Assembly (NCBI GenBank): GCA_001513495.1 | Contig: LFTN01000135.1 | Coordinates: forward strand, 16,454 to 55,486 | Length of the DNA stretch: 39,033 bases | Source: Clostridiales bacterium DTU087 | Lineage (GTDB): Bacteria > Bacillota > Limnochordia > DTU087 | Reading direction: 5' to 3' | Shown: piece by piece, positions 1 to 39,033 of the stretch | Layout of the letters: each line of letters starts with the position of its first letter | Position numbering within the stretch: the first letter of the stretch is position 1 | Notes under the pieces: model-generated | What the model was told of the DNA's origin: nothing | Databases searched by the model: none | What the model saw: the letters and a program-made list of their open reading frames with translations, nothing else | Made by a program: the position numbers and the translations under genes

Positions 1-954
1 ATGTACGATGGAGCCACAGGCCTGGCAGAAGCAGCACTGATGGCCATCAATATCACCGGCGGCAGCAGGGTGATTGCCTTTGAGAGCATACATCCTGACT
101 ACCGGGCGGTGGTGGAAACCTATCTGAAGGCGGTAGGGGCTGAGCTAGTGGTACTGCCCGCGGGCCGGGGGACAGCTGATCCTGCGGTACTTACCCCATA
201 CTTGGGAAAAGACACTGCGGCTGTGCTGATCCAGCAGCCAAACTTCTTCGGTTTGCTGGAGCCGGTCAACGAGATTGGGGCGCTTCTGGAACAGGCTCCC
301 ACATTATTTGTCGCGTGTGTCAATCCCATCTCCTTGGGAATACTCCAAGCTCCGGCTGCCTATGGAGCCGACATAGCTGTCGGTGACGGTCAGCCCTTAG
401 GAAACCCGCCGGCCTTTGGCGGCCCTAGTTTCGGTTTTATGGCAGCTAGGGAGAAGTATATCAGAAGAATGCCAGGGCGGATTGTGGGTGAGACCCGGGA
501 TGAGAATGGCAGCCGCGGGTTTGTTCTGACGCTCCAGACTAGGGAACAGCATATCCGCAGGCAGAGAGCTACATCAAATATCTGCACCAATGCCGCTCAT
601 TCGTCGTTGATTGGGGCCATTTACCTGGCGCTGCTGGGTAAAGAGGGACTGAAGGAAGTGGCGGTCCAGTGTGCTCAGAAAGCCCATTATACCGCGGAGC
701 AGATTGCTGCACTGCCCGGCTGGGAGCTGCTGTTTGAAGGTCCGTATTATCACGAGTTTGCCGTCAAGGCCCCAGTACCTTGGAGCAAAGTCAATGAAGC
801 TCTCTTGAATGAGGGGATCATCGGAGGGCTGCCCCTGGGCAGAATGTATCCCCACCGCCCAGAGTGGCAAGACGCAATCCTCTTTTGCGTAACGGAAGCT
901 AGGACTGTCGGTGAAATTCAGCACTTAGTTCAGGTGCTAAAGGGGGTAGAGTAA
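1..954 (+). CDS. gcvPA: Glycine dehydrogenase (decarboxylating) subunit 1, 5' end cut by window
   Basis: Alpha subunit of the two-subunit P-protein of the glycine cleavage system, which decarboxylates glycine on PLP and passes the aminomethyl group to the lipoyl H-protein. The visible 317 residues begin at the conserved segment [12 protein letters not shown], which lies well inside GcvPA proteins; the family is usually about 440-450 residues, so roughly the first 130 are missing. The ATG at base 1 is therefore an internal methionine, not a start. Other family segments are visible, such as [17 protein letters not shown] and [18 protein letters not shown]. The stop codon TAA overlaps the ATG of gcvPB by one base, the usual coupling of the two subunits. 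Identity is confident; only the 5' boundary is unknown. Confidence 0.95.
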
Positions 955-2474
955 TGGCCGGCCAGAAGAATTTCCCGCTGTTAATGGAGCTCGGTGCACC
1001 CGGCAGACGAGCTTACCTGCTGCCCGAACTAGACGTGCCCAGCCAAGCCGTAGAGGAGTTGATTCCCAGTGAGCATCTGCGGCCAGAGCCAGCTCCCTTG
1101 CCTGAGCTAAGCGAGCTGGAGGTTGTCCGCCACTACACTGGCTTATCCCGGCGCAACCACGGTGTTGATGTCGGTTTCTATCCGCTGGGGTCATGCACCA
1201 TGAAGTACAACCCTAAAGTCAACGAAGATCTTGCCGCATATCCGGGATTTGCCAGTTTGCATCCCTATCAGCCTGAGGCAACCGTTCAGGGTGCACTCCA
1301 GCTGATGTCGGAGTTGGAGCGGTATCTATGTGAGATTGCTGGACTGGCAAGGGCCACTTTGGCACCGGCGGCCGGTGCCCACGGCGAGCTTACGGGATTG
1401 ATGCTGATTAAGGCCTACCACGAGAATAGAGGAGAGGGGCACCGGGATGAGATCATCATCCCCGACTCCGCTCATGGGACAAATCCTGCCAGTGCCGCCA
1501 TGTGCGGCTACAAAGTGGTGGAGGTAGCTTCCAACCAGCGGGGCAGTGTTTCTGTCGACGCCTTGCGTGAAGTGGTTGGGCCCAAGACAGCCGGCTTGAT
1601 GTTAACCAACCCCAATACCCTCGGGCTGTTTGAAGAGGACATACTGACCATCAGCGAGATGGTCCACAGCGCAGGAGGGCTCTTGTACTTCGATGGTGCC
1701 AATGCCAATGCGATTTTGGGCAAATGCCGGCCGGGGGATATGGGTTTTGATGTGGTTCACTTCAACCTGCACAAGACTTTCTCCACACCCCACGGAGGCG
1801 GTGGTCCTGGATCTGGGCCCATTGCAGTGAGGGATAACTTGGTGCCCTTCTTGCCTATGCCGGTGGTGGAAAAGCGGCAAAGGCTTGCTGATGGAGCCGG
1901 TGCCGGTGAAAACAGCCTTGGGTTTTACCTAGATTATGATCGGCCCCTTTCCATAGGGAAAATCAAAGGCTTTTACGGCAACTTCCTGGTAATGGTGCGG
2001 GCCTATGCCTATATCCTTTCCATGGGGCCAAAGGGATTGAGGCAGGCCAGTGAGGATGCGGTTTTGGCGGCCAATTACCTGATGGCCAAATTGAAGCCGG
2101 CCTATGATCTCCCCTATGACCGTATCTGCAAGCATGAGTTTGTCCTGTCGGCAAAGCGCCAGAAGGCCTATGGGGCAACTGCCAGAGATATCGCCAAGCG
2201 GCTGCTGGATTACGGCATACACGCACCAACCGTGTACTTTCCGCTCATAGTGGAAGAGGCTTTGATGATCGAGCCTACAGAAACTGAAACAAAGGCAGTT
2301 CTTGATGAGTTCATCGAAGTAATGCTGGCTATTGCCAAGGAAGCCGAGGAGTCGCCGGAGCAGCTGCAGACAGCTCCACACAGGACGGTAGTGGGAAGGC
2401 TGGATGAAACTCTGGCAGCTAGACACCCCGTTGTGCGCTGGCGGGGCGAGAATGTCATGGAGGCTAAGGCATAG
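954..2474 (+). CDS. gcvPB: Glycine dehydrogenase (decarboxylating) subunit 2
   Basis: Beta subunit of the P-protein, carrying the PLP lysine. The 506-residue product is of normal length for GcvPB. The PLP site is visible as [20 protein letters not shown] with the Schiff-base lysine at about K274, and [12 protein letters not shown] upstream is also typical of the family. The start ATG shares one base with the gcvPA stop, so the subunits are translationally coupled. The next gene, prephenate dehydratase, begins one base after this stop, so glycine cleavage and phenylalanine synthesis genes appear to be co-transcribed. No H- or T-protein gene is in the window; they are probably upstream. Confidence 0.97.
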
Positions 2475-2475
2475 G

Positions 2476-3333
2476 ATGAGCAGCAGGCCAAAGGTCATTG
2501 GTTATCTCGGGCCCCAGGGGACATTTTCGGAGCAGGCGGCAAGGCTCTACCAAGCCCGGCTGATGGATGGGCAAGTCCTGCTGCAGCCCTTCTGCAGCAT
2601 CATGGAGCTCATCCTGGCAGCTGATACAGGCAGGATCCATCAAGCAGTAGTGCCGCTGGAGAACTCCTTAGAGGGGCCAGTGGCATTGACCTTGGACATG
2701 CTTGCCCATGAGGTGGATCTTAAGATGGCGGCGGAGATCATCATCTCCGTTCGCCATCATCTATTGGCTCGAAAAGGCACAGTCTTGTCTGATATTGATA
2801 GGGTTGTCTCACATCCCCAGGCTTTGGGGCAGTGCCGTGCCTTTCTCCAGACACGGTTGCCCAGGGCGGCACTGGTTACGGCCAGTTCTACAGCAGAGGC
2901 GGCCAAGGCTGTGGCCGACAGCGGCAGCAAATGGGCAGCCATCGGCAACGCTGCGGCAGCGGCAGTTTACAAACTTGGGATCCTCGCCTCAGATATTCAA
3001 GACAACCGGGCTAATGCCACCCGGTTCTGTGTTCTCGGGAAAGAAGACTGCAGAGAGCCCACCGGGGATGATAAGACTTCCATAGTCTTTTCACCCCGGC
3101 AGAATAGGCCTGGGGTCCTGTATGAGCAGCTGGCGGAATTCGCCGGCCGGGGTCTAGATTTGACCCGGATTGAATCCCGTCCGGCCAAAAGTGTGCTCGG
3201 CGAGTACCTGTTTTTTGTCGATATTGCGGGCCATAAGACTGCTCCCGATACAGCCGCCGCCATTGCAGCAGTTGCTGCCAGCAGCAGTTTCTTCAAAGTC
3301 CTTGGATCATACCCGCGCTGGAAGGAACAATAA
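2476..3333 (+). CDS. pheA: Prephenate dehydratase with C-terminal ACT domain
   Basis: Monofunctional prephenate dehydratase of about 285 residues, converting prephenate to phenylpyruvate in phenylalanine synthesis. The N-terminal catalytic domain starts with GYLGPQGTFSEQA and includes VVPLENSLEG and the signature DNRANATRFCVLG. The ACT regulatory domain follows from about residue 200 (RPGVLYEQLAEFAGRGLDL, then IESRP), the ESRP motif being the phenylalanine-binding element in this family, so feedback inhibition is expected. I place the start at the ATG at 2476: it gives MSSRPKVIGYLGPQG, matching family N-termini, and lies 12 bases after GGAGG. An in-frame ATG at 2404 would give an unconserved 24-residue extension deep inside gcvPB and is rejected. 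Confidence 0.95.
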   Translation: MSSRPKVIGYLGPQGTFSEQAARLYQARLMDGQVLLQPFCSIMELILAADTGRIHQAVVPLENSLEGPVALTLDMLAHEVDLKMAAEIIISVRHHLLARKGTVLSDIDRVVSHPQALGQCRAFLQTRLPRAALVTASSTAEAAKAVADSGSKWAAIGNAAAAAVYKLGILASDIQDNRANATRFCVLGKEDCREPTGDDKTSIVFSPRQNRPGVLYEQLAEFAGRGLDLTRIESRPAKSVLGEYLFFVDIAGHKTAPDTAAAIAAVAASSSFFKVLGSYPRWKEQ

Positions 3334-3354
3334 TTCTACTTGGAGGGGATAGGA

Positions 3355-4248
3355 TTGCTCGACGGCACCACCGTTGGAAACACCGTTGCCAACTTGCCGG
3401 GTATCTTGAGGGCCCTGTTCGCTATTGTTGTGATTGTGGTCATCACCAGAGTCGCTGTCAGGGTCGCCAGTTATGTAATTACCAAGTTCTTCGAGCGGGA
3501 GGCAGCTAGAGGCAAGCACGGGGACCCCAAGCGCCTGCAGACCCTGATGAACATACTAAACAGCGCTGTTCGCTACGTGGTTTACTTTGTCGGCGCTGTA
3601 ACAGTCCTTGAAAGACTAGGGGTGCCCACTGGCTCGATAGTTGCTACTGCAGGGATTGGCGGTTTGGCCATAGGTTTCGGTGCCCAGAACTTAGTCCGAG
3701 ATGTGATTACCGGCTTTTTCATCCTAATGGAAAATCAGTACTCCGTCGGTGATTATGTGCAGATCGGAGATGTGACCGGGGTCGTAGAGGAACTGGGGAT
3801 GAGAGTCACTAAGCTCAGGGATAAGAGCGGAGCACTGCACATTATTCCCAATGGACTGATCGAGCAGGTGACCAACAACATGGGTCCGGCAATGCGGGTC
3901 TTGTTCAATGTCCTTGTCTCCCATGATGAGGACTTGGACAAGGTGCTCGCGATCATAGAAGGGCTTTTCCAGGAACTGCGGCAGTCGGGGATGCCCGGTG
4001 TAGTGGAAGGCCCCACCCTGCTTGGCATCAACGATATAACAGACACCGGCGTTCTCATCGGGGTTCTAGCCTATGCCGAAGCTATGGAGCAGTGGGGTGC
4101 GGAAAGGGCTATTCGGGGAGCGATACTCAAGAGATTTGCCGAGGAAGGCATCACATCGCCTTATCCCCGTCAGTATGTAGTTGTTCGCCAAACCCATGGC
4201 TCAAGCGGGCCTTCCGCTGCGGAAGAGCAGGCTGTCCGGGAAGCATAA
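3355..4248 (+). CDS. Small-conductance mechanosensitive channel, MscS family
   Basis: Membrane channel of about 297 residues that opens under membrane tension to release solutes during osmotic downshock. Two hydrophobic N-terminal helices are followed by the pore-lining TM3 region, with Gly/Ala packing in [20 protein letters not shown]. The MscS beta domain follows ([17 protein letters not shown], then [12 protein letters not shown]), and then the cytoplasmic alpha/beta domain. The start is set at TTG 3355 because GGAGGGG at 3342-3348 lies six bases upstream; an earlier in-frame TTG at 3340 overlaps that ribosome binding site. Short MscS proteins upstream of DUF951 and ychF are common in Firmicutes. 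Confidence 0.9.
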
Positions 4249-4318
4249 GGCTAGTTTAGCTGCTGGTTTTCGGCAGGCTGGGAAGAACTTGATGACGATC
4301 AAGAGGAGGGAAGCGCCA

Positions 4319-4510
4319 ATGCTGCCTGTGTATCGGTTGGGAGATGTTGTTCAAATGAGAAAAGAGCATGCCTGCGGCGGCGATCTGTGGGAGGTCATGC
4401 GGATCGGCATGGATTTTCGCATCAAATGCCTGCAGTGCGGCAGAGTGGTTATGCTTCCCCGGAGGAAATTTGAGCGGGCAGTAAAAAGGGTAGTGAGGGA
4501 GGAGCCGTGA
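4319..4510 (+). CDS. DUF951 family protein
   Basis: A 63-residue protein of the DUF951 (YyzM) family, beginning [21 protein letters not shown]. It has the family's Cys pair context, with CGG near residue 20 and [16 protein letters not shown] near residues 40-55, suggesting a small, possibly metal-binding fold. The molecular function is not known. The start at 4319 follows GAGGAGGG by eight bases and gives the normal family length; an upstream in-frame ATG at 4292 would add an unconserved extension. The DUF951-ychF neighbourhood is a classic conserved one. Confidence 0.9.
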
Positions 4511-4600
4511 AACCTGTGGGGCCGTGCGGGTCTTTCGGGAACCTCTGAAAGCTCGGTAAGCGGCACCTCTGTTCGATGGTGAAGGAAAGGGGTAGTGAAT

Positions 4601-5719
4601 ATGTATTCAATGGGTATAATCGGTCTTCCCAATGTGGGCAAGTCTACACTCTTCAATGCTTTGACCCAAGCTGCTGCGGCGGCAGCCAATTATCCTTTCT
4701 GCACCATCGAACCTAACATAGGGATCGTGCCCATACCAGATGAACGCTTGCAGCAGATCGGAGAAGTCGTCCAACCTGAGAAGCTCACACCAGCGGTTAT
4801 TCAGTTTATCGATATCGCCGGCCTAGTCAGAGGCGCCAGCCGGGGGGAGGGCTTGGGCAATCAGTTCCTTGCCCATGTCCGGGAAGTTGACGCGCTGGTA
4901 CATGTCATTCGGTGTTTTGTAGATGAGAACGTCAGTCACGTGGAAGGGGACTTGGAGCCTCTCCGGGACCGTGACATTGTTGAAACGGAGCTGCTCCTTG
5001 CCGATCTTCAGACTCTGGAAAAGCGGCAGGAGAGGGTTTCGCGCTACCTGAAAACCGGTGAGGACAAGTATAAAGCCGAATTGCAGCTAGTCCAGCGCTT
5101 GGTTGAGCACATCAGTCAAGGGCTTCCTGCCCGCACGCTGCCGGTGAAAGAAGATGAAGGCTCACTGCTTCAGGAGTACCGGCTGCTGACTTCGCTGCCG
5201 GTGCTCTACTGTGCCAATGTCAGTGGAGATGACCTGCCTGAGATCATAGAAGGCGGTGACGGCGGCTCCTCAGGGCGCCACTACCGGGAACTGGAAAGAG
5301 CAGCCCGGGAGGCAGGGGCTGCCTGTGTAGCCGTTGCTGCCCAATTGGAAGCGGAGCTACAGGAACTGGAGGCGGGGGAACGCCGGGAGTTCTTGGCAGA
5401 GCTGGGCATACCGGATTCCGGCCTGGACCGGTTGGTCAGGGCAGCGTATCAGCAGCTGGATCTGGTGACTTTTTATACCATCAAGGGGCCAGAAACCAGG
5501 GCCTGGATCATACCCCGGGGGACAAAGGTTCCCCAAGCAGCCGGCAAGATCCACAGTGACATGGAGCGGGGCTTCATCCGGGCTGAAGTTCTCTCTGCAG
5601 AAGAACTGATTGAAGCAGGGTCTTTTTCCCGGGCCAGAGAAATTGGAATACTGCGTTCTGAAGGCAAGGATTACGAGGTGCAGGATGGAGATGTCATGCT
5701 GATCCGGTTTAATGTCTAG
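4601..5719 (+). CDS. ychF: Redox-regulated ATPase YchF (Obg-family NTPase with TGS domain)
   Basis: P-loop NTPase of the Obg/YchF group, 372 residues. Family members bind ribosomes and prefer ATP over GTP. The Walker A/G1 motif is GIIGLPNVGKST near the N-terminus, G3 is DIAGLVRGASRGEGLGN, a helical coiled-coil region follows, and the C-terminal TGS domain includes LVTFYTIKGPETRAW and AGKIHSDMERGFIRAEV. The G4-equivalent motif, usually NxxE in YchF, reads NVSG here, so the conserved Glu is missing. The start at ATG 4601 lies eight bases from GGAAAGGGG; a GTG at 4595 is too close to it. The region just upstream (4511-4600) holds no clear promoter or RNA element. Confidence 0.96.
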   Translation: MYSMGIIGLPNVGKSTLFNALTQAAAAAANYPFCTIEPNIGIVPIPDERLQQIGEVVQPEKLTPAVIQFIDIAGLVRGASRGEGLGNQFLAHVREVDALVHVIRCFVDENVSHVEGDLEPLRDRDIVETELLLADLQTLEKRQERVSRYLKTGEDKYKAELQLVQRLVEHISQGLPARTLPVKEDEGSLLQEYRLLTSLPVLYCANVSGDDLPEIIEGGDGGSSGRHYRELERAAREAGAACVAVAAQLEAELQELEAGERREFLAELGIPDSGLDRLVRAAYQQLDLVTFYTIKGPETRAWIIPRGTKVPQAAGKIHSDMERGFIRAEVLSAEELIEAGSFSRAREIGILRSEGKDYEVQDGDVMLIRFNV

Positions 5720-5779
5720 ACAGGTTTTCAGAGCCGGCCCTGTGTCAGAGGTAATTGCAAATCTTCAAACCCAGCCATG

Positions 5780-5808
5780 TTGCATGGGTGGGTTGTCAAT
5801 GGTATAAT
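5780..5808 (+). promoter_or_regulatory. SigA-type promoter of rpsF-ssb-rpsR with overlapping palindromes
   Basis: A consensus -10 box TATAAT at 5803-5808 is preceded by TG (extended -10, TGGTATAAT) and, 17 bases upstream, by TTGCAT at 5780-5785 as a weak -35. Both elements lie in inverted repeats: CCATG-TTG-CATGG at 5775-5787 over the -35, and ATGGTA-TAAT-TACCAT at 5799-5814 exactly centred on the -10. The predicted transcription start is near 5815. The palindromes could be operators, but no regulator is identified. Confidence 0.7.
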
Positions 5809-5811
5809 TAC

Positions 5812-5849
5812 CATGGTCATCCCTGCTCCAGGTGCGTCCTGGGGCCATG
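5812..5849 (+). promoter_or_regulatory. Structured leader hairpin before rpsF
   Basis: Bases 5826-5832 pair with 5838-5844 (CTCCAGG with CCTGGGG, one G-T pair, loop TGCGT). An outer helix CATGG/CCATG (5812-5816 with 5845-5849) leaves a nine-base bulge, 5817-5825, on the 5' side. It ends seven bases before the GGGAGGAGGTGG ribosome binding site. Leaders of rpsF commonly carry an S6:S18 binding structure used for autoregulation; whether this hairpin is that motif is an inference. If transcription starts near 5815, the outer helix would be only partly transcribed. Confidence 0.4.
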
Positions 5850-5871
5850 TCCATAGGGAGGAGGTGGAGCT

Positions 5872-6162
5872 ATGGTGAGACCATACGAGATTATGCTCGT
5901 CTTGCAGCCCGGTCTTGAGGAAGAAGGCGTTGATGCTTTGTTGGAGCGCCTGATGGGTGTTGTTACCGGTGAAGGCGGCACCATCGACAATGTGGATCGA
6001 TGGGGCAAGAGACGGACGGCTTACGAGCTTCAGGGGTTCACCGAAGGCTTCTATGTGGTGATTGATTTTCAAGCGGAGCCCGCTACAGCCAGTGAGTTGG
6101 AGCGGATCGTGAAGCTCTCCGATGAGATCATTCGCCATCTGCTGGTACGCAGAGACAATTAA
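5872..6162 (+). CDS. rpsF: 30S ribosomal protein bS6
   Basis: A 96-residue bS6, a component of the central domain of the 30S subunit that pairs with bS18. The N-terminus MVRPYEIMLVLQPGLEEE, the middle segment WGKRRTAYELQGFTEGFYVV and the end SDEIIRHLLVRRDN are all typical. The ATG at 5872 follows GGGAGGAGGTGG closely. It is the first gene of the rpsF-ssb-rpsR operon, one of the most conserved in bacteria, with its own promoter and leader upstream and a terminator after rpsR. Confidence 0.98.
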   Translation: MVRPYEIMLVLQPGLEEEGVDALLERLMGVVTGEGGTIDNVDRWGKRRTAYELQGFTEGFYVVIDFQAEPATASELERIVKLSDEIIRHLLVRRDN

Positions 6163-6220
6163 GCGGCAACTCACGGCTAAGTTACAGCTCCGTTCCGCAC
6201 AGCGATAAGGAGGAGCATCT

Positions 6221-6619
6221 ATGCTTAATCGAGTGATATTGATCGGCCGCTTGACAGCCGACCCCGAACTGCGATATACCCAAAACGGCACCGCGGTTAC
6301 CAATTTTCGCTTAGCCGTAGAACGAGGATATACCAATCAGAGCGGACAAAGGGAAGTTGACTTTATCCCCATAGTTGTTTGGGATAAGCAAGCAGAAACC
6401 TGTGCCAATTACCTAAACAAGGGACGTCTGGTAGCAGTAGATGGCCGGCTGCAGGTACGTTCCTATGATGCGCAGGACGGGTCCCGGCGGTGGGTGACCG
6501 AAGTAGTTGCCCAGGATGTGAGATTCCTCGATTGGGGAAGACAATCTGATCAAGAAAGTGACAATCCGCAGGGAACAGACCAGTCGGATGATTTCTTTAT
6601 TGAGGATGTGCCCTTCTGA
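6221..6619 (+). CDS. ssb: Single-stranded DNA-binding protein
   Basis: SSB of 132 residues that coats single-stranded DNA in replication, recombination and repair. The N-terminal OB fold begins MLNRVILIGRLTADPELRY and includes FIPIVVWDKQAETCANYL and KGRLVAVDGRLQVRSY. A short acidic linker leads to the conserved C-terminal tip DDFFIEDVPF, the docking peptide for partner proteins. The length is near the lower end for the family because the linker is short. AAGGAGGAG precedes the ATG. It sits between rpsF and rpsR as in most Firmicutes. Confidence 0.98.
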   Translation: MLNRVILIGRLTADPELRYTQNGTAVTNFRLAVERGYTNQSGQREVDFIPIVVWDKQAETCANYLNKGRLVAVDGRLQVRSYDAQDGSRRWVTEVVAQDVRFLDWGRQSDQESDNPQGTDQSDDFFIEDVPF

Positions 6620-6634
6620 TAAGGAGTGAGACAT

Positions 6635-6871
6635 GTGGTTAGGGATCGAAGAAGGGGGCGTAGAGGCAGGCGCAGAGTCTGCAGCTTCTGCGTTGACAAG
6701 GTAGAACATGTCGATTACAAAGAAGCTGGCCGGTTGCGCCGTTATCTTTCGGAGCGAGGAAAGATATTGCCTCGGCGGATCAACGGTAACTGTGCACGCC
6801 ATCAGAGGCAGTTGACTGTTGCCATTAAGCGTGCCCGTCAGGTTGCACTGCTTCCATACACAGCAGAGTAA
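6635..6871 (+). CDS. rpsR: 30S ribosomal protein bS18, zinc-binding form
   Basis: bS18 of 78 residues. The metal-binding form is visible: a CSFC pair near residue 16 and NGNCARHQR near residue 55 give a Cys-x2-Cys and Cys-x2-His set typical of C+ S18 proteins, in contrast to zinc-independent paralogues. The segment [13 protein letters not shown] and the end [11 protein letters not shown] are diagnostic. The start is GTG 6635, eight bases after AAGGAG; a GTG at 6626 overlaps the ribosome binding site, and the ATG at 6633 is in another frame. It is the last gene of the operon and is followed by a strong terminator. Confidence 0.96.
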
Positions 6872-6896
6872 CCACAACTGAATTCTAGACATAGCA

Positions 6897-6928
6897 AAGG
6901 GTTAACTGCTTGGCGGTTAGCCCTTTTT
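6897..6928 (+). terminator. Rho-independent terminator of the rpsF-ssb-rpsR operon
   Basis: AAGGGTTAAC at 6897-6906 pairs with GTTAGCCCTT at 6916-6925 (ten pairs, one G-T) around a nine-base loop, and the stem runs into TTTTT at 6924-6928. It lies 26 bases after the rpsR stop. Confidence 0.92.
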
Positions 6929-6999
6929 CACACATTTTGAAAGACTGTACAGCGGCGGAACCGGGTGTGGGGACAAATTTTTGCCAGGAGGTGTGAGGC

Positions 7000-7317
7000 A
7001 TGCCTATGCCGAAATCCGATATCGGCATTGCCCGCAATATCAAGACCATTGAATGGCTGAAGGCCGAGTTGGTCTCCGGGGTAGCCACGTTTTTCCGGGG
7101 TCTAGTCAGAAACACAGAAGATATGATGATTGATGGCTTAGCCAATATAGTGATCACGTGCTTCATCCTGGGAAACCGGCTGGGATTTAGTTTTTCTAGA
7201 TTGGATGTAAAGATCGAGAACAAGATCAAAGCCAATATTGAGCAAGATCACGAAATAGAGCAGTGGTACGGTGATTTTTCTGCTCTGCTGCGGTACCTAC
7301 AAGACAATAAGAGGTGA
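7000..7317 (+). CDS. MazG-like family protein
   Basis: A 105-residue protein resembling the MazG-like family found beside rpsR and yybS in Clostridia. Segments such as IGIARNIKTIEWLKAELVSG, NTEDMMIDGLANIVITCFIL and the closing helix support an all-alpha MazG-type fold. True MazG enzymes are nucleotide pyrophosphohydrolases with EExxE metal motifs; I see no complete EExxE here, so catalytic activity is doubtful. CCAGGAGG lies 11-12 bases before the ATG. Its stop codon sits six bases before the start chosen for the YybS-like gene, so the two are almost certainly co-transcribed. Confidence 0.75.
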   Translation: MPMPKSDIGIARNIKTIEWLKAELVSGVATFFRGLVRNTEDMMIDGLANIVITCFILGNRLGFSFSRLDVKIENKIKANIEQDHEIEQWYGDFSALLRYLQDNKR

Positions 7318-7322
7318 AGAGG

Positions 7323-8273
7323 ATGCGACAACCAAATAGCACCAGGTCTCTAACAGAGGGGGCCATGCTGGCGGCCATCACTGTCCTGCTCTCTCTTCTG
7401 GGTGCCTATTTCTTGCCTTATCTTTTTTTTATTACGCCTGTACCGCTGATCATTCTTGTCTATCGCCATGGCATGAGGCCGGGGATCTTGGTGGCTGTAA
7501 CTTCAGCACTGCTGGGCGGCATAGTGCTCAGCACCTTGCCGACTATGATTTTCCTGCTGATTCTGGGCCTAGTCGGCCTAGCCATGGGAGAAGCCCTGCG
7601 GGAAGGCTTTTCACCGGGTAAGATTATGTTGATAGGCAGCGCCACATCGATAGCAGCCATGGTGCTAATGGTTTTGGTAACGTCATTTTTGCTGGATTAT
7701 AATGTGCTGGAAAGTACGATAGAACTCATGGAGCGCTCTCTGCAGCAAAGCATGAGCATCTACGACAGGCTGGGCATAGAGACTAATCCGCTGCTAAATG
7801 AAGATTTTCTGGGAGAGTTTATGCGGATGCTGCGGCTGGCTTTTCCAGCGGCGATACTGACTACCGCTGTCATTATGAGCTTCGTCAATTATTGGCTGGC
7901 CCATCTAATCTTGCGGAGGTTAGGCGTGAAGCTGCCGTGGCTGCGTCCATTTCGCTTCTGGCGGTTTCCCTGGTATTTTGCCTGGGGCTATATCCTGGGA
8001 CAGGGTCTGCCGCTGCTCACCCGAGGGACAGGCGATGGCAGTATATGGTTTGCCCTGGGGCTTAACCTGCAGATCCTTTTCAATTATATCTTCCTGCTGC
8101 AGGGGCTTTCTATCCTCTGGTTTTTCCTGGATAGAGCTAATGTCGCCAAAGCCATCCGCTGGCTGATTGTTTTTTTCATGTTCAACCCCTTGTTTATGAC
8201 CCTGATTGTCTGGGCAGGTGTCTTGGATACTTGGTTTGACTTCCGGAAACTCGGACAGGACGAAGCCGTGTAA
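7323..8273 (+). CDS. YybS-like DUF2232 membrane protein
   Basis: An integral membrane protein of about 316 residues with seven or so hydrophobic helices, matching the DUF2232/YybS family in length, helix pattern and position upstream of rplI. It begins with TEGAMLAAITVLLSLLGAYF, a segment typical of energy-coupling or precursor-transport-like membrane proteins. Its function is not established. The start is ATG 7323, six bases after GAGGTG; GTG 7314 overlaps the preceding stop. In B. subtilis yybS is followed by the c-di-AMP phosphodiesterase gene gdpP before rplI; here gdpP is absent and rplI follows directly. Confidence 0.8.
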   Translation: MRQPNSTRSLTEGAMLAAITVLLSLLGAYFLPYLFFITPVPLIILVYRHGMRPGILVAVTSALLGGIVLSTLPTMIFLLILGLVGLAMGEALREGFSPGKIMLIGSATSIAAMVLMVLVTSFLLDYNVLESTIELMERSLQQSMSIYDRLGIETNPLLNEDFLGEFMRMLRLAFPAAILTTAVIMSFVNYWLAHLILRRLGVKLPWLRPFRFWRFPWYFAWGYILGQGLPLLTRGTGDGSIWFALGLNLQILFNYIFLLQGLSILWFFLDRANVAKAIRWLIVFFMFNPLFMTLIVWAGVLDTWFDFRKLGQDEAV

Positions 8274-8297
8274 TTATGCTGCTAAGGAGGGAGCTGC

Positions 8298-8747
8298 ATG
8301 GAGGTTATCTTGAAGCAGGATGTAAAGAGCCTTGGAAAACAGGGCGATAGGGTAAAGGTGGCAGAGGGCTATGCCCGCAATTTCCTAATTCCCAGAGGGC
8401 TGGCAGTGGAAGCCACCAAGGGCAACATTAAAAGCCTGCAGCATCAGAAGAAATTGGACCAGGAGCGGGCATCCCGGGAAAGGGCAGAAGCTGAGAAGAT
8501 GAAAGCTGTCCTGGATGATCTGGACCTGGTGATCCGGGCCCGCTCGGGAGAAGGCGGCCGGCTGTTTGGTTCAGTGACCAGCGGCGATTTAGCGGACGCA
8601 ATCAAAAAAGCGGCTGGTATCGAAGTTGACAAACGGAAGCTGGAATTGGAAGAGCCCATTAAAGCCGTAGGCAGTTACAGTGTTAAGGTAAAGCTCCTGC
8701 CTGGGGTGACAGCTAATCTAGGTGTTAAGGTAGAATCGTCTGAGTAG
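8298..8747 (+). CDS. rplI: 50S ribosomal protein bL9
   Basis: bL9 of 149 residues, a two-domain ribosomal protein joined by a long helix. The N-terminal domain is MEVILKQDVKSLGKQGDRVK followed by VAEGYARNFLIPRGLAV; a charged connecting helix (LDQERASRERAEAEKMK) precedes the C-terminal domain with EGGRLFGSVTSGDLADAI. It starts at ATG 8298 after TAAGGAGGGAG. It is followed by lonC rather than directly by the replicative helicase, which appears about 9 kb further on. Confidence 0.98.
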   Translation: MEVILKQDVKSLGKQGDRVKVAEGYARNFLIPRGLAVEATKGNIKSLQHQKKLDQERASRERAEAEKMKAVLDDLDLVIRARSGEGGRLFGSVTSGDLADAIKKAAGIEVDKRKLELEEPIKAVGSYSVKVKLLPGVTANLGVKVESSE

Positions 8748-8791
8748 CTAATGTAGTTAATCCTTCCGGTATTGAAAGGGGAAGCTCCAGC

Positions 8792-10804
8792 ATGAAGAGC
8801 ATAATCCGAAAACTCCTGACGAAGAAAGAGCACAAATTAGGCATGAAGCTTTCCGGCGAAGAGCAGCTGAAACGGCAAGTTACAGCGGTTTACGGCCTTT
8901 TGGCTAATTTGATGGGGTCTGACAAACTGGTGATGAAGGCCGGAAAGCTGGATGCTCTTCACCTGATGCGCTCTGATCGTTTGGAGGAGCGGGTATTGGC
9001 TCTGAAGAAAATCGTGCTGGAGGATCCCACCCTGAGCAATGTGCCTAAACCGGAGGAGATCCCAGAGGAACTGCGGGAGATTGAAGATGTGTTGGCTGAC
9101 CTCTTGGCTCGCCGCACAGTCCAGGAAGCCCTGGAAAAGAAAATGGCAGAGCGGATGGAGGAGCGGCAGGAAGAATATCTCCGGGAGCTCCGGATGGAGA
9201 TATTGAGGGAAGAAAGGGGCCCAGACAATCCCTTTACCCTGAAGAAGTACGCGGAACTGGAGAAATTGGAGCAAAGGAAGCTATCAACATCCATCAATGA
9301 GTATCTAAGGCCCACGGATCTGACAGCGGTAGTGGGCCAGGAGAATGCCATTAAGGCCTTGTTTGCCAAGATCGCCTCACCCTATCCGCAGCATGTGATT
9401 CTATATGGGCCCCCTGGTGTTGGGAAAACCACTGTGGCCCGGCTGATACTGGAAGCTGCCAAGCAGCTGCCGTATACGCCCTTTGAATCTGACGCCGAAT
9501 TTGTGGAGGTGGACGGTACAACCCTGAGATGGGATCCCCGGGATGTGACTAACCCTTTGCTGGGGTCGGTTCATGATCCTATCTATCAAGGAGCCAAGCG
9601 GGATCTGGCCGAGGGGGCAGTCCCAGAACCAAAGCTGGGTTTAGTTACCGAGGCCCATGGCGGAATCCTATTCATCGATGAGATCGGCGAGCTTGATCTC
9701 ATGCTTCAGAATAAGCTGCTCAAGGTGTTGGAGGATAAGCGGGTCAAGTTTGACTCTTCCTACTACGATCCTTGTGATCCCAATGTGCCGAAGTATATAA
9801 GGAAGCTGTTCGAAGAAGGGGCGCCGGCAGATTTCATCTTAATCGGTGCCACAACTCGGGACCCGTCGGAAATCAACCCGGCCTTGCGTTCCCGCTGTGC
9901 TGAGGTGTTTTTTGAGCCCCTGAGCCACAAGGATATTCAATCCATTGTGGCCAGTGCTGCGGAGCGGCTGGGGGCCGAGCTGGAAGCGGGGGTCGCTGAA
10001 TTGATCAGCGAGTACACAGTTGAGGGACGGAAGGCAGCCAGCATTTTAGGTGACTGCTACGGTGTCGCTCTCCAGCGGTGTGGAGCCGGCGGGGACCCGG
10101 CGGGGCCGGTGACGATTACCAGGTCGGACCTGGAAGGTGTGATTCAGACCAGTCGGCTGGTACCCTATGTGACGGTCCAGGCCGATGAAAGCGCGGAAGT
10201 GGGCAAGGTCTTGGGACTGGGAGTCAGCGGCTTTCTCGGTTCTGTCCTCGAGATCGAAGCTGTTGCCTTTGCTGCCAAGGCCCAGAGTAAAGGTACGTTA
10301 AGGTTCAACGAAACCGCTGGTTCCATGGCCAAGGATTCGGTCTTCAATGCAGCCTCAGTGGTGCGGCTGCTCACCGATAAAGAGATCTCCGATTATGACC
10401 TCCATGTAAATGTGGTGGGGGGCGGCAAGATTGATGGCCCTTCGGCAGGACTCGCTGTGACCTTGGCCTTGATTTCAGCCATTGAGGGCATTCCTCTGCG
10501 CCAAGATGTTGCTGTTACCGGCGAGGTCTCACTTCAGGGCAAGATCAAGCCGGTGGGCGGCATTCAAGAAAAGATTTATGGAGCTAAGCAAGCCCAGGTA
10601 AAGCGGGTGCTGGTGCCCATGGAGAATGAGCGGGAGATCCCCAAGGGGCTCAGCGGTATCGAAGTCATTCCCGTGGGCTGCGTTCAAGATGCCTTGGCGC
10701 TGATCTCGGCATCGGAGACATCGACGCCTGTCTCAGCCTCCACCTTTGATGCCAAGACAGTCCAGTGGCCGGCTAAGCATAATCGTCACCGCCTAACCAG
10801 CTAA
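8792..10804 (+). CDS. lonC: LonC-type ATP-dependent protease
   Basis: Lon-family AAA+ serine protease of 670 residues, of the LonC type found in spore-forming Firmicutes. It lacks the classic Lon N-terminal substrate domain; instead the first 180 residues are charged and helical, with likely coiled coil around 100-150. The AAA+ module has Walker A GPPGVGKTT at about 206-214, Walker B ILFIDE at about 292-297 and an arginine-finger region ALRSRCAEVFF. The C-terminal peptidase domain has the catalytic serine in DGPSAGLAV (S551) and the lysine K594, 43 residues later, the spacing seen in Lon. It follows rplI by 44 bases. Its physiological substrate is unknown; a sporulation role is an inference from the family. 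Confidence 0.92.
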   Translation: MKSIIRKLLTKKEHKLGMKLSGEEQLKRQVTAVYGLLANLMGSDKLVMKAGKLDALHLMRSDRLEERVLALKKIVLEDPTLSNVPKPEEIPEELREIEDVLADLLARRTVQEALEKKMAERMEERQEEYLRELRMEILREERGPDNPFTLKKYAELEKLEQRKLSTSINEYLRPTDLTAVVGQENAIKALFAKIASPYPQHVILYGPPGVGKTTVARLILEAAKQLPYTPFESDAEFVEVDGTTLRWDPRDVTNPLLGSVHDPIYQGAKRDLAEGAVPEPKLGLVTEAHGGILFIDEIGELDLMLQNKLLKVLEDKRVKFDSSYYDPCDPNVPKYIRKLFEEGAPADFILIGATTRDPSEINPALRSRCAEVFFEPLSHKDIQSIVASAAERLGAELEAGVAELISEYTVEGRKAASILGDCYGVALQRCGAGGDPAGPVTITRSDLEGVIQTSRLVPYVTVQADESAEVGKVLGLGVSGFLGSVLEIEAVAFAAKAQSKGTLRFNETAGSMAKDSVFNAASVVRLLTDKEISDYDLHVNVVGGGKIDGPSAGLAVTLALISAIEGIPLRQDVAVTGEVSLQGKIKPVGGIQEKIYGAKQAQVKRVLVPMENEREIPKGLSGIEVIPVGCVQDALALISASETSTPVSASTFDAKTVQWPAKHNRHRLTS

Positions 10805-10849
10805 TCGAGAATATCCTTTTGGTGCTAACTAGGAGCAGGAAGGGGACTA

Positions 10850-11740
10850 GTGGTGGCATACGGTTCTGAGAGACGGTTAACGGGCAGTACAGGTGTGCTG
10901 GGCGTCATCGGCGATCCCATCGCCCACAGCCTGTCGCCGGCGATGCAGAATGCCGCTCTGGAAGCCTTGGCACTGGATTATATCTACGTTCCTTTTCATG
11001 TCAATCCTCTGCATGTTGGGGAAGCCATAGCGGGGATGAAGGCCTTTGGGATTAGGGGGCTCAATGTCACCATCCCCCACAAGGTGGCTGTCATTGATCA
11101 TATAGATGAGATTGAACCAGTGGCAGGCCTCATCGGGGCTGTCAATACCATCAGCAATGAGGGCGGCCGGCTTGTGGGCTACAATACCGACGGCAGGGGT
11201 TTCTTGCAGTCCCTTAAGGAAGAAGCAGATCGCGAACCTCCGGGCCAGCGGATAACCATCATTGGGGCAGGGGGGTCTGCCCGGGCCATCGGGTTTCAGC
11301 TGGCTGTTTCCCAAGTTGAGCGCTTGGTCATAGCTAACCGGACCAGGGGCAAGGCCTTGGCCCTGGCAGCTGAGATAGCCGATAAGACCAAGTGCTCCAC
11401 TGTAGGCATTGGCCTTCACCAATTGGAATCATACCTGCCGGCCACCGATATTCTCATTAATACGACTTCCCTTGGTATGCATCCCCAGGTAGATACTATG
11501 CCACCGGTGGAGTGCGGGAAGCTGCCGTCCTCCGCCCTAGTCTGCGATATAGTCTACAATCCTTCCGAAACACTGCTGCTAAGAAAAGCTGCTGCCTGCG
11601 GCTTACCTACATTGCCCGGTTTGGGAATGCTGGTTTACCAAGGGGCAGCAGCACTGGAAATCTGGCTGCAGGTTAAGCCTCCCATCGATGTGATGAAGGC
11701 TGTTGTCAAGCAAGAACTGGAAAACTGCAGCCAGAATTAA
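10850..11740 (+). CDS. aroE: Shikimate dehydrogenase (NADP+)
   Basis: Enzyme of the shikimate pathway reducing 3-dehydroshikimate with NADPH, 296 residues. The substrate domain has GDPIAHSLSPAMQNAAL and the catalytic lysine and surrounding motif NVTIPHKVAV; NTDGRGF carries the conserved Asp. The NADP domain has the glycine-rich loop IIGAGGSARAIGFQL followed by ANRT. The C-terminal segment PGLGMLVYQGAAALEIW is diagnostic. It starts at GTG 10850 (or the adjacent GTG 10853) after AGGAAGGGG. It ends seven bases from the stop of the convergent minus-strand gene, with no terminator hairpin between them. Confidence 0.96.
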   Translation: MVAYGSERRLTGSTGVLGVIGDPIAHSLSPAMQNAALEALALDYIYVPFHVNPLHVGEAIAGMKAFGIRGLNVTIPHKVAVIDHIDEIEPVAGLIGAVNTISNEGGRLVGYNTDGRGFLQSLKEEADREPPGQRITIIGAGGSARAIGFQLAVSQVERLVIANRTRGKALALAAEIADKTKCSTVGIGLHQLESYLPATDILINTTSLGMHPQVDTMPPVECGKLPSSALVCDIVYNPSETLLLRKAAACGLPTLPGLGMLVYQGAAALEIWLQVKPPIDVMKAVVKQELENCSQN

Positions 11741-11747
11741 GCCAGCA

Positions 11748-12509
11748 CTAGACGATGGGCGGCTCACCTTTGATGGCTCTGACCAGCTCCATGGCTGCAG
11801 CTACCTTTGGCTTGGGGCCGCTGACTACAAGGCCCACACTGCCCTCGCTGCCTCCTACGCCGCCGCCAGAGACCTGTACTGCTTCGACGCCGCAGAGAAT
11901 GTCCAGGGCCTCTACTTCGGTGATGATCGCAGCACCGACAACGGGAATCATGCCGCAGGCCATGCCCATGGTATCATCAAAAGCATGAATGCCCAGCTGC
12001 CGGACGGCTGCCTCCACTGATGGGATCAGTTTCTCCCGGGACACCGGGATGATCAGATGGCTGCCCCGGGCATACAGTGTACCGAGTGCCGATCCAATGG
12101 TGCCTCCATTGGGAGCTCCCACTAGGACGCCGGCCATGCCCGATGGATCCACAGCATTGGCCCCTTTGATAAACACATCTTTACCGGTAAAATCTTGGAG
12201 AATGTCAAGCCACGGGCGGGAGCTTCTCTCGCCGTTTTCAAAACATACAGGCGTCAGGCGGGTTTCACTGGATGTAGCTGTAAAGACGCCTTGTGTAATA
12301 ACGCCGGCGGTGTAACGCATCTTCTCCACCGGCTCCTGAAGGACTTCCTCGGCGACGTAGGCATTGGTAATGCCGGTGGCTATGATCAGCTTGCCTTGTT
12401 TTCGAGCTGCTTGTACTTGCGGCAAGGCCGCAACTGCTTTGCCGATTAACCGTTTGCCTTCAGAGACAGTCAAAGAGATGAGAGCCTTTCCTGTGCCGTT
12501 GTCCGTCAT
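11748..12509 (-). CDS. Protein of unknown function
   Basis: A 253-residue soluble protein that I do not recognise as a named family. It looks truly coding: it has a low-complexity-free sequence, glycine-rich turns and a GAGGAG ribosome binding site about ten bases before its ATG. Notable segments are GKLIIATGITNAYVAEEVL, FIKGANAVDP, GAPNGGTIGSALG, DTMGMACGMIPVVGAAIITE and SGGGVGGSEGSVGLVVSG; these several Gly-rich loops could bind a phosphate or nucleotide, but that is only inference. I have a loose recollection of similar unnamed proteins in anaerobes. With the small gene at 12544-12747 it forms the window's only minus-strand unit, inserted between aroE and ddl. Confidence 0.7.
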   Translation of the reverse strand: MTDNGTGKALISLTVSEGKRLIGKAVAALPQVQAARKQGKLIIATGITNAYVAEEVLQEPVEKMRYTAGVITQGVFTATSSETRLTPVCFENGERSSRPWLDILQDFTGKDVFIKGANAVDPSGMAGVLVGAPNGGTIGSALGTLYARGSHLIIPVSREKLIPSVEAAVRQLGIHAFDDTMGMACGMIPVVGAAIITEVEALDILCGVEAVQVSGGGVGGSEGSVGLVVSGPKPKVAAAMELVRAIKGEPPIV

Positions 12510-12543
12510 TGGCTGATCACTCCTCTAGCTCTAATGGGCAAGC

Positions 12544-12747
12544 CTATTGATCCATGGCTTCCAGGTATTGTCGGCAGAGACGGTTGATTTGCCGCTGGGT
12601 CTGGACCAGTACCTCGGTGATCTCTTCCTTGCACTGCCGAACCAGTTCCTCATCGAACAAATTGATTTCAACAGCTTTTAACAGGGTGCTCAGCTGCTGG
12701 TTCAATTCTCGCTGTGTATTGACCAAAGCTTGCCATTGACTTTCCAC
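12544..12747 (-). CDS. Small helical protein of unknown function
   Basis: A 67-residue, probably all-helical protein rich in Gln, Glu and Leu (TQRELNQQLSTLLKAVEINL, then a second amphipathic helix). It starts at GTG 12747 with AGGAGG about 11 bases upstream on the minus strand, and lies 34 bases ahead of the unknown 253-residue gene, so the two form a likely operon. No family is recognised. Its coding status is supported by the ribosome binding site and operon position rather than by homology. Confidence 0.5.
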   Translation of the reverse strand: MESQWQALVNTQRELNQQLSTLLKAVEINLFDEELVRQCKEEITEVLVQTQRQINRLCRQYLEAMDQ

Positions 12748-12919
12748 GGGTAATAATGCCTCCTACTAAAGTCGGAAGGTGTCTTCTCCCACCAAGTGCT
12801 AAGTTTGTATTCGACACCACCATCTGCTGGACCTGCCGCCCCCAGAGCGCAGGTAATAAGGGACAAAAAGAGTACATATAGTACTAGAAGACTTTCCAGC
12901 CAGAAGTAGTTGAGACGAA

Positions 12920-12958
12920 GGGAGAGAAAGGGCCCCTGCTGCCGATGGGGCCTGCAGC
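12920..12958 (+). promoter_or_regulatory. Hairpin between Shine-Dalgarno and start codon of ddl
   Basis: GGCCCC (12931-12936) pairs perfectly with GGGGCC (12947-12952) around the loop TGCTGCCGAT. The Shine-Dalgarno-like GGGAG at 12920-12924 lies just upstream of the hairpin and the GTG start six bases after it. Linear spacing is 34 bases; if the hairpin forms it falls to about 12. The alternative is that the GGGG at 12947-12950 is the true Shine-Dalgarno and is sequestered by the stem. Either way, folding should affect ddl translation. Confidence 0.55.
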
Positions 12959-14140
12959 GTGAAGAAGAAACTGCGAATCGGAGTCATTTTTGGTGGACGT
13001 TCCAGTGAACACGAGGTTTCGCTGATCTCGGCATCCTGTGTTCTCGCTGCGATAGATAAAGACAAGTACGATGTTGTACCAGTAGGTATCACAAAGAAAG
13101 GGCAATGGCTGCTAGGTGACAATGCCTTGACTCTTCTTACTCAATACGCCCAGGCGGAGCTGGAGGGTACAGGAGATCCTTTAGAGGAGCATTTGTTGAA
13201 GCAGCCGGTTCCGGAGGTAGTGCCGGTATCTTTGGTTCCCATCCCTGGAAAAGCCAGCATCGTATCACTGAACCCTCAGGAAAATGCTGTGGCAATGCAT
13301 CATCTCCTCGACGGCCTTGATGCAATATTCCCGGTGCTCCATGGAACCTACGGAGAAGATGGGGCGATTCAGGGCCTTTTGGAGCTGGCTGATGTGCCCT
13401 ATGTGGGGGCAGGGATCACCGGTTCGGCAGTGGCCATGGATAAGGCGATGGCCAAGGCTGTGCTGGCCGCTGGAGGATTTCCGCAGCTGCCGTATTTGGT
13501 AGTGCTGCGTTCCCGGTGGGAACAGGACCCCGAAGGTGTACGGCGGGACATAGAGGCCCGCATTGGTTATCCTTGTTTTGTCAAGCCGGCTAACTTGGGC
13601 TCCAGTGTAGGGATTTCCAAGGTGCGTGAGCCCCAGGAGCTAGATGCAGCACTGGCAGAGGCAGCTCTTTACGATCGAAAGTTGTTGGTGGAGGAGGATG
13701 CCGGCAATGTCCGGGAGGTGGAGTGCAGTGTTCTCGGAAATGATGATCCAGCTGCATCCATACCAGGAGAAATTGTACCTTCTAGAGAATTTTATGACTA
13801 CATTGCCAAGTACCATGACAATAAATCCCAGCTGATTATTCCGGCGCGGATTTCACAGAAGACCAGTGAGAGGATACAAGAACTGGCTGTAGAGGCCTTT
13901 AAGGCCGTTGACTGTGCTGGTATGGCTCGGGTCGATTTCTTCGTAGACAAGGAGACTGAAGAAGTCTACATCAATGAAATCAACACGATACCTGGCTTTA
14001 CTCCTATCAGTATGTATCCTAAGATGTGGGAAGCTAGCGGGCTCTCCTACGGGGAACTAATTGATCGCCTGATTGAGTTAGCTATCGAACGCCATCAGGA
14101 CAAACAGCGCAACGTAACATCATTCAAGCCCAATGGCTAA
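12959..14140 (+). CDS. ddl: D-alanine--D-alanine ligase
   Basis: ATP-grasp ligase making D-Ala-D-Ala for peptidoglycan, 393 residues. The N-terminus [20 protein letters not shown] is diagnostic. The ATP-grasp core includes [19 protein letters not shown] and the omega-loop EFYDYIAKY, in which the Tyr (not Phe) predicts the D-Ala-D-Ala type rather than D-Ala-D-Lac. The metal and product end reads [17 protein letters not shown]. It starts at GTG 12959; an in-frame stop at 12911 leaves no other start. It is the first plus-strand gene after the reversed pair and has an unusual hairpin before its start codon. No strong SigA promoter is visible in 12748-12958. Confidence 0.96.
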
Positions 14141-14215
14141 AAGCCGCCGCCAGCCCCCATGGAGACCATCGGCCTGAAGCCGTAACGATATGCCCGGAAA
14201 GGGCAGAAAGGACCG

Positions 14216-14521
14216 ATGTTAATGCGGCGAATAATCAGGATTCTGGCACCAAGGGTGAGGTTGTGGGGGCACCTTCTGTTATTGGCTGCATCGCTGGGGG
14301 TTGTGGGCTGGGCGTGGCTGTTTTATAAAAATGTCTGGGATGCTGCTATTCCAGCGTTTGGTTCACCAGAGCCTTATTTGGAATCCCTGCGCTGGCTGTT
14401 GGCCAGGTACCTCTTGGCCGGCGGAGGCCTGTTGGTCGCGTGGCTGTCGGGCTTAGCCATGGTCCGCTCCAGCACGCCGGGCCGGGTGCATGGGAGCGGC
14501 CGGCAGCGGCAGATGGGATAG
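14216..14521 (+). CDS. Small two-helix membrane protein of unknown function
   Basis: A 101-residue protein with a basic N-terminus and two hydrophobic segments (about residues 18-37 and 65-83), ending in a basic, Arg/Gly-rich tail. No family is recognised. AAAGGA lies a few bases before the ATG at 14216. It sits 75 bases after ddl and 18 bases before the ABC-F gene, so it is probably co-transcribed with both. Coding status is likely but unsupported by homology. A small hairpin, TGCCC-GGAAA-GGGCA at 14191-14205, precedes the ribosome binding site. Confidence 0.55.
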   Translation: MLMRRIIRILAPRVRLWGHLLLLAASLGVVGWAWLFYKNVWDAAIPAFGSPEPYLESLRWLLARYLLAGGGLLVAWLSGLAMVRSSTPGRVHGSGRQRQMG

Positions 14522-14539
14522 TTTTGGGGGAGCAGTTAC

Positions 14540-16450
14540 TTGAGCCTTGTTCAACTGGATGGAATCACAAAACACTACGGAGACAGCCTGGTCTTTGAGC
14601 AAGTTACAGCAGCCATCGAGCGGGGTGATAAGATCGGTCTGGTGGGTCCCAATGGGGCAGGCAAGACTACACTCTTGGCGGTGATAGTCGAAGAGACCCT
14701 GCCGGACAGCGGCGTGCTCCGCATGGCCGGTCAATGCCGCATCGGTTATTTGCCCCAGCGGCCGGAAAGCACCTGGGACATGACCTTGAGGCACCTGCTC
14801 CTGGGGGAGTTCAGTGAGATCCGGGCCATGGCTGATGCCCTGCGTCAGTTGGAGAAAGAGATGGCCTCTCCGGAGGTCTATGAAGATCAGGGGCTTCTAG
14901 ATCAGGTCATGACCCGCTACGGCCAGCTGCAGGAGGAGTTCCGGCTGGCAGGCGGCTATTCATACGAAGTGAAGATGAAGCAGGTCATCTACGGCTTGGG
15001 ATTTACCGAAGGGGATCTTGACCGGTCTGTTGGGGAGTTTAGCGGCGGTGAGAGGGTGCGGGCAGAACTTGCCCGGATACTTTTGGCGGAACCAGATCTG
15101 CTGCTCTTAGATGAACCCACTAATCACCTGGATATGGACGCGACAGAGTGGCTGGAGGGCTACCTGCGGGGATTAAAGCAGGCGGTGGTGCTGGTTTCCC
15201 ATGACCGCTACTTCTTAGATCGAATCTGTACCCGCATTTGGGAATTGGACAACCATCAATTGTTTCAATACAAGGGCAATTTCACCCATTATGTGGAGCT
15301 GCGGCAGGCGAGGCTTGCCCGCCAGGAGGCCGAGTATCAAGCAGCTGCAGCAGAAGCACAGCGTCTGCAGGCATATATCGATCGGTACCGGGCCGGCAAC
15401 CGGGCTAAGCAGGCCCAGAGCCGGGAGAAGCGGTTGGCCAGGTTAAAGCCTGTGTCTAGGCCGTCTAGGACTGGAGCCATGGATTTGGAGCTGTCCTTTG
15501 ACAGCCGGACAGTCAAGCAGGTGCTGCTTACAGAGGAACTGGCCATCGGATATGATGAGAAGCCGCTGGTAAGCGGGTTAGATCTATCTATCCTGCGGGG
15601 AGAACGCTGGGGGATCATCGGCCCCAATGGTGTAGGCAAGAGTACTTTGCTAAAAGTCCTCACAGAAGAGGAGCCTCCTCTAGAGGGCTCATTCGCGTGG
15701 GGGGACGGCGTTTCCATTGGATACTTTCGTCAAGGGTTGGATGACCTGGAGGACAGCAGCACTATTTTAGATGAGGTGTTGGAAGTCCGCAATCTGCCGG
15801 TAGGCGAAATGCGCAGCTTCTTGGCTCGCTTCCTGTTTACAGGGGAGCGGGTTTTCAGCCAGATTGGCAGTCTAAGCGGCGGAGAGCGGTGCCGGGTTGC
15901 ACTGGCCAAGCTGATCCTGGCGCGACCTAATGTCTTGCTATTGGATGAGCCGACTAATCACTTGGACGTGGTCAGCAGAGAAGCTTTGGAGAATGCCTTG
16001 GCAGATTTTCCAGGTACGCTGCTTTTGGTGACCCACGACCGGTATCTGCTGGACAAGCTGGTGACCAACCTCTTGGTGTTGAAATCGGGCGGGTATGAGA
16101 CCTTCGAAGGGACTTACAGTTCCTATCGGGAGTGGAAGCGGCAAAGGGAAGAGGCTGCTGCGGCGGCTGCAGCTGTTGCTGGTCCAGCCCAGGGGAAGAG
16201 GGCCCCTATAAGAGAGCCCAGCAGGGATGTGCAGAAGGAGTTGGCCCAATTAGAAGCAACCATCACCCTGGCTGAGCGGGAACTAGAGCAATTGACCCAG
16301 GAGATGGCGGATCCAGATATCTACTTAGATGGTGAAGCCATCAGATCGGTATCGCTGCGGCACCGGGAGATATCCCAGAATTTGGAACAGCTCTATCAAA
16401 GGTGGGAAGGGCTCATCCTGGAGCTTGAGCAGGATTCCAGACCGCTCTAG
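14540..16450 (+). CDS. ABC-F family ATP-binding protein
   Basis: Cytosolic twin-ATPase protein of 636 residues with no membrane domain. ABC-F proteins act on ribosomes, in translation quality control or antibiotic protection. The first nucleotide-binding domain has Walker A GPNGAGKTT (K42), signature FSGGERVRAELA and Walker B LLLLDEPTNHLD. An arginine-rich coiled-coil linker lies at about 250-310. The second domain has GPNGVGKST (K367), LSGGERCRVALA and LLLDEPTNHLD. A C-terminal coiled coil from about 570 resembles the Uup/YdiF type. It starts at TTG 14540, eight bases after GGGGGAG. The subfamily (housekeeping or resistance) cannot be fixed by eye; housekeeping is likelier in this context. 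Confidence 0.93.
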   Translation: MSLVQLDGITKHYGDSLVFEQVTAAIERGDKIGLVGPNGAGKTTLLAVIVEETLPDSGVLRMAGQCRIGYLPQRPESTWDMTLRHLLLGEFSEIRAMADALRQLEKEMASPEVYEDQGLLDQVMTRYGQLQEEFRLAGGYSYEVKMKQVIYGLGFTEGDLDRSVGEFSGGERVRAELARILLAEPDLLLLDEPTNHLDMDATEWLEGYLRGLKQAVVLVSHDRYFLDRICTRIWELDNHQLFQYKGNFTHYVELRQARLARQEAEYQAAAAEAQRLQAYIDRYRAGNRAKQAQSREKRLARLKPVSRPSRTGAMDLELSFDSRTVKQVLLTEELAIGYDEKPLVSGLDLSILRGERWGIIGPNGVGKSTLLKVLTEEEPPLEGSFAWGDGVSIGYFRQGLDDLEDSSTILDEVLEVRNLPVGEMRSFLARFLFTGERVFSQIGSLSGGERCRVALAKLILARPNVLLLDEPTNHLDVVSREALENALADFPGTLLLVTHDRYLLDKLVTNLLVLKSGGYETFEGTYSSYREWKRQREEAAAAAAAVAGPAQGKRAPIREPSRDVQKELAQLEATITLAERELEQLTQEMADPDIYLDGEAIRSVSLRHREISQNLEQLYQRWEGLILELEQDSRPL

Positions 16451-16486
16451 GAGAAGTACTTAATGTTGCGGCAGCAACCAGCTGAG

Positions 16487-16517
16487 GCCTTTGGGATGAT
16501 CACCCAAAGGCTAATTT
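16487..16517 (+). terminator. Probable terminator after the ABC-F gene
   Basis: GCCTTTGGG at 16487-16495 pairs perfectly with CCCAAAGGC at 16503-16511 around the seven-base loop ATGATCA, followed by TAATTT. The stem is strong but the T-run is weak and interrupted, so termination may be partial and let transcription reach dnaD. Confidence 0.6.
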
Positions 16518-16551
16518 GAATGCTGGCAAGTAGTTGCCGGGAGGGATATGG

Positions 16552-17472
16552 ATGGCAGCCGATAATACCAGGGCTTGGCAGATAGAAAACCCTTGGCGGT
16601 TGATTGCTGTGCCTCGGGAACTACTTACAGTCTATCATCGGGTTATAGGTAACGAAGCTGTCCTTCTGTGGCTCCATCTGCAGTGCTTCGGAGAGAACAA
16701 CCTGTTGTCGGATATAGACACTCTGGTGGCTGAGCTCCAGGCCCGTACCGGGTTCTCCCCGGAGACAGTTATGCTGGCTCTCCACCGCTTGGAACAGTAC
16801 GAGCTGGTGGAGATGAAGGAGCGGGTGATCAGACTGAGCCCGCCCCTGACTGCTGAGCAGTTTGCTGCCCGCTTTGCCGGTGAACTGGCTGCCGGCATTG
16901 AAGAAGGGCAAGTTGATGCAGAATTGGCATATGGAGCCCTGGAGGCAGCGGAAGGAGAAGAGCAGGCCTCAGCCGCCGATGCCCTCCCCGAGACCTTGGA
17001 TCTCGACTTGTCCAGTGCAGTGGGGGCTGCCGAGGAAGAGTCGGAGGTTGCAGAAGAGCAGGCCATCTTGGATAAGGAGGCTTTCTCTTCCCCCGAGGCT
17101 GACTTCCAGGCCGTGCTTGATCTCTATCATAAGCGTATCGGCATGATGGGCCCAAAACAGCGGGACAAGCTCCGCTTCTGGGTAGAGGAGTCGGGGATGA
17201 GTGCAGAAGTAGTAGCGGCAGCCATTGACATCACAGCCCGCAAGGCGGAAAATCCACGCATCCAGTACCTAGAAGGGGTTTTGCGCAACTGGTATAATGA
17301 CGGTGTACGGACCTTCGAGGAGGCACTGAAGAAGTATCCAGAGATTGCCGGCGATAGTGAGAGTGCCTCTGCAAGCTATGAAGGAGCCCCCAATGCGGGA
17401 GCATACACTGAAGCTGATCAAGAGCTAATTCAAAAATGGAAGGAGCTTTACCCCGATGAGTATAGCAGCTAA
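16552..17472 (+). CDS. DnaD-domain replication protein
   Basis: A replication initiation or restart protein of the DnaD/DnaB family, about 306 residues. The N-terminal winged-helix-like region (GNEAVLLWLHLQCFGENNLL to EQYELVEMKERVIRLSPP) is separated by an acidic, alanine-rich linker (about residues 125-185) from the C-terminal DnaD domain with FQAVLDLYHKRIGMMGPKQR and the signature IQYLEGVLRNWYNDGVRT. The start ATG 16552 lies six bases after GGGAGGG; a TTG at 16534 precedes that ribosome binding site and is rejected. It overlaps the replicative helicase gene by 17 bases, fitting a role in loading that helicase onto DNA. Confidence 0.9.
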   Translation: MAADNTRAWQIENPWRLIAVPRELLTVYHRVIGNEAVLLWLHLQCFGENNLLSDIDTLVAELQARTGFSPETVMLALHRLEQYELVEMKERVIRLSPPLTAEQFAARFAGELAAGIEEGQVDAELAYGALEAAEGEEQASAADALPETLDLDLSSAVGAAEEESEVAEEQAILDKEAFSSPEADFQAVLDLYHKRIGMMGPKQRDKLRFWVEESGMSAEVVAAAIDITARKAENPRIQYLEGVLRNWYNDGVRTFEEALKKYPEIAGDSESASASYEGAPNAGAYTEADQELIQKWKELYPDEYSS

Positions 17473-18856
17473 GCAGCTGGATGACCGGGAGGGTAAAGTC
17501 CCATTTGTACCCATGGATCTCGATGCCGAGCGGCGGGTACTGGGCATCCTGATCAAATACCCAGATAAAATTGATTTGGTCATAGATAAGCTGAAGGCCG
17601 CCCACTTCTACGATCGGGTTCACCGGATGATCTTTCAGGTCATCTTGGAGCTGTACCAGTCTAAAGGCAGGATCTCGTATACGCAGGTATATGCCAGGCT
17701 GCGGAAGGAGCAAGAGATTGATACCTTAGAAGAGGTATTGGTGGGGATTACCGAGTCCTTTGCCAGCCAAGCAGAACTGGATCCCAGTGTGGAAGTGCTG
17801 CTGGAAAAGGATGCCAAGCGCCAGATTCTCAACGCTGCCCAGAAGATCGAACAGATGGTCCTTCTGGAAACGGAGGACAGTATCGAGGGCTATCAGGCTA
17901 GGGCCCAAGAACTGATATTTGCTGCCACCAATGCTGCAGCCAGTCCCGAGGATGATGCCAAGGACCTCTTGGAGGTCCTAAATAAGTGCTATGTCAATCT
18001 GCTGCAGAGGCGGGAAGGTAAGTCTACCCACGGATTGTCAGTGCGCTATCCGTCCATCGATGCCTTTACAACCGGCTTTAAGAAAAAGGACCTGATTATC
18101 TTAGCAGCCCGTCCCAGCATGGGGAAGACTTCCTTGGCCCTGAACTTCGCGGTAAATGTGGCCAAGCGCAATATACCGGTGCTCATCTTCAGTCTGGAGA
18201 TGGATGATGAGCAGATCGGGGATCGGTTGGTTCTCAGCGAGTTGTTCCGTACCAGGGGCAGGGGGCCGGAAGAGGTTACAGCCTTTGATTATGCAACTAA
18301 GATGACCGATACCCAATTTGCTGTAACCCAATCCATCTTTAACGATCTCTACAAACTGCCCATTCAAATCGTTGACAGGCGGGGCCTGACAGTAGCAGAG
18401 ATCAGGGCTAAAGCCAGGAAAGCGAAGGCAGAACAGCCGGACCTGGGATTGATCATTGTGGACTATCTGCAGTTGATCAAACCTCCAGCAGATACCAGGA
18501 AGAACTGGTCACTGGTGGTAGGTGACATTGTCAGGGAGCTGAGGGATCTCGCAGGCGAGCTGGATCTGCCTCTCATCCTCCTATCCCAGCTGAATCGGGG
18601 GGTAGAGAGCCGGGAGGATAAACGGCCCATGATGTCGGATCTCAGGGACAGCGGCAACATCGAGGAGTTTGCCGACGTGATTATGTTCTTGTACAGGGAG
18701 GATTACTACTACCCTGAACAAGCTGCTGAGAAGGGGCTGGAAGGCGCCACTGAAGTGATCTTCGCTAAACAGCGAAAAGGGCCCACCGGCAAAGTCAAGC
18801 TGCGTTACCTTAAGGAATACACTCGCTTCATCGAGGAAAGCCTTCGGGAGGAATAA
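17456..18856 (+). CDS. dnaB: Replicative DNA helicase DnaB (DnaC in Bacillus)
   Basis: The hexameric replicative helicase, 466 residues. The N-terminal primase-interacting domain starts with PMDLDAERRVLGILIKYPDK. The RecA-like motor has Walker A AARPSMGKTSLALNFA (K224), FSLEMDDEQIGDRL, Walker B LIIVDYLQLI, LLSQLNRGVESR and SDLRDSGNIEEFADVIMFLYR, all standard for DnaB. It starts at ATG 17456 within the end of the DnaD-type gene, after AAGGAG, implying translational coupling of loader and helicase. Length and motifs are normal and there is no intein. Confidence 0.97.
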   Translation: MSIAAKQLDDREGKVPFVPMDLDAERRVLGILIKYPDKIDLVIDKLKAAHFYDRVHRMIFQVILELYQSKGRISYTQVYARLRKEQEIDTLEEVLVGITESFASQAELDPSVEVLLEKDAKRQILNAAQKIEQMVLLETEDSIEGYQARAQELIFAATNAAASPEDDAKDLLEVLNKCYVNLLQRREGKSTHGLSVRYPSIDAFTTGFKKKDLIILAARPSMGKTSLALNFAVNVAKRNIPVLIFSLEMDDEQIGDRLVLSELFRTRGRGPEEVTAFDYATKMTDTQFAVTQSIFNDLYKLPIQIVDRRGLTVAEIRAKARKAKAEQPDLGLIIVDYLQLIKPPADTRKNWSLVVGDIVRELRDLAGELDLPLILLSQLNRGVESREDKRPMMSDLRDSGNIEEFADVIMFLYREDYYYPEQAAEKGLEGATEVIFAKQRKGPTGKVKLRYLKEYTRFIEESLREE

Positions 18857-18873
18857 CAGGCAGGAGTATGGAT

Positions 18874-19089
18874 ATGGAGCTGTTCGAAGAACTGGAGCGG
18901 ATCAAGATTCGCTTTGTGGCGGCATATGACAAGCTGGTGAAACAAGGGGTTATATCAGAAAGGGATTACCAAGAGATTCTTGAAATTATCGATGATCTAG
19001 ACAGCTACAGCCTGGAGGAGCTGCAGGAGCGCCTGGGGCGTTTCCGCCAAGTGCTGCCTCTCCAGGATGAAGGACTTACAGAGGAGTAA
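18874..19089 (+). CDS. Small acidic helical protein of unknown function
   Basis: A 71-residue, acidic, helical protein (MELFEELERIKIRFVAAYDK, then SERDYQEILEIIDDLDSYSL). I do not recognise a family. The start is set at ATG 18874, seven bases after CAGGAG; the ATG at 18868 nearly touches that site. It lies 17 bases after the helicase stop and is very likely co-transcribed with it. It could be a replication accessory, but only position supports that. Confidence 0.6.
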   Translation: MELFEELERIKIRFVAAYDKLVKQGVISERDYQEILEIIDDLDSYSLEELQERLGRFRQVLPLQDEGLTEE

Positions 19090-19145
19090 AGGCCTGACCG
19101 GCTGAAAACTCACTTTGAAGCCCAATTAGACTGGAGGTTTGTGCT

Positions 19146-20159
19146 TTGGGATTGGTTCCGGCAGCCCGGCCCCAGAAGCGCCGCCTATGGCCTTATTTGA
19201 TTGCGGCGGTGGTGCTTCTTGGTTTAGGTGTATATCTGACAGCAGCAAAGACAGTAACCATCATTGTAGATAACGAAGTACAGCAAGTGGTGACAACTTG
19301 GACCGGCAGCGTAGATGATGTTCTCGCCAAGGCTGGTGTTGCCCTGCTGCCTGAGGACCGTGTAGAACCGGCTGTCAATGAGCGGGTAACCCGGGGCATG
19401 GAGATTCGCATCACCCGGAGCTTCCCGGTTACCCTAGTGGTAGGCGGTTCCGAGAAGACAGCGCGGTTCATCGGCGGCTCTGTAAAGGACCTTCTGGAGC
19501 AGCAGGGTGTAGAGCTGGGGGAGATGGATCGGGTTATTCCTGATCTGACACAGGAAGTGGCTAGCTCGCAAACCGTGGAGGTTATCAGAGTCACTGTGGA
19601 ACAGATAACCGTGGAGGAAGACCTTCCCTATGCAAGTAGGGAGTGGGCAGAGCCCACGTTGGAGAAGGGCAAAACCAAGGTTGTGCAGCAAGGCCAATTA
19701 GGTGTCCAGGAAAAGGTCTATGAAGTGACCTGCGAAAACGGCCGGGAAGTAAACCGGGAACTGCTCCTGACCCGGGTAGTAAGAGAGCCTAAAGACGAGA
19801 TAATAGGAATAGGGACCAGGGAGCCGTCAAAAAGCGTCATCACCACCTCCCGGGGGCCGATCCAGTACAAAGAAGTGAAGGAAATGGTTGCCACGGCGTA
19901 TTATCCTGGGCCGGAGAGTACCGGCAAGTGGGCAGATGGGATCACTGCCACAGGGGTGAAGGCGGGTTATGGAATTGCAGCCGTAGACCCCAAAGTCATA
20001 CCTTTGGGAAGCCGCCTGTACGTCCCGGGCTACGGGCACGCTTTAGCCGCTGATGTGGGCGGGGCTATTAAGGGGAATCGCATTGATTTGTGCTTTGACA
20101 CCTACAATGAGGCTATCCAATATGGGCGGCGGACGGTAAAGGTGTATATTTTGGAGTAG
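19146..20159 (+). CDS. YabE-like protein with ubiquitin-like DUF348, G5 and 3D domains
   Basis: A cell-wall-active protein of 337 residues, anchored or exported through an N-terminal hydrophobic segment (about 14-34, LWPYLIAAVVLLGLGVYLTA). Two DUF348 ubiquitin-like repeats follow (about 35-90 and 95-150), then a G5 domain (about 150-230), then the C-terminal 3D domain (MVATAYYPGPESTGKWADG, IPLGSRLYVPGYGHALAADV, DLCFDTYNEAIQYGRRTVKV), related to lytic transglycosylase barrels with conserved Asp residues. It starts at TTG 19146, eight bases after GGAGG. In B. subtilis yabE precedes rnmV and ksgA; here rnmV is missing and rsmA follows directly after a terminator. Confidence 0.92.
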   Translation: MGLVPAARPQKRRLWPYLIAAVVLLGLGVYLTAAKTVTIIVDNEVQQVVTTWTGSVDDVLAKAGVALLPEDRVEPAVNERVTRGMEIRITRSFPVTLVVGGSEKTARFIGGSVKDLLEQQGVELGEMDRVIPDLTQEVASSQTVEVIRVTVEQITVEEDLPYASREWAEPTLEKGKTKVVQQGQLGVQEKVYEVTCENGREVNRELLLTRVVREPKDEIIGIGTREPSKSVITTSRGPIQYKEVKEMVATAYYPGPESTGKWADGITATGVKAGYGIAAVDPKVIPLGSRLYVPGYGHALAADVGGAIKGNRIDLCFDTYNEAIQYGRRTVKVYILE

Positions 20160-20161
20160 AC

Positions 20162-20184
20162 GGGCAGGTTACCTGCCCCTTTTT
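20162..20184 (+). terminator. Rho-independent terminator after the yabE-like gene
   Basis: GGGCAGG (20162-20168) and CCTGCCC (20172-20178) form a perfect seven-pair stem around TTA, followed by CTTTTT to 20184. It lies right after the stop codon and 24 bases before the rsmA start, so rsmA may have its own promoter or depend on read-through. Confidence 0.88.
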
Positions 20185-20208
20185 GCATACAACGGGGGTT
20201 AGATTGTT

Positions 20209-21102
20209 TTGGAGCCAAATGCTGTAGATACTGCCTTGGCTGCGCCTACCGCGGTTCGCCGCCTGGCTGCCAAGCACGGGTTTACCTTCCGCAGATCCTT
20301 GGGACAGAACTTCTTGATCGATGGCAACATCTTGAGGAAAATCATCCAGTCGGCGGCAATCACCAAAGCAGATACAGTTATAGAAGTTGGTGCCGGTATT
20401 GGGACTCTCACCCGGGCTTTGGGGAGTACTGCCGGGCGGGTACTGTCACTGGAGGTTGATAGGCGGCTGGAGCCTATTCTCCAGGAGACCGTTGGCGATT
20501 ATGATAATGTGGAGATTATCTGGGAGGATGCCTTGAAGCTGGACTGGCCCAGCTTTTGGAAGCGCCAAGGGTTGTCCCGGGCGAAGTTCGTTGCCAATCT
20601 GCCGTACTACATTACATCGCCCCTCTTGCTCAACATCTTCTGTGAATGCCCTTTCCTGGAGAGCATCACGGTAATGGTGCAAAGGGAGGTAGGAGAGCGA
20701 TTTACTGCCCAGCCTGGAACCAAGACCTATGGAACACTTACTGTCTTGGCAGGCTACTATAGTGAAGTAGAGATCTGCCATATAGTGCCTCCCACGGTTT
20801 TCATGCCTCCTCCAGATGTGGAATCTGCAGTAGTGAAGTTTACACTCCGGCCCTACGAATTGGAAGCCGTCGATCCGGAGTTGCTTTGGACAACTGTCAA
20901 GGCTGCCTTCAGCCAGAGGAGAAAAACCCTGGCCAATTCCCTTGCCTCAAGCCTCAAGCCTTCTCTTTCCAAGGCAGCAGTCAATGATATCCTGCAAGCT
21001 TGTGGTATTTCCCCTGAGCAGCGGGCAGAGACTTTAACTGTCGCGGATTTTGTTATACTGTCCAACCACTTGGCTGCCGTGCTTCCCAGGGAGGGACGCT
21101 GA
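20209..21102 (+). CDS. rsmA: 16S rRNA (adenine1518-N6/adenine1519-N6)-dimethyltransferase
   Basis: KsgA/RsmA of 297 residues, which dimethylates two adjacent adenines near the 3' end of 16S rRNA using SAM. The N-terminal FRRSLGQNFLIDGNIL motif, SAM loop IEVGAGIGTLTRAL, catalytic motif NLPYYI and the C-terminal helical region AAFSQRRKTLANSLAS are all diagnostic. It starts at TTG 20209, with only a weak GGGGG about ten bases upstream; no better start exists given the conserved N-terminus. It matches the yabE-ksgA-veg order of Firmicutes. Confidence 0.96.
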   Translation: MEPNAVDTALAAPTAVRRLAAKHGFTFRRSLGQNFLIDGNILRKIIQSAAITKADTVIEVGAGIGTLTRALGSTAGRVLSLEVDRRLEPILQETVGDYDNVEIIWEDALKLDWPSFWKRQGLSRAKFVANLPYYITSPLLLNIFCECPFLESITVMVQREVGERFTAQPGTKTYGTLTVLAGYYSEVEICHIVPPTVFMPPPDVESAVVKFTLRPYELEAVDPELLWTTVKAAFSQRRKTLANSLASSLKPSLSKAAVNDILQACGISPEQRAETLTVADFVILSNHLAAVLPREGR

Positions 21103-21185
21103 CTTGGGGAGGCAGAAGTTGCCGGCAGGCATCGACAGGTAATGGGCGGTGGTTTGCAGAATATCTTCTTTATTGGGGTGAGTGT

Positions 21186-21662
21186 ATGGAATACCTTATT
21201 AGTCCTTCCAAAGGCCGCCTCTCCTTTGAGGATGCTTTTCAAGATATCATCCTTTTTATAGAAGAGCAGCCTGATGCAGAGTACAAGCTGATCATCGGTA
21301 CTGATTCCCAGTACTCCCAGGACAGCACCTGCTTTGTCACTGCCATTATTGTACACCGGCTGGGCAAGGGTGCCAGGTATTACTATACCCGGGAATGTGA
21401 ATTTGTCGGCAAGTCACTGCGCCAGCGGATTTTCTACGAGACATCCCGCAGCCTTGCCCTGGCTAGCCGTGTAGCAGAGAAACTGGCGGAAAACGGCCAC
21501 GCCGACCTTAATGTGGAGATCCATCTAGATGTAGGTGTCAACGGCAGAACCAAGGAACTCATCCGGGATGTCACCGGCATGGTCATCGGCAGCGGCTTTG
21601 ATGCCCGGATCAAGCCCGACTCCTACGGAGCCTCTAAGGTCGCCGACAAGTTCACCAAGTAA
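21186..21662 (+). CDS. YkuK-like ribonuclease H-fold protein (DUF458)
   Basis: A 158-residue protein of the DUF458/YkuK family, which has an RNase H-like fold. Typical segments are IIGTDSQYSQDSTCFVTAI, with a conserved Asp in the first strand, VEIHLDVGVNGRTKELIRDV and IKPDSYGASKVADKFTK at the C-terminus. The biochemical activity is not established; members of this family often accompany spore genes. It starts at ATG 21186 after GGGGTGAG. The 225 bases after it (21663-21887) are pyrimidine-rich on this strand and hold no gene, hairpin terminator or promoter that I can support. Confidence 0.85.
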   Translation: MEYLISPSKGRLSFEDAFQDIILFIEEQPDAEYKLIIGTDSQYSQDSTCFVTAIIVHRLGKGARYYYTRECEFVGKSLRQRIFYETSRSLALASRVAEKLAENGHADLNVEIHLDVGVNGRTKELIRDVTGMVIGSGFDARIKPDSYGASKVADKFTK

Positions 21663-21887
21663 GGACCCCCGTATAGAGCTTCTGATTGTTCCTGTCGATT
21701 TCCCTACTGTCTTTCTCCCCATGCCATGACCCAGTTCTGCTTTGCCCCCTTGTGCCTGTTAACCTTTCCCGATCCACATCTGCCCTCAGCACATCTGTTT
21801 CCAACTCTCATAGAATGATTCAGGACTCAATGCCCTGTTTAGCCGATCCTAGCCCACGACGATGCAGGTCTTGCGGGAGGCCGGATA

Positions 21888-22799
21888 ATGATGTGCAGGA
21901 GAATTGTGATTAACGGACGGGTCTGGGAAGGCGACGCCTCCTGGAGATGGGTAGATGAAGTGCTGCTGCTTCCCCTTCAGGCCGCAGTAGAACGGCTGGG
22001 GGCAAGCCGGCGCTGGGCTATCTATCCCCAGCAGCTGGAGATAGAAAAGGATGGAAAGACCTTAACCCTAGAGATTGGTGCTGCAGCTGCCTGGCTGCAG
22101 GATGAGAGAATATCGCTGGATTGCCCCGTGTATTTGGATAATAACGCAGTGATGGTGCCGGTTTCCCTTCTTTGCCGCTTCTTTAAATTGTCCTGGGCAC
22201 TTGTGGAGGATGCGGGTGCCGCAGTCTTGAGCAGAGCTGAACCGGCCCTTATTGGAAAAACTGTACTGCTAGACCCCGGCCATGGAGGAGAGGATCCGGG
22301 GATTATCAGCGGCGATCTGATTGAAGCCGAGTTCACGTGGGATGTTGCTTGGCGCCTCGGTAGCCTTCTGAGGCTGAGCGGAGCTGCGGCAGCCTTTACG
22401 AGGCAGCGGGAGGAGACGGCTTCTCTCATCCAGAGGACGGCGGCAGCTGAGACGGCAAAGCCGGACCTCTTGATCAGCATTCACTGCAACAGCTTTATCC
22501 ATCCCGGCCGCAACGGCCTAGAAACCTACTGGTACAGCAGCTGGCCGGCCCGGCAGCTGGCCGAATACATTCATAGGGAGACTATTGAGGAGGTGGAGAT
22601 TCCCGACCGGGGAGTAAAGGAATCAGCCTTTTACGTCTTGCGTCATGCGCCGACAGTATCCGTGTTGGTGAAGTTGGGATTCGCCACAGGAGATAGGGAT
22701 GGACACATCCTAATGGACAGATGGCTGCGAGAAAGGGCGGCTTTGGGCATATTCAGGGGAATCCGGGCATTTATGGAAGCAGGAGCTATTCAAATGTAA
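21888..22799 (+). CDS. Amidase_3-fold protein lacking the catalytic glutamate
   Basis: A homologue of N-acetylmuramoyl-L-alanine amidases (Amidase_3), 303 residues. The N-terminal 125 residues resemble copper-amine-oxidase-type beta repeats (e.g. NAVMVPVSLLCRFFKLSWAL). The amidase domain retains the zinc ligands: H132 in DPGHGGEDPG, E146 in LIEAEFTWDVAWRL and H199 in LLISIHCNS. The last motif, normally VLVE-GF with the essential Glu, reads VLVKLGFATG with Lys at 262, so hydrolysis is doubtful. There is no signal peptide, so it should stay in the cytoplasm (mother cell or forespore). It starts at ATG 21888 after GGGAGG; an in-frame stop at 21840 with no start codon between excludes a longer, signal-bearing form. 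Confidence 0.85.
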   Translation: MMCRRIVINGRVWEGDASWRWVDEVLLLPLQAAVERLGASRRWAIYPQQLEIEKDGKTLTLEIGAAAAWLQDERISLDCPVYLDNNAVMVPVSLLCRFFKLSWALVEDAGAAVLSRAEPALIGKTVLLDPGHGGEDPGIISGDLIEAEFTWDVAWRLGSLLRLSGAAAAFTRQREETASLIQRTAAAETAKPDLLISIHCNSFIHPGRNGLETYWYSSWPARQLAEYIHRETIEEVEIPDRGVKESAFYVLRHAPTVSVLVKLGFATGDRDGHILMDRWLRERAALGIFRGIRAFMEAGAIQM

Positions 22800-22830
22800 A
22801 AATCTTGTTGCAAAGGGCCGATGACACTCC

Positions 22831-22860
22831 TTGACAGGGCAAGGAGGGCGCTGATATAAT
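22831..22860 (+). promoter_or_regulatory. veg promoter P1 (SigA consensus)
   Basis: TTGACA at 22831-22836 and TATAAT at 22855-22860 are both perfect SigA hexamers, spaced 18 bases, with an extended -10 (TGATATAAT). The -35 lies in a perfect seven-base inverted repeat, CTCCTTG (22827-22833) and CAAGGAG (22840-22846), which could be an operator. Confidence 0.85.
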
Positions 22861-22870
22861 GATTGTTTAT

Positions 22871-22899
22871 TTGACTGGAAAACCGGGATGTGGTATAAT
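22871..22899 (+). promoter_or_regulatory. veg promoter P2 (SigA consensus)
   Basis: TTGACT at 22871-22876 and TATAAT at 22894-22899 are spaced 17 bases, with an extended -10 (TGGTATAAT). It lies about 40 bases downstream of P1, giving tandem promoters. The predicted start is near 22906, leaving a leader of about 20 bases before veg. Confidence 0.85.
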
Positions 22900-22925
22900 T
22901 GCACTGACGAGAAAGAGGGAAGGTG

Positions 22926-23195
22926 ATGCTCGTGCCAGCACAGAACGCCAGAAGTCTGGATGCCATTAAGAAAAGTCTGGAAGCCAATGTCGGCAAGAAG
23001 GTTAGACTGCGGGCGAATCGGGGACGTCGCAAAGTTATAGAGGCAGAGGGAGTGCTGGAGCAAACCTACCCCAAGCTTTTTGTGGTGAAGCTGGACAAAC
23101 CCAGTGCAATCAAACGCCTTTCATACACTTATGCTGACGTACTGACTGATACCGTACAGGTAACCATTGGCGACAAGCAGGTTGGCTCAGTTTAG
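22926..23195 (+). CDS. veg: Veg protein
   Basis: Small conserved Firmicutes protein of the Veg family, about 89 residues, with an SH3-like barrel. In B. subtilis it influences biofilm gene expression and spore outgrowth. Recognisable segments are DAIKKSLEANVGKKVRLRAN, GRRKVIEAEGVLEQTYPKLF and SYTYADVLTDTVQV. The start is uncertain: ATG 22926 lies six bases after GAGGG, while GTG 22932 lies six bases after AAGGTG and gives a closer match to family length. It is driven by two near-perfect SigA promoters and ended by a strong terminator, so it is a highly expressed single-gene unit, as in B. subtilis. Confidence 0.93.
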   Translation: MLVPAQNARSLDAIKKSLEANVGKKVRLRANRGRRKVIEAEGVLEQTYPKLFVVKLDKPSAIKRLSYTYADVLTDTVQVTIGDKQVGSV

Positions 23196-23228
23196 CAGCC
23201 GGTCGGCCTAGATACTATCGTTGATACG

Positions 23229-23269
23229 AACCCCAGGTGGGTCCTTTATGAGGATTCACCTGGGGTTTT
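23229..23269 (+). terminator. Rho-independent terminator of veg
   Basis: AACCCCAGGTG (23229-23239) pairs perfectly over 11 bases with CACCTGGGGTT (23257-23267), followed by TTTT to 23269 and then GTTT. It lies 33 bases after the veg stop. Confidence 0.92.
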
Positions 23270-23343
23270 GTTTATCTTTGTTTGACTTCTAATTCGCCGC
23301 CGCGGCCGCATAAGAATTAAGGGACTAAAGGAGGCAGCGGTCG

Positions 23344-24549
23344 ATGGGCCACCGGATTTGGCAGCCGGGGAAGCGGACAGTCTTGCGTTTGGGAAACAAA
23401 GGCCTGGCGGTCACTTGGCTGCAGGAACGGCTGAAATCCCTGGCATATGATGTGGAAGTCGATGGAATCTATGGATACCTCACCGAGGATTGTGTCTGCT
23501 CCCTGCAGCGGGAGTACGGCCTGAGAGTGGATGGCATAGCCGGCCCCCGAGTTCTTGAACTGCTCCAGGATAAGGATATTCAAGAAAACGCACCCAGCTG
23601 TCAGCTATGGGGTGCAGTACAGGGCGGGCAGTTCTGGCAGCAGCTTCAGCGCAAGCCCTATGAGGCTGTAGGCCAGAGGTTAACCGGCATGGTGCTGTAC
23701 TGTTTTGAGGTTGGGGAAGACGGCGATGTTATCGGAGAACTGCCGCAGGCGGCTCTCTCTAACCAGCAGCTAGCCAACGTCAAGCTAATACCTGTCCTTA
23801 GCAACTATGACTGCGGCCGGGGCCTTTATAATGAGCGTGCATTGGAGGCACTGCTGAAACGGCGAGATATGCTGCGCCGGTTCCAGGAACTAGTCAGGAG
23901 TCTATTGGCCAATGGGAGATTAGGTGGTATCGGGCTGGACCTGCAGGGGGTGGGAATGGGATATGCGCGGCGCTTTGCAGCTCTAGCTGCTAGGGTACGG
24001 AAACTGGCCGATGGCTGCGATAAGCGATTGTACATGGTTCTAGTACGGGCAGCCGTCAAGGGGGGCTTTCCCCGGGGCGTGGAAAGCTGGGTCTGGACGC
24101 TGCCGGACCGGATAATTCTCCAAGCTCCCCGGGAGCAGGCAGCTAGAGAGCCAGGCCCCAGGATGGGCTATCAGTGGCTGCAGGCAGGGCTTAAAGGTGT
24201 GTCTCGGCATTTGCCCGCCTGGAGGCTCTTAGTTGCCCTGCCGGGAAACGGTATAGCTTGGTATATCGGGAAGGATCAGGGATATCAATACCTTTCCTAT
24301 GATGAAGCCCGCAAACTCGCTTATCTGAAGCAAGCGGCTATCCGCTGGGACAACTTGGAGAAGGTCTCCTACTATGATTTTGCCGATGAGAAGGGACGCT
24401 GCCGTGTATGGTTCGACAACAAAGACAGCCTGAGGTGGAAACTTGATTGGCTGAAAGGTCAGCATGTGTCAGGCATCGTCATCACGCCGCTGGGCTGTGA
24501 GGACACCCGAATATGGGAAGAGCTGGGCAGGCAGCATTTACCAATCTAG
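23344..24549 (+). CDS. Degenerate GH18-like protein with peptidoglycan-binding domain
   Basis: A 401-residue protein. Residues about 13-75 form a PG_binding_1 domain (LRLGNKGLAVTWLQERLKS, VDGIYGYLTED, YGLRVDGIAGPRVLELL). The rest matches the GH18-type domain of spore enzymes such as YaaH/SleL, including the C-terminal pattern CRVWFDNKDSLRWKLDWLK. The GH18 active-site motif, normally DGxDxDxE, reads GGIGLDLQ: the catalytic Glu is Gln at 201 and an upstream Asp is Gly. The usual active-site Trp near the C-terminus (as in YWxLG) is also absent, the segment reading GIVITPLG. Hydrolase activity is therefore unlikely; wall or cortex binding is the simpler reading. There is no signal peptide. It starts at ATG 23344 after AAAGGAGG. 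A CATA element at 23309 could be part of a sporulation promoter, but the match is weak. Confidence 0.85.
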   Translation: MGHRIWQPGKRTVLRLGNKGLAVTWLQERLKSLAYDVEVDGIYGYLTEDCVCSLQREYGLRVDGIAGPRVLELLQDKDIQENAPSCQLWGAVQGGQFWQQLQRKPYEAVGQRLTGMVLYCFEVGEDGDVIGELPQAALSNQQLANVKLIPVLSNYDCGRGLYNERALEALLKRRDMLRRFQELVRSLLANGRLGGIGLDLQGVGMGYARRFAALAARVRKLADGCDKRLYMVLVRAAVKGGFPRGVESWVWTLPDRIILQAPREQAAREPGPRMGYQWLQAGLKGVSRHLPAWRLLVALPGNGIAWYIGKDQGYQYLSYDEARKLAYLKQAAIRWDNLEKVSYYDFADEKGRCRVWFDNKDSLRWKLDWLKGQHVSGIVITPLGCEDTRIWEELGRQHLPI

Positions 24550-24615
24550 CCAGCAGCCGCCCAGCATATAAATGACAGTGTTAAGCGTTTAAGGAATAGA
24601 GGGGGGAAAAGGTAG

Positions 24616-26247
24616 ATGGCGTTGAGAGTGAAGGACGATATTATCCAATTGGAGACAGTAATCGGCACGAACTCTACCCAGACTGTAGCCGACGGCACAG
24701 CGGTCATTCCCGGCAGCATGCTGCCGGCGGATCGGATTGTGAAAGTAACTGCCGTTCCCAGCATAAGGGAACACTGGGTGGAAGAAGATAGAGTAAATGT
24801 GGATGGGGTTATGACGGTAACGATCATCTATGCCGGGCAGACAGACACAGGGCAGACTTACTATGGAAGCACGCAAATTGCTGATGCGATTCCTTTCAGC
24901 CATTTTGTGGACCTGCCCGGGGCAATGCCTGAGATGTGGTCTCAATGCAGCGCGGCAGTGCTGGATCTCCAATCTTCTGTCAGAAGCGACGGCCGCACTG
25001 TAGATCTTGACATAGTCTTGGAGTTGACGGCAGCAGCTGTGTCAACTCAAGAGATCGTAGTGGTTACCGATGCTGCAGCAGACCCTGCTGTTCGATTAAA
25101 GGCAGCCAAAGATGTCCTTCATATCGAGGATGTGATCGGCAGGGGAACTGCTAGAGCACAGATCCGGGAAATTATTCCCATACCTGGTGGAGGCGGGCCT
25201 GACCTCAGGCTGCTGGAGGTACAGGGCAAATTCCGGCCGGTGGAAAACCGTGTGGATATAGACCGGGCGGTGATAGTGGGAACGATGAGCTATAGAGCCA
25301 TCTGTGCAGGATATAGCGCCGATACAGGGGAGGAGCAGATTGTCATACACCGCTGGGATGACATATCCGCTGTGGAGCTCAGTGCTCAGATTTACGGCAG
25401 TTATGCAGGCATGACCGCCCATCCCCAGATAGCTGCTCCCCTGATCTCCGGCCGCTTGGCCAATGACGGGCAAAGCCTGGCCATCGAAGGCGAGCTGACT
25501 GCGGAGATAAAGGTCGTGCAGCCCCTAAATATCTCGGTGGTCACTGATCTATCCTCAGACAGCGATGTAGAAATTGCGGTCAGGCAGGAAACGATTAAAA
25601 TTGAGCAGGTCGGAGAGGCCGCAGCCAAAGATATTTACGTGGACGGCACTGTTCAGCTGCCAGCATCCCATCCTCCTCTGGAGCGGCTGCTGGATGTGGA
25701 AGCCCGGGCTGCCGTTACCGGAGCCTCTATAGTGGGCGGACGCGCGGTGGTGTCGGGGTATATCGACCTATCAGCTTTATACGCTGCCAGGACCGATGAT
25801 TTCAGCCAGCCTGTCTATCACGCCGCCTGGGGCAATGCAGAAACCTTTGAGGCCAGCATTAATGTTCCAGCGGCAGCGGCTCTGGCCGAAGGTGAGGTTG
25901 AGGCAGATATCGTCATCCATGATGTGCGGGCTGAGCCTATCAGCAGGGATACCATCAGCTTCCATGTGGTGGGTTCTGTGTCTTGCCGTCTGAAGGAGGC
26001 CGCATCCAAGGAAGTAGTGGCTGAAGCTGTTGAGCTGCGGCGCTTTAAAGGCAGGCCGCCCACTTACACTTGCGTGACCTTACAACCGGAAGACACTCTC
26101 TGGAAGCTGGCCGCTAAGTACCGCACCACTGTGGAGAACTTGTTGGAAGTCAATCCTGACCTCGCGGAAACTGCCATGACCATCGGCGGGCTGCCGGTGG
26201 GCAGCAAAGTGTTGATTACACATTCTGCATCCTCCGAATTGGAATAG
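24616..26247 (+). CDS. SipL/SpoVID-like spore coat morphogenetic protein (SPOCS repeats + LysM)
   Basis: A 543-residue cytosolic protein with three DUF3794/SPOCS-type beta domains (about residues 25-115, 185-275 and 335-430) and a C-terminal LysM domain (about 484-540, YTCVTLQPEDTLWKLAAKYR, ENLLEVNPDL). This is the architecture of SipL of Clostridioides difficile, which binds SpoIVA through LysM and anchors the coat to the forespore; B. subtilis SpoVID plays the same role. There is no signal peptide, as expected for a mother-cell protein. It starts at ATG 24616 after GGGGGG-rich sequence. It follows the degenerate GH18-like gene by 66 bases, so the two are probably co-expressed in the mother cell. 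Confidence 0.85.
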   Translation: MALRVKDDIIQLETVIGTNSTQTVADGTAVIPGSMLPADRIVKVTAVPSIREHWVEEDRVNVDGVMTVTIIYAGQTDTGQTYYGSTQIADAIPFSHFVDLPGAMPEMWSQCSAAVLDLQSSVRSDGRTVDLDIVLELTAAAVSTQEIVVVTDAAADPAVRLKAAKDVLHIEDVIGRGTARAQIREIIPIPGGGGPDLRLLEVQGKFRPVENRVDIDRAVIVGTMSYRAICAGYSADTGEEQIVIHRWDDISAVELSAQIYGSYAGMTAHPQIAAPLISGRLANDGQSLAIEGELTAEIKVVQPLNISVVTDLSSDSDVEIAVRQETIKIEQVGEAAAKDIYVDGTVQLPASHPPLERLLDVEARAAVTGASIVGGRAVVSGYIDLSALYAARTDDFSQPVYHAAWGNAETFEASINVPAAAALAEGEVEADIVIHDVRAEPISRDTISFHVVGSVSCRLKEAASKEVVAEAVELRRFKGRPPTYTCVTLQPEDTLWKLAAKYRTTVENLLEVNPDLAETAMTIGGLPVGSKVLITHSASSELE

Positions 26248-26320
26248 CTTGCGGAAGAGGGTCTAACCAGTAGGCTATCGGGTTTGCAGCTGATTTTGAG
26301 AAAGTGAAATTGATTGTGCT

Positions 26321-26357
26321 GCTGCCGGCGCATAATTTTGCACCGGCAGTTGTGTTT
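26321..26357 (+). terminator. Probable terminator after the SipL-like gene
   Basis: CTGCCGG (26322-26328) pairs with CCGGCAG (26343-26349), and GCA/TGC (26330-26332 with 26339-26341) extends the helix across one mismatch, leaving a six-base loop. It is followed by TTGTGTTT, an imperfect T-run. Confidence 0.6.
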
Positions 26358-26420
26358 AGAGCTGACATAGCCTGTCATATACCTTCGTAATTGGGTTTTT
26401 GAACCGGCAAACTGTTATAT

Positions 26421-26450
26421 GAATACCTTTATTTTTGAAAAGCATAATCT
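26421..26450 (+). promoter_or_regulatory. SigE-like sporulation promoter before the Myb-repeat gene
   Basis: GAATACCT at 26421-26428 and CATAATCT at 26443-26450, exactly 14 bases apart, resemble the mother-cell SigE pattern (GHATANTT, 14 bases, CATACAHT) at 7 of 8 and 6 of 8 positions. The predicted transcription start is near 26457, about 50 bases before the gene. The rest of 26248-26507 is AT-rich and otherwise unassigned. Confidence 0.5.
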
Positions 26451-26507
26451 GTATCATCCATACCCATACTATAGATTACCAATCAAGCAAAGAAGGAGGG
26501 GATTAGG

Positions 26508-27500
26508 ATGGGTTCCCAGTTGAGGGAAGCAGCTGTTGGATCAGAGAACGCTAACCGTATGTATACAGAAGAGGAAGATCAAAAAATCTTAGCTAAGTGG
26601 TGGAACAAAAAACTCAGACCAGAACTGGCGAAGGAACTAGGCAGAAGCGAAGCCGCCCTTGCCCAGCGGTTCTATGCCATTTTGAAAAAGAAGGGTATAG
26701 AGCCCAAGTCATATAGGGCTAAGATGAAGGAGGAAGCAGGCAAACGGCACTTGCAGCCCACCGCAGCCGGCCGGAGCTGGACTAGGGATGAAGATATCAT
26801 CCTGTGGCGAGGGGCAAGAGCCGGTGACAGCTTCTCTGATATCGCCGGCCGGCTTGCCGGCCGCACAGCCGAGGAGTGCCGGGAGCGCTATGAAGCCCTG
26901 CTTCAGGCAAACGCCAGTGTAGATGTCCCTGTGCAGCCTACGGACGCTCTTGGAGCTGCGGCTGATCAGAGGAGAGAAGTGGGGGGCTCTGCGGCTGATA
27001 TTGAACATACAGTCCAGGAATCCAGCGAAAACGGCCAGCCAGAGTATCCGAAGGATGGGCAAAGCGAAGACTCAGAGGATTTCTTGGATGTCCTCAGGCG
27101 ATTCCCACAGCAAGCTGAAGCGTTAACTCACCGCATGGATGGCATCGAGAATGATATGCAGTACATCAAAGGCAGCCTGCAGTTCAGCCTGGAGCACTTG
27201 GCCCAGGGGCTTCAGAATGTCGTCAATTATCTTGTCGGGCAGGAGCAGGATTTTACGGCCTTTGAGAAAATCCGCCAAGAGAATCAAGCTCTCCGCAGTC
27301 AGTTGACAGAGCTGCGGCAGCGGATGGAAAACGAAAAAAAGGAATTGAGAAAAGTCTACAACGAGCTGGAGTTCTGGCTGGGTGAATTCTTGGAAATGCG
27401 CAAGATCGAGAAGGTAGCCAATCTTGGAGAGTTGATTCCCAAACTCAAGTACTCCTATGACAAGTTTGGAGTGCTCCTGCAGATTGAAAAGGAAGCCTAG
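26508..27500 (+). CDS. Two-Myb-repeat protein with C-terminal coiled coil
   Basis: A 330-residue protein with two Myb/SANT-like helix-turn-helix units. The first (about 18-62) reads MYTEEEDQKILAKWWNKKL then AKELGRSEAALAQRFYAIL; the second (about 88-131) reads SWTRDEDIILWRGARAGDS then AGRLAGRTAEECRERYEALL. An acidic, low-complexity linker follows (about 135-200), then helical and coiled-coil segments (about 210-315). Myb-like repeats occur in the prespore regulator RsfA of Bacillus, but a two-repeat form with a long coiled coil differs from it. The likely role is DNA binding with oligomerisation. A SigE-like promoter, AAGGAGGGG before the ATG and a terminator after the stop make it a single-gene unit. 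Confidence 0.8.
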   Translation: MGSQLREAAVGSENANRMYTEEEDQKILAKWWNKKLRPELAKELGRSEAALAQRFYAILKKKGIEPKSYRAKMKEEAGKRHLQPTAAGRSWTRDEDIILWRGARAGDSFSDIAGRLAGRTAEECRERYEALLQANASVDVPVQPTDALGAAADQRREVGGSAADIEHTVQESSENGQPEYPKDGQSEDSEDFLDVLRRFPQQAEALTHRMDGIENDMQYIKGSLQFSLEHLAQGLQNVVNYLVGQEQDFTAFEKIRQENQALRSQLTELRQRMENEKKELRKVYNELEFWLGEFLEMRKIEKVANLGELIPKLKYSYDKFGVLLQIEKEA

Positions 27501-27535
27501 CTCCGGCAGCAAGCAGCAGCTGGATACGAGGCATG

Positions 27536-27567
27536 CCCTGGGGTCTACGCCGCCAGGGTTTCTTTTT
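27536..27567 (+). terminator. Rho-independent terminator after the Myb-repeat gene
   Basis: CCCTGG (27536-27541) pairs with CCAGGG (27553-27558), with further G-C pairing inside the loop, followed by TTTCTTTTT to 27567. It lies 35 bases after the stop. Confidence 0.85.
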
Positions 27568-27581
27568 GGAGTCATTTCCAA

Positions 27582-27617
27582 CAGCCGGCAAACGGGGATA
27601 ATTATTTCTGCCGGCTG
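27582..27617. repeat. Nine-base perfect inverted repeat upstream of the dacF-like gene
   Basis: CAGCCGGCA (27582-27590) and TGCCGGCTG (27609-27617) are perfect complements separated by an AT-rich 18-base loop. No T-run follows on either strand, so it is not a standard terminator. It lies about 50 bases before the start of the carboxypeptidase gene and could be an operator or leader structure. Confidence 0.55.
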
Positions 27618-27664
27618 CATTCGCTGAGAAGAGATGACTATGGTACAAGAGGGGATTTAAGTAT

Positions 27665-28951
27665 ATGATAATAGGTAAAAGCAAGGTAAGAGGAAGGATG
27701 GGAGACGACTTGGGAAAGCCAACAACTAAAAAGACGGGGCTCAGGAGAAGGACACTCCACTCGATGACCGGTGGTTTTCTGGGACTCATAATGTTCTTGT
27801 CATTCTTGTTTGCGCCGGTGGGCCTGGGAGTGGCCGAAGCACTGACGCCGGATGATGTGGGAGCCGATGTGGCTCTGCTGGTAGCTGCAGGGACCAATCA
27901 GGTACTTTTGGGAAAAAACCCGGACAAAGTCGTGGAGCCCGCCAGCATAGCCAAGATCATGACTTTGCTCCTGGCTTTAGAAGCCGTGGACAGGGGCGAG
28001 ATTTCCCTTTCCGACAAAGTACTAGTAAGTCCGGATGCAGAAGCCATTGGGGGCTCCCAAGTTTGGCTGAGAGCCGGTGAAGTGTTTACATTAGAGCAAC
28101 TGCTCAAAGCAGTAGCCATTCAATCAGCCAATGATGCCGCCCATGCGGTGGCTGAACACGCAGCCGGATCTGTGCCGGCCTTTGTCAAACAGATGAACCG
28201 ACGGGCCCAGGAATTGGGCATGAAGGATACCATATTCACCAATGTTCACGGCCTGCCGCCGGACCCCGGCCAGGATGCTACCGTTACCACTGCCAGGGAC
28301 AGTAGCAAGATGGCCCAGGAGATCCTCAAGTTCCCGCTGGTCTTGGAGTGGACATCTACGTGGACAGACGTATTCCGTTCCGATAACCCCCGGACGGTGT
28401 TATACAATACCAACAAGATGCTTAGGGAGTATCCTGGGCTCGACGGCCTCAAAACAGGCCACACCGACAGCGCGGGCTATTGTCTGGTGGCGACTGCGGA
28501 GCGCAGCGATCTGCGGCTGATATCGATCGTTATGGGGACAGCCAGTGATGCCCAGCGGCGTCAAGAGACCCGCAAGCTGCTGGATTACGGCTTCAAGGGA
28601 TTCACCAGCCAAAGACTGGTAGAACACAAAGAGATAGTCGGTGAGGTTGTGATCAAGAACGGAGTGCCGGAGACTGTGAAGGCAGCAGCTGCAGCCCCCT
28701 TGGAAGCCCTTGTAGAGAAAGGGAATTCGGCACCTTTCCACCGGCACTTGCAGGTGCAGCCGGATTTGGAAGCACCTTTAAAGGCCGGTGACATTGTGGG
28801 AGTAATGGTAGTCAGCCAGGAGGACAGCATTCTTGGCCAGGTGCCGGTAGAGCTGGAGGAAGATGTCAGGCCGGCCGGTTTCTTTGTTAGGATTTGGCGC
28901 TGGCTGCGGGATCTTGTAAAGTCGCTTATTGCTGCGGAACCATCGGCTTAG
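27665..28951 (+). CDS. D-alanyl-D-alanine carboxypeptidase (penicillin-binding protein, DacF-like)
   Basis: Serine-type DD-carboxypeptidase (peptidase S11), 428 residues, trimming the terminal D-Ala from peptidoglycan stem peptides outside the cell. A basic N-terminus leads to a hydrophobic signal segment (about 36-58). The active-site triad is intact: SxxK at S94-K97 (ASIAKIM), SxN at S154-N156 (QSANDAA) and KTG at K263-G265 (GLKTGHTDSAG). A C-terminal PBP5-type domain (about 315-400) is followed by an amphipathic helix that probably anchors it to the membrane (FFVRIWRWLRDLVKSLI). The start at ATG 27665 follows GAGGGG by about 11 bases; ATG 27698 is an alternative. The DacF assignment rests on spore context and cannot be separated from DacA or DacB by eye. 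Confidence 0.88.
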   Translation: MIIGKSKVRGRMGDDLGKPTTKKTGLRRRTLHSMTGGFLGLIMFLSFLFAPVGLGVAEALTPDDVGADVALLVAAGTNQVLLGKNPDKVVEPASIAKIMTLLLALEAVDRGEISLSDKVLVSPDAEAIGGSQVWLRAGEVFTLEQLLKAVAIQSANDAAHAVAEHAAGSVPAFVKQMNRRAQELGMKDTIFTNVHGLPPDPGQDATVTTARDSSKMAQEILKFPLVLEWTSTWTDVFRSDNPRTVLYNTNKMLREYPGLDGLKTGHTDSAGYCLVATAERSDLRLISIVMGTASDAQRRQETRKLLDYGFKGFTSQRLVEHKEIVGEVVIKNGVPETVKAAAAAPLEALVEKGNSAPFHRHLQVQPDLEAPLKAGDIVGVMVVSQEDSILGQVPVELEEDVRPAGFFVRIWRWLRDLVKSLIAAEPSA

Positions 28952-28977
28952 CGACGGGAGTAGGGAGTTGTGGATTA

Positions 28978-29949
28978 TTGGGTCCCATAGTTGAAAGTGC
29001 CCATGCAAAGATCAATTTGGCCCTGGATGTCGGTCCAGTAAGGCCCGATGGTTATCACGAGATTCATACCGCGATGCAGTCATTGGAGCTTCAGGACGTC
29101 GTACTGCTGGAAGAACGTCCCCAGGGCATATCCCTGAATTGCCTGCGAGGCAATCCTCTTAGTCAGGGAGCGCAATCTTGCTTGGAGCTATATACCGCTC
29201 CGCTGCCTCCCAGTGATGACAGCAATCTAGCATGGCAGGCAGCAGCGCTGTTGATGGAGACGGCGGGAGTCCGGCGGGGTGTGCATATCGTAATCCGCAA
29301 GGCTATCCCATCGGCAGCCGGCTTGGGAGGCGGCAGTGCCGATGCCGCGGCAGTGCTGCGGGGCCTAAATCGGCTGTGGAACCTGGGCATGGACTTCCGC
29401 GAGCTGGCTGCAGTAGGAGTCAAAGTAGGCGCTGATGTCCCCTTCTGCCTGTTGGAAGGGACTGCAGAGGCGGCTGGTATTGGTGAAAGGCTTAAGCCTG
29501 TGGCATCACCCCCGCCGTGGCCGGTGCTGCTGTTGAAGCTGCCGGCGGCGGTATCCACGGCTGCCTGCTACGAGGCTTACGATGGTCTGCAAGACCCTCC
29601 CCGGGTAGATACCGCCGGGATGCTGGAAGCTTTAGCAAATCAAGATCTGGCCCAGGTGGCAGAGCGCCTCGGCAACTCCTTGGAGGCGGTCACAATGCAG
29701 CAGGTGCCGGAGCTGGCGTTTTGGCAGGAAGCTATGGAAGCAGCCGGCTGCTTAGGGGTGTTGATGAGCGGCAGTGGCCCTACGCTCTTCGGGCTGGCCC
29801 GTGATGAAGGGCATGGGCGTGATGTATTTGAGCGCCTGACAGATGCCGTCAGGCAGGAACAGCAGGGTCAGTTGCCTAACCTATATTTGACTAAGTTCTT
29901 AGCAAGCAGGGAGAACGACCTGTTCAAAGGAGGCGCTTGGCATGCGTAA
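28978..29949 (+). CDS. ispE: 4-diphosphocytidyl-2-C-methyl-D-erythritol kinase
   Basis: GHMP kinase of the MEP isoprenoid pathway, about 323 residues, phosphorylating CDP-methylerythritol with ATP. The N-terminal ESAHAKINLALDVGPVRPDG, the ATP-binding loop AAGLGGGSADAAAVLRG and the late motif GVLMSGSGPTLFGLA are diagnostic. I set the start at TTG 28978, ten bases after GGGAG and just upstream of the conserved HAKINL segment; a longer reading from 28894 would lie inside the carboxypeptidase gene and is not conserved. The gene overlaps the GntR regulator by eight bases. Position after veg and before glmU follows the Firmicutes order. Confidence 0.94.
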   Translation: MGPIVESAHAKINLALDVGPVRPDGYHEIHTAMQSLELQDVVLLEERPQGISLNCLRGNPLSQGAQSCLELYTAPLPPSDDSNLAWQAAALLMETAGVRRGVHIVIRKAIPSAAGLGGGSADAAAVLRGLNRLWNLGMDFRELAAVGVKVGADVPFCLLEGTAEAAGIGERLKPVASPPPWPVLLLKLPAAVSTAACYEAYDGLQDPPRVDTAGMLEALANQDLAQVAERLGNSLEAVTMQQVPELAFWQEAMEAAGCLGVLMSGSGPTLFGLARDEGHGRDVFERLTDAVRQEQQGQLPNLYLTKFLASRENDLFKGGAWHA

Positions 29950-30637
29950 ACGGCTGGCCCCCATCCAACTGGATAATTACAAGCCTCTGCGGGATATTGT
30001 TTTTGAAAACCTAAGGGAGGCGATAATTGCCGGCCAGTTGCGCCCTGGCGAGAGATTGATGGAAGTACAGATTGCCGAAGAGCTGGGTGTAAGCCGGACG
30101 CCTGTGCGGGAGGCAATCAGAAAGCTGGAATTGGAAGGCCTAGTGATAATGGTACCCCGTAAAGGGGCATATGTTTCCAATGTATCCATTAAGGATATTA
30201 CTGATATATTCCAAATTCGCAGGGTCCTGGAAGGTTTGGCGGCAGAACTTGCTGCCGAAAGGCTAACAGAAGAGCAACTGGAAGAATTGCGGCAGCTGCT
30301 GGATCGTACGGCAGAAACCATTGATAAGCTGGAAGTTTTGACTGCAGTGGATATGGATACAGGTTTCCACCAGGTGATCTATGAAGCAGGCCGCAATGAG
30401 AAGTTGAGCAGCATGCTATATCATCTTCGGGAACAGATCCAACGCTTTCGTACCCAGTCCTTGAGCAGGCCGGGGCGCCTGCAGCAGGCCGTTATGGAAC
30501 ACCGGGCGATCTTGGAGGCTTTAGAAAAGGGCGACGGGGAGCTGGCCCGCCGGCTGGTGGAAGAACACATCGAAAGCGCTGAAAGCGCTCTTCTGGCTGC
30601 CTTTGAGGAAATTGGAGAAAAGGAAGAGGACTCATGA
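29942..30637 (+). CDS. GntR-family transcriptional regulator, FCD (FadR) type
   Basis: A 231-residue DNA-binding regulator. The N-terminal winged helix (about 12-75) has the GntR signature AIIAGQLRPGERLMEVQIAE and ELGVSRTPVREAIRKLELEG. The C-terminal all-helical FCD ligand domain (about 90-220) includes IFQIRRVLEGLAAELAAERL, DMDTGFHQVIYEAGRN and, near the end, EHRAILEALEKGDGELA, giving the Asp/His ligand and metal-binding set typical of FCD. The effector is unknown. It overlaps ispE by eight bases and the next gene by four. In B. subtilis this position holds purR, an unrelated regulator, so this looks like a lineage-specific substitution. Confidence 0.92.
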   Translation: MRKRLAPIQLDNYKPLRDIVFENLREAIIAGQLRPGERLMEVQIAEELGVSRTPVREAIRKLELEGLVIMVPRKGAYVSNVSIKDITDIFQIRRVLEGLAAELAAERLTEEQLEELRQLLDRTAETIDKLEVLTAVDMDTGFHQVIYEAGRNEKLSSMLYHLREQIQRFRTQSLSRPGRLQQAVMEHRAILEALEKGDGELARRLVEEHIESAESALLAAFEEIGEKEEDS

Positions 30638-31446
30638 ACCAGGTCGATGCGGTAGTGCTGGCTGGTGCAAGAAATACAGGGCGTTTGCGGAAAATGGACA
30701 GCAGCTTCTATGAAGCTAGTATTGAGATCGCTGGACGGCCCATGTTGTACTATGTGCTGGATGCCCTGACTGCCGTTCCCGAAATCAGGAGAATAGTGGT
30801 CACAGCCCCGTCGGGGGCTTTTGAAGGAGACTGGCAGGGCAAGGTTGCCTTCTTGCCGGCTGCTGACAGCATGCTGGAGAATATACGCCGAGGCATTGCG
30901 GCACTTGACGGCGAGGGCAAGGTCTTGATCGTCACCTCTGACATTCCGCTGATCAACCCTGCAGCGATATCGGATTTTATTCAAAGGTGTAAAGGCCGGG
31001 AAGCAGATATTTATTATCCCATTATTTGCCGGGATGCCAATGACAGGGAGTTTCCTGGAGTCAAGCGGACCTATGTGCGTCTGCGGGAGGGAGTTTTTAC
31101 CGGTGGCAACATGGCCCTGGTTTCGCCGGAGATTATCGACAAGTGTGCTGCAATTATCGAGCGGGCCATTGCGATGCGCAAGAACCCCCTGCAGTTGAGC
31201 CGGCTGCTGGGATTTAAGTTTATCATCAAATTCCTCCTTAACCAACTGAGTCTACGGGAGATCGAGGCCAGGGTTCAGGATGTACTGCGCTGTCGGGGAG
31301 TGGGAGTGATTTCCCCCTATCCACAGGTGGGGATCGATGTGGATAAGCCCAGTGATCTGGAGCTGGTACGGCAGTTGTTGGAGGGGGAGGAGCGGGCTTA
31401 CTCCCAGCAGGATCTAATGAGTGGAAAGGATATGCATTTTCACTGA
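30634..31446 (+). CDS. MobA-like nucleotidyltransferase family protein
   Basis: A 270-residue protein with the N-terminal nucleotidyltransferase fold (NTP_transf_3-like). It has AVVLAGARNTGRLRKMDSSF in place of the usual glycine-rich loop, IEIAGRPMLYYVLDAL, and the metal-binding aspartate in VLIVTSDIPLINPAAISDF. A C-terminal alpha region follows (about 185-250), ending with GIDVDKPSDLELVRQLLEG. Its substrate is unknown. It starts with an ATGA overlap on the GntR stop, so its product is probably made together with the regulator. The equivalent place in B. subtilis (yabJ-spoVG) has different genes. Confidence 0.85.
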   Translation: MNQVDAVVLAGARNTGRLRKMDSSFYEASIEIAGRPMLYYVLDALTAVPEIRRIVVTAPSGAFEGDWQGKVAFLPAADSMLENIRRGIAALDGEGKVLIVTSDIPLINPAAISDFIQRCKGREADIYYPIICRDANDREFPGVKRTYVRLREGVFTGGNMALVSPEIIDKCAAIIERAIAMRKNPLQLSRLLGFKFIIKFLLNQLSLREIEARVQDVLRCRGVGVISPYPQVGIDVDKPSDLELVRQLLEGEERAYSQQDLMSGKDMHFH

Positions 31447-31533
31447 AGGGGAAGCAGGTTTGGCAGCAACTGACCAGCATAGCTGCCTCCTTAGGGGTCT
31501 AAACTAGGAGTGGACCCGATAGGAGGTGAAAAC

Positions 31534-31773
31534 ATGGGTGCTGGCCAGAAGAGAAACACGCCTCTCATCCAGGAGGCCTACCAGGCTCTTCAGCAGTTTA
31601 AGTACGAAACCGCTAACGAACTGGGCATTCAGGTGCCTGAGGGAGATTACTGGGGTTACGTCTCATCTCGAGACTGCGGTGCGGTAGGCGGCAACATGGT
31701 ACGGAAAATGATCGCTGCGGCTGAGCAGTCCCTCATCGCTCAGGCCGGCGGTAATACACAGCAGAACTACTAG
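31534..31773 (+). CDS. Alpha/beta-type small acid-soluble spore protein
   Basis: SASP of 79 residues that saturates forespore DNA and protects it from UV and heat. Diagnostic segments are LQQFKYETANELGIQ, containing the Glu-centred cleavage site used by the germination protease GPR, and GYVSSRDCGAVGGNMVRKMI, the second conserved DNA-binding block. The start at ATG 31534 lies five bases after AGGAGGTGA; an in-frame GTG at 31510 would add eight residues and contains that ribosome binding site, so it is rejected. Expression should be forespore-specific under SigG; a GCATA at 31477-31481 could be a -35, but no convincing -10 follows. In B. subtilis an ssp gene lies next to veg, so the spore association of this locus is conserved. 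Confidence 0.95.
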   Translation: MGAGQKRNTPLIQEAYQALQQFKYETANELGIQVPEGDYWGYVSSRDCGAVGGNMVRKMIAAAEQSLIAQAGGNTQQNY

Positions 31774-31858
31774 CATTAGGCATCAAGACTAATGGTACGC
31801 ATCACTGAAGTACACTGCTTTACACTGGTGATGTATACCGGCGCTGCTTTATTATATG

Positions 31859-31899
31859 AGCCCGCCATCTGGCGGGCTTAACCGTGATCAGGGTATAAT
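31859..31899 (+). promoter_or_regulatory. GC-rich hairpin and -10 box before glmU
   Basis: AGCCCGCC (31859-31866) pairs perfectly with GGCGGGCT (31871-31878) around ATCT; there is no T-run, so it is at most a weak terminator for the SASP gene. A consensus TATAAT follows at 31894-31899, but the -35 position falls on GGCGGG within the hairpin, so any promoter here is non-canonical or activator-dependent. A tandem ten-base near-repeat (TACACTGCTT/TACACTGGTG) lies just upstream at 31811-31830. Confidence 0.4.
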
Positions 31900-31955
31900 A
31901 GTAATAGGGATTTATTTCTAGCAACTTATTCCTCACAATTAGGGAGGGGAAGTGT

Positions 31956-33344
31956 ATGTCAGCAGCTGCGGTGGTTCTCGCGGCAGGGAAAGGTACCCGC
32001 ATGAAGTCTGCAGTCCCAAAGGTTCTCCACCCCATATGCGGACTCCCTATGATAGCACATGTAGTCAACAACCTTCGGGAAGCAGGTGTTGAGCGGATCC
32101 TGGTTGTGGTGGGTCAAGAGGGACAGGAGATCCAAGGCCTCCTGGGATCGGAAGTGGAGTATGTCGTTCAAGCAGAGCAGCTGGGAACTGGCCATGCGGT
32201 GCTGCAGGCGGAAGCCGTCCTGCAAGGCTGCAGCGGCCCCGTGCTGGTAATCCACGGTGATACGCCCCTATACCGTCCCGGCACCTTGCGGGATCTCATC
32301 GAGGCCCATCAGAGTTCCAAAGCTCTTGCCACAGTGCTGTCAGTGGTTGTTGATGATCCCACAGGCTACGGAAGGATCATCCGGGACGCTGCCGACCGGT
32401 TTGCCAAGATCGTTGAACAGAAAGATGCTGGCCCAGAAGAGGCACTGGTGAAAGAGATTAACAGCGGCACCTATGTTTTCGAATGTGAGCCGTTGTTTGA
32501 GGCTCTGCACCAGATTAGCCCCGAAAACGCCCAAGCAGAGTATTACTTGACAGACGTGCTGGAAATCATCAAGGAGCAGGCAGGCAAAGTTGAAATCTTT
32601 ATCCACGGCGATCATGAAGAGGCATTGGGGATTAATAACCGGGTGCAGCTAGCAGCAGCAGAACGAATCCTGCGGGATAGGATTCGGGAGAGATGGATGC
32701 GGGCCGGTGTGACTATGGTGGATCCTGCCACTACATATGTGGATGCCGAGGCTGAACTGGCACCAGATGTAGTCCTTTTGCCTTTTACCTTTATCGAGGG
32801 CCGTACCCGGGTAGCTGCCGGTTCAGTCATCGGCCCCTTTAGTCGGGTAAAGGACTGCGTGGTGGGAGAAAATGTTACCATAAGCCAGGCAACTGTTCTG
32901 GAAAGCTCCTTAGATGCAGACTCCACAGTTGGCCCATACAGTTACATCCGGCCGGGATGCCGCCTGGCTGAAAAGGCCAAAGTCGGAGGATTTTGTGAGA
33001 TCAAAAACACGACTGTGGGGCCGGGGAGCAAGGTGCCCCACTTGACTTATCTGGGAGATACAAGTATCGGAAGCGGAGTCAATATTGGCGCGGGAACTAT
33101 TACCTGCAATTACGATGGAAAGAAAAAGCACCCCACAGTGATTGACGACGGGGCCTTTGTCGGCAGCAACTGCAATTTAGTAGCGCCTGTCGAAATAGGA
33201 GCCGGCGCCTATGTGGCAGCGGGATCTACCGTTACCAATGATGTGCCCCCAGGAGCTCTGGGAGTAGCCAGAAGCCGGCAGCGCAATATCCCAGATTGGG
33301 TTCAGCGCTGGAGCAGCAAGACAAATGCTCCGGAAGAGGGATAA
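31956..33344 (+). CDS. glmU: Bifunctional UDP-GlcNAc pyrophosphorylase / glucosamine-1-phosphate N-acetyltransferase
   Basis: Two-domain enzyme of 462 residues that acetylates glucosamine-1-phosphate and then makes UDP-GlcNAc for peptidoglycan. The N-terminal uridyltransferase has VVLAAGKGTRMKSAVPKVLH, QLGTGHAV and GDTPL; the C-terminal half is a left-handed beta-helix of hexapeptide repeats with the acetyltransferase region GDTSIGSGVNIGAGTITCNY followed by DGKKKH. It starts at ATG 31956 after GGGAGGGG. It is followed by prs, the conserved glmU-prs pair that links UDP-sugar and PRPP supply. Confidence 0.98.
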   Translation: MSAAAVVLAAGKGTRMKSAVPKVLHPICGLPMIAHVVNNLREAGVERILVVVGQEGQEIQGLLGSEVEYVVQAEQLGTGHAVLQAEAVLQGCSGPVLVIHGDTPLYRPGTLRDLIEAHQSSKALATVLSVVVDDPTGYGRIIRDAADRFAKIVEQKDAGPEEALVKEINSGTYVFECEPLFEALHQISPENAQAEYYLTDVLEIIKEQAGKVEIFIHGDHEEALGINNRVQLAAAERILRDRIRERWMRAGVTMVDPATTYVDAEAELAPDVVLLPFTFIEGRTRVAAGSVIGPFSRVKDCVVGENVTISQATVLESSLDADSTVGPYSYIRPGCRLAEKAKVGGFCEIKNTTVGPGSKVPHLTYLGDTSIGSGVNIGAGTITCNYDGKKKHPTVIDDGAFVGSNCNLVAPVEIGAGAYVAAGSTVTNDVPPGALGVARSRQRNIPDWVQRWSSKTNAPEEG

Positions 33345-33419
33345 TGATACGATTCTCGAATAACTCGAAGGAGGCTCTCAGTCCTCCAAAAATGTTGATG
33401 GGACAGGAAGTGAGCAGGG

Positions 33420-34373
33420 GTGTCCATCAGACACAATTATAAGAAGCTGAAGATATTTACAGGGACTGCCAACCCAAAACTAGCCCAGGATATTGCCCGT
33501 TATCTGGGCACAACGGTAGGACGTTCTGAGGTAAAGCGGTTTAGAGATGGCGAAATTAACATCCGCATTGGCGAGACAGTGCGGGGCGCCGATGTGTTTG
33601 TCGTTCAGCCCACAAGTGCTCCCACCGATACGCATTTGGTTGAGCTGTTGATTATGATTGATGCTTTCAAGCGCGCTTCAGCTAAAGAGATAGCAGCTGT
33701 CATTCCGTATTACGGGTATGCCCGGCAGGACCGCAAGACGCAGCCTAGAGATCCCATCAGTGCTAAGCTGGTTGCTAACCTGCTGACCGCCGCCGGCGCT
33801 GATCGGGTATTGACCATGGATTTACATGCAGGCCAGATTCAGGGCTTCTTTGATATTCCGGTGGATAACTTGCGGGCGATGCCTATCTTGGCTAATTACT
33901 TCTTGGAAAAGCAGCTGGAAGACGTGGTTGTAGTATCCCCAGATGTCGGCGGAGTTTCCCGGGCCCGGGAGTTTGCCAACCGCTTGGATTGCGGCTTAGC
34001 CATTGTTGATAAGAGGCGGCCGGAGCCCAACATGGCCGAGGCTGTCAATGTGATTGGAGACATCGAAGGGAGAACGGCAATCATAGTCGATGACATAATC
34101 GATACAGCCGGAAGCATGGTGGAGGCAGTCAGGGTGCTCATTGATCGGGGTGCCAAAGAAGTCTATGCCTGCTGCAGCCATCCGGTGCTTTCACCGCCTG
34201 CTACTGAGCGCTTAGCAGCATCCCCGGTGAAGGAAGTGGTAGTCACCAACAGTATCCCCCTCTCGCCGGAGAAGCAGCTGGACAAGATCAAGGTGCTGTC
34301 TGTTGCGCCCTTGTTCGGGGAAGCCATCAGGCGTATCTTTGAGGAACTGCCGGTAAGCAAGCTCTTTGACTAG
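33420..34373 (+). CDS. prs: Ribose-phosphate pyrophosphokinase (PRPP synthase)
   Basis: Class I PRPP synthase of 317 residues, making PRPP from ribose-5-phosphate and ATP for nucleotides, His and Trp. Motifs visible are FTGTANPKLAQDIARYLG, IPYYGYARQDRKTQPRDPIS, the divalent-ion loop TMDLHAGQIQGFFDIPVDNL and the PRPP loop IVDDIIDTAGSMVEA. It starts at GTG 33420, with AGGAAG nine bases upstream. A short reading frame (33392-33442) with its own strong GAAGGAGG overlaps this start in another frame; that Shine-Dalgarno is paired in a GGAGG/CCTCC hairpin (33370-33387). Confidence 0.97.
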   Translation: MSIRHNYKKLKIFTGTANPKLAQDIARYLGTTVGRSEVKRFRDGEINIRIGETVRGADVFVVQPTSAPTDTHLVELLIMIDAFKRASAKEIAAVIPYYGYARQDRKTQPRDPISAKLVANLLTAAGADRVLTMDLHAGQIQGFFDIPVDNLRAMPILANYFLEKQLEDVVVVSPDVGGVSRAREFANRLDCGLAIVDKRRPEPNMAEAVNVIGDIEGRTAIIVDDIIDTAGSMVEAVRVLIDRGAKEVYACCSHPVLSPPATERLAASPVKEVVVTNSIPLSPEKQLDKIKVLSVAPLFGEAIRRIFEELPVSKLFD

Positions 34374-34406
34374 GTCTGGCGGTACCTATCGGCAGGTGAG
34401 GGTTAT

Positions 34407-34436
34407 TTGACCAGCCTGTCTGCCCAGTGGTATAAT
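34407..34436 (+). promoter_or_regulatory. SigA-type promoter of rplY/ctc
   Basis: TTGACC at 34407-34412 and TATAAT at 34431-34436 are spaced 18 bases, with TG before the -10 (TGGTATAAT). The predicted start is near 34443, leaving a leader of about 60 bases. In B. subtilis the equivalent gene ctc is SigB-dependent; this one looks vegetative. Confidence 0.8.
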
Positions 34437-34504
34437 ATTAGGGCCCTTGAAGAGCCTAGGATAAGAAGTCTGTATCGCGCTGATAATGTGAGGAGGACAA
34501 GACT

Positions 34505-35155
34505 ATGCGACAATTCCAGTTGGCTGCCGAAATCCGTCGGGAGACGGGTAAAGGCGTCAACAATCGATTGCGCCGGTCAGGATATATTCCTGCGGTTGTT
34601 TATGGTTCGGGTAAAGAAAATGTCAATGTGCAAGTAGAAGAAAGGCTTGTTGGCCGTCTCATGCGGCAGGGCGGGTTGAACCGGCTGCTGACCCTCCAGA
34701 TAGATGGACAGGACAAGGCTGTCCTGGTGCAGGAGGTTCAGGTACATCCAGTCCGGGGCAGTCTGCAGCACATTGACTTTCTTGAGGTTCGCTTGGACGA
34801 GAAGGTTACCGTGACTGTACCGATCCAGATAGTGGGAGATGCTCCAGGTGTCCAGGAAGGCGGTGTTCTAACTCAGTCGTTATGGGAGTTGGAAGTATCC
34901 TGTCTGCCGACAGACATTCCAGATGCTCTAGAGATTGACATCTCCGGACTAGCCATCGGTGATACACTCTTGGTTAAGGATATTCAGGCTCAAGAGGGTG
35001 TCGAGATTACAGCGGATCCCGAAGAGACGGTATTGTCCATTGCGGTTCCACAGGCAGTGGTGGATGAGGCCGACGAAGCAGTTGAAGGCGAGGCTGCCGG
35101 CGAAGGTGCGGACGAGGGTGCTCAGCAAGCTGGTGCAGAAGAGCCGGCGGAGTAG
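34505..35155 (+). CDS. rplY: 50S ribosomal protein bL25, general stress (Ctc) type
   Basis: Long bL25/TL5/Ctc protein, 216 residues, binding 5S rRNA. The N-terminal L25 domain runs from FQLAAEIRRETGKGVNNRLR to about residue 95, with HPVRGSLQHIDFLEV. The C-terminal TL5-type beta domain (about 100-185) includes VTVPIQIVGDAPGVQEGGVL and DALEIDISGLAIGDTLLVKD. An acidic, Ala/Gly/Glu-rich tail follows, usual in this family. It starts at ATG 34505 after GAGGAGG. It has its own promoter and its own terminator, so it can be controlled separately from prs and pth. Confidence 0.96.
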   Translation: MRQFQLAAEIRRETGKGVNNRLRRSGYIPAVVYGSGKENVNVQVEERLVGRLMRQGGLNRLLTLQIDGQDKAVLVQEVQVHPVRGSLQHIDFLEVRLDEKVTVTVPIQIVGDAPGVQEGGVLTQSLWELEVSCLPTDIPDALEIDISGLAIGDTLLVKDIQAQEGVEITADPEETVLSIAVPQAVVDEADEAVEGEAAGEGADEGAQQAGAEEPAE

Positions 35156-35226
35156 TGTTGCCGCTCATGGTGGGTTGGCTGCCCAAAGAAATGGGGGCCA
35201 AACCCGCGAAGCTTATCTCTTTGGTT

Positions 35227-35259
35227 AAATGCGTGGCGAGTTACAGGCTGCGCATTTTT
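35227..35259 (+). terminator. Rho-independent terminator after rplY
   Basis: AAATGCG (35227-35233) pairs with CGCATTT (35251-35257) and the stem continues into five Ts to 35259. The loop is 17 bases. It lies 71 bases after the rplY stop and 60 bases before pth. Confidence 0.75.
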
Positions 35260-35281
35260 ACTTTGCAGGACCTTGGTATGT

Positions 35282-35318
35282 AGGGAGGTAGAGGGGCCGC
35301 TAGTGCGGCCGTCAAGCC
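35282..35318 (+). promoter_or_regulatory. Hairpin between Shine-Dalgarno and start codon of pth
   Basis: AGGGAGG at 35282-35288 is the only good Shine-Dalgarno, but it lies 30 bases from the ATG. Between them GGCCGC (35295-35300) and GCGGCC (35305-35310) form a perfect hairpin with loop TAGT. If it forms, effective spacing falls to about 14 bases. No alternative start exists: an in-frame TAG lies at 35301, within the hairpin, and the conserved N-terminus requires ATG 35319. Confidence 0.6.
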
Positions 35319-35897
35319 ATGAAGGCTATAATCGGATTGGGGAATCCAGGTGACCGCTATGCCGCCAATCGTCATAATCTGGGCTTTATGGCGGCAGATC
35401 GGCTGGCTGACCGCTGGAAGGCGCCGAAGTGGGGTCACCGCCATCAGGCACAGGTAACCAGCATTTCTCTGCCTGAAGGGCAGATACTATTGGCCAAGCC
35501 GCAGACATATATGAATAACAGTGGTACTGCCGTGAGAAAGATCTTAGATAGTTACGGCATAGCACCCCAGGATCTGTTGATTATCTATGATGACTTGGAT
35601 CTGGAGATTGGGCAGCTGCGGCTGCGCCGCACAGGGACTGCCGGCGGCCATCGGGGAGTCAGTTCGGTCATATCCTGTCTGGAAACACAGGATTTTCACC
35701 GCTTGCGGTTGGGGATCGGCAAACCTCCTCCAGGAGTGACAGTTGTCGATTATGTGCTAAGCGATTTTTCCAACCAGCAGTGGGAGACAATCAACAAAGT
35801 AATCGCCAGCGCCTGCGAAGCTGCTGCTGTTTGGGTGAAGGACGGCATCGATGATGCCATGGCCCGTTTCAATGGGATGCATCTAAAGGAAGGCTGA
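35319..35897 (+). CDS. pth: Peptidyl-tRNA hydrolase
   Basis: Pth (SpoVC in Bacillus) of 192 residues, which recycles tRNA from dropped-off peptidyl-tRNA. The N-terminus MKAIIGLGNPGDRYAANRHN carries Asn9 and catalytic His19; QTYMNNSGTAV and the catalytic Asp in LLIIYDDLDLEIGQLRLR are intact, and GTAGGHRGVSSVI is the tRNA-contacting loop. It is preceded by a terminator and a hairpin-spaced ribosome binding site, so its expression must rely on read-through or on an undetected promoter in 35260-35281. Its position before mfd fits the ctc-spoVC-mfd order. Confidence 0.97.
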   Translation: MKAIIGLGNPGDRYAANRHNLGFMAADRLADRWKAPKWGHRHQAQVTSISLPEGQILLAKPQTYMNNSGTAVRKILDSYGIAPQDLLIIYDDLDLEIGQLRLRRTGTAGGHRGVSSVISCLETQDFHRLRLGIGKPPPGVTVVDYVLSDFSNQQWETINKVIASACEAAAVWVKDGIDDAMARFNGMHLKEG

Positions 35898-36005
35898 GCC
35901 AATGCATAAATCTGCAGGTACTGGCCTACCTTAGTATATGAACTGTAGAGAGCTTGTACGGGGGACTGGCGCCCTTGATTGGCATGGAGTATATGATTAG
36001 ATAAT

Positions 36006-36413
36006 ATGGGATATATGCTTAAGGCACTGGCTGTCGCGGGAGCCGCCGCGCTCTTTGCGCTTAGGGTCAACCGCATCCTGGCGGCTGGATTTGGCGAAGT
36101 GGCTGTGAGGCTGCTGATTCCCGTAGTAGAAGAGGGGCTCAAAACGGGGTCGGCTCTTCTCTTTGGCTTGTCGGTGCCGGTTGTCCACATCGGCTTCGGC
36201 CTCTATGAAGCTGGATACGACTTGCTTGCCAATCCAGGTGTGGGCCGTACCAGACGCTGGCTGGCGGCTTTCTTGGCCATTATTGGGCATGGGATTTTTG
36301 GCTGGTTGACCTGGTGGCTGCTGTGGAGTAAGGGGAGCGCCATCCTGGCCCTTGCGCTGGCGTGTACAGTGCACTGCTTGTGGAACGCGACAGTACTAGG
36401 TATAAAGCGGTGA
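36006..36413 (+). CDS. Compact PrsW-like membrane protein (putative intramembrane protease)
   Basis: A 135-residue, highly hydrophobic protein with about four membrane segments (around 5-25, 32-58, 85-107 and 111-132). It carries, in order, VVEEGLKTG (E42, E43, K46), GFGLYEAGYD (E68), IIGHGIFGWL (H95) and VHCLWNATV (H123, N127). This order (EExxK, Glu, Gly-His, HxxWN) is the pattern of PrsW-type intramembrane metalloproteases, which in B. subtilis cut the anti-sigma factor RsiW; the relative CPBP family is an alternative. The protein is unusually short for PrsW. There is no Shine-Dalgarno at normal distance from ATG 36006; GGAG lies 16 bases upstream, next to a four-codon frame (35993-36004) that might couple translation. 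It sits where Bacillus has fin. Confidence 0.65.
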   Translation: MGYMLKALAVAGAAALFALRVNRILAAGFGEVAVRLLIPVVEEGLKTGSALLFGLSVPVVHIGFGLYEAGYDLLANPGVGRTRRWLAAFLAIIGHGIFGWLTWWLLWSKGSAILALALACTVHCLWNATVLGIKR

Positions 36414-36414
36414 T

Positions 36415-36500
36415 GGGAGGCTTTAAGGCATCTTCCGGGTTATTTGCCGCGCTTTGAATTACTCCAGGCTTCCTGGCGGCGGGAGGCTTTGAGGCTTCTA
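36415..36500. repeat. Imperfect 20-base direct repeat before mfd
   Basis: GGGAGGCTTTAAGGC (from 36415) and GGGAGGCTTTGAGGC (from 36481) begin two 20-base copies that match at about 17 positions, 66 bases apart. A small hairpin (CCAGG-CTT-CCTGG) lies between them. The repeats contain Shine-Dalgarno-like GGGAGG but no adjacent start codons of a supported gene. Confidence 0.45.
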
Positions 36501-36522
36501 TGATTGGTGGGAGGGGACAGAT

Positions 36523-39033
36523 TTGGGTATGCACGGGCTTCTACGCACTATTACACAATCGGAGGATTTTAGCCAGCTAGTGTCCGGATTGCGGCGGGGA
36601 CTGGCAGAACAGGCAGTGATTGGATTGGCCGGTTCTCAAAAAGCCGCCTATGTCGCCGGGCTTTATGCGGAAATCAAAGGCAGTTCTCAGCTGCAGAAGG
36701 GCCCGCTGTATGTAATTACTTATACTGTCTATCAAGCTGAGCAGCTCCATGCAGACCTGATGTCCTTTGTGCCCCGGGAGGATCTTTTTTTCTTCCCTGC
36801 CCAGGAAGTGTTTGTATACGAGGAAGTTACCCGCAATCTTGATATTCTTCGGGATCGGCTTCTAGCCTATAGGGCTATCATGGAAAGAGGCACTCCTGTT
36901 CTGATCGCTCCCATTCAAGCTTTGGCGGAGAGACTGATTCCGCCGGAGGTTTTCTTATCTGCCAGCTTTACCATCGATATGGAAACCCGGGTCCGCCTGG
37001 AAGAGCTGGCTGTTGAGCTGGTCAACATGGGATACCAGCGCGTGGATTTGGTGGAGGCTCCAGCTCAGTTCAGCATCCGGGGAGGCATTGTGGATATCTA
37101 CCCTCTGACCGAAGAGCTGCCTGTGAGGGTGGAGCTTTTTGACGACGAAGTTGATTCCATCCGCAGATTTGACCCTGAGACGCAGCGCTCCACAGAAAAC
37201 ATTCCCGGTTTCAAAGTCGTGCCTGCCAGTGAGTTCATTCTTCCGGAATCAGTGCGGGAGCAGGGTATCGCCGCTTTGCGGCAGCAGGCTGATTTGCAGA
37301 TCAGGCGGCTGGAGCGTGCCCGCAATACTCAAGGGGCGTCGGCATTGGAGGAGAGATTGGCAGCCCACCTAGAGAAGTTTGAGGAAAGGGCTGCTTTCGA
37401 AGGGATGGAGCAGTACAAGCCCTATTTTTACACCAATCTAGTCTCTCTGCTGGATTATGCCGATGGAGGCTATGTGATCTTTGACGAGCCGTCCCGTACC
37501 AGCGAACACCTCCGGTCATTCCTCAATGACTTCCAGGAGTCTTACAAGGGGCTCCTGGAGAAGGGCCGCCTGCTGCCCGGCATTGCCGACAACTACCATG
37601 ACTGGCCAAGTATTCTTAACGCCGCCCGCCGCCATCATCTTCTGTATTTGGCGGCCCTTTCCAAGAGGGCTCCAGGAATGAGCCCGCTGCAAACCATCAA
37701 TGTCTATGCTAGGCCGCCGGAGTCATTCCACGGCCAACTGGAGCGTCTGGCATCAAGCATCCGGGGGTGGCACCAGGAAGGCTGCGGCGTGGTCATGGTA
37801 GTGTCTACCGAGGAACGGGCCCATCGTTTGGTTGAAGTGCTTAAGGACTATGATATAGTCAGTATTTTCGTGCCGGAGATAACGACAGAGCTGATTGCCG
37901 GCAATGTACTGGTAAGCACCGGCACTCTGGAAGCCGGGTTTGAACTGCCCCTAAACAGGCTGGTGGTGCTTACAGAGAATGAGATCTACGGACGGTCTCG
38001 GCGGACACGGCGCAGCCGCAGCATCGAAGGCGGAGTCCGCATCACCGATTACAGCGCCCTGCGGGAAGGAGATTATGTAGTCCACATAAATCACGGCATC
38101 GGCCGCTATCTGGGAGTCCAGACTCTGCAGGCAGCCGGTATTCATAAAGACTATTTAGTGGTGCAGTATGCCGATGCCGATAAGCTCTATGTGCCCATCG
38201 ACCAAGTGGGGCTCCTGCAGAAGTATGTCGGCTCAGAAGACGGCCCGCCGAAAATCTACAAGCTCGGCGGCGGTGAGTGGGCTCGGGTGAAAAAGCGAGT
38301 CAAGGAATCTGTCCAGGAGCTGGCAGAGGGCTTGCTGCGGCTCTATGCTGAGCGGCAGACCGTCCAGGGATACCAGTTTTCAACAGACACTGTGTGGCAG
38401 GCAGAGTTTGAAGAAGCCTTTCCCTATGAACCGACCCCTGATCAGGTCCGGGCCATTGAGGATGTGAAGCGGGACATGGAGGCTCCCAAGCCGATGGATC
38501 GGCTGCTGTGCGGCGATGTAGGATATGGGAAAACAGAAGTTGCCGTCAGGGCAGCCTTCAAAGCAATCATGGACGGCAAACAGGTTGCTGTCTTAGTGCC
38601 GACTACCATCCTGGCGCAGCAGCACTACCGCACTTTTGTCGAGAGGTTTGAGGGGTATCCGGCCATTATTCACGTACTCAGCCGCTTTCAGTCGCCTGCC
38701 GAACAAGCGGCGTCCCTGGAACAGTTGAAGTTAGGAAAAGTTGACATTGTCATTGGAACACACCGTCTGCTGTCCAAAGATGTGGTGTTCAAGGATTTGG
38801 GTTTGGTGGTTGTCGATGAGGAACAGCGCTTCGGAGTAGCACAGAAGGAACGCCTGAAGCAGCTGAGAAAATCGGTGGATGTCTTGACTCTGACGGCAAC
38901 TCCCATCCCCCGGACGCTCCACATGTCTTTAGTTGGCGTAAGGGATATGAGCCTGATCGAGACTCCCCCGGAAAACCGCTTTCCCATTAGGACGTATGTC
39001 ATCGAATACAATGATGAGGTGATCCGGGAGGCA
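36523..39033 (+). CDS. mfd: Transcription-repair coupling factor, 3' end cut by window
   Basis: Mfd removes RNA polymerase stalled at DNA lesions and recruits UvrA. The visible 837 codons cover the UvrB-homology region (from MHGLLRTITQSEDFSQLVSG, including LAGSQKAAYVAGL), the segment RGGIVDIYPLTEELPVRVEL, the RNA polymerase interaction domain (EGDYVVHINHGIGRYLGVQ) and the translocase motor with Walker A GDVGYGKTEVAVRAAF (K670), PTTILAQQHY, DEEQRFGVAQKE and TATPIPRTLHMSL. Mfd is usually about 1150-1180 residues, so roughly the last 300 lie beyond the window. I set the start at TTG 36523, six bases after GGGAGGGG; ATG 36529 is an alternative. The frame is open to the last base. Confidence 0.96.
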   Translation, partial: MGMHGLLRTITQSEDFSQLVSGLRRGLAEQAVIGLAGSQKAAYVAGLYAEIKGSSQLQKGPLYVITYTVYQAEQLHADLMSFVPREDLFFFPAQEVFVYEEVTRNLDILRDRLLAYRAIMERGTPVLIAPIQALAERLIPPEVFLSASFTIDMETRVRLEELAVELVNMGYQRVDLVEAPAQFSIRGGIVDIYPLTEELPVRVELFDDEVDSIRRFDPETQRSTENIPGFKVVPASEFILPESVREQGIAALRQQADLQIRRLERARNTQGASALEERLAAHLEKFEERAAFEGMEQYKPYFYTNLVSLLDYADGGYVIFDEPSRTSEHLRSFLNDFQESYKGLLEKGRLLPGIADNYHDWPSILNAARRHHLLYLAALSKRAPGMSPLQTINVYARPPESFHGQLERLASSIRGWHQEGCGVVMVVSTEERAHRLVEVLKDYDIVSIFVPEITTELIAGNVLVSTGTLEAGFELPLNRLVVLTENEIYGRSRRTRRSRSIEGGVRITDYSALREGDYVVHINHGIGRYLGVQTLQAAGIHKDYLVVQYADADKLYVPIDQVGLLQKYVGSEDGPPKIYKLGGGEWARVKKRVKESVQELAEGLLRLYAERQTVQGYQFSTDTVWQAEFEEAFPYEPTPDQVRAIEDVKRDMEAPKPMDRLLCGDVGYGKTEVAVRAAFKAIMDGKQVAVLVPTTILAQQHYRTFVERFEGYPAIIHVLSRFQSPAEQAASLEQLKLGKVDIVIGTHRLLSKDVVFKDLGLVVVDEEQRFGVAQKERLKQLRKSVDVLTLTATPIPRTLHMSLVGVRDMSLIETPPENRFPIRTYVIEYNDEVIREA

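Follow-up and report, generated by a model that had tools for sequence, protein, structure and literature searches.

Conserved, probably inactive relatives of cell-wall hydrolases on either side of veg in Clostridiales bacterium DTU087, with a putative role at the spore envelope

Why should a genome keep two closely spaced genes for proteins that resemble cell-wall hydrolases and appear unable to cut? The question is raised by a window (the whole stretch of DNA that was analysed, 39,033 nucleotides of contig LFTN01000135.1) from Clostridiales bacterium DTU087 (class Limnochordia), which is part of an assembly of 2.2 Mb in 233 contigs. An earlier note on this DNA had described an amidase-type and a GH18-like gene separated by veg only, and the open reading frames were found as described (Table 1). 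Related genomes, loci and families are designated below by our G, L and f numbers.

Table 1. Features of the locus, in window positions, with the evidence for each
Feature	Position	Strand	Evidence or remarks
Possible sigma-E/K-type amidase promoter	21789..21816	+	gcacatc-13-CATAGAAT
Pseudo-amidase gene	21888..22799	+	303 aa; PF07833 N-domain and Amidase_3; without signal peptide
Cu_amine_oxidN1 (PF07833) N-domain, residues 8-99	21909..22184	+	Pfam E 3.5e-12; Foldseek match
Amidase_3 domain, residues 126-293	22263..22766	+	Pfam E 7e-37; AmiC2 (5emi) and CwlV (1jwq) folds
Zinc ligand His132	22281..22283	+	Retained; Pro in G007 and G011
Zinc ligand Glu146	22323..22325	+	Retained
Zinc ligand His199	22482..22484	+	Retained
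Lys262 at catalytic Glu column	22671..22673	+	Aligned to 5emi, 1jwq and 4rn7
Two sigma-A promoters of veg	22831..22899	+	TTGACA-18-TATAAT, TTGACT-17-TATAAT; conserved in genus
veg	22923..23195	+	PF06257, E 8.5e-29
Intrinsic terminator after veg	23228..23268	+	19-pair stem, T-rich tail; conserved in genus
GH18-like gene	23344..24549	+	401 aa; PG_binding_1 and SleL-like GH18 pseudoenzyme; without signal peptide
PG_binding_1 (PGB) domain, residues 20-74	23401..23565	+	Pfam E 9e-14; best-conserved part of the protein
Degenerate GH18 barrel, approximately residues 87-396	23602..24531	+	AF2 pLDDT 88.8; top PDB match SleL (4s3k)
GGIGLDLQ, degenerate DGxDxDxE motif, Gln201 at catalytic Glu	23923..23946	+	Structure and orthologue alignment
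Thr381 at C-terminal active-site Trp	24484..24486	+	Aligned to Trp of SleL YWKLG
SPOCS and LysM (SipL-like) gene	24616..26247	+	PF12673, E 5e-19; LysM; likely functional partner

The amidase-type protein belongs to Amidase_3 (PF01520), its match covering positions 1-173 of the 174 of the profile, and its AF2 model (pLDDT 90) matched the structures of AmiC2, CwlV and CwlD. With 79.1 bits against a cut-off of 221.55 bits it falls outside the CwlD family (TIGR02883). The Foldseek match of its N-terminal domain was the N-domain of the E. coli copper amine oxidase. The three zinc ligands expected of an active Amidase_3 are in place, as the earlier note had stated. In the residue alignments Lys262 falls on the Glu of AmiC2 (VETGY), CwlV (LEVGY) and the C. 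difficile amidase 4rn7 (IECGF), and in none of the three alignments does another Glu of the protein reach this column. The earlier claim that Lys262 replaces the essential Glu is thus borne out by the structure alignments, by the three amidase paralogues of the DTU087 genome, all of which have Glu at the catalytic column, and by control amidases from other organisms, which were chosen by the generic zinc motif rather than by the catalytic column and have Glu in 84 of 84 alignable sequences. With Lys in this place the protein would be unable to activate water, a step that is well supported.

The substitution is shared by 14 genomes: all 11 members of the family (f1), two f8 genomes and G011, which represents the sister family. 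Families f3 and f6 have Glu at column 262; in the class as a whole, seven amidase orthologues retain it. Its recurrence in independent assemblies rules out a sequencing error or an artefact peculiar to the DTU087 assembly. Of the 11 f1 amidases, 10 have all three zinc ligands, among them the DTU087 protein. In the pseudo-amidases of G011 (L074, 6092-6961) and G007 (L070, 6378-7205) the first zinc His has become Pro, and metal binding is probably being lost there too. Outside the class, the catalytic Glu is replaced by Ser and the Glu ligand by Gly in the amidase of G263, and in that of G176 Asp stands in place of the first His. In the amidase tree f8 groups with the Glu-bearing f6 (support 95/82) and away from f1, and the residue requires three changes; the catalytic Glu was therefore probably lost more than once.

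The GH18-like protein consists of an N-terminal PGB domain and a barrel whose Pfam GH18 match (residues 287-380) lies below the gathering score (24.3 vs 29.6). Profile matches to YdhD (7.8e-31) and SleL (8.3e-30) and a Foldseek match to SleL (4.8e-21) nevertheless place it in the GH18 fold, with SleL of B. megaterium and B. cereus and YdhD as the nearest folds. Gln201 aligns to the Glu of YdhD (TIDFE) and of SleL (HFDFE), with no substitute Glu at that column in either alignment. The earlier note was right about this residue and needs one correction, since the first aspartates of the motif are gone too (GGIGLDLQ vs DGxNxDxE). The C-terminal active-site Trp, which it had also reported missing, is indeed absent; Trp is kept in the GH18 paralogue L280 of the same genome, and the exported GH18 paralogue of this genome has an intact motif (SGINLDFE). 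With the Glu replaced by Gln and the supporting aspartates partly lost, the protein would be unable to protonate a glycosidic bond; this step, too, is well supported.

Across the class, a complete [D/N]xDxE motif was found in two of the 56 orthologous GH18 loci, both of family f12. Depending on the locus, the column of the catalytic Glu is occupied by Q, E, R, G, S, H, D, K, P, A, V or C; the motif alignment of f6 is unreliable, its barrel being too diverged. Of the 11 loci with Glu, nine have lost the preceding Asp residues, and the f7 orthologues keep Glu with the DxD gone. The two f12 loci (L257 and L279, in G026 and G042) are the only orthologous ones in the class with an intact DxDLE, which represents either a retained ancestral enzyme or a regain. 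To judge from their motifs, these f12 orthologues (DxDxE) and the seven Glu-keeping class amidases may be active. Most GH18 proteins of the class encoded outside the cluster keep the motif; the two that do not are second GH18 loci of f13 (L060 and L062, in G047 and G059; KGLIIHFD and KGLILHLA), a further independent decay.

Outside the class, the motif was lost in five of five signal-less PGB-GH18 proteins encoded beside SPOCS genes (G342, G073, G158, G272, G296), whereas the sampled signal-bearing PGB-GH18 proteins keep DxE, preceded by Asp, Asn or Glu. In the GH18 tree a well-supported branch separates the sequences of the class from those outside it. Some of the dead outside proteins (L288, L292, L294, L295) are encoded among three to five SPOCS-domain proteins, in an expanded SPOCS cluster.

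Within the genus the amidase gene has a dN/dS of 0.19 and the GH18-like gene one of 0.14, compared with 0.09-0.13 in the genes around them. Judged from these ratios, both genes are under purifying selection that is slightly relaxed. The values somewhat above those of the neighbours are what decaying pseudogenes or assembly errors would have in their favour; with open frames, substitutions shared between independent assemblies, dN/dS far below 1 and confident folds (pLDDT 90 and 89), pseudogene decay is ruled out and this explanation is left with a negligible probability. A second explanation, that both proteins are still hydrolases and rely on another acidic residue or on a modified mechanism, could draw on the intact zinc ligands of most f1 amidases and on the f7 GH18 proteins that keep Glu without DxD. 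It is contradicted by the lack of a substitute Glu at either aligned position, by the loss of a zinc ligand itself in the Lys-carrying G007 and G011 proteins, and by the variety of residues other than Glu at the GH18 column, as expected without catalytic constraint, and we consider it very unlikely. We conclude from the aligned residues that each of the two proteins is, with high probability, catalytically inactive.

Their conservation must then rest on something other than catalysis. The PGB domain was present in all 16 GH18-like orthologues scanned and has a mean identity within the family of 70%, vs 41-54% for the barrel. Selection thus keeps both folds, and the PGB domain best, which supports binding as the function that was probably retained. 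In G032 the GH18-like gene (L078, 6390-7142) appears to end after the PGB domain, by a frameshift or a true truncation, and the PGB part alone may be sufficient there.

The genomic context points to the spore envelope. The gene order rpf3D-ksgA-PF04308-amidase-veg-GH18-SPOCS/LysM-Myb is shared by 11 of 11 family members and by the sister family, with one of the family loci truncated where its contig stops. In the window the amidase, veg, GH18-like, SPOCS/LysM and Myb genes are co-directional, the last (26508-27500) encoding a Myb-like coiled-coil protein, which we take to resemble RsfA-type sporulation regulators. Across the class the GH18-like gene lies between veg and the SPOCS/LysM gene, almost everywhere immediately 5' of the latter, with the qualification that at some loci the contig stops short and that f6 has no veg in between. 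The adjacent SPOCS/LysM protein, together with a SpoIVA encoded in the genome (730 bits), indicates a SipL-like system.

A strict co-occurrence of the two proteins is to be rejected. The cluster-type amidase is present in 21 of 73 class genomes and missing from 52, while the GH18-like gene is widespread (56 loci), and the two proteins therefore need not act together. Nor do they form one operon: because sigma-A promoters and a terminator belonging to veg lie between the amidase gene and the GH18-like gene, co-transcription of the two is unlikely, and each is probably transcribed as a unit of its own. Candidate sporulation promoters were scored against the B. subtilis sigma-E consensus. The block upstream of the amidase gene is the most conserved part of an otherwise diverged intergenic region in five congeneric genomes, and in the window it is a weak candidate (3 mismatches, shuffle P 0.11). 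A near-perfect sigma-E-like promoter (gcataat-16-CATACTAT; P 0.01) precedes the Myb gene at 26442-26472 and is conserved in five congeners. Consensus scoring gave no support for such a promoter before the GH18-like or the SPOCS gene. Of the mother-cell module proposed in the earlier note, two dead, conserved and selected proteins in a spore-envelope neighbourhood remain; the strict two-protein unit does not.

As to location, a hydrophobic N-terminus of signal-peptide strength was absent by hydropathy from the 36 orthologues of the two proteins tested, in agreement with the earlier note; three paralogues do carry one. The veg-linked amidases whose active site is intact likewise have no signal peptide, so its absence does not track the loss of catalysis. 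The further claim that both proteins stay in the cytoplasm fits the missing signal peptide and is too simple: SafA, as presented in passages of PMC6436350, exemplifies a soluble mother-cell protein that can reach the cortex or coat. In a further reading the two would be cytosolic proteins of peptidoglycan recycling and not of the spore, with amidases that lack a signal peptide processing muropeptides or sensing them. Such a reading could explain the signal-less, intact-looking amidases outside the class, where, in G287, G210, G263, G096 and G176, the amidase gene has a PF04308 gene on one side and veg on the other. It is set against the lack of recycling genes nearby and the class-wide tie of the GH18 partner to SPOCS genes, and recycling by catalysis is impossible for the K262 forms; we regard it as improbable.

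A role of the two proteins in sporulation is likely. The SipL-like neighbour, the SpoIVA gene and SleL as the closest fold suggest mother-cell spore-envelope assembly, and we favour, as somewhat more probable than not, the view that both are pseudoenzymes serving there as peptidoglycan-binding or docking scaffolds, a tether in a SafA/SipL-like role. The PGB-GH18 protein would work with the adjacent SipL-like protein, whose expected binding partner is SpoIVA at the outer forespore membrane; binding of SpoIVA by SipL is described in passages of PMC6436350. The PGB-GH18 protein would thereby link the base layer of the coat to germ-cell-wall or cortex peptidoglycan, much as in B. subtilis the LysM of SafA, a protein without a membrane span, binds SpoVID and later the cortex (same passages of PMC6436350). 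More tentatively, the pseudo-amidase could add a second element that binds stem peptides or muramyl residues or docks proteins. For the class, Limnochorda pilosa is called a Gram-negative spore-former in the title of its description, as cited in PMC11456536.

The main rival to such a tether is that the dead amidase and the dead GH18 protein regulate active cousins (CwlD-type, SleL-type) or hide substrate sites. Precedent comes from CwlD, which is allosterically activated by its partner GerS (PDB 7rag; PMC8496864), and from LytH-ActH, another amidase activated by a partner, and active-looking paralogues of both proteins exist in the DTU087 genome. Those paralogues are encoded elsewhere in the genome, however, and the ones checked have export-type N-termini and so would act across the membrane from the signal-less pseudoenzymes; the PGB domain as the best-conserved part of the GH18-like protein also favours wall binding over regulation. 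We therefore hold regulation to be rather unlikely, and keep the tether as the preferred reading.

Sporulation pseudoenzymes have been known singly (SpoIIQ in Bacilli, CspC), while in the present case a dead SleL-like protein is retained next to a SipL-like gene throughout a class, with a dead amidase in addition in some families. Specific candidates for coat-cortex tethers outside Bacillus can thus be named, and automated labels such as 'amidase' and 'glycosyl hydrolase' are misleading at these loci. The repeated catalytic losses form a natural set for studying how hydrolases turn into binding proteins. A literature search of partial coverage found no Amidase_3 pseudoenzyme family, no sporulation amidase pseudoenzyme and no SipL-linked dead SleL. 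It is a speculative and on balance doubtful extension that in the spore morphogenesis of deep-branching Bacillota hydrolase folds serve to read the wall without cutting it, with signal-less, SipL-linked PGB-GH18 proteins dead in at least two separate lineages and, in some families, an Amidase_3 pseudoenzyme with a recurrent Glu-to-Lys change, the two together being a coat-to-cortex tether that replaces SafA.

Among known systems, AmiC2 (5emi), CwlV (1jwq) and CwlD (7rag) share the fold and the three zinc ligands with the pseudo-amidase, which differs by its Lys for the catalytic Glu, the missing signal peptide, the PF07833 N-domain and the link to veg. The GH18-like protein shares its barrel with SleL/YaaH (4s3k, 4s3j) and YdhD (3cz8), a family of spore cortex-lytic enzymes that carry a wall-binding module at the N-terminus, in SleL/YaaH a tandem LysM. 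In its place the GH18-like protein has PG_binding_1 (sometimes with LysM); it has lost the catalytic Glu, some Asp and the C-terminal Trp, and is encoded beside a SipL-like SPOCS gene. The structural matches of its model include the chi-lectins YKL-40 and Ym1, glycan-binding GH18 folds in which the catalytic Glu is gone; these are secreted animal lectins with no spore link. CspC of C. difficile is a pseudoprotease that serves the spore although it is catalytically dead (passages of PMC6636752). It has a subtilisin fold and acts in germination signalling. SpoIIQ of Bacilli has a degenerate LytM domain, likewise a hydrolase fold co-opted in sporulation, with a broken zinc motif (PMC6934232), but of another fold and in a membrane-anchored forespore protein. 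SafA, as portrayed in parts of PMC6436350, is a soluble mother-cell protein whose wall-binding domain links coat to cortex; it has LysM only and no hydrolase fold, and the likeness is one of role.
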